DNA of 64,000 nt from Mesodorylaimus sp. YZB2_4 (Eukaryota; Nematoda; Enoplea; Dorylaimida; Dorylaimidae), in NCBI GenBank assembly GCA_030248295.1, contig JASANH010001445.1:1-64000 (forward strand), read 5' to 3'. The translations under genes were made by a program, and so were the position numbers. Below, one piece after another: positions 1-64,000 of this stretch. The notes under the pieces are model-generated. The model was not told where the DNA came from and searched no databases. It saw only the letters and a list, made by a program, of their open reading frames with translations. Position 1 is the stretch's first letter; the number at the start of each line of letters is the position of its first letter.

Positions 1-140
1 GGAGACACACTTGAAATTAATCAGAACTCACACGGTCAAATTACTAGCAAGCATAATCCCATGGAATGGCATTTTCCAAAGACGCAGAAAACACAAATCT
101 CAGTATGTGGACTCAAAATTCGATGTGTTCCAACCAAAAT
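1..140 (+). repeat. Fragment of interspersed repeat Rep1 (5' part)
   Basis: The first ~120 bases match, with scattered differences, the segment at about 48836-48960 (shared blocks include gcataatcccatgg-like and acgcagaaaacacaaa strings). The downstream part of the same family is seen at 1890-3060, 7430-8596 (inverted) and 48960-49680. The short open frame here is therefore repeat sequence, not a gene. Confidence 0.6.
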
Positions 141-486
141 GGGATAAGTGCAAGAAAGTCACTTTTGAGAAAATCGAAGTTAAAGTTTTGGTATCGAGTA
201 CCACCGCACTATTTGCTGCGTATGTAACGATTGCAATTTAGGTTTCACCGATATACAGGGATTAATAGTATTTTGTAACTTTGTTGGGAAGCTAGAAACC
301 ATCAAGTGATTAGGTACCATTATCTCATTTTGCCAGAACATCTACAATCCATGTGACAAGTCGCCCATTTCACGCTTGCTTCATTTCCACTGTGGGTCAC
401 CACAATGATAGTAGGAATTTGTGAGCCATAAGGAATAGACATGAAAGGAGTATGTCAAACTACTCCAAAAGTACTCAAAATTCTTC

Positions 487-879
487 TTATGACTCTTCAT
501 CCACATCAGGGTCAGCAAGAGCGTCACGAACGGTTGCGTCATCAGTCAGAGCATCATAAAATTTTCGATGTTGCGATGGAATAGCGCCACTTTCGCAAAG
601 TGAAATCAGATCCGCTTTTTTGCTACGGAAACTGGAAGCTGCCTGCCATAAGCGGGGTTCAATCTGAATTCCTTGGAACCATGCTGCTGCCCATTTGTCA
701 GAATTCCGAGTACTAATCGCTCCCAGATTAATAAATCGATACTCAGGGTCTGAATATTGATACTTGAATTTGATCATACCTGGATTCTCTTTCTCATATC
801 GCAGAATTTTTATTTTCAGCCAATTCACTGGCTCACCATGATTATCTTTTCTGCTGCCAAGGCGCGAATTCTGAGCCAA
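487..879 (-). CDS. Unrecognised ORF, 130 aa, possibly transposon-derived exon
   Basis: An open frame of 130 residues ends in an acidic tail (DPDVDEES). It is hydrophilic, with no signal peptide or membrane segment. The segment from about residue 75 (PRLWQAASSFRSKKADLISL) followed by a CESGAIP-like turn and an FYDAL motif has the feel of a C-terminal fragment encoded by many invertebrate mobile elements, but I cannot assign a family. No convincing flanking exons or promoter were found. It lies in a repeat-rich stretch, so it may equally be a decayed mobile-element fragment. Low confidence as a functional gene. Confidence 0.3.
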   Translation of the reverse strand: MAQNSRLGSRKDNHGEPVNWLKIKILRYEKENPGMIKFKYQYSDPEYRFINLGAISTRNSDKWAAAWFQGIQIEPRLWQAASSFRSKKADLISLCESGAIPSQHRKFYDALTDDATVRDALADPDVDEES

Positions 880-1889
880 AGGTCTGATATCGAGAAAATC
901 GGAGTGGGTCAGCTGATGAACGAGATAAGGCTTGGTTATTCAAGCACCAGCTATTATTTCGTACCACTGCCTCAGGAACTATGCCGATTACTCCTTTTTA
1001 GCTCGCTCAATCGTAAGTCTAAAAAATAGAGAGAAGGTGTGGGAATGTGTGAATACGAAATTTTACTATAGAAGAAGAATACCCATAAAGATAAATACCT
1101 ACCTCCTAGCTGTAATAATTTTTGCATAGCTGCACCCTCTGATCTTCAGTGATCTTTGAGGTGCATTTCAATCGGCTTTTCTCGCAATTGACTTGCTTTG
1201 GGCACTTGGCTGCCACAACTTTTCCACTTGAAGTGACATACTCCTGGCCTTTAGCACGTGCTTTCTTTACTTTGTTCTTTTTTCATGTCTCAGGTTTCAC
1301 CTTGCGGTTGCGTTTTACTTTCGTTGCAGTTGAAGACCCCAAATCCTGGTTCTGGGCTTTCCCTAAAATCGACAGAAGTACCTCTATGAACTGACCGTGG
1401 CTGTCAGAAGTCTTTGAGTTGTGCGGACTTCTGCCGATAAAATGGCATGGGCCCTCACCTCATACGAGAGTTTTTCCTGCTGATTGTCTGAATCGGCTGG
1501 CAGGAGACGAGGTCGACGATTTTGGGACAGGTAATGATCGTCAATATCGCAATCATTCAATCGGTGAATCGCTGTCTGAGGAACCCGACGAATTAGAATC
1601 AGCAGCATTAGGCCCATCCGATTCATCAGGAATTCGATGTAGCACCTGAGATGCTATTAAACGACTTTTACTCGCCATATATTTTCTTAAAAAAAAACCA
1701 ATAAAGGAGGCAAGAGATGCAATTTTGGTAGCTAATTGAGCTATAAACCAAACGAACTTTGTCTGGCGGTTACAGTGTGAAGGACCATGCTGCAGTTGCC
1801 TCACTTTGCCAGGTCATTCTAGGGGTGTTGCTCTATCGTATTTTGCAGTTAACTCAATTTCGCAAGATCTCGCAGTTATCCCATTTTGG

Positions 1890-3060
1890 TTGGAACATAT
1901 CGAATTATGACTTGAAAAACCAAATGATTTGGTTCACACAGTCGCTCACTAACATGACGGTCAGATTTTGTGTATAAAACGAGGATTCGCAAATAATAAA
2001 ACCCATGTTAAAGCTTATAAAATAAACCCAATTTGGCATGTTCACAGAGCTCATATAATGTAGACCAGCCTGACTTACAATTAGCCAGGGTGTCCTCGTG
2101 ACATAGTGAAATTATGTAGATACAATCGCACAGCAAGCTTCGACTACTAATGGGTGCCTAGCTTACACGTACAGTATGTATTTCACGCGTTAAATTTTGT
2201 GATCTGATAAAATGTCTCAAGCCATCCATTTTTTACTGTGAAACAAGATGTGACATGTCTTAGGACGCGCCCAAATCTACGGATAATGCACTTCCAGGAC
2301 AGCTATTGTGACATGTACCCGTTCTAAAATTAGGATGGCAGTGTGAAACTGGCTCCTGCTGATTGCGAGTCTTGTGCTATTGCAGTTGTCTTACTCGTCC
2401 AGTAACCTACCAGCCTAGCTGCATAGACTACTGTGTGCCAGCGTAGTGCTTCCTTGCGTACGCTGGCACACAGTAGTATGCCATCCATCCATGGCATAGC
2501 CCCTCTCCCCCCCCCACTTGTAATTTGTTCATTTCAAAACATGGCTTCATGGGCGCAAGATTTTGTGGCCCAAGCCGCTTACAGCGTGGTAGAGCTCCTT
2601 TTTTGGCAGGCCAGCACTGCGATTGTTACGCGCGAATGAGCTGTATTTTGATTTTCAATGGGTGTAAGCTTTTTTGCTTGCCAAATCCGTCAAAAACAGC
2701 TTCACATATCTTTTTGAGCTTGATAAAAATTCAACTTGCATGTGAAATTTTACATAATGCAACGCAGGAAACTGTCAGCCGAAGTTACTAAATTTTCTTG
2801 GTTAACAAGCAAACACAGCGAAGCTTTGTTGCTGGTGCCGATTGATCAATGTCAAAGTCAGAGCCAGAAAATTTAAAATTCCTCACAGGTTAACTGTCAC
2901 CTGCTCGCTGTTCACCTGTGATGCTTGGGGCCCTGATAAAATATCTATCTATCTATCTAACTGTCCGGTCAGAAATTTTTTAGGGGTTCGGTCTAGGTCG
3001 GGGTTAGGTCAGACAGTGAAAAGCCCAGGTCATTGGAACACAGGCTTTGTTTCCCGCTTC
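1890..3060 (+). repeat. Long diverged copy of interspersed repeat Rep1
   Basis: This stretch matches, with about 20-25% difference by eye, the inverted segment 8596-7430. The order of blocks is the same: cagattttgtg, taaaataaacccaatttgg, agctcatataatgta-gaccagcct, gggtgcct, ccttgcgta near the outer end, then the aagctttgttgctggtgcc block and the ggtcaggtcagacagtgaaaa block. No protein is conserved between copies, so the short frames inside it are not genes. A short (ATCT)n run lies at about 2944-2959. Confidence 0.75.
2428..2476. repeat. Hairpin with 16-bp arms inside Rep1
   Basis: ACTGTGTGCCAGCGTA is followed after a ~13-nt spacer by its exact reverse complement TACGCTGGCACACAGT. The other Rep1 copies have only one of the two arms, so the second arm looks like a local inverted duplication in this copy. 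Confidence 0.6.
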
Positions 3061-3445
3061 CATCGATGCAACAACTAACTCGCCTTCCTCGATCCTTTCT
3101 TTACGCTCCAGCAAAAACAAAACAAAGCCTGTCAACATGTAGAACTGAATGACGTAGTCTTTTTCTAGCCTGCTGCTCATTCTCCTGAGGTCCAGAGCAC
3201 TAAGTTTTAAACCAGAGCCATAGGTGTTAGAAGCGCAACAGTTATAGAGCAAGCAATCGGGACTCGCAAAGAGGTTTGCATACGATGGCACAGCTGCCGA
3301 TGATTGATCTGTCAACCAATCCGGAAGGTGCTCGTGATAAGACTAGCACACTGCTCTGGGACCTGGTGTATTTTGGACTGATCGTTCATGAGGTGTGTTT
3401 TTGTCCCGCTGAAGACTGCATACGACAGCAGAAAATCAACTAGCT

Positions 3446-6400
3446 ATGGACATTTTTTCAGTTTTCCTCTTGCTGGGGACCGTTGGTAAGCAAAAAGTAT
3501 TCTCATTTTTATTAACCAAAAAAAATTACACCTTCCAGATGTTGTATTCCTTGCAAATAGCCATTTGCCAGACTTCAGTAAAAGTGAGTCGAATCACAGT
3601 ATCGACCATACGCCATCACAGAGTTACACTTGTCTGTTTTCAGTACCGACACCACCATCCTTCAACCACGACCCAAATTCGCCATTGCTTTATTACACAT
3701 TCGATCCCATTGAAAATGGCCAGACCAACGCTCGAACGCGACTGCCGTGCGAATCTACTGGATATCCAATACCTCAGTAAGCTTGAATGCAGTGGACTCG
3801 GCTGCCTTCTACACAATTCAAAAAAGCAATCGAGATCATTGCAGATGTCGGTGGAACAAGGACAACGCATCACTGGATTTGGCATCCTTCGGTGGGAGAA
3901 TCACGCGTGCAAACGGATCTGGAACAGGAACCATTGTTATTAGGAATGTGCAAACGAGTGATGAAGGAGTATATCAGTGTGTCTGCGAGAACGACCAAGG
4001 AGTAGCGTTCGACACCCCGATCGAATTAAAACGAGCGTGTAAGCACTGCAGCGTCAAGAGCGCATACCTGAGGTGGTTATGCGCTTCCGTAATAGATAAG
4101 TTACGGGTAGAAAATATTAGCGATATGTCGGGATAAATACCTACTGTAACAAGGCAAATGCACGGTATGCTGGATGGTTGTACCAGCTCTCTGTGCATTC
4201 TACTGTAGGAGTGGGAGGACAGCGGGCATGGCTTTTATGTTTGCAGTTTCTTTGGAGGAGTCTTTTTAGAAGTTTCAAAAAATCGGAATGACTGAGAAGT
4301 GTGCTTCATTTAAGAAAATGGCCTCATACGCGAAAGATCCCAATCCCGGAAAATTTGATCGCGATCTATCGCTGAAAAATACATTTGTTTCAGACATCGA
4401 CAGCTTCCTAGAATCTGAAAAAGAAATTATTGAAGTTGAACTTGGTGAGCCGTTCGAAAGAAATTGCACTCCACCAAGTTCGATACCACCAGCAAGAGCT
4501 ACATGGATATATACCAGGGCTGCAGGTCCATCAAGGACTTTCCAAAGCATCAACAGCTCGCATATTTCGAGGAATGACAAGGCGAGTACCATTCGCTGTA
4601 GATTGGGTTTTCTTGCTGGCCATGCCTCTTAGATTGCCAGGGCTCAAAATCAGGAGTTATTGCTGTTACCTGCTATGAATTCGTCCAAAAAGAACAATGC
4701 ACGGCTAACAGAAAACTTAAATAAGATGGCTTCGATGAGGTATAGAATGCCATTATTGCTTTCAGGGTAGAATATTTTTTCAATATGTGACCGAAAATGA
4801 CGCCAGGCAGGATTACTTGCTTACTTGCGTTGCAAAAAACGAAATTTTGCAAGATTACAAGTTTGGAAAACGATATCAGATAAAAGTGTTTAAATCCAGC
4901 AATGGAACTTGTAAGCTGAGCCCCTGAAAATATGGAAATGCTCCCGTTGAAAGCCCCTATTGTTTTAGTTCCTAGCCACACTCCACCAGCAGAACAATAT
5001 ATCTCGAAGGCTGATGTGACTGTCGTGCGAGGAGGAACTTTGCAACTGTTTTGTATCTTCTCTGGATTGTAAGCTCGTCATTAGCTGACCCAGTACGAGC
5101 TGTTGTGAGTATAAGGATGGTTTCAGTCCTGTAATAACTCCGAGATGGAGCAAAAAGGAGGGCATTATTGACTGGAGTCGCGTTTTGATGGACATAAATT
5201 TCAATAAGTCCTTGCAAATTGAAAATGTACTATTAAAAGATGAAGGCGTCTACGAATGCACCTTTGATACAGAAATTGTTGGTTCCCGAAAGCGAGAATT
5301 CAATGTTCAGGTGGAGGGTAAGTGGTGGAAACCTACAGTATATGAGCTGGGGGACAAAGCATCAGTGTTCGAGGAGTGCTTTTCAGCTGCTCCCTACTGG
5401 GTGTCATCCTCACCTCGCAGTATCAACACCAGCGAAGGGGAAACAGTCGAATTTAATTGTAATGCCAGGGGCCGTCCTGCGCCTAATTTTACTTTCTACA
5501 AAAATGGTCGGGGTAAATGCTTTCGTGTGCTTAATCAGGAGATTAGAATATTCCTGGTTATTATAGAACTCGCACCAGATGGGATTAAGATAATTATCGA
5601 AGGTGCCACATTGAAAATCGTCAATCTGGTCAAAGGTGCCACGGGAGCAGGAGATAATGGAGTGTATCAATGCAAAGCTCAAAACAAGCACGGATCGCTC
5701 TGGGCTAATTTTTATCTGAATTTGATGTGTGAGCTTATATTTTTTTTAGGAAGCTGCAAATCAATTACGTGAGCTTACTTTAGCTTTTCAACCTCTTTTG
5801 TTGGAAAGCCCAAGCCAGTCTGTAGTTTTAATTGGGCAAGAAAAGAAAATGCGGTGCAAATTTTTTGGCAGTCCTGCTCCGAAGGTTGTGTGGAATGGGC
5901 CCTTATCTACAACGCGGGCTATCTCTCCAGTCGATCATCAAGGGTACAGCGAATGGCATCTGACTAATGTAACTGTGTTTAACAATGGAACCTATAAATG
6001 TCAAGCCTACAACAAATTCGGATACGCTACAGGAGATGGGCTCCTTTTTGTCAGAGGTAAAATCAAGGGGGGGGCACTTTTGAAGACTGGCAGTATTTTC
6101 GTTTTAGAGCGAACAAGATTACTGACTTACCCTTCCGACACTACAGTCAAGGTTGGTCAAGTATTGACTTTACCCTGCCAAGTCTATTCAGACGCATCCC
6201 TCGAGCACAAGGTCATCTGGCTTTTTAATGGCATTGCAATTGATGCGGCGAATAGACGCTATAATCTCAAAGACAATGCATTGGTGATCAATGATGTGCG
6301 CAACAGTGACTCAGGCGAGTACACATGTGAAGCAATTACAAATTACGACAGCGTGGAAAAGACCGCCAAGATTATTATCAGAAGTACACATACATACCCA

Positions 6401-6889
6401 TAGATCAATAATTCAAGAATTTTTCACTTCTCTGTTTTAGATATACCTGAACCACCAGTCGCAGTTTCAGTGCAATGTCAAGCAAATTTTTCAGCTGACG
6501 TATTAATCCAGTACATTGAACAAAATTTAGCTAACAAAGCAGACGAATTTTTAATTCAATATGTGGATAAAAATGATCCAGATTTTTCTGCAACTTATCG
6601 AGTACTAGCCTCTAGCCTAAAAAACAACGTCGCTGTCGGGCATTTAAAGCTTTATGGTTCTGGAAATTTCACCTTTAAAGTCATTTCGAAAAATGAGGTA
6701 TGTTTAATTACACATATCAGTCATCGCATGGCAGTAGCTTAGAATAAGCCGAGCAAACGTAGTGTGCACCTACTGTATAATATATTGTGTTGCTTGCTGA
6801 TATTATGCAATTTTTAGATTGGCACCAGTCCACAGAAATCTGGCGATAAGTACTGTGTCACAACATCGCTAACTACGTTGTGCCAATAA
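3446..6889 (+). CDS. L1CAM/neuroglian-like adhesion protein, six Ig domains plus one FNIII, no membrane anchor
   Basis: Fourteen exons join in one frame (3446-3485, 3539-3583, 3644-3776, 3845-4038, 4394-4581, 4766-4910, 4969-5068, 5127-5317, 5387-5512, 5567-5728, 5784-6056, 6108-6383, 6441-6697, 6818-6889), giving 733 residues. Residues 1-15 are a signal peptide. Six immunoglobulin domains follow, then one fibronectin-III domain. L1-family hallmarks are visible: AAPYW opening Ig4, GVYQCKAQNKHG ending Ig4, GEYTCEA ending Ig6, and PEPPVAVSV opening FNIII. L1 proteins are neuronal cell-surface adhesion molecules; the nematode form is SAX-7. Normal members have four to five FNIII domains, a membrane segment and an ankyrin-binding tail. 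This one stops (TAA 6887-6889) just after the first FNIII, and a polyadenylation signal follows, so the product should be secreted or is a truncated paralogue. Intron 5 (4582-4765) appears to use a GC donor; a GT alternative breaks the frame. Confidence 0.88.
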
Positions 6890-7042
6890 CTACTTGTTAT
6901 TGTACCCATAAACCGAGCCATGGGCCAGCAGAGCCAAGTGCCATTGTGTAAGGTTGAGCAAGATTGGTATGACTAAAAGCTGATAGCTTCTTTTAACTCT
7001 ACGCGGCAAGAGTGTGCAAAGTGTAGTTTCTTGCTCGCTGTC

Positions 7043-7048
7043 AATAAA
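7043..7048 (+). promoter_or_regulatory. Putative polyadenylation signal AATAAA for the L1CAM-like gene
   Basis: AATAAA lies about 155 bases after the stop codon at 6889 with no other gene between. It supports a genuine transcript end here rather than missing downstream FNIII exons. Confidence 0.5.
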
Positions 7049-7125
7049 CCTCGCTCTGTGAAGCTTGGTATCATACAACATATTTATGGCGCTATTGTCA
7101 CACGATTAATAGGGGCCATACAAAT

Positions 7126-7175
7126 ACGACGTCGGATGCAAATGAGCGGCTGCGGTCATTTGCATCCGACGTCGT
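7126..7175. repeat. Perfect 20-bp inverted repeat carrying octamer motifs
   Basis: Arms 7126-7145 (ACGACGTCGGATGCAAATGA) and 7156-7175 are exact reverse complements around a 10-nt GC-rich loop. Each arm contains the POU-type octamer ATGCAAAT and the palindrome GACGTC. It lies about 80 bases past the polyadenylation signal of the L1CAM-like gene. Confidence 0.85.
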
Positions 7176-7429
7176 TTTCAAGGCGCGTTTTCAAGGCATG
7201 CAGCCGCTATGACGCGTTTCGTATGATAAAAGCTAAAAAACATTTGCCAAGCAGCTTTTAATATGTCGTTTCTAACATTATTGCGTCTACACTTCACTGA
7301 TCATGGGCCGATCGGGCCTCGATTAGCTGACCTAGCCTGCACGCACTCGATCAGATGATATAGGTAGTGTATATTTGAATGGTGCTTGCGTACTATGGTT
7401 ATTGGTGCGCCTTGAAAATAGTGTTCCAA

Positions 7430-8596
7430 TGACGGCCCTGAACCTTGACCGACCCCTCAAAAAAACTTTCTGACCCGAGCTTGACCTTGACCGAACCAAA
7501 AAACTTTCTGACCTGACCCTTGAAATGCGAGAAATTGTAAATTTTCTGGCTCTGACTTTGACAGAGATCAGACAAAAAATTTTGCACCAGCACCAACAAC
7601 AAAGCTTCTCTGTGTATGTAACTTCACCAAGAAATTTCACTACAGCTGACAATTTTCTGGCAAAACGTGAAATTTTACGGGCAGTCCAAAAAACTGAATT
7701 TTTATCAAGCTCAAAAAGATCTGTGAAGCTGTTTTTGATGGATTTGGGGAAACTAGAGAAGCTGACACCCATTGAAAATCCAAAATAAATCTCATTCGTT
7801 TTAACATCAATATTCCTGTTCCAACCTCCGCATGATCGATTTCTTTTCCCACCAATCGCAATGCTGGCTTCCGAGAAAAGGCGCCTTACCAGGCTGGAAG
7901 TGGTTGGTACAGCCAGAATATCTTGCGCCAATGAAGCCAAGTTTGGATATGAACAAATGGAAAGAGAGAGTGGCTGCCACGGATGGATGACACACGCAAG
8001 CAAGCACTACGTTGGCACACAGTAGCCTATGCAGCTGGGCTGGTAGGGGACTGGACGAGTAAGACAACTGCAACAGCCAAGACTCACAATCAGCAGGGTG
8101 CCAGTTTCACAGGGCGATACTAATTTCAGGACAGGTACAAATTCAGGGCACTATTTAGGACAGCAACTTGGGACAACGCTGAGACACCGATTCAGGACGT
8201 CTCACAATAGTTGTTAAAAGGGTGCCTTAATCGTAGGTTAATTCACGTCCTAAGACAGGTCTCATCTTGTGAAAAGGATGACCAAATTTTAGCAGACCAC
8301 AAAATTCAACGCGGGAAATACACACTCTACGCGTAAGCCAGGCACCCATTACTAGTCGAAGTTTGCTGTGTGATTGCATCTGAATAATTTTACTGTCACG
8401 AGGATGCCTTGGCTGAGGCAGGCTGGTCCACATTATATGAGCTCTGTAAACGTGCCAAATTGGGTTTATTTTATAATGTTTACCATGGGTTTAAGGAGTT
8501 GGGAATCCTCGTTTTATGCACAAAATCTGACCGTCATGTCAGCAGACTGCGCGAACCTGCAAATTTAAGTCTTATGCATTTTGTGACTGTTTCTAG
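7430..8596 (-). repeat. Full-length copy of interspersed repeat Rep1, inverted
   Basis: Read on the minus strand this runs in the same order as 1930-3060, from the cagattttgtgcataaaacg block near 8530 to the ggtcaaggttcaggg-type terminus near 7440. Frames in it are not conserved between copies, so no CDS is called. The part 7966-8596 forms the left arm of a long inverted repeat with 10194-10824. Confidence 0.8.
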
Positions 8597-8689
8597 TCAT
8601 GTGGCGGACGCCTGACGGATCAGGGATCAAGGATCAGGAAACTGGTTCCCGAACACCAGTCGGGAAGTGCCCTCCCTTCTCGCCCAGTA

Positions 8690-8880
8690 TCATCCTGGGC
8701 AGGATGCCCTCGTGTGGAGGTGCTCCTTGTGAAGACACAAAGAGGGAAGCTACTGTGAGGACTGATCACCTCACACCCTCGCTTATCATAAAATGACCAC
8801 TGGCCGGCTATAGGCAAAACGGGTTGGGAGTCCCGTGGGGACCTGGAGCGGCACGGGGCCCAACCAATAAAAAAAGAAAA
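8690..8880 (+). mobile_element. 3' fragment of tRNA-derived SINE family 1
   Basis: Shares the blocks gtgtggaggtgctcct, agagggaagct and ggctataggcaaaacggg with the copies at 9040-9246 and 30110-30520, and part of them with 40786-41115. It ends in an A-rich tail. The tRNA-like head is missing. Confidence 0.7.
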
Positions 8881-9039
8881 GCCTCTGACCTGACCTTTAA
8901 AAGGACTCGGTCAATCAGTCTTTACAGAATTCTGACCTTGACCTTGAGGCCACTTCTAACTCTACAGTATAGTGTGTGACCATGGCTAAGCGTCCTGCTC
9001 ACTCATTAACCTAATGTGCTTTTGAGGTCTCACAATCCT

Positions 9040-9246
9040 GGGACGCTGGTGCTGGAACAGGATGCCCTCGTGTGGAGGTGCTCCTAGTGGAGATACACAG
9101 AGGGAAGCTGCGCGAGAGCTGGTCACCTCGCGACCCAGCTTATCATAACATGACTGCTGGCTGGCTATAGGCAAAACGGGTTGGAAGTACTATGGAGGAA
9201 CTGGGGCGGCACAGGACACAACCCACAAAAATTTTTTTAAAAAAAG
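9040..9246 (+). mobile_element. 3' fragment of tRNA-derived SINE family 1
   Basis: Second 5'-truncated copy, about 160 bases after the first, with the same gtgtggaggtgctcct and ggctataggcaaaacggg blocks and an A/T-rich tail. Orientation is the same as the first copy. Confidence 0.7.
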
Positions 9247-9283
9247 TTGAAGTATAAATAAAGAGTGCCTTGGCCAATGAATA

Positions 9284-10190
9284 AGTTGACCAATGTATAC
9301 AGTCTACCAAAAATGACCAGCTGCCCTGCGGTACCTAGATTCGTGACACTGCTATCAAACGTGCTAGTGTACCTCGTATGCAGAGGTCACCAACAACTAC
9401 TGTAGATAAAACAAGCCAGTTTGTGTGCAGGAGCCAGTTTCACAATTTTGATGAGACGTGTCTGATGGTGAGTCACAAGACAGCCATACAAGAAAGTCCC
9501 ACCCTACATCATAGCGACACCTGCCCTATAATCTAAGGACCCGCTGACATGAGATTGAAAGTGACTTGGATCCTGCAAAGAGTCAAGGTTGCTGCACTGG
9601 TGCATATCTGTCATATACACATATGGACCCTTATTTTCTCTCGGTCCCCTCTCTGAAGCTCAGAAATACCCGTTCATCTTTTCTTCTCCTTTGTTTCAAA
9701 GTTGTCTAACTGAATAGGCTGCACAGTATACTGTAATTTTATCTCCCAGAAATTTCCACTTAAATCCAGCTTTTATAGCATCATTTTATCTTTGGTTTTT
9801 AAATTTGTTGTCGCTGCTTTGATAGGATCTTAGACACATTAGAAAGAAGCAAGTCAGTCAGTCGTGTCGTGTCATGTGACACCCACCACAGGGGCCTTGA
9901 CGTCCTCCACGGATGGCCCCTTTGCGGCTTTTCGACAAAAAACCAGGCTCTTTTTCGCAGTAAACAACCATTTTCAAATCTCAAAAACGCTTAAAGATTC
10001 ATATCTTTGTATCAATATCTTGGTCGTGAAAGATATAATGCAGTATATAACTTGTTTTCTGTGAGAATATACACGCTCTTCACGTGCCGCGTGTACATTA
10101 CCAACATTACATTACATTATAGTAGATATGGATATGGATACGATTTCGATATCGATATCGATTAGATAAAGATAAAGATAAACAACTGTT
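9284..10190 (+). repeat. Interspersed repeat Rep2
   Basis: About 900 bases match, in inverted orientation, 31740-32690. Shared marks include gtgacttggatcctgcaaag, a purine/pyrimidine-rich middle, the caagtcagtcagtcgtgtcg block and a terminal run built from gatatcgatatcg. The 31-32 kb copy lies inside a hAT-like element, which suggests that Rep2 is the internal part of that element and that this copy has lost its ends. No coding capacity. Confidence 0.75.
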
Positions 10191-10829
10191 TCGCTAGAAA
10201 CAGTTACAAAATGCATAAGACTCAAATTTGCAGGTTCGCGCAGTCTGCTGACATGACGGTCAGATTTTGTGCATAAAACGAGGATTCCCAACTCCTTAAA
10301 CCCATGGTAAACATTATAAAATAAACCCAATTTGGCACGTTTACAGAGCTCATATAATGTGGACCAGCCTGCCTCAGCCAAGGCATCCTCGTGACAGTAA
10401 AATTATTCAGATGCAATCACACAGCAAACTTCGACTAGTAATGGGTGCCTGGCTTACGCGTAGAGTGTGTATTTCCCGCGTTGAATTTTGTGGTCTGCTA
10501 AAATTTGGTCATCCTTTTCACAAGATGAGACCTGTCTTAGGACGTGAATTAACCTACGATTAAGGCACCCTTTTAACAACTATTGTGAGACGTCCTGAAT
10601 CGGTGTCTCAGCGTTGTCCCAAGTTGCTGTCCTAAATAGTGCCCTGAATTTGTACCTGTCCTGAAATTAGTATCGCCCTGTGAAACTGGCACCCTGCTGA
10701 TTGTGAGTCTTGGCTGTTGCAGTTGTCTTACTCGTCCAGTCCCCTACCAGCCCAGCTGCATAGGCTACTGTGTGCCAACGTAGTGCTTGCTTGCGTGTGT
10801 CATCCATCCGTGGCAGCCACTCTCGCTTT

Positions 10830-11705
10830 TCTGCTCCTAATCATCCCGGCTACAGAAATTTATGTGACAGTAAGCGGACTGGGCCAAATTCGGCGAGATA
10901 ATAAGCGAACTCAAAATACACACAAAGTATAGGGCAAAAAATCGGACTTTGAAAAACTGTGACAATAACTGGACTGTGACATTACATTATCCGGTGTGAC
11001 TATAAGTGGACCCGACTGTATGGTTGAAAAGAACTGTGTAATTCATCATCGTCACCGCAAAATTGCTAACTGTTTTGCTGAAAAGATTAGTGAGGGAGAG
11101 ATTTCGGTTGTACTTGATTAGTCAAAACTATGTGACCAAGAAAATGTTGTTTCCCCGGTAAAAAACTTTTTGAAAGCATTAATAAATAGTGATAGTGACT
11201 AATGTGCGCAAAGCATAGAAAACTTCGCGTTTCCAACTTTTTTTCAAAAATTCATCTGGACTTCGCATAATTGCAACTCTTTTTGGCGTCCCGAGCGGTT
11301 GCAATTATCCGAGGTCGAGTGCATCTCGAAATGGGCGAAAGTTAGGTTTTTTGCGATCACTGTTCTGTTCCCCGTTCATTTGCTAACACGCTAATGCGTC
11401 GGTGATTGAATAAGACCAAAAGATCAGTGAGTTATGGCCGATATCGCCAAACAACTATCAAAAAATCGTGTTTTGCGATAATCCTGTGAAAATCGAGTTT
11501 GCACAAAAAATAACTGTCGCAGCACTATCACCACTCAGGGTGCATCGAATTCACACATAAAAGTACGGGCCAGAAATTGAAGTTTGTTCGCACATGTTTT
11601 CACGATCCGAACCTTATAGAGAAGCCTGTCTCAAATACTAAAACATAAAAATCACCGTATAACTGAACATCGATCGTAGAAGAAAAACCTGCATCGGTTA
11701 TCCAC
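10830..11705. other. No gene seen
   Basis: AT-rich sequence without a supportable exon, tRNA or repeat copy. Only short unconserved frames occur. Confidence 0.5.
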
Positions 11706-12098
11706 CAGCGTTACCAGGTCTGCAACACAATAATGCCCCAGATGCAGGTTCAGATTGCCCTAAAATTGCCCTAGACCCAACTTCCAGAAAAAAAATGCAA
11801 AGTAGGCCCTTTAAAAAAGTGCCTGCCAGACACTCAACATTATTCCAACCAAGCCATGATTGCGTATTTGAATACCACATCAGTTTTTCAAAGGCGCCAA
11901 CAACTGCCAATGCTTCTTCGACATCTCCACCCAGCTTCCCATCAAGGAAAACACACTTTGGAAAGAGAGCTAAGACAAAGTGCCAAACTCTCAGATTGCC
12001 CTAAAAATTGCCCTAGAAAGGTGATTGCCCTAAAACCTGCCCTGACAGCTTGAAATTGCCCCAGATCTAGGGCAATGGCCCTGCGCCTGGCAACGCTG
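11706..12098. mobile_element. hAT-type MITE, 393 bp, with 8-bp target-site duplication
   Basis: The ends are imperfect inverted repeats (CAGCGTTACCAGG left; CAGCGTTGCCAGG on the reverse strand at the right). They are flanked by TTATCCAC (11698-11705) and TTATCTAC (12099-12106), a 7-of-8 match, as expected for hAT insertion. The interior is rich in the motif TTGCCCTA and does not encode a transposase. Confidence 0.8.
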
Positions 12099-12369
12099 TT
12101 ATCTACCTAACTAGATCGCAAAAATGCTTGCCTGCAGCGCAGCGCAATTCGATATAATCTCCGCGTGCCGATCCGTCTTTTACCCAGAAGTCCGCGTCCG
12201 CATCCGTGCGCGGATCCGCGTTTTACCCACACCCCCATTCTCGCTATTGTAGATATTTAGTAGCGAGCCAAAAAGATCGACTTGGCAGGGCATGAGTGCT
12301 TGCTGTGCGGGGTCGACTTTTGCAGCTCGTCGCATTTCTTCACAACACGAATAAATTGCACCAAAACTA

Positions 12370-12441
12370 TGAGACGCGAGTGAGTCGAACACCCAACCTT
12401 CTGATCTGGAGTCAGACGCGCTACCATTGCGCCAGCGCCCC
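12370..12441 (-). tRNA. trnW-CCA: tRNA-Trp (anticodon CCA)
   Basis: Seventy-two bases fold as a full cloverleaf on the minus strand. The acceptor stem is GGGGCGC with GCGTCTC (two G-U pairs). The D arm is GCGC/GCGC, the anticodon stem TCTGA/TCAGA with loop CTCCAGA (anticodon CCA), the variable loop AGGTT, the T stem GGGTG/CACTC with loop TTCGACT, and the discriminator A. It has no intron. The interior matches the eukaryotic tRNA-Trp pattern closely, including the A-box TGGCGCAATGG. It decodes UGG and should be transcribed by RNA polymerase III from internal A and B boxes. Confidence 0.93.
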
Positions 12442-12449
12442 ATCGCAGA

Positions 12450-12990
12450 GCGAGGGCGTAATTAAAAGTAGAGCGAGTGTGAAAAGGGGTAATTGGTGAA
12501 AAATAGATTTGCAGATAAATTGTAATAACGGTATTCATGCGGTCGAATCAGTTATCAACATTTTAGGTTGTGTATCCATGACGAATGCACAGGTTACATG
12601 TTGGTTTTCGTTTAGTTCTATAGACACGAAAATATGTCTAATTGTCAGACCCAATTTTCGGCTTGCACAGCTTGTACGGCTCGCCTTGGAGTGACCATAA
12701 AATAATATTCGGTTATCGTAAAGCAGGTGCCGTCATAGTCAATCTTATCATCAGTTTCTTATGAGGATATGATATCACTCAGCAATTCAAAGCGTAGTGC
12801 AGACTGAAGTATACAGCACCTTGCTGAAAAGTTTATGTGGAAAATCTCTTCACGTAATTATGCCTACTGCTTATGCACTTCAAAATTCCTGGGACCTCTC
12901 TTCACATTCGAATTGTCAGCATCCAAGTAAGCGTGAGCACCACTGGATCCCACAGTATCACTGTCTTTCCATTCTTCTCTTCGGTATCTT
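12450..12990. other. No gene seen between tRNA-Trp and the next minus-strand gene
   Basis: This should be the 3' flank of the minus-strand membrane-protein gene and the 5' flank of the tRNA gene. No repeat copy or exon was recognised. Confidence 0.4.
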
Positions 12991-12994
12991 GGAC

Positions 12995-14784
12995 TCACCG
13001 CCTGCCAGTATGATGACGCGGAGAGGTCCTGCGGTGAGGCGACCTGTCGCGCCAACTCGAATCGTGCGAGTCACGGCTTCGAGCCCTGTATCTACTTTGC
13101 GCTGGCTGGCGGGCATTCGATCTGCCACCGCTGTATTTAACGTTACATGAGCTGGGCTTGCTCGTCGATCTGGGTCTCGTCGCATCCCGTGATCGACTCT
13201 CAGAAGCGTGTCCACGGTCAGTTCGCGGAGGTGTGGGTCCACGGTCGATCCGGGAAGGTGAGGGTCCACGGTTGGCTCGTGAAGGTGAGTGTATGCTATC
13301 GATCTGGGAAGTTGAGTTTCCGTGGTTGCTTCGCGAAGGTGAGTGGCCACGGTCAGTTCGCGAAGGTGACGGTCTCCGGTCGGCTTGCGATGGTGAGTGT
13401 CCACGGTTGGTCGGAGAAGGTAAATACGCCACTTCCTCGACCTTGCCATGATGAACTATGCGATTTCGACTGTGTTTTCCAGCGTCCACGCTTTTAAGCA
13501 GTTTCTGCTTCTTTGTACGGACAACAAATATTGAAATAATGATAACGACGGCCATGCAGAAAAGCGCACACAAGACGATCGTGGGCATTATCCACGGCTG
13601 CATTTGCGATGTCGGTTCGGTGGCCTCCCTTTTCTTCTCGTTGCCAGCTTCAACGATTGTCGTCGATTCTGTGCGTTCAGATTTCGTTGATTTCTTGGTA
13701 TGGGTCAACGGCGTACTCGGGTGTGCGAGATCGGTGGTCTGGCAAGGTGGACCATTACAGATGCGCTGTTTCCAAGGGCAGTGCTTGACCAGGCCGTCCC
13801 TTTCAGCTGGCCGATACGATTCCTCACCTCGACCATTGCACGTTGCGTTGCACGGTGTCACTTCAAAAGCGACCGCGCTGTCGCATATTTGTTCGCAGTT
13901 GTAACGGGGGCATTTGACTGCAATTGATCCATGCATGCAGTATCTGCGGAAAGATCGATCGCGGTCGTCTGGCGCGTGGTAAGTTCTGATCATGGCGCAC
14001 ATATTGTCGGGCTGGAAATGACAAGTGCTTTCGTTAGTAGATGAAGTGCAAACATTGAGCAGCGCTTGAATCCTGTCTGGCGTGTACTCATGCAGCCCTT
14101 GCCGACTGTAGTTGTGGTCGATGGGCAGCCATTCGGGGGAGTAATCAAACCGAAGCAAATCCATCTTGCCGTCTTTATAAACCTTTGCAAACGTTTCGAC
14201 TTTGTAGGTCACATTTAGCTGCGCTTCATTCGTCACTTGGATCATGAAGTCCACGTCTTTCCCAGACTCGGCGTAGGCCTTAGGAACTACATATGGGTCT
14301 TGGGAGATAGCTGCCGTACCCATACCCACATTACCCATATAAGAATATCTGGTGCTTCATGCCGGTTGTCCTGATCGTTTTCGATCACCTTCCACATGGC
14401 TTCGATGTTAAGCCACAGATCCATTTTTCTCTTCTTGTTCCTGGCTGATTCAAGGGGTGCCTTTACTATCGCCATAATTGCATCGACATCCAATTCATCA
14501 GCGAACGAGATGAGTGTCTGGAACGAATCTGGATCGCGGAGATAGATGGCCACTCTGACGTCGACTGGCATGTTGAACAAGCCTTCCAAGATGAGATCCA
14601 TGACTCGAAGCCTGGTGTGAATGGTATCCATATGCAGTCGGTTGATGATTCCTCCCTGTGGATAGTTGTTGTCCACCACAATAGCAATATCGGCGCGTTT
14701 AAAGTGAGTGGACAAATCAGCGATTGCCGGCAATGTCAACAAACCAATCGCGACCAACATAAACCGCTCGAAATTACTTGGCAT
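12995..14784 (-). CDS. Putative single-pass membrane protein: signal peptide, VWA-like and TSP1-like segments, repetitive basic tail
   Basis: Two overlapping minus-strand frames form one gene. The first starts at ATG 14784 with a signal peptide (MLVAIGLLTLPAIA) and a segment beginning DIAIVVDNN that resembles a von Willebrand A fold. It passes into a second frame (open 14338-12995) near 14340-14400; a ~47-nt intron with a weak GTGGAA donor is one frame-keeping option, but the join is unresolved. The second part has a Cys-rich stretch (VTPCNATCNGRG, then HCPW and CNGPPC) like a thrombospondin-1 repeat, a Thr/Ser/Glu stalk, a membrane helix (about residues 248-272 of the second frame), and a tail of Arg/Ser/Pro repeats ending at 12995. 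Inferred role: surface receptor or adhesion protein. The VWA and TSP1 calls are by eye only. Confidence 0.62.
13180..13430 (-). repeat. Coding tandem repeats in the cytoplasmic tail
   Basis: About eight to nine imperfect units of nine to ten residues with the theme RGHSPSRxD or RGPSPSRxD. At DNA level they are degenerate 27-30-bp repeats. The tail is strongly basic and rich in possible Ser-Pro phosphorylation sites. Confidence 0.75.
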
Positions 14785-15454
14785 TTCGACAACAAGGCAA
14801 CCAGCAGCTAACAATGCGGCGACGAAATGACTGCTACTTGCGCTTTTTTTTTCCCACCTACTGTACTTTACACTTTGTAGTTTACGCCGGTCTAGGCAGT
14901 CAGCCACCTAATAATACTTTGGCTGGAATTCAAAATTATCTGATTGTATAGGTCTTGAACAAACTACCTCTTGTTAGGACGTGCCATTTACAGTATGTCA
15001 CAACATATATTTTTGTGTCCTAGCATATATTTTCGCTGCTTACTTGTCTCCCAACTTACTTTCAGTTGACTGTCAGGTGTGCAAAAAAACTGCAAACATT
15101 CTCTTCACTATTTGCACCCGCCTCCACACCCTGTCTGACTTTTTAGACAATATTTTTAAAAACCCTGCAAGAATGCAGATCGTCTGAAGGCACCAGCTCA
15201 AGGCAACCGGGTTTACATTCACGATCAGAGTGAAACTTGCCAAGTAGCTACCCAACAGAGATGCCATTATCATAACTCGGGGATCCTAGCAGTTGCGTGT
15301 GTCAGTTTCACAAAGCATCCCACGGCTCTTACTCTGGTGTAAAATACAGCCATCATTATTTCGTGGAAAAAATCACCGTCATGGAAGAAAATAGTTCTTC
15401 TCGCACAAAACTAAACCACTTTCTTCGCAGTCTTCTAATACTGCTTCTGACAAA

Positions 15455-16215
15455 ATGGCTTCATCTGCCCCAGTTGAACTTGAATTTCAGCTACAAGCTA
15501 ATTTTAAACCATTAAAATATTTGAAATTGCTAAAAGCCTTGGTTATAGCTATTTTGACCATTGGAGTTGTCATGATTTTTCTAGAAATAGTACTCCATGC
15601 CTTTATTCCTTACATTGGTGCTTTTGTCGGCATACCAATCTCTGGTATTTCAAGTGGACTGCTGGGTATAACATGCGGCGGGTTGGGCATTGCTGCTACA
15701 CGTAACACGAGAAATAGATGCCCAATGATCGCCCACTTTGTTTTTGCCATCTTTGTAGCTGCTGGTGATGTCTGCACAATTATCACTAATTCTTATTTAT
15801 TGACTTTTATTACACCATACCAAAACTTGAATGATAATGAGAGCTATATTGGAAGTTTGATTGTCGCATTGGTCGTCGTGATCATTGTCGCTTTGGTGCA
15901 ATGTAAGTCGACCCTCGTCCCAGCATCGACTGATCCGACCCATCCGACCCATCCGACTCAGCCGATCTCTCATATCGGTGGATCGGTTCGGTCAGATCGG
16001 TGATGCAGGCCCTCGAGGCTATACTTTTAAAAAAAGCCATAAATTTAATTTCAGTGTTATGCTGTATTATGTCAATGGCTTTCCTTTGTCGAAACTGGAG
16101 TTCCAGTACCAGTGGGCCAATGAGTATGGATTTGAACAAGCCGCCAAGTGAACTAGTGAACAATCACGCGGATGATGGCCACTCTGGGGCAGTTGGAGAA
16201 ATTATTAGTTTTTGA
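15455..16215 (+). CDS. Four-membrane-segment protein, family member A (202 aa)
   Basis: Two exons, 15455-15902 and 16055-16215, join at phase 1 with a GTAAGT donor and TTTCAG acceptor. The product has four hydrophobic segments: about residues 25-47, 52-78 (with the family block GLLGITCGGLGIA), 88-110 and 130-150. The tail after the splice reads CCIMSMAFLCRNW and is hydrophilic, with NHADD. Three relatives in this window (21579, 23663, 50840) share the block, the intron position and the tail motif. The layout resembles tetraspan proteins of the MARVEL or MS4A kind, but the family is not identified. Function unknown; plasma or internal membrane by inference. Confidence 0.8.
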
Positions 16216-16447
16216 AATGTAGAATACACTACATTTTTTGTTGATCACACATTGAAGCCTGATGAGACCATACGGCTTAGACCATAATTCATGTGTTTAC
16301 GCGATGCTAATACCCGAAAAACTTGAATCAGCTTAGAGTATATTTTCTATTTAGCTAGCGATGGTGCAGGCCTTTTGGTGCGTGCAGCACAGCCTGTTCA
16401 AAGTGAGATGGGATCCAAAATGTAATTTTGCGTTGTGCGATGCAAAT

Positions 16448-16450
<3 letters not shown>

Positions 16451-16485
<35 letters not shown>

Positions 16486-16510
16486 CTGTGTGTGTGTGCA
16501 AATATACTGT
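16451..16510. repeat. (GT)n microsatellite
   Basis: A TG dinucleotide run, a short TATATA break, and a second TG run. Downstream of family member A. Confidence 0.9.
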
Positions 16511-16738
16511 GCATACTTTAGCGGTAATGTGTTTCTTGGAATAAGTCGCAGGGGATAAAATTTTATTTGCCCTCTTGGAGGGGAGTTATAACATGTTGTT
16601 GTTCGATAACATAATTCAATTCCTGAGCCCTTTAAAAAAGGTCGCTTGCCGGTTGCGGCGGCCTGTCTGGCGCCGATGTTGAAAGCAAAACATTCAACGG
16701 TGAGCGAACTTCCCAATGCGGTCAAAAAGAAAAATCGA

Positions 16739-17125
16739 CTACCCCGTTACAGTATGCACGGTAGCCCAGTAATGGCTAGAGATCAACGGAATGTCCCAGT
16801 CCCAATCCTGGGGAACAGTCCTACTGTAGTAGTACAAACAGTCCCCCAAAATCTTGTTGAAAATCTCGCCAAGGATGGTAAAATGGCATTCGATAAAGCC
16901 CATTTTCGAGTAGAGAAAGGATGCGCCCTTGCCAAGGCGACTGCCACGACTCGACGCGCCAACTCCCTCTGCATAAGCTCTACATACATCTGCTTTCCGA
17001 TTGTCAGGCACCACAATGTTCACTGCCTCGCATGGGTCAAGCAGGGCGCCCACATTCTGACACTTTCCAATGGTGGCGGCAGCTTTGTTGATCAAGACTT
17101 TTGATAATCCACCGCCGGAAGCCAT
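16739..17125 (-). CDS. Unrecognised ORF, 128 aa
   Basis: An ATG-started frame on the minus strand, beginning MASGGGLSKVLINKAAATIG. It contains several Cys residues and no clear membrane segment. No family is recognised. Possible splice sites occur within it, so it could be the first exon of a longer minus-strand gene running toward 16700 or simply a chance frame. No support from a paralogue in the window. Confidence 0.25.
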   Translation of the reverse strand: MASGGGLSKVLINKAAATIGKCQNVGALLDPCEAVNIVVPDNRKADVCRAYAEGVGASSRGSRLGKGASFLYSKMGFIECHFTILGEIFNKILGDCLYYYSRTVPQDWDWDIPLISSHYWATVHTVTG

Positions 17126-17635
17126 GATTTTACGAGTTCACAAAAATTCTTCTTCCTCTCCCCAAATCCGAAAGTTCCCCAAAACTGAACTCGGAGCAAA
17201 AGGGACTCCCAGACGAGCTCAAAAGGTAACTAGCGATCCTAGAACGCGAGAATAGCTATCCCCAAAATTCCAAGCTTAGAAGAACTCAAAAGAACACACG
17301 AATCCCAGCCGAGCCAACTGCCCAAGCCACACCCCAAGAACTCCAGGCGCCCCCCAAGCGGCAATGGTCAGAACAGGAACACATTGGGAAAAAAGATATG
17401 AAAAGCCAAATGCCTCAAACATTTTAAACCATAATCGCTGTCCATTTAATTGGAAGCATACGTCATACTCAAACGTCGGAAGCATAATCTTCTGATTTTA
17501 TTGTTCTAACGCATACCTATAATCTATTTTAGCCACAATTAGACAAAAGGTCATGAAAATGTGGCTGCCAGAAGGAACATCAAAGCCCTTGTTGTCAGCT
17601 GTGATTAATGTACCAAGTTTCACTGAATGGGTAAA

Positions 17636-19243
17636 TTATACGGTCGAATTGCATCTGCACTCGCAAGTGCTCGGCGTGTAGAGCTGGTAAATGACCAGGC
17701 AATACGTTATGATGACAGAGAGTACCTGAAACAGTCAAATGTGCATGATCGGAAGTTTGAGAAAATAAGCTGAAAAACGTCATATCGACAGCATACACTC
17801 AAAATCAATGGCATATCAAACTTTGCCAGTGACCAAACCGTTATACCGATATCAGTAGAAGCCAGATATTGCATAAAGAACGAGCATGATTGACGGGCAG
17901 CCTGAAGATACAGATATGTCAAAAATCACCCTTTTTAATTCAGTGTACTCTACCTCACTGATTTCATTTCCTTCTTCTTCGCATGCTTCTTGATACTTTA
18001 CGAACCATTCGTGCAAAAACACGGATGTCTCCTGAGCCTAAAATGACAGCTCTAACAATAAGGTAATGGGGTTATCGCTTATCGTTAGTTGTCCTGATTT
18101 TCTATCTGACAATGTTCAAGGCTTCTGACAAGGCTCACTATCAATCCTCCCAAACATAACTAGTGCAAACCGTACCTGAGATTTCAGACGAATGGCGGGC
18201 ACAACTGTGACAACGAACAAAGAGGAGATCAGGACAAGTGTTGCAGACAAGACGGCAGTCTCGAATAGTGACGCAGTTCCCCTGGCAAATAAAAAGAAAC
18301 CCATGCAAAGGGACACAATGACCAGGCATAGCCGTGTCAAGCAAGCGACTCTGAACGCCTCATCGAGCAAGCAACTCATCCGAACCAATCGTGAATATTC
18401 TCTGTGGTATTTATCGACTAGATTTTTCGAAAATGTCTTTGCGGATTCTTCTTTTAAGCTCTCGCAAAAGTAGCATATATGCAAACGAACGAGATCGCAA
18501 AGACTCCAGAAAAAGATACAATAATAACAGCTGTGGAATTGCGCAAAAATTTCGCTTACAGTAGCGATGATTGCTGATGCTATCGGTGATAATCCAAACC
18601 ACCATGTCGCCCTCCATAGTTTCATAACATTTGTGAAATCTGTAACAAAAAGTGGAAAAGTGCAAACTAGAATGGAATCAACAATAGCCACCGCAATCGA
18701 CATAATGACCATGGATTTTGTAAAACGCTTCCAGCAGTTGATCAGCTTTTCGGGAGCCTTGTCACTGAATCCTAACTGCCTACATTTCACTAAAAATCCA
18801 GATTTGGCAAGAAGCCAATGGGCGTAGTTGTTGATGAGAAAACAGCAAGTGCAGTCGATACAGCGACAAACAGAAATGAACTTGAAGACAGTGACAGCAT
18901 CCAGTGGAAAACCCTGCACATTTTCCACTGGTGTTGGGATCAGTGCCACAATAACAATGATACTTTCCGACATAGTTGTAATAAGGACAAGTATGAATAA
19001 GGAAACGCGGATACTTGCTTCTAGCCAAGACCTTTTAGCGGAATCTGCGAGACGGCCCCCCGAAAAAGTTCCGAAATAGAAAAGAGTACGCAAGCCATCA
19101 TCAACAGCCTCCGCAAAAAATTTAGCTGGCATTGTATACAGTAGTTTGTACTGTAATTTGGCAGGCAGGGAGGAACTGTCAGGAGATTCTGATACAATGA
19201 GACTGGTTTCCTGGTGCGAAGAACGGATGGATAGTTGGACCAA
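17636..19243 (-). CDS. Gustatory-receptor-like seven-membrane-segment chemoreceptor
   Basis: Four minus-strand exons join in phase 0: 19243 (or upstream)-18176, 18037-17954, 17901-17797 and 17725-17636. The first exon encodes six hydrophobic segments. The second encodes a charged loop, and the last two encode the seventh segment, ending in ITYCLVIYQL. That is the TYxxxxxQ signature at the end of insect-type gustatory receptors, whose nematode relatives include GUR and LITE proteins. These act as ligand- or light-gated channels in sensory cells. The first in-frame ATG is at 19132; the frame is open further upstream to about 19250, where a TTTTAATTCAG acceptor could join an unseen small 5' exon. 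The C-terminus is short and Cys-rich. Confidence 0.8.
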
Positions 19244-19369
19244 ATGCGAATGACTGAATTAAAATGGCATTGAAATTTGACCCAAAAACTGTGCAAAGAT
19301 AGCAGTTAACTAAAAACAGGATATTGCTATGTGACTTTACTTGGTGAATTAAAAAATGGATCACGATAG

Positions 19370-21570
19370 ATACATGATGCTGAACTGAACTAGCCTGTAA
19401 CCTTAAACCTTGATGGAAGAATTATGCTGGAAGCTGAACTTATTCAAATAAAACGACATTGACAATTGACATTGACGGCAATCGAATCGACATTGACATT
19501 ACGAAATGTGCACTCCTTGGTACAGTATCTAGGTTACTCAAAAAGAGTCATTCAAAAAGACCCATTTCAACTTGAATAACAGCTCTCTAGCTGCCAGGCC
19601 ATGCATCACCTACAGTATGTCGGCATTATTCATAGACAAATGGTCCGTCATTTTGTTCGAAGTCGTCAGCGAAAGTATTCCGGATACCCTGTGGGTACAT
19701 GACATACCAAAAACACACTTTCTTAGTAAACATCATCCCGCAAGTTTTTCTTGTATTTAGCGCTGTTTGGCGCTTCAATCTGATGATTGCAGCAGTGACG
19801 ACCACTGAGATTACCTGAAATCTAAAAATGACCAGTTCCAAGTAGATCCAGTAGGTGATCACGAAGGCTCCAGTGCGAGATAGCTAGGTCAAGCACTGCT
19901 GCCGGCGGTGTCTACGGTGGCTGTACACTTCGGGTTATGATGTGCAATCTCGCCCTATAAAACGTGCCCGATTTTGCCAACGAATCAACAGATCTGCAGT
20001 GCAACAGCGCTAGCATTTTCACTTTGTCAGCCTCTACAGTACGAGGTAAATTGCAAACACAGCAGTAAGATCATAGATCATTTCATGAACCTAGTACAAC
20101 ACAAAATTTGAATTTCCCGCAGTCCGTTTATGACAATTTTACAATGATGAGAAGTCCAACCCTTTTAAAATGAAGTGCATGCGCGTATAGAGACGGACGA
20201 TGGCCAGAGCCTGCTTTACCGTTTCTTGTTGAAAAGAAAACGATAAATTAAGTCATAAACTCAAAAATATAAATAAAAAAAACCTAATTTCTTACAATTC
20301 AACGCGCGGTCAGACTTCGGCTCGGGATTTTTCATCCATGTAAATCTGTCATAAGCGGCATATAGCGGGAAATTCAAAATTTCAAATTGTGAAATTATTC
20401 ATTTCTGCAAAAAAAGACCTCCTTCACTTTTTAGTCAATCGCCACCAAGATTGTAGGCATTGCACCCGTATTGCTAGGACATTTTTGGTATAATGAAGAA
20501 AAGTAATATAAAAAGCATGACCGTTCTTGCAATCGCTGTTCCCCTACGTGAGACAACATGGTCTGCTCACTTTGTTGAGAGGATAATCAAAATTGCTTTA
20601 AGCAAGCCACGCGAAACGTCTTTCATGAGCCGTCGAAACCAATCGGTACTTTGCGTGGTGGAACTGATCAATGCAGTTAGAAAACGCCAAGTCCGTTTCG
20701 GCCTTTAGATTTTTGCAAACATATTTAGCCTTTGCTTGACTGATTGCAAGGCTCTACACAGGATTCCATAAAATCAGTAGCTGTCATTTGGTCGCCAAAA
20801 TTTCCCCAGGATCGAGGCTACAAGCCGAAAGCGAAACCCCTGGCGCCAAGCTGCTCTCTCACACTTGTTGGCTTGCTGTTTATATGATAGCAGAACGGTA
20901 TCACAGATCAGAACCACATGACTATGACGGTCTAGTTGATTACTTGAAACACCTTGAAGGGGGCAGATGTTCTACCTATAACTGCTTGTCGACCCCTCTT
21001 GGCTAAGGTGACAAAGCGGAACGCGCGCAATGCATTTTGGAATCCAACTCTATAGCAGACGTGCACTTATACACTTCATCAGGCTGACCCACGATAAGAA
21101 AACGTTTTCTTGAAATATCAGAGAGGCACCAAACCTTGAAATGCATGGGGTACTTTCAGAGTGGTTGAGCTTTGCTTCTTTTAAAGTTTCAGCTGCAAAT
21201 TTTTAAAAGTAAGGCGAGGAAAAACCGAAAGCTAATGAGCAAGTGCTCATGCACTTGCATTCCTGCACCAAATGACGCGAATTCGAATTTATTATTTTTA
21301 ACAATCTGTTTTATTTGAAGCAAAAACAGCAATGGGAATTACTTTAATGACGTAAGCCCGAGTGTTAGCTTTGTGTTCAGAAATAAAACAGACTGAAAAC
21401 AGACCAACGAATTCAACTACGGGTGGGCAGCAAAATTTTAAATGCCAGCAGCTGTTTGTCACGTTTTAAAAGCGCTTTTGCCACGTTCTATTCTGAGTCG
21501 AGCCTAAGTAAGTCTAACCTCAAGGAAGCATCAGAAACTTGCTGCACGAACTCTTTCTACCTCAAACTGC
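19370..21570. other. No gene seen
   Basis: About 2.2 kb of AT-rich intergenic sequence between the receptor gene and family member B. Short frames occur, but none has a partner exon, paralogue or recognisable domain. Confidence 0.5.
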
Positions 21571-21578
21571 ATGACAGA

Positions 21579-22363
21579 ATGACTTCCTTTTCGCCCGTTC
21601 AATTTCAATTGCAGTTGCAACAGGAAACAAAGGGACTAAAATATGCTAAATCACTGAAATTCTTAGCTATATTGATTTTGATTATCGGCAGTCTGTTGAT
21701 CATCTTTGAAATAGTGCTTCAAATTTTAATGCGACAGATTGGTGCCCTTCTCGACGTCCCGTTCATTGGAATTTGCGGTGGTCTGTTGGGAATAATTTGC
21801 GGCGGCCTGGGCATCGCTGGAGCACGATATAGAACGAGTGTATGTCCAAGAATAGCCCACTTCGTTTTGGCTATTCTTGTTATTATTGGTGACATCGCCG
21901 AAATATCTCTTGCTCTTTACTTGCTACATTTTCTCACTCCAGCTGCGTGGTATTACAGAGATCCGAAGCAGGAAATAAGTCTGCATCATTTAAGAAGAAG
22001 TCTGATTGCTCTTTTGGCCTTTATGGTAATCACCGCTCTAGCGCAGTGTAAGCGAGACCTGATGTGATTCCCTCAGATACTGAAATAATTTAGCTCCATT
22101 TCAGTTCTGTGCAGCATAATTTCTATGGCTTTTATTTGCCGCAATTGGGGTTGCGGAAGTGCTGGACCTGTCAAGGTGGTTTATTTGGGTGAGAAACCAT
22201 CTGAAACATGGAATCATGCGGATAATAGAGGAGTGCAGGTATGCATGTTAGCTGTTAGTCTATGCTAGGTAGTAGGCACCAATTGCATTTAGGTTACCAT
22301 GAAGAAACCTGCTTTGCACAAAAAAGCTAGTTGTTTGAAAAGAAAAGAAAAGCTTATTCTATG
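21579..22363 (+). CDS. Four-membrane-segment protein, family member B
   Basis: Exon 1 is 21579-22047 and exon 2 starts at 22105, both at phase 1. The ATG at 21579 is chosen because it aligns with the starts of the paralogues. Four hydrophobic segments and the GGLLGIICGGLGIAGARY block match member A, and the second exon gives CSIISMAFICRNWG and a NHAD tail. The tail either reads through to a stop at about 22266 or splices once more (CAG/GTATGC donor, TTTAG acceptor near 22291) and stops at 22363. Function unknown. Confidence 0.78.
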
Positions 22364-22489
22364 AATCCTCATGTTATCAGGGAATCAGCTGTATAATTAC
22401 TAGATCTGTAATAGATCCTGGTTGAAGGCTGCAATGAATGTCAGCTCTTGCCCAAGTGTCGACATGCGACAGGGCAAAGCGTGCACAAG

Positions 22490-22615
22490 GTTTTGTTCAT
22501 GTTCATGTTTTACCACATCACCAAACGCTTATGCGCACTCGAGGGTGAAGGGACACATTACACAAAAAATGATTTGCCAGACCGTGAGTCGAACACGATG
22601 TGCACGCGTGTCGAT
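22490..22615 (-). mobile_element. tRNA-derived SINE family 2, truncated copy
   Basis: On the minus strand it starts with a B-box-like GTGTTCGACTC. It continues through the same ~100-base body as the copy at 55258-55423 (tgtgtcccttcac, gagtgcgcataagcg, gatgtggtaaaacatgaac) and ends in an AACATG-type hexamer tail at about 22494. The A-box half is degenerate. Confidence 0.75.
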
Positions 22616-23662
22616 CGAACCCGCGTGTCATAACGATGTGCCCTGATTCTAATCTCGCCAAGGGCTAAAATGTGTTATTGTCTAGAAAAAAGAAAATGAC
22701 GGAGCCACCGTGCCGCCTTCACCACCAAAATAAGAAACAAGGGATCGACTTTTCTCTGTGTGACTGTCTTATTAGACAGCATCATTAGCCGCATTTCATT
22801 TTTCTTATACATTTTTTAGGCAATATCACTCGATCAACACCAGAACCAGTCAGTGTGCCCACATGTCGAGTGATTTTTATGCTGTGCCAGCGAAACGTAT
22901 CTACAGTAGGTACCGTACATGGGAGGAATATTTGAGGGGGCTTAAACTTATTAGGTTTTCCTACATATATTTGACTATTATGAGCAATGTTTGACTCTAA
23001 TAATGCGAAATCCTGGATAAATATATTGGATGTTCCCAGAGTCAGCTGCTAATTGATTTTAGTCGGTCCAAATCGGAATTTTAGCAAGTCTCGGCCACTA
23101 ATGCCTGGACAGTGTTTCACCTTACAAGTTGGACCAGGGGTGATTGCTATGCTAGGGCGACCAGAGGACAGCACATCAGCACATCAGACGACTGTGTTTG
23201 ACACTCGGGTAAACATAGTCGTCTGCATGTCAAGTGCTGCTTATCTTCGCTGTCTACTACTTTAGCGATAATATGTCAATCCTACGATTCACGATCGTTT
23301 GGCTTATTTCTGGTCAAGGTTGCAAGACATAGCACACACAGACTACCACCTTATGTGGTTATCAGATGAAAAGAGACATGTGATTATCGTGTTTCTCCAG
23401 CGAACTATTTCTGTGCTTTCAAATGAAGGTCAAGGAAACTTGATTAGCTAAACTTTTTCCATTAAAAAAACGAAAATGTGAAGATTTTGCAGAAGATTGA
23501 TCGCTTTCAAAGTCCGCCCAAACTAACATGACAAACCCTAGCACCTGCTTGCTATATCCTCCAGAAGCATTCTTCGCAAACTAACATCTACTCTCTGCAC
23601 CTACAAAGAATAACTAGTAGTCAACCGCAGAGTGCCTCTGTTAGTCGGATTTTTTTATCAAA

Positions 23663-24298
23663 ATGACTTTAACCGCTGCCCTTCAGTTGCAAGTTCACAC
23701 CGAATCGACACAATTCAGATACTGGCGATCGCTGAAAATCTTATCGGTGATTATCCTGATTACAGGATTTTTACTAATCGTATTGGAAATTTTTACGTCT
23801 ATCCTTACTGATCGTCTTTTCTATGTGGATAATAAGCCGTACACTGGCGCATGGGCTGGCCTGATGGGAATTACGTGTGGAGGTCTGGGTGTGGGTACAT
23901 TTCGGAACAAGTGGATCAACAAACGCCGGATGATGGCGTATTTTGCACTGGCAATAATCGTCATGGTCTGCGATATCTGCGTGCTGGGATTTGCTTCCTT
24001 CTTTCTTCACCGGACGTCAGCATATGAAAATACGATGTACTGGGACCACAGAAAAGGAAGATATGAATATTACATAAACTTCTTTCCTGCAGACGATAAA
24101 CACTGGCTCAGAACCTTGAATGCTTCGTTATCTTTTCTGCTCATCGCTGGCTTGGTTCAAAGTAAGTATAACATAACGATGCTGCTGTTGCTCGGGGGTG
24201 AATGTCATTACTTTATAGTTTTGAGCTGTATCGCCTCAATGGCCTTGCTCTGTCGTTATTTGGAATGCCGATCATCGAGACCCATCACTCCCTCTTGA
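23663..24298 (+). CDS. Four-membrane-segment protein, family member C (192 aa)
   Basis: Exons 23663-24161 and 24219-24298 join at phase 1 (GTAAGT donor, TTTATAG acceptor). It has four hydrophobic segments, the block GLMGITCGGLGVG, a longer Tyr-rich second extracellular loop than member A, and the conserved post-splice SCIASMALLCRY. The intron is also open in frame, so an unspliced form would encode a longer variant. It is the third of four homologues in the window and lies 1.3 kb from member B in the same orientation, consistent with tandem duplication. Confidence 0.78.
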   Translation: MTLTAALQLQVHTESTQFRYWRSLKILSVIILITGFLLIVLEIFTSILTDRLFYVDNKPYTGAWAGLMGITCGGLGVGTFRNKWINKRRMMAYFALAIIVMVCDICVLGFASFFLHRTSAYENTMYWDHRKGRYEYYINFFPADDKHWLRTLNASLSFLLIAGLVQSKYNITMLLLLGGECHYFIVLSCIASMALLCRYLECRSSRPITPS

Positions 24299-24309
24299 TT
24301 GGGTGACGC

Positions 24310-26210
24310 TCTGTTCAAGCAGTGTGATCAGGTGAATCAGACGAGTTCTGAGCTGGTCGGCTGAGTCTGGTGCACATTTTAGACAGTCAGTGGGGTTGCT
24401 TTGAAGCAGAAAGTCATAGACGATGGTGAAAGTGGGTAACTTACTTTGAAAACCATGTGATTAAAAAGGAAATTTGTTGAAAAATAGAAATAGAGAGCCG
24501 GATACTTGTATTATCTTAAGTGCTGAGTGCAAAAGAAGCAAGCTGTATGAGAGAAAGTGTTGCGGTCTATACATACTGAGCATGCCATATTAGGTCGAGT
24601 CTACGAACTGAAAAAATTTCTGGTAACGCTGAGCAGTGAAATTCGCGGCTCGTCCTAGGACTAACCACTTGATAGAGAATACTCAAGCCACAGGAACGAC
24701 ACCCACTCTCACGATTGTTGAGTTTTCTTAGTTTCCGTCGGCCACATTTTCTTCGTACGCCTGCCAGGCTTGCTTCTAACTGTACTAGCCGACAAAAAAT
24801 GCTTTTTGTCTTGCTTTGCCGACTGGTATTTTGCCAGTTCACGCGCCCCGCTAAAGATGCTCGCACATTCCAAGAAAACAGATCAAAATCAACATTCGAC
24901 AACGAGAATGCTTCATTTGCTGTATTCTGACTTGCATTGCTCGTTTATACAATGAAGATATGACGCTGATATGTAGTTTATCGTTTGCTATCGTGAAGAA
25001 GTTTGTCTACGCAGACCCCAGCAATCAGATCAGACGCTCCCCTCTGGTTTACACTAACCAATACCTGTGCACTACCAGTACCATGAAAAATGCAATACCT
25101 CGTTATCTTGTTATTCAGCAATTGCTGAGATAACAAATTAGCATTCGATCAACCTATCATGCGTATCATTTTACTTTCGCAGTCAACTGGCTTTTTGCTA
25201 GAAACTCGTCGACACTCACGACTCACGATATAATTCACGACATTGGATATAATTCACGATCAATGCATTCCTTCTAAAATGTATGTGCGTTGACGCGCAT
25301 AGAAATAATTCATTTCTCTCGTCTTCATATCTGGTTTGTTTTATTTGCGCGGCTTGAGTTGCGCACACCACTTTTCATCTGACTTACTAAACGTACAGTC
25401 GGTAGAAGAAAATGTACAGAATTTGCACTTATACTGTACTTATCATTGAGAGACCCGCGCTGTTAGTTTTCTCAGCGAAAAGTAAATGACATGACATAAC
25501 TCTTTAAGCTGCGTGAATGACGTTTCAATTTTGATTCGTATTTTCTTTTTTAATTGGAGGTTTTTATTTCGTTTTGTTCGATTGCTCATTGGCACTTGTT
25601 AAAAACACTTTCGAAAGAACAACAGTCAAGGAAAATTTTATTTGAACTTATGATGGTGAGAAAAGAGAAAACAGAAGGGCCGAATTCTTCAGTGATGGAA
25701 GTTCAGAAAGGTAAACTTATTTCTTTCGTGAAGCCCATTTTGTTGAACAAAAAAAGTACTGTACCCTTGGCATAATTGGTGATTCAAGATGGAACAGACA
25801 AGAAGTCAAAGGACAGTAACTAACGTTTAGGGTCTCGTATAGGTTTATTGCAAAGAAATGAAATCGCTCGCAAGTTATTGCCGCTGTAAACCCAATTAAT
25901 CCCCCCTTATCGAGAAATTTCATTTTATTTGCTTTTACGATTTACTGGTTAGCACTTCAGTGTGACGATTTTTCTTCCATCAACACATCCTCCAATCACT
26001 GCCCAGCATGCCTGCGCATAGACTGGCCAGATAACCCTTATCTAATTTACGTTTCGGCACGTATGATCCTCGTCCAGCAACCAGTCCTGCTGTGCTGCGG
26101 AGCATGCATGTGCTGAAAGTTCAGGTTTTTACATGACAGTCTACTGTAGTTAGCCAAAAGGTGTGGAGCATATACGCTCGGTGAAACTGCCCTTGGTTTT
26201 AGCACTTCTG
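24310..26210. other. No gene seen; possible upstream region of the ferroportin gene
   Basis: AT-rich sequence. A short ATG frame at about 25651-25710 followed by GGTAAAC could be a 5' exon, but no partner exon was found. No repeat copies were recognised. Confidence 0.4.
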
Positions 26211-26222
26211 AGCGAACAGAGA

Positions 26223-29200
26223 ATGGACAATCATCCGCTGGAAGAAAACGCTGGTCGATGTACGCGTTTTGGAAAATTTCTAAGAAGTGCAGAGGCCAAA
26301 TTGTACTGCAGCTACTTTTTATCAGCATGGGTAAGAGACTAAATCAATTTAGTCTGTTTATTCTAAAGTGATTGATGGATTTCAGGGAGATCGCATGTGG
26401 GCATTTGCCTTGAGCATTGCGCTGGGCATTATTGGTGGCGACTTGCAATACACTGCTGCCAGTGGACTGGTCAATTCGGCTGCAGTCTTACTTCTAGGAT
26501 CTTTCGTTGGAAGATGGATTGATAAGACACCTAGACTGAAAGGTAGCGTGTTTCAAAATCCCAAAAGACGTGCGTATTTGTTAATCTTCCCCTTTTAGCC
26601 GCCAGAACATCACTGACCTCGAACAATTGGAGCGTCGCCTTGTCTTCGCTTATTTTAATAATTTTGCTGTTCTTTTCAAATGAAATCACCCCGATTTGGA
26701 ATGGAGCGTTATCCATCCTGCTGATAGTCGTCAGCATCATTTTATGCGCGTGCAGTATGCTAGCTGGCGTTGGTACGAAAATATGCATAACAAAAGATTG
26801 GATAGTGGTCATTTGCGGGTCAGACAAAGAAAAACTAGCAGGTATTGTACGGTTTTGACTTCATTCTCATCGTCAGAGCAAGCGAGAGAATTTAGGAATC
26901 CACTTTATCTAATCGTCACCTGAATTTTACAGAAATCAACGCTATGATGGTTCGTATCGACATGGCGGCCATGGTACTCAGTCCATTGCTTGCTGGTCAG
27001 GTCATGGCCTCATTCGGCACTGGCTGGGGATGTGTATTTATTGGTTGCTGGAATGTCGGATCATTTTTCATTGAATATTACATGCTGTGGGCTGTCTACA
27101 ACTCGTGTCCTGCCTTGGCTTTGAAAGGACACCGGACGGAAACGAGCGGAACCGCTAATCGTGAGATCCCATTCCCTGATGTCGAGCCCGCTGCGCATGT
27201 TGCATCATCGCCTCATGAGCAACTCAGTGAGACCTACCCCAATAAATGCGGAAAGCTGGGATCGGCTCTCCAAAATGAATTGATGTCGATTGTCAGCAGT
27301 TACCGCATTTATTCCAAACAACCAGTGCTGCCCGCTGGCCTGACCCTAGCCTTTCTCTACCTTACTGTGTTGGCCTTCGACGGTACCACCATCGTCTACA
27401 TCCTTTCTCTAGGCATGCCCGAAAATCTAATCGCTGCATGCCAAGGACTGGGTGCAATCATGGGCATGGCGGGCAGTGTTCTCTATCCCAGACTGCGCCG
27501 ACGCATTGGATTGGATCGAACCGGTCTGATCGCCCTGACCATGGAATGGGTCTTCTTACTTTTGCCGGTTATCTCGATTTGGTTACCTGGAAGTAATTTC
27601 CAACCATCAGCAGTGTTCAATGGAGAGGATAGAGTGAAACCAGTGAACTGTACTGGTTTGGAAAGAACGTGGCCTGACGCCAGTGGAGATGGAAACTCTA
27701 CATTGGATTACACTGGTGGTTGCGGCAATGCTACGGACAGTAATGGTTGGATCAATGCACATCACTCAATGGCGTCGCTGGGGGCTTTCCTTGCAGGAAT
27801 TATTCTGTCTCGAATGGGTAGGTCTGCGCTCAGGTCCGACATTGGGTCTCAAAGCCCAACTCATTATTTGGGTTGTGGGTTGGGTTTGGGCGGGTTCTGG
27901 GTTGTGGAGGTTGACCTATTCTCGAACCCAAGAAAAAAGCCACTTTTCCACTTGGGGTCAGCCTTTTCGTTAGAAAGAGCATGTGATTGGTAAGCGCAGC
28001 GTACTGAAGCCACTGCGATATGATGTCCTTTGGTTTCGAGTCGACAGATCTTGGTGTGACAAAAGCGTACCGTACTTAAGTCGTGAGCACAATTCAGTTA
28101 ATGAGATCGTTGCCATGATAGAAGACCCTGGCTACTCGAGTGCCCAGTGCCACCAGTGAACCGAGGAATCGTCTGTGAGCAGATGATATCGGGCTCTGCC
28201 CTGATCTCTTGTCGACTCGCGGTCACGGGGACGCCAGATTATCTTCCTTTGCAAACACACTCCTTGAATATGTTCCTTGTAATATATCCTTGGGATGTCC
28301 CTTGCATGTGACTTTATGAACCAGTCTAAATGAGTTACACGTTACAAGTCCACAAGTGACTCGTGCTTCATAAAAAAATACTGTAGCATCAACATTTCCG
28401 AATGTTACAGGAATGTTTGGGGTTTGTTTTCTGGGTATGGCTCACTCGACTACTCAAAAATGCATTCATCGCAAGGTCACGTTTTTGGGTCACTGTATGT
28501 GCACTGTGAAAATGTGGTACCTGGACCCCTGGGAAGGCTCTACCACTAACCTCCCAACTTCTCTGTCAGAGGAGACTTTCGAGTAAAGCCACTATCCTAA
28601 GATTGCTTTTCCTGGGAAAGTTTAGTAAGGAATGATAGCAATTTCACGAAAACTGAACTTCAATGAATGCAAGTGGTTTATCTTGGTTTTAGTCAATTTT
28701 ACAAAAAATATGGTTTTTATGGTTGGGCTTTGATTCATTAGCGAACGGGTTGGGTTTGACTTTTCAAAAGTGGGTTTCGGTTAGGTTTTGGTCGAACAGT
28801 GAGCCCACAGTCAGACCTGGGTCCTTGCGCAGATTTTTGCTGTCCCTGCAGTCGATGCTCCTGATGGTGACAAGAGTAGCGCTGTCAAGTGGGTCCTAAT
28901 GCAGTGGCTTATCACCGTAAACTGCCCTACTCTTTAGGCAGTTCAGACATAGCTCTGTTGAGATACGTGCACGCATACAGGATCAATACGGGATTTTAGC
29001 CATGCATCAACACAGAAAATAAAACGTGTTCAGCATCAGAAGGGCGATGGCCTCATACGAGTACCTTCTGCCGTGCTCTGACACTAATTTTCATTTTGTA
29101 GGTTTGTGGATGGCCGACTTGACCATTTCCCAAATTTTTCAAGAACTCATCGCTGAACATGAACGTGGCGTTGTGAATGGAGTTCAAAATTCGATCAATA

Positions 29201-29493
29201 GTATTATGGACATTGCGAAATGCATTTTAGTCATTATCCTGCCGAATCCTCGCACTTTTGGAATCCTTATTATCATTTCTTGGCTGGCGGTCTTTGCAGG
29301 TTATGGCTGTTATTGCTCCTACTCCCGCAGAAAACGCGGTCACTTATTGCCTTTCCACAATCAGTTCCAGGCCTGTGTGGGCAAAGATGGCAGAATCAGT
29401 ACTGTCCAAGTGGCACCAGTTGGATCAGAAATGATGGAAGTGACGAGTGGAGAGACAAGATTTAGACAGAAAGAAGCAGCGTATGGAGAATGA
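26223..29493 (+). CDS. Ferroportin-like iron exporter (SLC40 family), 594 aa
   Basis: Five exons, 26223-26330, 26386-26542, 26599-26841, 26933-27817 and 29102-29493, join in frame. Ferroportin exports ferrous iron across the plasma membrane. Family marks are clear: AWGDRMWAFALS, then VGRWIDKTPRLK, ITKDWIVVICGSDKEKLA followed by NAMMVRID, a long hydrophilic central loop, a glycosylatable extracellular loop (about residues 430-470), and GLWMADLTISQ, ERGVVNGVQNS and LPNPRTFG in the last exon. The cytosolic N-terminus is about 35 residues and the length matches the family. Intron 4 (1,284 bp) is the only long one and contains repeat-like sequence. Nothing suggests a pseudogene. Confidence 0.93.
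27831..28819. repeat. Probable transposon-derived insertion in ferroportin intron 4
   Basis: The ends CAGGTCCGACATTGGG (27831) and, on the reverse strand, CAGGTCTGACTGTGGG (28819) form an imperfect inverted repeat. The interior near both ends is rich in GGGTTGGG-type runs. No clean target-site duplication was found, so the boundaries are uncertain. Confidence 0.45.
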
Positions 29494-29724
29494 TAGAAAC
29501 TTGAGGAAGTTGAGTGAGGAAGTTTTGCTATAGACGTTGCAATTCAAGCATAGGCTGTTTCGCCAAAATCTTTTTTTTTGTCATAATTACTTTTTTTGTT
29601 AGTTTCTGCCTCGAACAGTAATGCAACTTGTAGTTTTCACCGAGTTGATATACCTATAGTATTGTGTGGATGTGCGGAACCAATACTTTGCGACAGCGTA
29701 GCAGCCTCACACCAGGTTCTTTGA

Positions 29725-30060
29725 GGGCAATTTCGTGGCGCTTTTGTAGAGTGGGAGGACATCTAAATACTCAAATGCGAGGAGCTCCATGAAAGTTTGG
29801 CGAATTTCAAGAAAATCATCTCTCGCTAATCTTCTTTAGGGCCAGAAAGCCAAATTTTACCGCCTTAACCCACAGCCGCTCCTATGCAACACAATAACTG
29901 GCGAACCCTGCCAGAGCGCCTTTGCTAGCTTGAGTGGAGCCCGCTTGAAAAATATTCAGAAAATTCCTTCGACAAAACGTGTCATTTCTAAGGTTACACC
30001 TCAGTACGGTACCAAGTTTCGTGCTCCTAACTCTTATACTGTGGATCACCAGATCGGCTA
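29725..30060 (+). repeat. Unclassified repeat Rep3, copy 1
   Basis: Matches 35295-35640 over about 340 bases (shared blocks gagctccatgaaag, ggcgaattt, acaataactggcgaaccct/cgcaataactggcgagccct, agcgcctttgctagc). A further match resumes at about 30675-30780 versus 35675-35770, so copy 1 was split by the SINE insertion between about 30065 and 30530. Confidence 0.7.
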
Positions 30061-30109
30061 GTACGTGGGATCAACATACGCTAATAAGGCCATTGCGCGG
30101 CGACCCACG

Positions 30110-30520
30110 CAAGAACCCCAAAAATGCGGCCACATTGGTGCAGCGGTTCAGCATTCGTCTCTGTATTGCTTTGGAGCGAGTGGCTCTGGTGATGGAGGTC
30201 GGTTTGCGAACCATAGACCCTCGCTGACCTTGCGTGCCAGGCCGTGGGTGACTCACCTGGTAGCGTCGCGGTGCTCCGAGTGGAGAGACGGAAGGCAAAT
30301 GCTAGGAGACAGTCTCGGTTGTCGAACACTGACAGGGTTCAAAGCCATTGCCCGAGGAAGTCGGTGTCCAATCCAGGATGCCCTCACACCCTGGTGCTAC
30401 TAGAGGAGTCACGCAGAGGGGAGCTGCTGTGTGCTGGTCCCCTCACAGCCCTGCTTCGAAGGTCTGACTGCTGGCCAGCTAAAGGCAAAACGGCCGACGG
30501 CCAAAAAAAATTTAAGAAGT
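30110..30520 (+). mobile_element. tRNA-derived SINE family 1, near full length
   Basis: The head (gcggccacattggtgcagcgg, then gtattgctttggagcgagtgg) aligns with the tRNA-like head at 40786 but lacks about 20 bases including the B box. The body has gccaggccgtgggtgact, cggtgctccgagtggagaga and acagtctcgg blocks. The end carries ggccagctaaaggcaaaacgg followed by an A-rich tail. Confidence 0.75.
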
Positions 30521-31544
30521 ATGCCAAAAATGGCATTGGGAGTCGTTATTACTGACGTTATTAATCTCCTTTTAGCCAAGGCTCGAAGAATGATGGAACC
30601 AAAGCGCCTGTGTGTCGGGCGCAAAACTCAGGAGACGGCATTGATGGAGCAGAAATAGTGAAGATTTTTTTATTTTTCCAGTTTCAATCTTACCTTCGTC
30701 GAACTTTCAGCTGCTTGATCGAAACCTTGAAAAAGCTCTAAAAGAAATGGGTTTACTTACGATTAGCATGAATATACCCTCGCAGGTGTAACCAGCGCAC
30801 TCAGGCCAGGCGGCGGAAGAGATGAGAGATCTAAATCTCCAGAGCAAAAACTCTATGTCGGGACTATGAACACCGGCCGACAAACCTATGGAGGCAGCAA
30901 TAAGTTGGATGACGCGCATCTTGCGTGGCAACCGCTCAGTCTTTGATATTTGATCGTTCTTCTCACCATTGATTGAGCTGGATCGGGCGCATGGTTGTAA
31001 TCGCCAGGCTGCTTTGTGATCGCATCTGTCATTGTTTGCATTCGTTCAAAACAGCAGTCTTCGCTTTGCTTGTAGATACAGTATTACTCGCACATTTCCT
31101 CTCGATTTTTTCTCTATTAGAACGTTCTTCTCGATAGATATGCAGTATGCGTTGCGCAAAATCTAACTCGGCTTTTTTAGTTTGGATTCGAGAGGTATGG
31201 CTCTATAGTTAAACCGGACAATCGGATGATCATGATATTCATCGACTACACTTCCCGTGCACGGATCACTTATAACCCGTGCTTGCTTCCATCTTTGTTC
31301 TTTAGCATTCATCTTTGCCATGTTTTCGCCTGTTTTCTGTGCACCCTAATTACTGATGCGCTCTTGTTTGGATTCACAATTTTAGCGTGGAATCGACCTG
31401 GGAGAAGGGACAAAAAAGAATGAGTAGAGCCTGGAGAATGCAACAATGTGAAGAACAGTAAGGGACCAGTTTGTAGAAAATCAGTAACTTTACCAACATA
31501 CCTGTATGTTCAAAAAAAATCCAGACAAAATGAACTGCCCACAG

Positions 31545-33131
31545 CAGAGTCCTGCATGGGTACCCGTACCCGGCGGGCATGGGTACGGGTATGGGTTTGG
31601 GTAAGAGGCGACGGGTACGGGTACTCGTTCTTGTTTAATTTTTTTATCCATATTCATGACAGCGCTGCTAATTAAATTAAAATCTTACATTTTGTGATTG
31701 TTTTTAGCGAAACAGTTCTGATCTCTGCTATTTTAAGGCTAGTTGTGACTAGTGTCGATATTCATATTCATATCTAATCGATATTATTTGACATTTCGAT
31801 ATCGAAGTCATATCCATATCTACCTACTATCTGTTTTCTTTGGGAATGTTCAAGCGGCACGTGAAGGGCGAGCATATATTCAAGAAAACAGGTGATATAT
31901 TACATCTTTTCACAACCAAGATATTGACAAGAAGACATGGATATTTGAGCGCTTTTGAGATTTGAAAATGGTTATTTACTGCAAAATTGGTTTATGTCGA
32001 AAAACCGCTTATGCGCCATCGTTGGAGGACGTCAAGACCCCTAGTGGTGTGTCACATGACACGACACGACTGACTGACTGACTTCTTGCTTATCTGTCTA
32101 AGATCCTATCACAGCAGCGGCAAAAAATTTTAAAAAAAAACAAAGATAAAATGATGCTGTAAAAGCTGGATTTAAGTGGAAATTTTCCTGGAAGATAAAA
32201 CTTCAGTAGAGCATCTTCTATTAGAAAACTTTGAAACAAGGTAGAAGGAAAGATGAAGGAGTATTTCTGAGCTTCTAAGAGGGGGCCGAGGGAAAATAAG
32301 GGTGTGGCGCTAGGAGTCCATACTTGTACAGTGTATGACAGATATGCAACAAATACTGCAACCTTGACCCTTTGCAGGATCCAAGTCACTTTCACTCATA
32401 TGTCAGCGGATCCTTAGATTAGGACAGCTGGTCGCTTTGATGTAGGATAGTACTTTCTTGCATGCATGTCCTGCGACTCACGATCAGACACGTCTCGTCC
32501 AACTGTGAAACTTAGTCCTGCACACAAACTATGTAGCTTGTTTTATCTACAGTTATTGTTGTTGACCTCTCCAGACAAGCTACCCTAGCTATAAAAAATA
32601 AAGTTAAGTGGTAGCAGAGTCACGAATCTAGGTATCATGGGCTGTTGCTCATTCTTGATAGAGTGTGTGCATTGGTCACCTTTGGGTCATAGGTCAGCCA
32701 TGAATGCCAAAAATGCCTTTGGCTAAACATTTCAAAATGCACTTTTTATCACGTTCAACTTGGTTACTCTCTCCAACATGAATGCAGTTTCATTCAAAGT
32801 TTCAGGCTGTCGGGCTGTCTTCATCTTCAAAAAAGACATTGTTCAGGCTTTTAGCGCTAAAGCATTTTGCTCAGATTACTTCTTACTGCTTTATGAAAGT
32901 CTTTTATCTTGGGACAGTGAATAAACTTCGGAATGAAAATTGAACGAGTTTCGTTGGAAACTCTGGTTTTCTGTGACTATGAATTGATTACTTGTCTGTT
33001 TTTATACTCCATTCGAACATTTATCGAAAAACCGGGTACGGGTATGGGTGGGTAAGGTACGCCGGATACGGGTACAGGGTGGTCCAGCGGGTACGGGAAG
33101 GGTACGATTTCCATACCCGTGCAGGACCCTG
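31545..33131. mobile_element. hAT-like non-autonomous element, 1.59 kb
   Basis: The terminal inverted repeats are CAGAGTCCTGCATGGGTA (left) and, on the reverse strand, CAGGGTCCTGCACGGGTA (right). They are flanked by GCCCACAG and GCCGACAT, a 6-of-8 target-site match. Subterminal runs of GGGTACGGG occur at both ends. The interior holds an inverted copy of Rep2 (31740-32690) and no transposase frame. Confidence 0.75.
31740..32690 (-). repeat. Interspersed repeat Rep2, inverted copy
   Basis: Reverse complement of 9284-10190 with moderate divergence, lying inside the hAT-like element. Confidence 0.75.
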
Positions 33132-33350
33132 GCCGACATGTACACCAAAAAAGCACAGCAAAAGTCAGTCGATTCCGGCCTACATGTATGTAGAGACTTG
33201 CTGGTTTTCTAAAAGCTGTGCTTCACTTTACACTGTCGTATTCTCCCCTGTTGCAGGGGGCTATCCTGATTATCTGTTGTTCTGTCTCACAGATCAGTCG
33301 GTTCTTTTGTTTGATTTATCGCATGCAGTTTTACATAGAACGTGATTGCC

Positions 33351-33665
33351 ATGCGTAAGTATGACTCGCCTCAAACTGTTCCATACACGATCAATCTGAC
33401 AGACATGAACGACGACAAGTCGTTTTTAGAGTTTACTTACAACGGGGAAATGTCAAAGAAGGGCGCTACGAGTAAATTTATGAGAGCTATCGACATGACG
33501 TTCGGGGGCACTTGGCACGTGATCGTGGGTCGAGATTTTGGATGTCGAGTCAGCCACGCTCCTGGTTCTCTGGTCTTTTTCTACGCCGGCAACAAAGCAG
33601 TCCTCATTTTCAAGTTTGAAGCCGAAGAACCCGAAGTAAGCGAGGAAAGTGACGAGTCAGTGTGA
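33351..33665 (+). pseudogene. LC8-type dynein-light-chain-like copy 1, exon-intron deletion
   Basis: An open frame of about 104 residues starts at ATG 33351 (MRKYDSPQTVPYTI). The C-terminal half, with GGTWHVIVGRDFGCRVSH and VFFYAGNKAVLIFK, is the dimerising and target-binding core of LC8/dynein light chains. Compared with copy 2 (35964), the end of exon 1 and the front of the intron are deleted. The last bases of the intron (TCGTTTTTAG) are now read as codons giving SFLE. The first helix region of LC8 is therefore shortened. An acidic tail follows. It may still make a protein, but its fold is probably impaired. Confidence 0.7.
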
Positions 33666-34926
33666 CTGCCTACTTTTCCATGTCATACAGTATGAAGTTT
33701 ATGTTCGCCTCATTCTGCTTGAGGCGCTTGGTGCTAGTTTATTGCTGTTTATGGTGCGTGTCTGCTGTTTGATGATACTGGTAGTGAGCTTGCAGAGGTA
33801 ACGCCAATACAAGCGACAGTCTGCGATTTATCGATTTATCTGCACATTAAAAACAGACGACCATTATGTATAGCGGTCCTTCTGACACGGGCAGGCAGAG
33901 TGGTGGTGTAAATCGATAGCTGAGAGGCTCATCGTCAGACAGGACGAAAGCTGGCGGTACTAATACTCTACGTACAGTGTAATACAAAAGTCCGGTTACG
34001 TCAGTATTTAAAAAACCCCGCGAAAGTCAGGCTACGCCGAGTATGGAATCGCGAAGGCACCTAAGTCTGCTTGACCTGGTTGAAAATCGCTGACTTATCT
34101 TAAAAATTAGCGTTGGTATCACCATGGAAGCAAAACGTGAATTTCATTTTTCCGAAGTATTATCAATGAGATTTTCACAGCTGAGCTGGTCTGTCTCGTT
34201 GTCAGTCGATTACGGGAACCCTGCACCATGAAGTCTGGACATCTCGCGACTAGGGCCTTCAAGGCATCAAAGGCGTAACAGAACTTTCGTGCCACCCTGT
34301 AGAAGGGACACAAGTGACATCTGCCATCGATCAAACGCCAATTACGAACAAAAAATCGATAAGCTACTACTTCACTCAAATTATAAAGCTGAAACTGATC
34401 AGCTAATGAAGAAGCACAATCAATCCTGAGCGAAGTGACTGCCAAAAACATGGGTCACAATGCTGCTGGAATTTATGAGATAGCCACCAATACCAACTAC
34501 CCCACCAGTAATAAACCACATCAGTCCTGTCCCTACCATCAACAGCGTTAAAATGATCATTGATCACGTTGAGCGAGACCCGGCTCTAGCTGCAAGCGGC
34601 GAAAGAATCCAACTACGAGTATCTCTTCATCTCCTGCGCACGACATAATCTGCAGAAGAACCCAAATCGCATTTGCAGGCTGTGTCACTTTCACCATCTT
34701 TGGAACAAAATCTTGGATTCAGGAGCCTGCTCCTGCAAACTGCTCCGGTTCTCAAATAGTTTCTGTCGCGAAATTGCATGGAGTAGCACGAAAGCTGAAC
34801 CTCCAGAGCCCCAAAACGCGACAAACCAGAGCTCGAATGCTTAAACTGCTTGTCAAGGAAATATAGAAGAGCCAATTCTTCGCTCTAAAGGGTATAACGA
34901 CTACAGATTCCTTGACTTTTTCCTTA

Positions 34927-35035
34927 CTAAAACCAAGCCTGGCAGGCGTGGCAGAGAAGTCGGCCGATCGAGGTCGGCGAGACAAAAACATCGATTGAAG
35001 CATGGCGAGTCTTGCAGCTACACCCAAAGCCTAGT
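34927..35035 (-). mobile_element. Old LTR fragment of the TRIM family
   Basis: Resembles the minus strand of the solo LTR at 48100-48295 (aaccaagcctggcaggcg, then gtcggc hairpin and gacaaaaac). The paralogous position in the duplicated segment, 38212-38330, holds the matching fragment, so it predates the duplication. Confidence 0.6.
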
Positions 35036-35294
35036 TGGGTTCTGACGCGTATTCCAGGAGCTTCCAAAGCCATGGTATACGCGCAGATATGGTGGCAAGT
35101 ACAGTAAAGAGGAAGCTTAAACATCCTTCTGCCAGGGGATGCATTCTTAATTGCAAGCCGTTAACGGTGCGAAGGAAGTCAATTTAAGTCTTTACTATTT
35201 ACGCACTCCAATCGATAAAAATTACTCGTTAGTTTTCACTGCATTTAAACATATCCAAATCCTAACTCCAAATCCTAAAACTACCCCAAATATT

Positions 35295-35640
35295 TTGTGG
35301 GCAGTTTCATGGCGTTTTTTTTGTGTGTGAGGATCTAAATACTGGTATGGCTGGGGAGCTCCATGAAAGCTAGGCGAATTTCCTGAAAATCTTTTGTTGC
35401 TAATCGTTTAGGAATCCAAATTTCACCTCAATAATCCACAGCCGTTTCCCTCCAACGCAATAACTGGCGAGCCCTACTAGAGCGCCTTTGCTAGCATGCG
35501 TGGGACACGATTGGAAAGATATCCAGAAAATTCCTTCAGTAAAATGTATCACTTCAAAAGTTGCACGGTACAGCTCAGCACCAAATTTTTTGCTCTCAAC
35601 TCTCACAGATATCCCAATCGGTTAAACGTCTGTATATCAA
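35295..35640 (+). repeat. Unclassified repeat Rep3, copy 2
   Basis: Uninterrupted counterpart of 29725-30060; the match continues at 35675-35770. An intron-like TTTTCAG and GTAAGT lie at about 35679 and 35740, which may mean that Rep3 carries decayed exons of a multicopy gene. No protein is recognisable. Confidence 0.65.
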
Positions 35641-35963
35641 GTACAGCTGAGGAGAGTAAGAATCCTTCATGTTTTCAGGTTCAATGCCTCCGTTAAACTT
35701 TCAGCAGCTTTATGTAAACCTCGAAGAAAGACGAAAAAAGTAAGTCTACTCACGACTAGGCATGGCTGTATATACTGTTCTTTTTTTAGCACGCGGACTG
35801 TAAATTTTTGGTTGAGAACCTACTACAGGTAGGTACTGATTTTCTAAATACTGTGGTATGTATACTTTACACTTGTATTCTCCGGGAGAAATATCCTCGT
35901 TCTCTTTCGTTCCATCTCACAGGTCAGTCGGTTCTTCTGTTCGGCACGAATTTTTAGTACGTG

Positions 35964-36321
35964 ATGGCCTCACCTCCCGCTGCCATGCGCAAGTATGACT
36001 CGCCTCAAACTGTTCCATACACGATCAAGCTGAAAGACATGGACGACGAGAAGTTGGCATTCATCGAACAGTTGGCCCGAGGTAAGACCAGACAACTTGT
36101 CAGAATTTTTACCATCACTGTCGTTTTTAGAGTTTACTTAAAAAGGGCAAATGTCAGAGAAGGATGCTGCAGGTAAATTCAAGACATCTATCGACAAGAA
36201 GTTCGGGGGCACTTGGCACGTGATCGTGGGTCGATTTTTCGGATGTCGAGTCAGCCACGCTCCTTGTTCTCTGGTCTTTTTCTACGCCGGCTCTGAAGCA
36301 GTCCTCATTTTCAAGTTATAG
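35964..36321 (+). pseudogene. LC8-type dynein-light-chain-like copy 2, nonsense mutation
   Basis: Exon 1 (35964-36081) encodes a short Ala/Pro start, MRKYDSPQTVPYTI and the complete first helix region ending EQLARG. A ~49-nt intron (GTAAGA to TTTTTAG) follows. Exon 2 (from 36131) should continue like copy 1, but its third full codon is TAA (36139-36141) where copy 1 has TAC. Downstream homology continues to a stop at 36321, including GTWHVIVGR, showing what was lost. The intron and first exon here show the ancestral structure that copy 1 has deleted. Confidence 0.72.
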
Positions 36322-37081
36322 CCTAATCTAATGAAGGTCGAAGTAGGCGAGGGGTGATAAAAATATGCGACTGCCCGACTTTGACATGTCATATGAAGTT
36401 CCTGTGCGTTTCATTTTGCTCGGGGCGCTTTGTGCTAGTTTATCGCTGTTTATGGTGTATGTCTGCTGTTTGGCACTGGTGGTGAGCTCGCAGAGGTAAA
36501 ATAATAAATGCGATGGTCTGCGATTTATCGGAAGCACAAATATGAAGTCCTTATGACGGATAGACGTCCTTATGACACTGGTTGCCAGAGTGATGCTGTA
36601 AGTAGAGAGAACACTCAACTTATAACGCAGAGGCTTATCGTCGGACAGGACGGACGTAGGTGTAAATCATTTATGGGACGAAAGCAGGCAGTACTAATAC
36701 TGTACACTACGTACAGTGTGATACAAAAGTCCGACAACTGCAGAGTCAAAAAAGCCACGCAAAAGGTTTACATGAGGAGTCGTGAAGGTGCCTATGTCTG
36801 CTGGCTCAGGCTGAAATCTCTCTGGCTTATCTTAAAAATTGTTTATGCTATCATCACAGTAGCAAGACGTGATTGATTAAATTTAACTTTTCTCAAATAT
36901 TATCAATATCTGAAATTTTCATACATAGCTAAGAAATGCCATGGAATGAATCGGATGCTGGTCAGGCTCGTGGTCAGTCGATTACAACCAGAACCATGAA
37001 GTTTGGATATCTCGCACCTGTAACTTTCGAGGCAGTCTCAGAATTGTAACAGAATTTTTTGTCACCCTGTGTAGGGGCACA

Positions 37082-37996
37082 TGTGACCAGCACGCCTGGC
37101 GGTCGGGAGTAATCGATACGCTCCCCTGGCTGGGACGTCAACCTCTTCGGTTGATGTTTCTAGAGCAGGTATAGTCGCGAGACTTGCCTACCTCCAGTCG
37201 GAGTTTTTTTGCTTAGAGACTTCGGTCTCGACTATCTCCCGCCGCCTGGGTGCGCTGGTTACACTGGCGTCACGAACCAAAGGGCCTTCTTCGGATGTAA
37301 GACCCCTTATGGACTATGGACTAGTGTGCTAGCCCGGGTGGTTGTGGTGAATGCCGGACTGGCGGGCCTGCGCTTGCTGTGGCCCGAGGGTTCCCTGCAG
37401 GTGTACTCCCTACCAGACTTCGGTCTGGGTTGCCTCCACGTAGGCACCAGGGGCCAGCGTGCAAAACCTACTCCGCTATTACCTACGCGGGAGGAGAAGG
37501 TTCGGCGAGCGTTTGGTGCGCCTTTAGCGTGATTTATACTTCTGGGTGTCCGTAAACGTAACGGGTACGAGTAGGGAAATTTACGGATAGGGGCACGCAC
37601 CTGTGGGGTGCACGTTTCGGCTCCACCTACGTACACTCAAATTTTGACGGATTTCGTACCCGTTACGCTTACGAGCAGCCAAACGGATAGAGTATAAATC
37701 ACGCTTTAGCGCGACGGTGGGTGGAACACCTAGCGCTGATAAGGCACCACCACTGGGGTGTTGGTTCTCCCAGTTGGAGAATGGCGGGGACGCCATTTTT
37801 CCAACGGTGGGAGGAATGTGACCAGCACGCCTGGCGGTCGGGAGTAATCGATACGCTCCCCTGGCTGGGACGTCAACCTCTTCGGTTGATGTTTCTAGAG
37901 CAGGTATAGTCGCGAGACTTGCCTACCTCCAGTCGGAGTTTTTTGCTTAGAGACTTCGGTCTCGACTATCTCCCGCCGCCTGGGTCGCTGGTTACA
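37082..37996 (+). mobile_element. TRIM: miniature LTR retrotransposon, 915 bp
   Basis: Two near-identical LTRs, 37082-37263 (182 bp) and 37817-37996 (180 bp), start TGTGACCAGC and end GCTGGTTACA. The element is flanked by the 4-bp target duplication CACA (37078-37081 and 37997-38000); the paralogous empty site lies near 34311 in duplication copy 1. A primer-binding-site candidate beginning TGGCGTCACGAACC lies at 37265, one base after the left LTR. A purine tract GGTGGGAGGAA lies directly before the right LTR. The ~550-bp interior encodes nothing, but contains an internal inverted repeat (about 37527-37710) and several TTCG-capped hairpins. The LTRs differ at about two positions, so insertion is recent. 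Confidence 0.88.
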
Positions 37997-38211
37997 CACA
38001 TGCGACATCTGCCATCGACTAAACGAACAAACTAATACCTCAAATAACTGATAGTGCTGAAACTGTTGCAGCAACTGAAGAAGTACAATTAATATCGAAC
38101 GAAATGACCATCAAAAACATGTGTCACAAAGCTGCTGGAATGTATGAGATGGCCACTGCAAAATGACTGTCAGACCGACTGGGACTGAGACTCCTTTATT
38201 TTGGTCAAATT

Positions 38212-38330
38212 GAAACCAAGCCTCGCAAGTGCGGTAGAGAATGTAGCCGACCCAAGACAGCGGGACATAACCCCGATTTGAACAAGGCGAATAACGTTAT
38301 TGCGACTGCACTCCAGCAACTTCCGGGGTC
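38212..38330 (-). mobile_element. Old LTR fragment of the TRIM family
   Basis: Duplicated counterpart of 34927-35035 (gaaaccaagcctcgcaag, then a gtagccgac block), more diverged from the solo LTR. Confidence 0.5.
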
Positions 38331-38680
38331 ATGCTCTGCAGCAGATATGGTGGCAAGTAAGCTGGAACTTCCTTCTGCTAAACTCTGCATTATTCTCTAA
38401 CGAGAGTTTTCTTTCTGGATTAGATCTGCTATTCAGATACAGTATATGCAATAGGACACCAGGCAGAGGCAGGGTAACGCAAAACGACTTGGAATCCGGA
38501 ATTTCTACTTGGCATTGGCCGAGGGCCTGAGGCCTGGTCGCAGAACAAGGTTACCGAGCGCACGTGCAATTAGGCTGACGGCCCACTGTTATGTGCCAGA
38601 CAAAAGCGCAAGACGTGTTGTTGTTCACGATTACGTGAAAATCCAACGCTCTTACAACAGCTGTGGAATTACGATCCAAT

Positions 38681-40264
38681 ATGGACGCTCAAGCAAAGCA
38701 GCAAGATCAGACAATCGATCGCGTTCAGTTCTTTATTATTTGGAAAATCGGATGGACAGAACTCGATGACGTATTATCCGCGAAAGCAAAATATAGCAAG
38801 CACTTTTTGACGTCGCACAATAATTTTCCATTGCATTGGAAAGCCGAGTTGCAAGCCGTTAATAGTGGCGAGAAAATCAATTTTGGTCTTTATTATTTCC
38901 GCACATTGGTCGATGCAATTAAAGAAATGCAATTCTCAATCTCGCTGCTTCGACCTAATCGATCGACAATAAAAACAACGAAGATTGCGACCCAATTCGT
39001 GGAACGCGGCTGCTGCACGGTATTTCCGCTCCCGCAAATTTTCGATGGACAAGATCCGACAGCATGGATGACCAAGCATGGTCTTAACAAATTCGATCCT
39101 ATCGTTTTCCGATTTTTGATCAAGATTCCAAGATCAGCTTTCAGCCCAGCTTTCATGACAGAATTGACGAATTCATTGCGTGTTACTCCATTTCCAAAAT
39201 GGATGATCGATTTGTTCAACGTTATTGAAGATCCTGAAAAAGCGATTCTCTCAAACGCCAAATTGATTTCTCGCGATGGTGCCGTATTTTATTGCCACAA
39301 GATGGTCGGTTGTCAATCGGATGTGCTCAGTGCCCTGTTCTCTCATCCTCCGACTCGTGGCACCCCTCCCCACGAAGAATATGAAATTACAGGTTTGGGA
39401 AAAAGCGCTTTGAGAACGATGATTCAGTTTTTGTACACGGGCAAGGCTTCGATGGCCGATCTGACCGTCGACAGCGTGATCGAAGTGGCGACTAGGGTCT
39501 GTCCAATGAGACAAGATTTAACCAATCCGAATAATAGGCGTGAAAAATAGAGACAACTCTGTCATAACTTTCGGAGTCTGAGACAGCTTATCCTTGGTTA
39601 AACAAAGAAATACCTAAATATATATGAGCCCCAGGCTAGAGTTGCATCTAGTCTTCACAAAAGATATTGCTTACAAATTCATATTGTGCTGGACACTAGC
39701 TCCTGTCAGAACCTCCACTATTGATGGAGGGATGTGAGGGTACCACTTTTGAACACAGCAAACTGTTCTGCAGTGGTAACATGGGTGGTGGTCAAGGGGG
39801 CTATTATTGGTACATATATGGTGTTTGGGTACAGACTATACTGCTCTTCCAGCCAGGTATACCCAGTTAGTTATGTCATATTCAGGAATCAAGTGTGGTT
39901 GCAGGTACCGACCTGCTAAAAGTTATCAATTCTATCTTATGTTAGAGTATGGCTAGTCCCACTGATCGAAGTGGCGGATGCGAACGAACAATACAATATG
40001 AAGAATTTGAAACTAGATTGCGCTGCTGAATTGTGGAAGCGTGCTCTCGACGATCCAACAATCGCTCATCGAATCGCCCATTTTGCCGATTTGCACGACG
40101 ATATGAAAGATTTGAAATATGGAACCATGGATGTGCTGGCGGAAATGTTCGAGGAGTTACATCTGCACGAGCGTAATTTGGCAGAGTTTTTTGGCGGGGG
40201 TGATCAAGGAAAAGTGCTGCGCCAAGAATTTCTTTTGTTTTGTTCCCGTCGTGTGGAAGCATAG
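38681..40264 (+). pseudogene. MATH-BTB protein 1, coding sequence split by a 472-bp insertion
   Basis: The ATG at 38681 opens a frame with a MATH (TRAF-like) domain at about residues 10-170 and a BTB/POZ domain from about residue 190 (NAKLISRDGAVFYCHKMVG and FLYTGKASM). In nematodes such proteins are substrate adaptors for Cullin-3 ubiquitin ligases. At 39491 an insert with its own stops interrupts the BTB domain after VIEVA. The frame resumes after a second copy of the 14-bp target site and runs 39977-40264 to the natural C-terminus, which continues past the point where paralogue 2 stops. No GT-AG pair removes the insert in frame, so this copy is most likely inactive or makes a truncated protein. 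Confidence 0.8.
39491..39962. mobile_element. 472-bp insertion with 14-bp target-site duplication in the BTB exon
   Basis: The direct repeats TGATCGAAGTGGCG at 39477-39490 and 39963-39976 flank it exactly. The uninterrupted paralogue at 42345-43334 has one copy. The ends (ACTAGGGTC on the left, CTAGTCCCAC on the right) show only a short inverted similarity. A long target duplication suggests target-primed retrotransposition, but no poly-A tail is seen. Type unknown. Confidence 0.8.
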
Positions 40265-40442
40265 TGAAACTGTCCTCTTTTTGACCACAACGATTCTTTT
40301 TTTTGCTCATCGATTTCATTTTGCGATTTCAGTAACATTGAAGTAGTAGCTGCCAATAGACTGCTTTTGATGAGTTTAGTAAAATTGGTGTATAAGTACT
40401 GTGTCAAACTGAAGTAAATATGATTTAATTTTAGAGCGAGAT

Positions 40443-40462
40443 ATATGGGGGGGGGGGGGGGT
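40443..40462. repeat. Poly-G tract
   Basis: A run of about 14 G between ATAT and TAATG, 180 bases after the end of MATH-BTB 1. Confidence 0.85.
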
Positions 40463-40785
40463 AATGATAAGAGACTCATCCCATGCTGTACAAACAAACT
40501 GATTTCAATTGCTTCCTCGATATCGGTCAGAGAAATCATTGGGAGAAGGTATTTTTAAAAAAGGAATGTGTCTTCTTCTTGCTCTGTTTTGAAAATGCTC
40601 AACCGGGCATTCTGAACAGCAAATGATACCTACACGAGCTTTCCCAATCACTAATTTGTGTGAAAAAACTGATGTCAACTGCAATTCGTTTTTTCGGAGT
40701 ATCTGTAAAAATTTGCAGAATCAGGTAAAGCGAGCAGAAACTCTGCCGAGTGAACCTGGTCAGCATGCAGCAGGTTTGTGCGGCC

Positions 40786-41115
40786 GCGGTAGTTCAGCGG
40801 GTTCGGCATTCGTCTATCCGTATTGCTTGGGGGCGAGTGGCTGGACTCGTCCCGGGTTCGATCCCTGGTGATTGAGGTCGGTTAACGAACCGTATGAACC
40901 CTCGCTGACCTTGTACGCCAGGCCGTGGGTGACTAACCAAGTACCGTCGAGGTGCTCCGAGTGGAGAGACGGAAGCCAAACGAGGAGACAGTCTCGGCTG
41001 TCGAACATCGACAGGGTTCACAGCCCACCCGCCATCGTCCAGTCCAGCATGCTCTCGCGTGGAGGTGCTCCTGATGCAGACACACAGAAAAAGCTGCTGC
41101 GTGTGCCCCGACCAT
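40786..41115 (+). mobile_element. tRNA-derived SINE family 1, best-preserved head
   Basis: The head contains an A box (TAGTTCAGCGGG) and a perfect B box (GGTTCGATCCC) about 55 bases apart, as in a tRNA with a long variable arm. The body shares gccaggccgtgggtgact, ggtgctccgagtggagagac and acagtctcggctgtcgaaca with the copy at 30110. It is the clearest evidence that this family is transcribed by RNA polymerase III. Confidence 0.85.
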
Positions 41116-41639
41116 AAAACCCACGGTGAAGGTGACAAAAACCCAATCTGATGCGTTTACGGGCGTGCATATATGTAAAATAGACCAGCCCTTTTTTGCC
41201 AAGGCTCGTAAGAGATGATATAGCATGGACGGATGCAGATACACCCGTAAAGCAAACTTATTTGCCCCTTCAGATGCTGTATTACATTTTAAGCTGGGTC
41301 CAAAATCCAAGATTCGTATTCTTAGACTGACCGAGTACAGGGTACATGAATTATACGCTTTACTGAAAACAGATGGAGGTGTATGTCTTCCCAGCTTCCT
41401 TCTCAATGCGCCAATCATGCATTGCACTTACGAATTGACCCCGATATATTTTTTCTAGGAAATCCTCGTGGCAGCCAAAAACGGTCCCAAGATACTTACG
41501 ATTAGTTACCACAGTCCACAGTTTGACCAAGGATCATAATCTTGAGCGCAAAGTCCAATTTTTATTACCATTCGGAATAAAATGACCAATAACGGTAAGT
41601 CAAACTGATGACTCATTCTCAGCCTGAACCCGAGGGACA

Positions 41640-41860
41640 TGGCCAGATTCAGCTGTGATCGCTAGGAGTAATGGCGTGAGCAGTACCGAGCAGCAGAAGC
41701 TCAGGAATGGACTCCTCAAATTCTTAGTGCAGTGGCAGTCAGGGGGTCAGCTGCTGTGAATGGCATGGTCGCCGGAACCATGTATACAACGTACAGTCTG
41801 GAAATCCCAGAAAGAGTACGAGGCGGTGTGTTCGCAGATCATTCATGAGAAGACCTGATT
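41640..41860 (+). pseudogene. Possible decayed transporter exon
   Basis: One frame reads a membrane-like stretch containing GMVAGTMYTTYSLEIPERVR before a stop. This resembles the region of major-facilitator transporters where an acidic-Pro-x-x-Arg motif follows a helix. There is no start, no partner exon and no paralogue here. Very tentative. Confidence 0.2.
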
Positions 41861-42344
41861 CATGACAGCATTTCATGCAGTATACAGCAGATCCAAGGTG
41901 TTGATTGAACTATAGGTGGATCATCCAGCGTTGCTGACATGCAGGTGTAACTAGTGTATGCATTTGCCTTCAACTTGGGGACGCGATCTTAGTGACTATC
42001 AAGCCGATTATGAGGGACAAAATACAGTTATTTGTTTGTTGAGCTAAAGGACACTACTACTCGTATATTACCTGGACAGTTGAAATCTTTACTTCACGAA
42101 ATTTGAAACACGATTGTGACACAGTACCTTTAGACCGACTTCAGTAAACTCATCAGAAGCATTCTACTGGCAGTTACTAATAGATGTTACCGAAAGCAAA
42201 AAGAAAGAGTCGTTGTGATCAAGAAAAAAGACAGTTTCACTTTGCTTCCACACGACGGGAACAAAACAAAAGAAATTCTCGGCGCAGTAGTTTTCCTCGA
42301 TCACCCCCGCCAAAAAACTCCGCCAAATTACGCTCGTGCAGATG

Positions 42345-43334
42345 TCAGTCCTCGAACATTTCCGCCAGCACATCCATGGTTCCATATTTCAAATCTTTCA
42401 TATCGTCGTGCAAATCGGCAAAATGGACGATTCGATGAGCGATTGTTGGATCGTCGAGAGCACGCTTCCACAATTCAGCAGCGCAATCTAGTTTCAAATT
42501 CTTCAAATTGTATTGTTCGGCCGCATCCGCCACTTCGATCACGCTGTCGACGGTCAGATCGGCCATCGAAGCCTTGCCCGTGTACAAAAACTGAATCATC
42601 GTTCTCAAAGCGCTTTTTCCCAAACCTGTAATTTCATATTCTTCGTGGGGAGGGGTGCCACGAGTCGGAGGATGAGAGAACAGGGCACTGAGCACATCCG
42701 ATTGACAACCGACCATCTTGTGGCAATAAAATACGGCACCATCGCGAGAAATCAATTTGGCGTTTGAGAGAATCGCTTTTTTAGGATCTTCAATAACGTT
42801 GAACAAATCGATCATCCAATTCGGAGATGGAGTGACTCGAAATGGATTTGTCAATGCTTTCTCGAAAGCGGATTTCGGAATCTTGATCAAAAATTTGAAA
42901 AGGAGACAATCGGATTTCTTAAGACCATGCTTGGTCCTCCACGCTGTCGGATCTTGTCCATCGAATATTTCCTGGAGCATAAAAGCCGCGCAACCGACTT
43001 CCTCCAAGAGCGTTGTAATCTTCATTGTTCTTATTGCCGATCGATTAGGTCGAAGCACAGAGATTATAAATTCCATTTCTTTTATTTTATTGACTGGATC
43101 GCATAAATAAATAGCAACAATGATGTTATCGTCATGGGCAATCGGGCCGGCTTTCCAAGGCAACGGAACATGATTGTACGACGTCGAGAAATGTTTGATA
43201 TATTTTGCTTGCAGGGAGGATGCGTCATCGATTTCTGGCCATCCAATTTTCCAAATAATGGAAAATGGAAGGAGATCCCCTGCCTGATCTCGCGATTCTA
43301 CTTGAGCATGGATGCTCGATCGTGACCCCTTCAT
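42345..43334 (-). CDS. MATH-BTB protein 2 (329 aa)
   Basis: A single uninterrupted exon. The MATH domain occupies about residues 20-170 (SIIWKIGWPEIDD at its start) and the BTB domain about 190-300 (NAKLISRDGAVFYCHKMVG, FLYTGKASM), with a C-terminal BACK-like start. It ends at a TGA where paralogue 1 has TTA and continues for about 35 codons; the DNA beyond the TGA still matches, so the stop is a derived truncation. It is inverted relative to paralogue 1. Its BTB DNA is almost identical to paralogue 1 while its MATH domain is strongly diverged. Presumed cytosolic Cullin-3 adaptor; the variable MATH domain would choose the substrate. Confidence 0.85.
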   Translation of the reverse strand: MKGSRSSIHAQVESRDQAGDLLPFSIIWKIGWPEIDDASSLQAKYIKHFSTSYNHVPLPWKAGPIAHDDNIIVAIYLCDPVNKIKEMEFIISVLRPNRSAIRTMKITTLLEEVGCAAFMLQEIFDGQDPTAWRTKHGLKKSDCLLFKFLIKIPKSAFEKALTNPFRVTPSPNWMIDLFNVIEDPKKAILSNAKLISRDGAVFYCHKMVGCQSDVLSALFSHPPTRGTPPHEEYEITGLGKSALRTMIQFLYTGKASMADLTVDSVIEVADAAEQYNLKNLKLDCAAELWKRALDDPTIAHRIVHFADLHDDMKDLKYGTMDVLAEMFED

Positions 43335-43464
43335 GGTTGTAAAAACGTTGGATTTGCAGTACGGAATCGTTTATAAATATAAACGCGTTTTGCCCCCTTG
43401 TTATCACACTACTGACTGACTTGTGAGCCATTGCACATAGCACCGCGAAAACTTGTTCTGGGAG

Positions 43465-43530
43465 ATGGACTTAGGCCAATCTAATAAAAATTCCGGATTC
43501 CACTTTGTTTTGTATTACCCTGCCTCGGCC
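43465..43530 (-). promoter_or_regulatory. Conserved upstream block of the MATH-BTB genes
   Basis: On the minus strand this reads ggcagggtaa, then aaaac and tggaatccggaatttttatt. It resembles 38470-38525 upstream of MATH-BTB 1. A third, weaker copy lies at about 43740-43800. It may be a shared promoter element or just a duplicated flank. Confidence 0.45.
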
Positions 43531-43534
43531 TGTT

Positions 43535-44261
43535 GTCCTAGCTACTATTTCGATTTCATACATCCCTTGTCGATTTGGTCAGAGTTTGTGAAGCAATATT
43601 CTGAATGTTTATTTTGCTTCCAGTTTTCATATTCATGGCTGCTGATAGATCCATAATCGTCGAGATCTATCTTGCCATGCGATACCTACCTGCACGCATA
43701 CCACCAGAAAACGTTTTGATGAGAAGGGCCTTGATGTATGAATAAAAATTCCAGGTTCCAATTTTTGCATTATCCTGCCCACGCCTACTGCTGTTCAAAT
43801 ATATAGGTTTCGGTCTTATTGTCAGATCGATACCCATGTCGCTACGTATGTATGAGTTGGCGAAGGCATATTAAAAATGTTTACTCTTCCACTGTTCATA
43901 ATCATCAGAAATGTTCTTCCTGAAAGTCATCTATTCAAGTTATTTCTCTACTCTTGCTGCAATCACGACGAAAAGTGTTCATTTTGATTTACCGCTTGAT
44001 AAGCAGGTACATTTTTGGCCACACTGGATATATTTTTAAAGGAATACTGTATTTGAATCTCGTGGTGGAACTAAAATCATAAAAGGCGCACTCCGTGGTA
44101 CCCCCTCCCCAAATCATGCTGAAGGATGGTGAATCAAACTGAACCAACCCCTTAGGCATATGCACTTACGATCAACCCATCTTTGCAATGGCGTCGATGA
44201 ACTCACTCTCATCCTGTCTACACTGTGGACAAACCTGGGGTGGTGCAATGCTCGCTCTACT
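43535..44261. other. No gene seen
   Basis: Intergenic, AT-rich; contains the third weak copy of the MATH-BTB upstream block and no supportable exon. Confidence 0.4.
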
Positions 44262-45859
44262 CAGTATTGCCGCAGTGAAGCAAAAACCGAAAAACCAGCG
44301 AAAAACCGGCGATAGGGCCAAAACGTTTTGGCTCTATCGCCGGTTTTTCGCTGGTCGGATACATTCGCCGCTTCCGTTCGCCGGCTGGCTTTCGCATCGC
44401 TGGTTTTGTCGCCGGTTCCTGAGTGACCCTATCTCAATCGCGCAAGCTTTATCATAGGCTGTGATGTCCACGAAGTGTCTTCTCACTGTCAGTGTACTGC
44501 CCCTTTTTCGTACCAGCTGTCTCGCACGAGGGATCAGTACGCAGATCAGCAGGATTGCCCCTGCATATCAGCTCTTTGGATCGAATTTCGCTGCCTGGCG
44601 TCTTTTCTGTCTATGATAGCTATACCTGCCCTGTTCTTTTCTTTACCGTTTCAACATTTAGTGTCCAAATATTTCGCAAGAAGCATTTCCGATTCTTGCA
44701 ATGCCACCCCTGTCAAAAAAACGGGAGTCCACAGTAGTACTTATAATATCAATTCATATTGCAAATTTCGGTTCGGTAAAACTGAATTCAGGGATGGTCT
44801 ACTGGAGGCAAAGAATTTGCTGACGATGTTGTATTGCGATGTAGAATCTACTGGAGACGTACAGTATTTGCTGGCGATCGCGGTTTTCATTGAAGAGCAC
44901 AACTCGAGAAGATCTGTGGACCATTTGGAAACGGGATATAATTATGGGTATGTCAGTTTCGAAATTTCTGGTGACCAAGATTGCTAAAATGCAGTTTGCG
45001 TAAAGTGTTAAATTTTGAAATCAAATGTTACCATCGTTTTTAGCATTTTGAGGGTCGCAACTTTGCTCAGGTTTTTAAGATCCATAATAGTATTAAATGG
45101 TGAAGCATAGAGTTCATGCCCCCAAAAAAAAAGTTCAGTTTTTTCCTTATCGGTCGGGACGTCGTCAGCCTGAGCCGCCCGTCGCCGCCCACGCCCTAAC
45201 ATAGACCCTTGATCACAGATTTTCTGAGTTAATTAAATAAACGACCGCCGCTGAATTTTAGCGGTTTCAGGGGTTTTCAGCGATGCTTAAAACGTTGGCA
45301 GCATCACTTTTGCAAAGTTCGATACTTTACATAAACTGCATTTGGCCCACAAGATTGCCAGTGATGACCTGCTGACTTGACCTGTAATAGGCAAATTTTC
45401 TTCAAGGCCAAATTGTGTCGGCCCATTCGAATGCAGCTAGCATTTCATGAATTCTCTCATAATTTGCAAGATGATTAATTTTCGTTTAGCAGTTTCTTTT
45501 GGTTGATTCTGATTTGTCAGAAGAAATGCCAGGTACCGCTTTCGACAAGGTACAGTATGTACGATCTTAAGAGGGGTCAGTAGCTAATCTCAGACGAACC
45601 CGGAATTTCCGAAAAAAAGTCAATGTTACTTGTGAAACCGACCTTCAATGAAGCTGCAGGGGACGATGTTTTTATTTGTATTTCGTTGTGAGTTAAAGTG
45701 GGAATGTTGCACGAGCAAATAAAAGTACAATAGCATTGTTTTTAGATGCATTTTTTTATCGTCGGGTTTTTGTCGCCGGTTTGATATTTTGTCACCGGTT
45801 TTTCGCCGGTTTTTGAGTGAGCTTTCGCCGGTCGTCTTGTTCCAGGTTGGCAACACTGG
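44262..45859. mobile_element. hAT-like element, 1.6 kb, with 8-bp target-site duplication
   Basis: The ends are CAGTATTGCC (left) and CAGTGTTGCC (right, reverse strand). They are flanked by GCTCTACT (44254-44261) and GTTCTACT (45860-45867), a 7-of-8 match. Both subterminal zones carry repeated CGCCGGTTTTT motifs, including a 60-nt hairpin at 44295-44354. A 170-residue frame at 44475-44987 shows no transposase motif. Probably non-autonomous. Confidence 0.78.
44295..44354. repeat. 60-nt hairpin, 30-bp arms with one mismatch, no loop
   Basis: The left arm begins CCAGCGAAAAACCGGCGATA and its reverse complement follows immediately. It is made of the CGCCGGTTTTTCG motif, which recurs near 45760-45830. 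Confidence 0.88.
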
Positions 45860-46427
45860 TTCTACTGCTATGGAATCAAAGCATACAATACGCTGTGTTT
45901 TCTTATCGCATTTAAGCCACTTCTAGCCGTTCTAGCCGTTTTTAGAAACAATCCTGTAGTGTGCGAAGCCTTTTTCCTCAAGCGGCTGTTCAGCAATCGG
46001 GCGAACCTCGCACTCTTTTTTGAGCCTGTTTCAGGCATGAGCTTGGCTTGAAATGATTGATGCCTGGCAACTGGTGAGATGAGCAGCAGGTCGTCAGAAC
46101 AGTGGCGTAACCAACAGCCTGTTCTCGCCGTTCCGACTGACTGCTCGATGTATCTGTAACAGGTAAACCAGATTTCCTTTTACGGTGCGCATTATCGCGA
46201 CTAGTCTCAACTTCGCTGCCTTTGACAAGCGCTGGCGAAAAAAAGATTTAAACTGGCTGATTGTGAGCACAGCAACGAAGCGGTGTTACAGTTGAATGAC
46301 TTGAACTTCTTGACTCTGTTGCGTATGAGGAAAGCGAGTTTTGTTTTGGGCCATGGTGTATGATTCCTTGCGCAAGTGAGGCGTTAAAGCGTAAAATGGG
46401 TCAGCATTGGAGCATTGCATTAGTGGG

Positions 46428-46435
46428 TATAAAAG
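46428..46435 (+). promoter_or_regulatory. TATA box of the collagen gene
   Basis: TATAAAAG lies 91 bases upstream of the collagen ATG, in a good position for a transcription start near 46460. It is the only convincing TATA box seen next to a gene here. Confidence 0.6.
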
Positions 46436-46518
46436 GCGATGTATGAGTCGGACTCGACAGTGTGAGGTTTGCTTGCATACAATCCAAGTATTTACAAGGA
46501 CATCGGAGCCGGGTGACA

Positions 46519-47552
46519 ATGGGTGAATACGAACAAATGGAAAAATCCAAGACTGACCCCAACTCGTCTTTGAGGATCACCGCCTTCATCGCTGTTGTCT
46601 TCAGCACGGTGGCCGTTACCGCCTGCTTGTTGACCTTCCCCTTGGTCTTCCACTACGTGCAGACGTTGCAAGCCACCGTCCAAGGCGAAGTGGAATTCTG
46701 CAAATCACGCTCCCGCGATATGTGGAAAGAAATGTTGGACATCCACCAAGGAAATGGAGGCAACCCAAGCGAAGGCCCCGAGACCCCCTTCGGCGCTTTC
46801 ATGCGTGCCGCTAGGCAAACCCACACCGAAGTCGGCGCTTGCTGCACCTGCCAACGTGGACCACCAGGCCCAGCTGGCCAGCCTGGCAAGGATGGCGGTG
46901 ATGGACAACCTGGCCGCGATGGCGAGAAGTAAGCTTTCTCAATGATCAGAAAATGCAGGGTACTGACAAGTTATCGCGTCCATTTTTCAGGGGAGGCCCA
47001 GGCAAAGATGCTGGCAAGGACGAAAAATTGTTGCCAATCCCACCTCAATGCGAGTGCGCAGGCAAACGAGGCCCAGCTGGCCCCGCTGGTCCCAGGGGAC
47101 CCGATGGACCTCCCGGAGATGCTGGTCGCCCAGGAGCGGATGGTCAACCTGGACCGCAAGGACCACCTGGCGCACCTGGACCAGCTGGTGCTAACGGCAA
47201 CAATGGTGCTCCTGGTCCAGCTGGTGCTCCAGGTACCTTGAGTCCTGGAGGCAAGGGCCCTTCGGGTCAACCCGGTGCTCCAGGAAAAGCTGGCGCTCCT
47301 GGCAACGCTGGTAAGCTTACTTGTAATGGTCCTTCTAGCGCACGGTCTAAACTCCTTTCTTCATTTTTAGGCCAACCTGGTGGCCCCGGAAACAATGGCG
47401 CCCCTGGCGGTCCTGGCCCAGCTGGCGATGTTGGCCCCGCTGGTGCCCCTGGCAAAGCTGGCGGCGTTGGTGCTCCTGGAAATCCTGGCAAAGATGGCCC
47501 GGTTGGCGGATGCGATCACTGCCCACCAGCTCGTTTGTCTCCAGGTTATTAA
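46519..47552 (+). CDS. Nematode-type cuticle collagen (303 aa)
   Basis: Exons 46519-46928, 46991-47310 and 47371-47552 join in frame across two ~60-nt introns. The N-terminus has a membrane segment (about residues 24-47), as in the nematode cuticle collagen N-terminal domain, then a non-helical stretch. Three Cys clusters ([21 protein letters not shown]) bracket the Gly-X-Y blocks, which are interrupted between exons 2 and 3 boundaries by short non-GXY pieces (TLSPGGKG). Cuticle collagens are secreted by the hypodermis and cross-linked by disulfides and tyrosines into the cuticle. The product is complete, from ATG 46519 to TAA 47552. Confidence 0.93.
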
Positions 47553-47559
47553 ACGATAC

Positions 47560-48010
47560 CGTCCCAGTCCAATACGACGCCCAGTCAATGACATCCTACC
47601 TGATAACAGCCCCTTTCTAAGTACTGCCACTCCCATATTTTCTGACTCCCTCGGTTTTTGCTCGCAACATTTTGAAATTGTAGCTAACTGTTAGTGCCGC
47701 AAAATTAGAACACGCAAGTAATTATCTGTTGCTTTGGATTCTTGACTCAAGCAGGCGAGCATCAGCGATGCAATGCATGCATGTTGCACAATCTCCCCGC
47801 ACTCTGGAGCAAGCACGTTTCGCATCTGCTGTACACGGACTGCACATATACTGTATACAGAGTCAAACAAAGCGTATCGCGAACCAGCAATCCAGTTACC
47901 GTATGTGTACTCACTCTGCGATAGTCTCAGCATAACTCGTCTTTGATAACACTTACGCACACCAGCTATCCTCCGAATATCACTCCTCATTCCGCGTACA
48001 GATGTAACTA
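47560..48010. other. No gene seen; collagen 3' flank
   Basis: No AATAAA was recognised close to the stop. Short frames only. Confidence 0.4.
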
Positions 48011-48095
48011 ATCGTAAGCCCAGCAGGCGCAGGAGAAAATGTGGCCGACCAAAGTCGGCAGGACAAAAACTCTTATGAGCGGGACAAGACTAGCC
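48010..48095 (-). mobile_element. LTR fragment next to the solo LTR
   Basis: Reads like the reverse complement of the last third of the adjacent solo LTR (gtcggc hairpin, gacaaaaactc), so the two form an imperfect inverted repeat. Confidence 0.6.
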
Positions 48096-48099
48096 CCTA

Positions 48100-48295
48100 T
48101 GTAACCCCCCGCCTGGTAGGCCATGGCGATTGGGAGAGAGTAATCGATACTCTCCCCTGGCTGGGAAACGTCAACCCCTCGGGTTGATGTTTCAGCCGTA
48201 GGTATAGTCGCAAGACTATCCTGCTCGAGTCGGAGTTTTTGTCCCGCCGACTTCGGTCGGCCGCCTCCCTCCTACGCTTGCCAGGCTTGGTTACA
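48100..48295 (+). mobile_element. Solo LTR of the TRIM family
   Basis: It is 196 bp, starts TGTAACC and ends GGTTACA. It is flanked by the 4-bp duplication CCTA on each side. It aligns with the LTRs at 37082 and 37817 (gagtaatcgata, ctcccctggctggg, gtatagtcgc, agtcggagttttt). The length of the target duplication agrees with that of the full TRIM, confirming the LTR ends. Confidence 0.85.
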
Positions 48296-48835
48296 CCTAT
48301 ACTGTGCATATGTACCTGTAGCTGAAACAGCAACTGCTTCCCAGCCAGTGGAGATCGAACTCTCTATCACTCACCATGGCCAACCAGGCGGGGGGGGGGG
48401 GTGCCCAGGCACCAGGGGGTTTCTTTCACACGTTCGCTCTGCGAAGAATCGATTCCATTCACAAGGAAAGAAATACACATGGAGTACAATCCACTCAAAA
48501 CCTCAGATAAAAATCCTAATCACCGCCCAGGCTCCTGAACTATAGGTTCCACCGCGGATTCCAAATTCAAATCGTGCAAATCTCTATCCCTCCATGGAGA
48601 TCCACACCAAAGTGCACATGGAATCCACCATGGAACAGCTGGTTTTCCTCGTGGCTCTTTGATGGAAATGACGGATTTTTCTCTCTACCTGCAAAAACGG
48701 TTCTTTTTCAGCTGAACTAAAATTCTGTCGTCCCTTTTTGAGGCCAAAGAGGGACGCCAGAATGCCATCATCATCAGTTTACACTCCTTACCCTTTGTAC
48801 TCCTTACCCAACCAAATATGCACTTGGCAGGGGAG

Positions 48836-49740
48836 GGAGACACAAAATTAATCAAGGCTCATACGCGAGATCAAGTTACTGCCAAAGCATGATCCCATGG
48901 TACAGAATCCCGCAAAAGAGTCGCAGAAAACACAAAACTTGGTTTGTAGGACTCAAAATTATGACTTGAAAAATCCAAATGATGCGGTTCACAGAGTCGC
49001 CCACTGACAGGATGGTCAGAGTTTGTGCATGAAACGAGGACTCCCAAATAATAAAACCCATGGTAAAGCTTATAAAATAAACCCAGTTTATCACGTTTAC
49101 AGAGATCATATAAAGTGGACCAGCCTGCCTTAGCCAAGGTGTCCTCGTGTGGTGACATCCACCAAGATCCTCCGTAAATCCACCAATATCTCCACAGATC
49201 CACTGACTTCCACTAGTGTTCCAAGGACCTGGGTTTTTCACTGTCTGACCTGACCCTGACCTTGAACGACCCTCAAAAACTTTTCTGACCTGACCCTGAC
49301 TTGACCCCTGAGTCATATTTTTTCAATTGCGAAAGAAGATAAGATCTGTCTCAGGACGCGCCTATATCTACGGGCAAGGCACCTCTAGGACAGCTATTGT
49401 GAAGCGTCCTAAATCTGTGTCTCAGCGTTGTCCCAAGTTGCTGTCCTGAATAGCCCTAAATTTGTACCCGTCCTGAAATTCGGTAAAATTGCAAGCACAG
49501 GGAAGCTTTGTTGCTGGTGCCGATTATAAGCAAAATTATTCGTTCGATCAATGTCAAAGTCAGAGTCAGAAAATTTACAATTCAAAGCAGGACAATGGTC
49601 AGGTCAGAAAGTTTTTTGAGGGGTCGGTCAGGCCAGGGTCAGGTCAGACAGTGAAAAACCCAGGTCATTAGAGCACTAGTGGAAATCAGTGGATCTGTGA
49701 AGATATTGGTGGATCCACAGTGGATCTTGGTGGAGCTGGG
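48836..49740 (+). repeat. Nested copy of Rep1 with palindromic segment
   Basis: 48836-49142 follows the Rep1 order from its 5' end, and 49340-49680 continues it. Between them 49143-49275 is the reverse complement of 49620-49735 (gatccactga-ttccactag, ccaggtc, cactgtctgacctgac). This forms an inverted repeat of ~120-bp arms around a 345-bp loop. Confidence 0.7.
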
Positions 49741-49744
49741 TGTC

Positions 49745-50835
49745 TGGGTGAACAACAATCGCTTTCGTTAAAACCTGCTGTACGTTCTAGCTAATTTTGT
49801 TCAGACGAAAGCTAACACATCGGTTCCAGACTCGATGCACAGCAACATAAACTTTATTATTCTTTTTTAAAATTATTTACTATTTGCGTGCGCGCAAGTG
49901 CACAAATCGCAGAGTGCCTGCGGGGATCTTGTTTTAGATTTTCTGGAGCTAAGCGTACTATGCGGCAAAGCAACCTGCAGAAATGAAACAGTTGTAAGTG
50001 TTTTGATTTTCCACAGGATAAAGTATAAACACCATTTTATTCGACGACTGAAACCAGTACATGTAGAAATCCATTAATGAGAGAAAACACCTTCTCCTCG
50101 TCTTGTGATGTTCGCATCGATTGCATACTTCTGAGGGGAATAGAGTTCGACCCACCTGCCAACGAAACGACGCAAAGTCGCAAGCAGCATTTGTGACCAA
50201 AAAGTGATGTGTCCTCGCTGCCCAGTTCAAGCAGCTCGCAACGTCACTAATTTAAGCTAAACTTGTCCTTTTCTCGCGTTTTCTTAAAAAATTTTGTAAT
50301 GTAGCAGGTAAGCCTTTGTTCTGCAGAGGGTCGAGGGATTGCCAAGGTACATAGCCTGGCCACTGCTTTACCCATTCTGGCACTCTCCTTTCGACAACTA
50401 ACTTAATAAATTACGTAAGGACTGCATGTTTCAGGTGCAGGCCAGAAAGGTTAACCATCCACGTTTTGCGACAATTTTTAAATGATATTGGCTACTGTTT
50501 GCGTACTGTTTTCGGTACTTTTTTCTTTGCGTACTTTTTTGCGTACTCGTCAGTGGTCATTTTCATATGAACATGTAGAAATTTTTCAAAAATTCTCCCA
50601 TCGGAGATAACTTTTAGAAGTGCGACAGCTTTTTCATTGATTAAAAATGAGGCAATACACATGGAGTGAGATCGACATACCAGTACCTGCTGCGCTCCCT
50701 CCTCGCGCACCCTCTCTGGCCATCTCTTCAGAACAGCAACTGCGCCGAAGCTCTGAGTTTCTGAAGTTCTCTTTCTTAGTTGTTTCAAAAGCATCGCTAG
50801 CTCTCTCTCTCTCGTTTAGTTCAACTGTGACCTCT
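49745..50835. other. No gene seen
   Basis: Upstream flank of four-membrane-segment gene D. A CT-rich stretch lies just before its start codon. No repeat copy recognised. Confidence 0.4.
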
Positions 50836-50839
50836 CACT

Positions 50840-51605
50840 ATGGCGGACGCAGGCAGCTTGCACATTCAGCAATTTCATATTGAAACTCGTCCAACTCGAC
50901 AAGTGCAGAGATGGCAAACCTTACTAGTACTTGCCAAAACCGAAATTGGGTTGTCTGTCATCATGATTATGGCAGCCATAATTGTCGCAGTGCTCAACAG
51001 TTTTTTTATTCATCCTGCCATTTGCGAAATGATGCAGGGCTTTATAGAAGGACTATTTGGCATTGTGGCTGGCGGCTTGGGTGTTGGGGCGTTTCGAAAT
51101 AGTCGAGGCAAAAAGTCGCTGATTATAGCACATTTTGTGATGAGCATTCTTACACTAATTGCTGGAATGATATTGACTGTGGTATTGGCCCTGTGTTACA
51201 TGATAAGAGGCCCACTTTGGGTGGGATCGTACCTGGAAGAAGAACATGTTCATTATAGTTATTATAATCATTCGGTGGTCGGTTATGATTACATAGAGTC
51301 CATACGGCTGACAAATTATGCGTTCATATTTTTGACTGCCATTTTGGGAGTGGCTTTGGGTAAGAACCTGTGCATGCTTGTTTATTCTTTGCCTTTCGTA
51401 CTCCGCCAGCGTATGGCACGCTTTCTTCGCATTCTTATTTTTACCATGACCCTAAATCTTTTTAGCACTGTGCTGTGTATTCTCCACGTCGTTCATGTGT
51501 CAAAATTGGTGCAGCAGTGATGACAAGCACACAGGCATGTTCTATGTGCCAAGCCAACCACAGTTTGACCTGGCGGCGATGGCGACTTCGGATAAGGTGG
51601 AATGA
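50840..51605 (+). CDS. Four-membrane-segment protein, family member D, apparent 1-nt frameshift in exon 2
   Basis: Exon 1 (50840-51359) encodes MADAGSLHIQQ and four hydrophobic segments with the block GLFGIVAGGLGVGAFRN, matching members A-C. The intron has a GTAAGA donor and TTTTTAG acceptor at 51465. As written, exon 2 starts ALCCIL and stops at 51520. One frame over, the same DNA encodes SFMCQNWCSSDDKHTG and runs to a TGA at 51605, which matches the conserved MAFxCRNW tail of the other members. A single-base change near 51485 therefore separates the two halves. It may be a real mutation or a sequencing error. Confidence 0.75.
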
Positions 51606-51689
51606 AGGTCAGCCAGAAAGATAAGATGATACTCCTTGTTTGTCATAAGCTGTATTGATGCTTTGAAATTTCAGAAGTGCATTGTATAA

Positions 51690-52000
51690 GGGTGCGTAGT
51701 TTGTCAACAACGAGGCTGGGATGGTTTCTGCCAGCCAATCCGAGACAATCCCAGGGTTTCCCGGGGAATTTTTATTTCCAAGGGTCTAGAGAAAATCAGA
51801 ATTTTCTAGGATTTCCTAGGGAAACTGGGAGTCTTTAGTTCCTAGGGAAATGCCGAAGTGGGGTTTAGGGCCTAGTCCTGGAGAACTCTAAGTTCTCGGA
51901 ACAGGGGGTCTCCTCGGTGAGGATTTCTCATGTAATGTAGGAGACCAAGAGGAGAGAGTGGAAGAAATTGTATTCGATTCCGCGAAATGATTTACTTGGT
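51690..52000. repeat. Low-complexity segment rich in CCTAGGGAAA-like motifs
   Basis: Several degenerate copies of tttcctagggaaa and its complement within 250 bases. Possibly a decayed MITE; ends not found. Confidence 0.35.
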
Positions 52001-52568
52001 AGGAGTTCTGAGGTTGCTATCAAGATCCCCCAAAGCGAGCCCACGTACTATATGAGGAAAATGCCCATAGGAAGCGTCTATGTTCCTTCACACAATCGGG
52101 CAGCCAGTGAATTGCGTTTCTACAGAGCGGTATATAATACGAATGCTGGAAAAATACACGCTTTTTTAATCTAGTAGGGTCAAAAGGAATTCCGGCAAGC
52201 ATTCTCACAAGACATTTGAAAAATCCTGTCATTCGTAAAAATTCTTGCAAGTGTTCTTATCCGAATTTTGTGCAAGAAAATTGGGAAGTCTTAGCGGACT
52301 TTTTTTAAGTCTTAGCATTGTTTTCTGCGCTTGTTGTCGCTACGCTGCAAGCATCGAAAACCTAGACTAGAAGGTTATGTCAAAGAAGCTCAGTCAGTCA
52401 TTTCGATCTGCGCCCTCAAAGCCAAAGTATGTGCTAGGTTTTTGTATTATATATAGCTAAGTATGACCTTGTGCCCTCGTGGCTATGGCATCTTCCGCCA
52501 TCGCTGAACGAGTGTTCCAAGAAGTAGAAGTGAAACTATTCATCGCAGTTAAGGCACCGATTCTGTGG

Positions 52569-52716
52569 TGTCGCGCATGAGGACCGCGCGAGGATTTTCT
52601 AGAGTTTGTTATGACGAGAGGCGCCGCCCCCTATTTAACTGTGCATTCGTGAATATTGTGAGTCAGTCGTAGTAACAGCACGGATAGTGGTGGAAAGCTG
52701 TACATCAGATAAGACA
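52569..52716 (+). repeat. Left LTR of the BEL/Pao element
   Basis: Starts TGTCGCGC, ends AAGACA; paired with 57982-58135. Confidence 0.85.
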
Positions 52717-52738
52717 TGGTAGCAGAACTGCAATAATA

Positions 52739-53149
52739 ATGGCTACTGTTCTACGTTTCTTGCGGCCTGTTCGAAAGGAGGTCCAGGCCCTCTTATCTAA
52801 GAAGCCGTCTGTTGTGGACGAATTCCGTGCTCCAGCGGACAGAGCGACCTCTCTCAAAAAGGTCGGCTTATTTGTGAATCTGCTTCGAAGCCGTCGGAAC
52901 CCGTTTTTTCAACTACATGAATCGCTTATTCGTGTGGAGTGTGAAAAGGACTCGGATCAGAAAGCGATCGATGATGCGGCACAGTCGGATGCCACCCTAT
53001 TACTCGAGGTCAATGGGTGTCTCAAAACTTATGCGGCTCATCACCAACATTTGAAGGAGCAAGCGGAACGAGAACGGGACATGGGTCGCGGACCAGGGCC
53101 CACAACAACGGACAAACGGCTGATCGAGAGCATCAAAAATGCCTCGTGA
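52739..53149 (+). pseudogene. BEL/Pao gag, N-terminal part
   Basis: A 136-residue frame of charged, helical sequence ends in a stop. The DNA directly after it still encodes a KIELTKFGG-like stretch and a tryptophan-rich piece, which is the conserved entry of the BEL gag domain. The sequence then jumps at about 53247 into the far end of reverse transcriptase, so the remainder of gag, the protease and the polymerase core are deleted. Confidence 0.7.
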
Positions 53150-53225
53150 AATTACCCAAAATCGAACTGACCAAATTTGGCGGGGAGGTCATGTGGATAG
53201 AGTACTGGGACTAATTTGAAACGGC

Positions 53226-53563
53226 TGTCCACAACCAAGAGCACCAAGGTGATAGGAATACGGTGGGACACAAAAACTTATCAACTTTCGGTTGATCACA
53301 CTGCGTCAAAGAGTGAGACGAAGGTCGTCACAAAACGAGTTGTACTGGAGGCAGCCGCGGAAAATTTTGATCCATTAGGACTATGGAATCCGATGCTTTT
53401 GCCGATGAAGGCATTTCTTCAAGGTCTTTGGCTCGAGATGAAGGATTGGGACAGTCCGCTGGAACCAAGGCAAGCTGCAGAATGGCAGGACATGGCCAAG
53501 GCTCAACAGTCGATACAATCGATTTCAGCTTCGCGATATATCGGAAACAGGGTGGTCAACTGA
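53226..53563 (+). pseudogene. BEL/Pao reverse transcriptase C-terminal remnant
   Basis: Begins with an IGIRWDTKT motif and an ENFDPLGLWNP motif, both typical of the connection region downstream of the BEL polymerase. The catalytic YxDD part is absent. Confidence 0.75.
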
Positions 53564-53573
53564 GTCGTTTGAA

Positions 53574-54284
53574 TTGCACTGCTTTACGGACGCTTCAAAG
53601 GTTGCGTATGGTGGCTGTGTGTGTCTGAAGACCATAAGTAATAAAGCTGCAGGCGTCCATCTGTTGTTGGGAAAGTCCAGAGTAGCCCCACCCAGAAAAA
53701 TCACGGTGCCACGATTGGAACTTCTTGCCGCGACTATCGAAAGTCGACTTATAAAATTTGTGGAGAGGTCGTTAAGGGTTCAAATCGACAGTCGATACGT
53801 GTGGATCGACTCACAAAACGTACTGCATTGGATTCAATCCACTAAACCACTGAAAGTTTTTGTGGAAAATCGAGTCAAGGAACTGGGGACACTCGAAGAT
53901 GTGCAATTTCGATCTGTTTCGAGTGAACAGAATCCGGAAGATTTAGCCTCTCGTGGAGCCACAGCCGCATACCTCCGTGATAGTCAATTATGGTGGCATG
54001 GCCCCGAGTGGCTGCAAGATGCAAATTCGAATTGGCCAGTTTTGTCGGAACAGTTGTGTTTCAGTGCAGCGACGCTAGCAGAAGAAAGGCCATCAGTGGT
54101 TTTTGACGCCACCCTAAGTATCCAGGATGCAGAGGAACCGCCCTTCGGCATCAATCCAAATAAGAACTCGAGGTGGACAAAACTGCTACGGGTGGCAGCT
54201 TGGTACCTGCGATGGCGGAAGAAGGTCTTGAACAAACAAAAGAATCAGGGTCACGTCGACCAGTCAAAGAATTCAACGATGTAG
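53574..54284 (+). pseudogene. BEL/Pao RNase H-like region
   Basis: Shows the PRLELLAATIESRL block, then a WIDSQNVLHWI motif and a NPEDLASRG motif, all hallmarks of the Pao family after reverse transcriptase. It is separated from the preceding part by a frame change near 53570 and ends in a stop. Confidence 0.8.
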
Positions 54285-54314
54285 GACTCTAAAGATATCG
54301 AAGAAGCCCAAACG

Positions 54315-55582
54315 ATGTGGATAAAGTATTTACAGAGGTTGCACTTCCAAGAAGTTCTGGAAGCCATGAGAACTGGGAAGAGGAATCCAATCCAATCGAG
54401 CTTGGACTTCTGGGTGGATGATCAAGGTCTGATCCGATGCCAAGGCAGGTTGGCCAACGCTACTCTAGAGCACAATACTACGTTTCCAATTCTCTTGCCA
54501 AAGAAGAGCTGGATCACAAACTTGATCATCGCACATTACCATGAAACAGTGTTTCACAGCGGTGTGGAACACACATTGTCTCAACTTCGGCACAAATATT
54601 GGATACCTGTAGGAAGATCGATTGTGTATCAGCAACTTCGGGCATGCAAGAAATGCAAACGCGTCGAAGGAGGACCATATGCAGCTCAAAAAATGCCGTC
54701 GTTGCCTCAATCGAGAGTCACAGAGTCAGTGCCATTTTCCTGGACGGGTCTAGACTGTTTGGGACCACTTTACGTCAAAGGAGGGGCAAATGAAGCCAAG
54801 GTGTGGATATGTCTGCTTACGTGTATGGCCACGCGGGCTGTGCATTTAGAAATGGTCCAGGATTTGACCGTAGAACAATTCCTGATGTGCCTTTGAAGGT
54901 TTCTTGGCCGACGTGGAACACCGTCCCACATAATATCGGACAATGCAAAACAGTTCATATTGACGAAATCAGCAATCGGCATGATGTGGGCAAGAGTAAT
55001 CGGGATGAAAAAGTGCTTTCCTACATCAGCCAGAATGGAATCGATTGGTCTTTTATACCGGAACGCGCGCCCTGGATGGGCGGGTTTTACGAAAGGCTCG
55101 CTCAGTCAGTCAAACGTGCACTGAAAAAATCGATCCAAGCCATAAAGTTGACGTACCTACAGTTGGAGACCGTCATCATCGAAATAGAAGCTATGTTGGA
55201 CTCTCGTCCATTGGCCCATGTTGGATCAGATATCAAAGATGGGCGTTCATTGACCCCATGTTCATGTTCATGTTTTACCACATCAACAAACGCTTATGCG
55301 CACTCGAGAGTGAAGGGACACATTTTACACGAAATGATTTACCAGCCCGCGAGTCGAACACTCGCCCGTAACTGCGCACCTGGCGTGAGAGGCAGACGTC
55401 TAACCCACCAGGCGGCGAGGCCGGCCCCAACTCACTTTCTTAGCATCAATCCAGAAATAGGAATGCCAGCAGTACCTATGGATGAAAATATGGATCAAGA
55501 TTTTTTGGACCGAATTTCGTCCAAAAAAGTCTTGCTTCGGACATGGATTAACGTCAACTCCAGGCGTTCTGGGGGTCTGTAG
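54315..55582 (+). pseudogene. BEL/Pao integrase, broken
   Basis: A zinc-binding HHCC-type region is visible (H-x-HETVFHSGVEHT, then CKKCKR), followed by the DDE core start (GLDCLGPLY). A stop at 54894-54896 and a frame change break the core, after which NGIDWSFIPERAPWMGGFYE, the late part of the domain, is intact. The sequence is then split by a SINE at 55258-55423, between the LTP and THFLS parts of a conserved BEL motif. Confidence 0.82.
55258..55423 (-). mobile_element. tRNA-derived SINE family 2 inserted in the BEL integrase
   Basis: On the minus strand it starts with a tRNA-like head, with A-box-like TGGTGGGTTAGACG and B-box GTGTTCGACTC. It then has the same body as the 22490 copy and ends in AACATGAACATG repeats. 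Flanking CCCC(A) on both sides is consistent with a short target duplication. Removing it restores the BEL reading LTP-THFLS, which fixes its limits. Confidence 0.85.
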
Positions 55583-55625
55583 AAACAAGTATCTGCTCAG
55601 TCTACGAGAGAGGATATAAAATGAG

Positions 55626-57900
55626 TTGAAAGGAGAGAGAAAGGAGCAACAAACCACCGTCCGCACGTTGGGGACGAGGTCCACGAGAAGATGGACACTC
55701 CACGAGGTACCGCCATTGGCCCGAATAACAGAATTGTTCACAAGCGCGGATGGCGAAATTCGCTCTGCCAATGTCAAGCTGTCATCCGGGAAGATTCTGA
55801 AGAGAGCCATCGTCCAGTTGTACCCACTAGAATTTGTCGGAGGTGGAGACACGACGAGAAACGTGAAACAAGTGGGACCAGAAGGAGGTGGAAGATCTCT
55901 GGATGACAGTCCTACGGCGACTCAAACGCCTGCAATGAAAGTGCAACAGACCTCGCAAACCATAGCGCGACCAAGACGAGACGCAGCAGACTCCGCTCGG
56001 AAAAGAATACAGGCCATCGCCCGAGAAGGAGAGTCAGAGGACGAAGAGACACTGGACAACAGCCAGCCTATACGTCACAGGGAAAGGCGTGGGATCACTG
56101 GACATAAGGCTATGTCAAGCCTGACCATGATCACTATGTGCGTTTTGACAATTATCAATCTGCTCGCACCGTGCAATGGAGTAAAACCGTTGCTTTTCGA
56201 AAAGGGACACGCGAAATTGGCGATACATTTGTCTGATGCTTATCCATGCACTTTCCACAATAGCAATGCTTCCGAGAAGGTTTCCTCAATCTCAATCATG
56301 ATATACAAGCGCAATATCGCCAAGTATAGCAGTCCCGCATTTAAATGCAGGGAGATAAGAAAAAAATCGCCACATGTACCGATTTTGCGAAGGCTGGATC
56401 ATACACACAGACGGTGGACGAAGCAATCCCTGTCTCCGAAACGGAATACAAGGTCATGATACGAGATCGACGTTGCAGGAAGGGCCCCCTCCTTGGAGGT
56501 GCTGTGGCTTTTACCGAAAATCATGTCGACCTACACGACAGGAAATGCTTGGGATTGCAATTTCAGACCTGTCACGGCCAGATGGAGTCGAATTTAGCGA
56601 ATGTAGCAGATTGCAATTACGATAAGGAAAATTGTGTGCTGCACGATCAAGCAATGCTCACGTGGACCAAGAACCAGAGTGCTTAGTGCGAATTTGTTTC
56701 GTGGAAACGAGTGAAAGGAAAACTATGGAACAATCAGTTTCTCAGTGACGACTTCGAGATTGCCCTGACATGGAGTCAAACTCCAGACAAGATAAAGTTG
56801 TGTGATGGGACTATGGGATCGTTGACCGACCAAGGGGTGCCAATCGTCTTCTCTCCCGCGATGACAGTCGAATCCAGTCTTCCGAAGAGGAGAATACGGG
56901 AAACCAAGGACACTGAAGGACCATCAGATTTGGTCGCAATGAGACTCCAAGCACTGGAAGCACGTCTGGAGGTATTTTTTCGAGATTCCCTAAATCAAGC
57001 CTTTCAATCAGTTTGTCGGACGATCAGAGAAATGCAATAATTGGACATTTTGTTAGCGCATGCAGAACCAACACTAGTGGCCAGGAGAGTCCTCAACGAT
57101 TCAAACATAATGGCCAGACTGCACGGGCAAATTCTGGAAGTGTGGCCGTGAACTCCAGTCGAACGATTTCAGTTTCTCAGCGTGACTGACCGATGCACAG
57201 AAGGGATACCAGTCAATTACACGGTCAGCGGACAACGGGTGTCGGCATACATGGATCCAAAGTCGAGGGTCATCTTTACGAGCTCAGCACGAGCCGAATG
57301 CGACCAGGTGCAAGAAACGTACATATCAGACGACAGTGCCAAATTTTCCTTTTCACTGCACACGACGGCGCCATGCGACTTCAAGCAAACCAATTCCTCA
57401 TCCGTCCAGTCCATTTGGCTCAAATAGACCACTACGCAGACTTCAAAACAGTCGTGCGCAAGCCATTGACGCTATATTCTCAAAAGGAACTGCGAGGTCA
57501 AGTAAGTTTAAATGACCTCTTCTCCGCTTTGGCCAGCCACGCCAGGGTCCTGCACCAGCTCAGCCAAGCAGCCAAAGTTCCGTCAGACCCCACAGCCAAA
57601 GCCATATTGGACACAGCGTCTCGATACACGCCCCGGGGGACTTTAGGGTCAATTAACTGCCCATGCACATTGGGTCTGGGTTCAATTTTGCTGCATAATC
57701 GTGACAAGCCAGATCCTCTTTGGGGTCATCCGAAAGGTGATACGACGAACCATAAGACGGGACCAACAACCGCAAACCAACTTGGCGCCGCCCATACTCA
57801 TCCAGGCGCCACCAGCAGGCCCAAAACCAAATACCGAAGGACCGACGACAATAGCGGCCTTGGTTCACGAAATAAAGAGAGAAATGCGTGGGATAGTGAT
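55626..57900 (+). pseudogene. Env-like third region of the BEL/Pao element, degraded
   Basis: Downstream of integrase, a series of broken frames encodes a signal-anchor-like hydrophobic stretch (about 56113-56178). It is followed by Cys-containing extracellular-type sequence in changing frames to about 57430 and a basic/Pro-rich tail ending near 57904. Some nematode BEL elements carry an env-like gene, so this is inferred to be such a gene. Multiple stops make it non-functional. Its exact relationship is not determined. Confidence 0.5.
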
Positions 57901-57981
57901 TGAGTGATACTTATTTATTTGCCATAGAAACATGATCACATAATCTTTAAGTGAGTGATACTATTAATTTTGCGGCGTGAC

Positions 57982-58135
57982 TGTCGCGCATGAGGCCCGC
58001 GCGAGGATTTTCTAGAGTTTGTCAGGACGAGAGGTGGATCAGCGCCGCCCCCTATTTAACTGTGTATTCGTGTACATTGTGAGTTCAGTCTTACTAACAG
58101 CACGGATAGTGGAAAGTTGCACATCGGATAAGACA
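57982..58135 (+). repeat. Right LTR of the BEL/Pao element
   Basis: Pair of 52569-52716. It carries a six-base insertion (GTGGAT-like) and several substitutions. Confidence 0.85.
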
Positions 58136-58375
58136 AGTGGGAGCTGAGAGTACTTGGGAAGATCCCATAATTGAAGCTTACACCAATTTTTTTCAGTTAG
58201 ACTTTTAAAGTTAGCCGTAAGCGGCAGCGAAATGTAGTGCCATGTCAAAATAACCTTGCAGCTGCTATGGTCGCTGATAATTTCAGCCAAGAGTGCATAA
58301 TTAGTTACAGTTTGGGGCTAGAAACCATCTGTTGGAAAATAAGCAATACGCAAACTTGTATGCATACTTTATGGA

Positions 58376-58455
58376 GTACGCAATTTGCGTATTACGCAAT
58401 ACGCATACGCATACGCATTCCAGAGACTTTGCGTATACGCATACGCATTCAAATC
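58376..58455. repeat. (ACGCAT)n low-complexity tract
   Basis: Runs of acgcatacgcat interrupted by short unique pieces, partly palindromic with tgcgtat. Confidence 0.8.
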
Positions 58456-58710
58456 AAGTATTTTTACCAACCGTAGATACTGTGCATACCGAACTCGTAC
58501 CTGCCGCAATTTTAAACATGCTACAACAGGGCGTGCTTTAGTGGTTGGTCAAGCACTCGCATTATCAGATAACTGAACTTGGAAAATGAGATCATGATAG
58601 AGGAGAATGAGCACCTCGCGGGAAGAATTTGTATTTGAAATTCTTGTCTCTTCTTGCCTACTGTATTCGGGACTTGTTCGAAATCTGTTACTAAGCTCCT
58701 CTCACTTATT

Positions 58711-58758
58711 CAACAGGGTTTCACAGGGGCCAGGTCGGACCCCTGTGAAACCCTGTTG
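58711..58758. repeat. Perfect 19-bp hairpin with 10-nt loop
   Basis: CAACAGGGTTTCACAGGGG and its exact complement at 58740-58758. The loop is ccaggtcgga. The flanks add a weaker match (CTCACTT versus AAGTGAG). Confidence 0.88.
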
Positions 58759-59510
58759 CCCTGTAGCAAGTGAGGATTCACAGTATTTATTCAATTCTTT
58801 ACGGAGAAGTAATTTTTTCTCGTAATAGCTTTTAACGTCCCTGATAAAACTGGCTGTTACATGACGAAGATACTTCACGAATAAAAATGCTATCATCGTT
58901 CGCCTACGTAAATACCCCCCCGCCCAATGTAACTGAATGTGTGCTCTGAGAAAAAATTTTGTTTGTGAATTCTCGTAGTATCCATCGTACACATGGCGAA
59001 TATTTGCAGGCCAAAGCTTTGCTATGGCAAGGAATTTACAGGCGAATAACTGCTGGCGAACGATTGACCAAGGTCCATTTAGCAAAGTCACCTCGAGTCT
59101 CGCCGAACTAGTCCTATTTTTAATATTAATCAGGATCAGCGCAAATATTAACAAATTTGAGTAGGTATGGCTCAAAAAAAGAAATAAAAACTGAACATGG
59201 GTTGCTGAACGTGTATGTTGGGTTGACCCCACACGAGAGAAGCGCCTAAAATCACCTAAAATTATTGTCAGCTTACGGTTAGCTTCCACATGCGGTCATC
59301 CAGTATCTCGAGCAGGCTCTCAGCACATCAAAGGAACTGCGTACGCACCAAATATCCGATCCCTCAGGAAAAAATCGCCAAGCTCACTATGGACACCTGC
59401 CTACGCGCAGAGCGACGATCATCACGTCAGCTGGCGATTATGCGCTGGCTTCGACACTTTATTCGGGCCAATGTACACGTAATCGCATACTCTTGTCTTC
59501 CTTCCGAATC

Positions 59511-62066
59511 ATGGCTGACCAAAACCAATTGCCAAAGAAATTAAGACGAGATTTTGTGGAAAAGATAAGCGTAGCAGGTTGGAGAGAGGCTTTCGACGAG
59601 CACGTGTTGTGGATAAGACGTATCTACCAGGTGTCGTTACTCGTGGTCACTGGTCTTTGCATCAAGTGCGTTTATGAAGGGGCCAAGAAATGGATGGCCA
59701 GCAGTGGATACACTGACGAGATCACCGACCTGTTCAATGTTGGCTCATTGCCCGCGTCCAATGTGACTGCGTGCGCTCAGATCTATTTCAATGAAACTTA
59801 CGTCAGACAAAACGTGACCATCCCGTCAAAAATAAAGACTAATTTAATCAACACGGGCCAACTAGACGAGTCCTACCGTCAATTGACCCTTTTTCTATCA
59901 ATGATCACTCGACCCCGAGTTTCTTATCCTCTTTTTATGAGCCATTTTGGGAAGGTCATGCAAACGAATCCTCAAATAATGGATTTCGCTAATTTTGCGG
60001 TCGATGCAATGCCTCAATGCAGAGCTATGCTCAATCGATGTTGGTTCAATGGGCAAGAGTCCGACTGCTGCTTAAAAGCTGTCCTCTCATTCGACGACGA
60101 TGGCGTGTGTTACGTCTTGAGTGTAAGTTCGTGATTTTTGGGGTTGACGTTTGAGTTTTTTTAAACGCTGAGAGATGTGGGAAGTTTGTGCATGCTAGCG
60201 AATCATGGCGGACGATCAAATGATGAGCAGTGAGGGTAAACTTTTGATGACGGGGGGGGGGGGGAACGAAAGTCTGTGCCAGGTATGACTCCCATAGCCA
60301 GTATGGTGTGTTAATACACGCGCTGAAAAACGCTTGGATTTAGCACTCTTCTCGTCTCCATGAGGGTTTTATCAGTGAGTCAGCGTATGCTCAACTGACG
60401 ATACTGTATTTTGAGTACCTTTCCAGAGAAGGTTTTTACAGCGCGATGGGGGAAGGTGGAGGAAGATTGTAGTGGACCTGAATGAGGACGAAAATACACT
60501 AATGACAATCCAGAATTTTTTTAGCTAAACTTTGACAGTGATAATGCATACCCATCTTCTGGCACTGTCCTCCAGACCACGCCCGGGCCTCGCGGTGGTC
60601 TGATCATCCAAGCGTCATTATCACTTCAACATTTTCCTTGGCTGGAGAACGATGCCCAAAATGGGTTTCGCCTTCTCATAAGCCCAGTTCCATTTTCTTC
60701 CATTTCATCACCGGTCACTGCGCCCCATGCTGCTGACAAGGGAACATCGCCAACCGTTAAGTCGAATTTTAGAAAACCAAAAATTGTAACATGTTCTTAT
60801 GGGCAAAAGAAAGCTCTGTGCAAAATATTGGAGGCGTCTGGCCAACTGGTCAGCAATGGTCAGCGCGCAGAGTACAGTGAAATTTTCTAATTCTGCTGGA
60901 ATTTTTGGGGTTATCCAGGAAAAACCCCAAACCCGAGTATTGGATGCTTAAACTCGAAACTCCGAACCCAAAAATCTAGTTTAAAAAGAACTTTGCGTGT
61001 TTTCCTCAACGCTCAGCTTCGTTAACACACAAAAATTCGGGACTTTAGACGCTGACCCCAACTGACCAGTTGGCCAGACGCCTCTTATATTTTGCACAAA
61101 GCTTTTTTTAGCATCCAGGAATATATAACAATTTTTGGTTTCTCAAAGTTTGAATTAACGGTTGGCGATGTTCCCTTGTGAGACGTTCGTCAAAGTGTCG
61201 GCGTCGAAGCACAGTCTAACTGCAAACTGCGCTTCGCATAATCATTTGGTAATGCCTGGCGGCCAATTCTTTTATTACGACCCCGAAGAATTCAGCTGCA
61301 ATGGCAGAGAATTTTTTGGCATGATTGAACGATTGGCTTCGTGCCAAGCACCCTTCTTCTTGCACAAACCAAATAAGACTAGAGCATGTAAGCCTTTTTA
61401 AACTTACCTCGAAACCGCGGTATTCGCGCATGAGGATATGCGTGAAAAGTTTATAAAATTAGTTGTCAAACATGAAGAGAATAATAATGCGTCGTCGCAA
61501 GTAAGATGTTATTTTGCATTCACTTTCCCATTCTTGTTTTCGCAGCAACCACTGTAGTTGCTGCAGGTGAAACGTGCGTTGGACGATGTGGATAATACAT
61601 TGAAATATGTCATGTCGGACAAGACGAGATGTCCACATCACTGTCAATACTGGACTTACAGCATTTCAGTAAGTTTCAACGATCTGGCAGTGAATGAGCA
61701 CTCAGCCAATGTCATGTTCAGCAGAATCCATGTCTACTACGCCGAGTTCGGATACCGTCAGCACGTGCAAGTAAAACAAAGCACGGCTTATTTGTATTGT
61801 ATTGTGTGACTTCGACAGCGAAGCTCAGATCAGCAGCGCAGCTTATTTAGAATTTTATGCATTTTGTAACATTTTTATCCTATATTTGGGCATGTCAGTG
61901 GTCAGTTTTTTCATTTACTTTTCTATGTTCCGCGCTATCTCCACTTTCTTCGTAAGTACGGCCTAGGAAGCATGCTTAGCCGACAGCAGCGGCAGGTCCG
62001 AGTGACACCATTGTAGTATTGTCCACTTTGGAAAAGAACGTTGTTGAAGAAACTTTGTTTCTTTGA
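59511..62066 (+). CDS. DEG/ENaC-type cation channel subunit
   Basis: Exons: 59511-60122, 60576-60755, 61183-61387, 61463-61500, 61558 to about 61746-61800, about 61819-61951, and 61980-62066. The start MADQNQLPKK precedes the first membrane helix (about residues 38-60). The large extracellular domain shows MLNRCWFNG, DDDGVCYVLS at the end of exon 1, RGGLIIQASL opening exon 2, and RCPHHCQYWTY. The second helix contains the selectivity-filter-type LGMS. These sodium channels act in mechanosensation, touch or peptide gating. Exons 2 and 3 were once one exon, now split by a MITE. The join near 61750-61820 changes frame and needs either a weak GTTCGG donor or a 1-nt shift. The last intron would be only 28 nt; reading through it gives VSTA and a stop. 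Confidence 0.82.
60737..61178. mobile_element. MITE, 442 bp, 3-bp target duplication, inside a DEG/ENaC exon
   Basis: The ends are perfect 24-bp inverted repeats (CAAGGGAACATCGCCAACCG...). Similarity extends for ~140 bases on both sides, making a palindromic element. TGA flanks it on both sides. Deleting it and one TGA leaves the codons GCT GCT GAG ACG in frame. Confidence 0.88.
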
Positions 62067-62279
62067 TTTAGTGACCCCAGAACACTGGACCTCGGGCTCC
62101 CAAACGCGGAAAAAAGCGAGAAGAGCTTTTTAATTTTGGGTTTCATCACCAAAGTCGACTGTATATCCTTTTTACGGCAGGTAGTGTGATGGTAATTTAT
62201 TACACAGGTAGGGGCGTATACTGCGCTGAGCCACGCCCCCTTCCCTTTTCTGTTCATCTCCTGGCCGTCCACGTGGAAA

Positions 62280-62285
62280 AATAAA
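62280..62285 (+). promoter_or_regulatory. Putative polyadenylation signal AATAAA for the channel gene
   Basis: About 215 bases after the proposed stop at 62066, with no other gene between. Confidence 0.45.
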
Positions 62286-62299
62286 TGCTTTTAATTAAA

Positions 62300-63700
62300 A
62301 TATATACTGTAAGCCCCCCATATTTTGTTGTCATGGATAGCTGGGCACAGAGGGACGCTTTGGGACCTAGACCGCTGTAAATAATAATACCGATTATCAG
62401 CCAGTATCTCTTTCGCCACGTTTATACAGCATGTGTGCCAGCCGTGTTCTCCCCCTCTACGAAAGGGGGCTGCTCTGGCAGTGTTGTGAGGTCGGGAGAC
62501 GCATATGACGTTAGCAAATTTCACTTACGCCATATTTGAGCCAGAAACACAATTGAGATCCGCCTCCGCAGGAAGACGACTGGTGTGCTCTCACGGTCGC
62601 CAGCAGCTTGCTCGCTGAGAAGAGGCTACGTGGATCTGATGCTTGCACCTGGTTCCCACTGCGACGGTTTGGTGATATGCCCCTCGTAAATCATTCAAGC
62701 GCGGTAGTCGAACTTATTGGTGGACAGAACCAGATATCAAGACTAGATTCACCTTTTAACAGAGATTTTGGAACAAGCATGAGCACCTCCTAATACCCAT
62801 GAAACCAGTCTGTAATCGGAGTACTCAGGGAGCCAACCTTTCGGATCAAAGCTTTACTCGAACACTGCTGATGCTCTCAACTTCGCACCATCACATCAGA
62901 CTGGCATGCTGTTCCAACCTAGCTCAAACAAAGATCTTCTTACCCCATCCTGATTCCAAGGCACATTTATAACCTTTCACCTATACCTCCTGCTACGAGT
63001 CAAAACCTTGTTCATGATCTTGCGGTCATCACTTGACCCCAGATCGGGTCAGCTACTCCAGGTACTCCGGGTCCTGCTCGCCATGTCGTTTGATAGGCTG
63101 ATGCTGCAATACACATTGCGCAGAAACCTCAGCTGACTCTTGATGTTTTGACGTAAATAACGTTATGTAAAACCTACAAAATACTCCCCTCTTTGATGCC
63201 CCCTGGCGTCCTGTCTCCTGGTGATGAGACCACCTTCTATAGTGACCTCATGATGAACCAATTTGATGGCATGAACTGTGCTTTCATTGCATTTACGGCT
63301 CACAATTCTGATTTTATCCGCGTTCCTTCTCGTTTTTCGACTTTTGTCATTTCACCACTCGAATAAGCACAACAGTGACCGTGCACTCGACTCGTCGACC
63401 ACTGTTTACTCTTATCGTCGCCCCTAAAATATCCACCCTGTCAAATACCTGTTGAACACTACGAGGTTTTTTCATCAGGGCTCTCTCGAATCGCATGCAG
63501 GCCGTCGTAGTCAATAATGTGCCATACGCGTCTTCAAAATAGAGCAAGCACACTTTTCGGCTTGCACAAGTGTAAACCGTAAACGTTCTTTTCATTTGTA
63601 TATTGTACATATATGCATGGTATGGCCTAAATTAGTCATGCTCAGCCCGTTTCATCTCAACTGCTCGCTTTGGGGTGTGAATTGGTGTAAAAACCTGAGT
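62300..63700. other. No gene seen
   Basis: Intergenic. A minus-strand frame at 63347-63610 has no recognisable domain or partner exon. Confidence 0.4.
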
Positions 63701-63705
63701 ACATA

Positions 63706-63833
63706 CAGTACTGTCCTTAAAGATGGTTATGGTCTTGGCACTCGAATGGAGAGTCATTGACCGAGGCGATCGAGTGACCATGTCTGCAACCAAGTGACCA
63801 CAAGCGTGGCCACGATTTTTCAGGACAGTATTC
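63706..63833. repeat. Possible short Tc1/mariner-like MITE
   Basis: TACAGTACTGTCCTTAAA on the left and, on the reverse strand, GAATACTGTCCTGAAAAA on the right share a TACTGTCC core. TA dinucleotides sit at both ends. Only about 130 bp long; boundaries approximate. Confidence 0.45.
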
Positions 63834-64000
63834 TATGCCATCATTTGTCTATTCATCCGATTCTGGTCCACACTTGCATGACTGATCTGGCTTACATTAC
63901 AAAAGGCCAGTTCACACGGCAGCTATTCGGACATCGGACACGGGTGGACTGGAACGGAGCTAACTGAAAACCGGAGTTGGATAGGACAAGCAAGCTTTTG

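Follow-up and report, generated by a model that had tools for sequence, protein, structure and literature searches.

The host gene and the inserted element

The window, that is, the whole 64,000-nucleotide stretch of Mesodorylaimus sp. YZB2_4 DNA that was analysed, belongs to contig C237 of a 145-Mb genome (C-numbers are contig labels and L-numbers locus labels). On its forward strand it carries three exons of a gene of the DEG/ENaC channel family, the second of which is divided by a 442-bp palindrome. The features of this locus are the following:

59511..60122, + strand: DEG/ENaC exon 1, an open frame with putative start codon and donor
60525..60736, + strand: exon 2, part to the left of the element, delimited from paralogs
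60734..60736, + strand: TGA, left copy of the target duplication, preceded by C at 60733
60737..61178, no strand: 442-bp palindromic non-autonomous element, likely of Tc4/Tc5 type
60737..60760, + strand: left 24-bp terminal inverted repeat, 0 mismatches
60756..60757, + strand: proposed donor GT (ACC|GTTAAG), score -4.4, background-grade
61155..61178, - strand: right 24-bp terminal inverted repeat, 0 mismatches
61179..61181, + strand: TGA, right copy of the target duplication, followed by G at 61182
61181..61182, + strand: proposed acceptor AG (TTGTGAG), score -3.75, background-grade
61179..61500, + strand: exon 2, part to the right of the element, its end put at about 61500 from the paralogs and the frame
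61399..61401, + strand: in-frame TAA in exon 2; the frame is open there in all five paralogs shown
61567..61960, + strand: exon 3, its probable start set by analogy with the paralogs, where a conserved cysteine follows 21 residues later, its end approximate
61785..61839, + strand: about 55 extra bases relative to five aligned paralogs, approximately placed and containing an in-frame TGA (61807-61809)
61906..61911, + strand: T-run one base shorter than in the five aligned paralogs

The assignment to the DEG/ENaC family comes from exon 1, which matches the ASC domain of these channels (PF00858) with an E-value of 4.2e-9, above the cut-off; the exon 3 piece scored below the cut-off against the same profile (E 0.018), and the right part of exon 2 and the TM2 piece gave no match to it. 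The family (e.g. L069-L088) is well represented in the genome, with 115 exon matches obtained from the 97 candidates that were scored out of 254; it includes neighbouring copies on contigs C471, C116 and C12, and some members contain stops. A search for relatives of the channel in a protein database brought up 1897 candidates, none of which scored at E 0.001. Upstream of the channel gene, a frame of 279 amino acids from stop to stop (55620-56459, + strand) resembles DUF5641 weakly (E 8.8e-4, 19.9 bits against a cut-off of 23.1). As we take this domain to be the end of a BEL/Pao-type pol, a retroelement probably lies there.

In all 19 paralogs that were fetched exon 2 is open through the place of insertion, from which it follows that the element did split an exon; this read-through, along with the PF00858 match of exon 1, supports the first-pass annotation in its claim that a MITE-like element split a DEG/ENaC exon. 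Stops are present elsewhere in some of these 19 paralogs (e.g. L083 and L086). When the flanks are joined without the element they read in frame (HAAETFVKV), so that the accompanying claim of an uninterrupted in-frame exon holds as far as 61398, but no further, because of the in-frame TAA at 61399-61401. The exon had also been taken to end at 61387, whereas by comparison with the paralogs it extends to about 61500. By-eye comparison found the window copy to be the sole one within a DEG/ENaC exon among the places listed.

A C|TNA|G-targeting family of about 500 copies

The palindromic element at 60737-61178 and its TGA duplication had already been recognized in the first-pass annotation, and both are confirmed here. 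Its inverted 24-bp ends are perfect, and the two matches that they give in the window compare with none in 100 shuffles; the arms are 82% identical over 129 bp, and the predicted RNA fold reaches -215 kcal/mol (z -20). It is devoid of coding capacity. Thus, in being short and non-coding, with inverted ends, a target duplication and many copies, it has the features of a MITE.

The copy number became apparent from the genome search for the 24-bp terminal repeat that had been suggested along with the element: allowing up to 3 mismatches, 519 forward and 518 reverse matches were recovered as against 0 for the reversed control, which indicates a family of about 500 copies. For 25 complete copies, a sample from which single-end copies such as L011 and L038 were left out, we derived a consensus to which the window element is 92.8% identical; its closest relative among them is L002, at 97.7% identity. 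One copy (L007, 1498-1940) is embedded in a frame with a weak likeness to retrotransposon gag (E 6.3e-4, under the cut-off), and can be read as one transposon inside another.

A perfect 3-bp duplication is present in 21 of the 25 complete copies and has the form TNA in every one of them, its middle base being A in 8, T in 7, G in 5 and C in 1; in 19 of the 25 the flanking C and G are retained as well, giving the full C|TNA|G. The middle base of the target is free, since across the genome exact ends follow CTTA 92 times (39 and 53) and CTGA 93 times. A PIF/Harbinger (Tourist-like) origin, which a 3-bp duplication would suggest, was therefore dropped: the duplication of that group is given as TWA (PMC4482050), and TGA and TCA targets are here as frequent as TAA and TTA. 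It is a consequence of the C|TNA|G rule that an AG comes to stand immediately behind the insertion, whichever strand is read. Accordingly, AG is found directly behind the element in 24 of the 25 copies, 21 of which have it on both strands. As for the other end, CCGTTAAG is retained in the left arm of 20 of the 25 copies, and the first 19 bases of the element, before the GT at 60756, contain no stop in any frame.

The likely transposase

Taken together, these features mark the 442-bp palindrome as a non-autonomous transposon that likely belongs to Tc4/Tc5, a kind that targets C|TNA|G. These are transposons of the Tc1/mariner superfamily, described from nematodes, arthropods and tardigrades, and Tc4 is stated to insert at C|TNA|G and to duplicate TNA (PMC11071193); a title cited in the same paper terms Tc4 fold-back. 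The window element resembles them in its target and duplicated TNA (19 and 21 of the 25 copies, respectively), and in the long inverted repeats and fold-back structure seen in its arms and predicted fold. It differs from them in that it is only 442 bp long, is without coding capacity and has an end sequence of its own, the likeness being one of target and structure.

One of the element's ends is also found again close to a gene for a Tc5-type transposase. The genome contains 29 matches to the C-terminal domain of the Tc5 transposase (Transp_Tc5_C), as against none in any of 14 control genomes, and on contig C436 a gene of this type lies 1.4 kb from an end of the element family. That end has the exact 24-bp terminal repeat, its arm agrees with that of the window element at 82% over 129 bp, and TCAG comes directly after it. 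Its interior is unlike that of the MITE, although 46 bp match the MITE's middle at 78%. The frames upstream of the end match Transp_Tc5_C with an E-value of 3.8e-9 and HTH_Tnp_Tc5 weakly (E 0.036, below cut-off), with the transposase split over two different frames. The 1.8 kb of sequence read there, which lies outside the 839 bp separating gene from end, showed no left end. Hence, given the split frames, the weak HTH_Tnp_Tc5 match and the missing left end, it is this single end, together with the target rule, that ties the element to Tc4/Tc5. The Tc5-type gene of contig C748 was considered as a partner and rejected, none of these ends being present in the 681 bp behind it. For these reasons we call the element likely, and not proven, to be of Tc4/Tc5 type.

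DDE_Tnp_4 transposase genes are also plentiful in the genome (152 matches, 150 scored of 307 candidates). The NuwaII group of the PHIS superfamily, which uses DDE_Tnp_4, is likewise stated to target C|TNA|G (PMC4482050), so the element resembles this group in its target, and the abundance of such genes would be in keeping with mobilisation by a NuwaII rather than a Tc4/Tc5 transposase. We consider this unlikely: the end and arm shared with the element adjoin a Tc5-type gene on C436, whereas in by-eye comparison of the places listed these ends nowhere enclose a DDE_Tnp_4 gene, and the closest pairing among those places, on contig C84, leaves 4 kb between gene and end, the latter pointing away from the gene.

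Probable decay of the host gene

Beyond the insertion, the channel gene carries several lesions relative to its paralogs. The first is the TAA in exon 2, for which no in-frame GT-AG bypass was found with donors from 61330 to 61400 and acceptors up to the next conserved motif. The second is the stretch of about 55 extra bases in exon 3; it is not decisive on its own, as the TAA is, because splicing at a 58-nt GT-AG pair (61771-61828) would let the frame continue beyond it. This pair covers most of the extra bases and keeps the frame, and the near-repeats GGCTTATTT and CAGCTTATTT border them (61768-61850 of the window). The third, the one-base deficit, sits in a T-run and may be an assembly error. 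Since the stop codon and the length changes set this gene apart, at those places, from the paralogs with which it was compared, we regard it as most likely a broken gene rather than the host of a newborn intron. Its sequence is thus read most simply as that of a young DEG/ENaC pseudogene. None of the 18 near-invariant sites of exon 3 is changed, a pattern that fits no more than a recent decay.

That same conservation, along with the proneness of long T-runs to error, would favor a view in which the gene is intact, the TAA and the exon 3 changes being assembly errors, and the element either disrupts a functioning gene or is spliced from it on rare occasions. Such a scenario strikes us as very unlikely, as it needs three errors within 500 bp: the substituted base, the additional stretch of about 55 bases and the missing base. 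Moreover, near-invariant sites are changed at 5 of 41 in exon 1 and 3 of 19 in exon 2, whereas most paralogs have 0 to 2 changes (12 of 19 for exon 1 and 13 of 19 for exon 2), a few having far more.

Splice sites and the question of a new intron

The first-pass annotation further proposed that the element is now spliced as an intron, from the GT at 60756 to the AG at 61181-61182. These sites do exist, and their use would keep the frame and add six residues (net +18 nt), as it had stated; left unspliced, the frame stops at 60888, inside the element. We scored both sites with matrices built from the one DEG/ENaC gene family. The donor matrix draws on intron 1 only, for which 13 of the 19 paralogs supplied a donor and the six with no motif match were left out, and the acceptor matrix holds 33 paralog sites from introns 1 and 2, where these could be placed. 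All 13 paralog donors read GTAAGT (11) or GTAAGA (2), and the base before the AG is C or T in all 33 acceptors. Among the 3612 GTs on the + strand of the window the proposed donor falls at the 64th percentile, and among the 3803 AGs the proposed acceptor falls at the 61st. With leave-one-out minima of 11.2 for real donors and -1.75 for real acceptors, the donor is far off the real range, while the acceptor, at -3.75, lies somewhat under it and not far below. Within the element, GCTTTTTTTAG (61092-61111) is strongly acceptor-like, with a score of 12.0; around it, in 60600-61200, there is no donor above 1.9.

The insertion sites of the 25 copies show no excess of open frames. The longest stop-free stretch over the joined site has a median of 79 amino acids, as against 89 at random positions of the same flanks; it reaches 100 amino acids in 9 of the 25 copies, the corresponding share of random positions being 44%. 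Ten joined frames of other copies, chosen from the twenty longest of the 25 copies, were scanned against Pfam, and none exceeded the cut-off, the gag-like frame of L007 giving E 6.3e-4 and the others E 0.019 or worse.

The element is comparable to introners as described in PMC9860276 in its inverted ends, its target duplication, the AG supplied by the target and a possible frame-preserving junction. It differs from them in that its splice sites are weak, genome-type splice sites being absent from its ends, and in the lack of enrichment across open frames in the 25 copies. Given the background-grade sites and the want of any open-frame excess, neither the window copy nor the sample of 25 out of about 500 copies looks introner-like. 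Among the papers covered by the literature search, none joined tardigrades with introners.

Another precedent is Tc1, which Rushforth and Anderson (1996) reportedly showed, with RNA, to be removed from C. elegans pre-mRNA by splicing. The present case is similar in that a Tc-type element lies in an exon and might be removed at makeshift sites. It differs in that the C. elegans case is RNA-based and the element studied here is known from its sequence.

A broader view would be that Tc4/Tc5-type elements are predisposed to become introns, because TNAG stands behind nearly every insertion on either strand and because their symmetrical ends provide a GT 19 bases in with no prior stop; some of the roughly 500 copies would then be spliced, forming an animal introner class of which the channel copy is a failed or failing member. 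We hold this to be highly improbable. We give least credence of all to a newborn intron in a functional channel, spliced at 60756 and 61182 with six residues added: the GT and AG are present with the frame preserved, the target rule leaves an AG behind 24 of 25 copies, and introners with one splice site of their own, the other borrowed, and added codons are described (PMC9860276), but the TAA at 61399 further down the same exon, the lesions of exon 3, the background level of both donor and acceptor and the lack of an excess of open frames across the 25 insertion sites all speak against it. The general idea of transposon-born introns is sound, the window copy being a poor example of it.

Implications

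We therefore favor, with a probability of roughly 0.8, the reading that a non-autonomous transposon, likely of Tc4/Tc5 type, lies in exon 2 of what is most likely a DEG/ENaC pseudogene, where it is not expected to function as an intron. On this account a Tc5-type transposase acting in trans would have put the element into a CTGAG of the exon, a transcript left unspliced would run into the stop within the element, and no efficient splicing would be expected to remove the insertion. As it stands, the locus presents an ordinary transposon in a most likely dead member of a large gene family. The family of about 500 copies, with a target that supplies an AG, nevertheless constitutes a test bed for transposon-born introns in an animal, in which the rate at which a chance acceptor suffices to make an intron would be as informative if low as if high.
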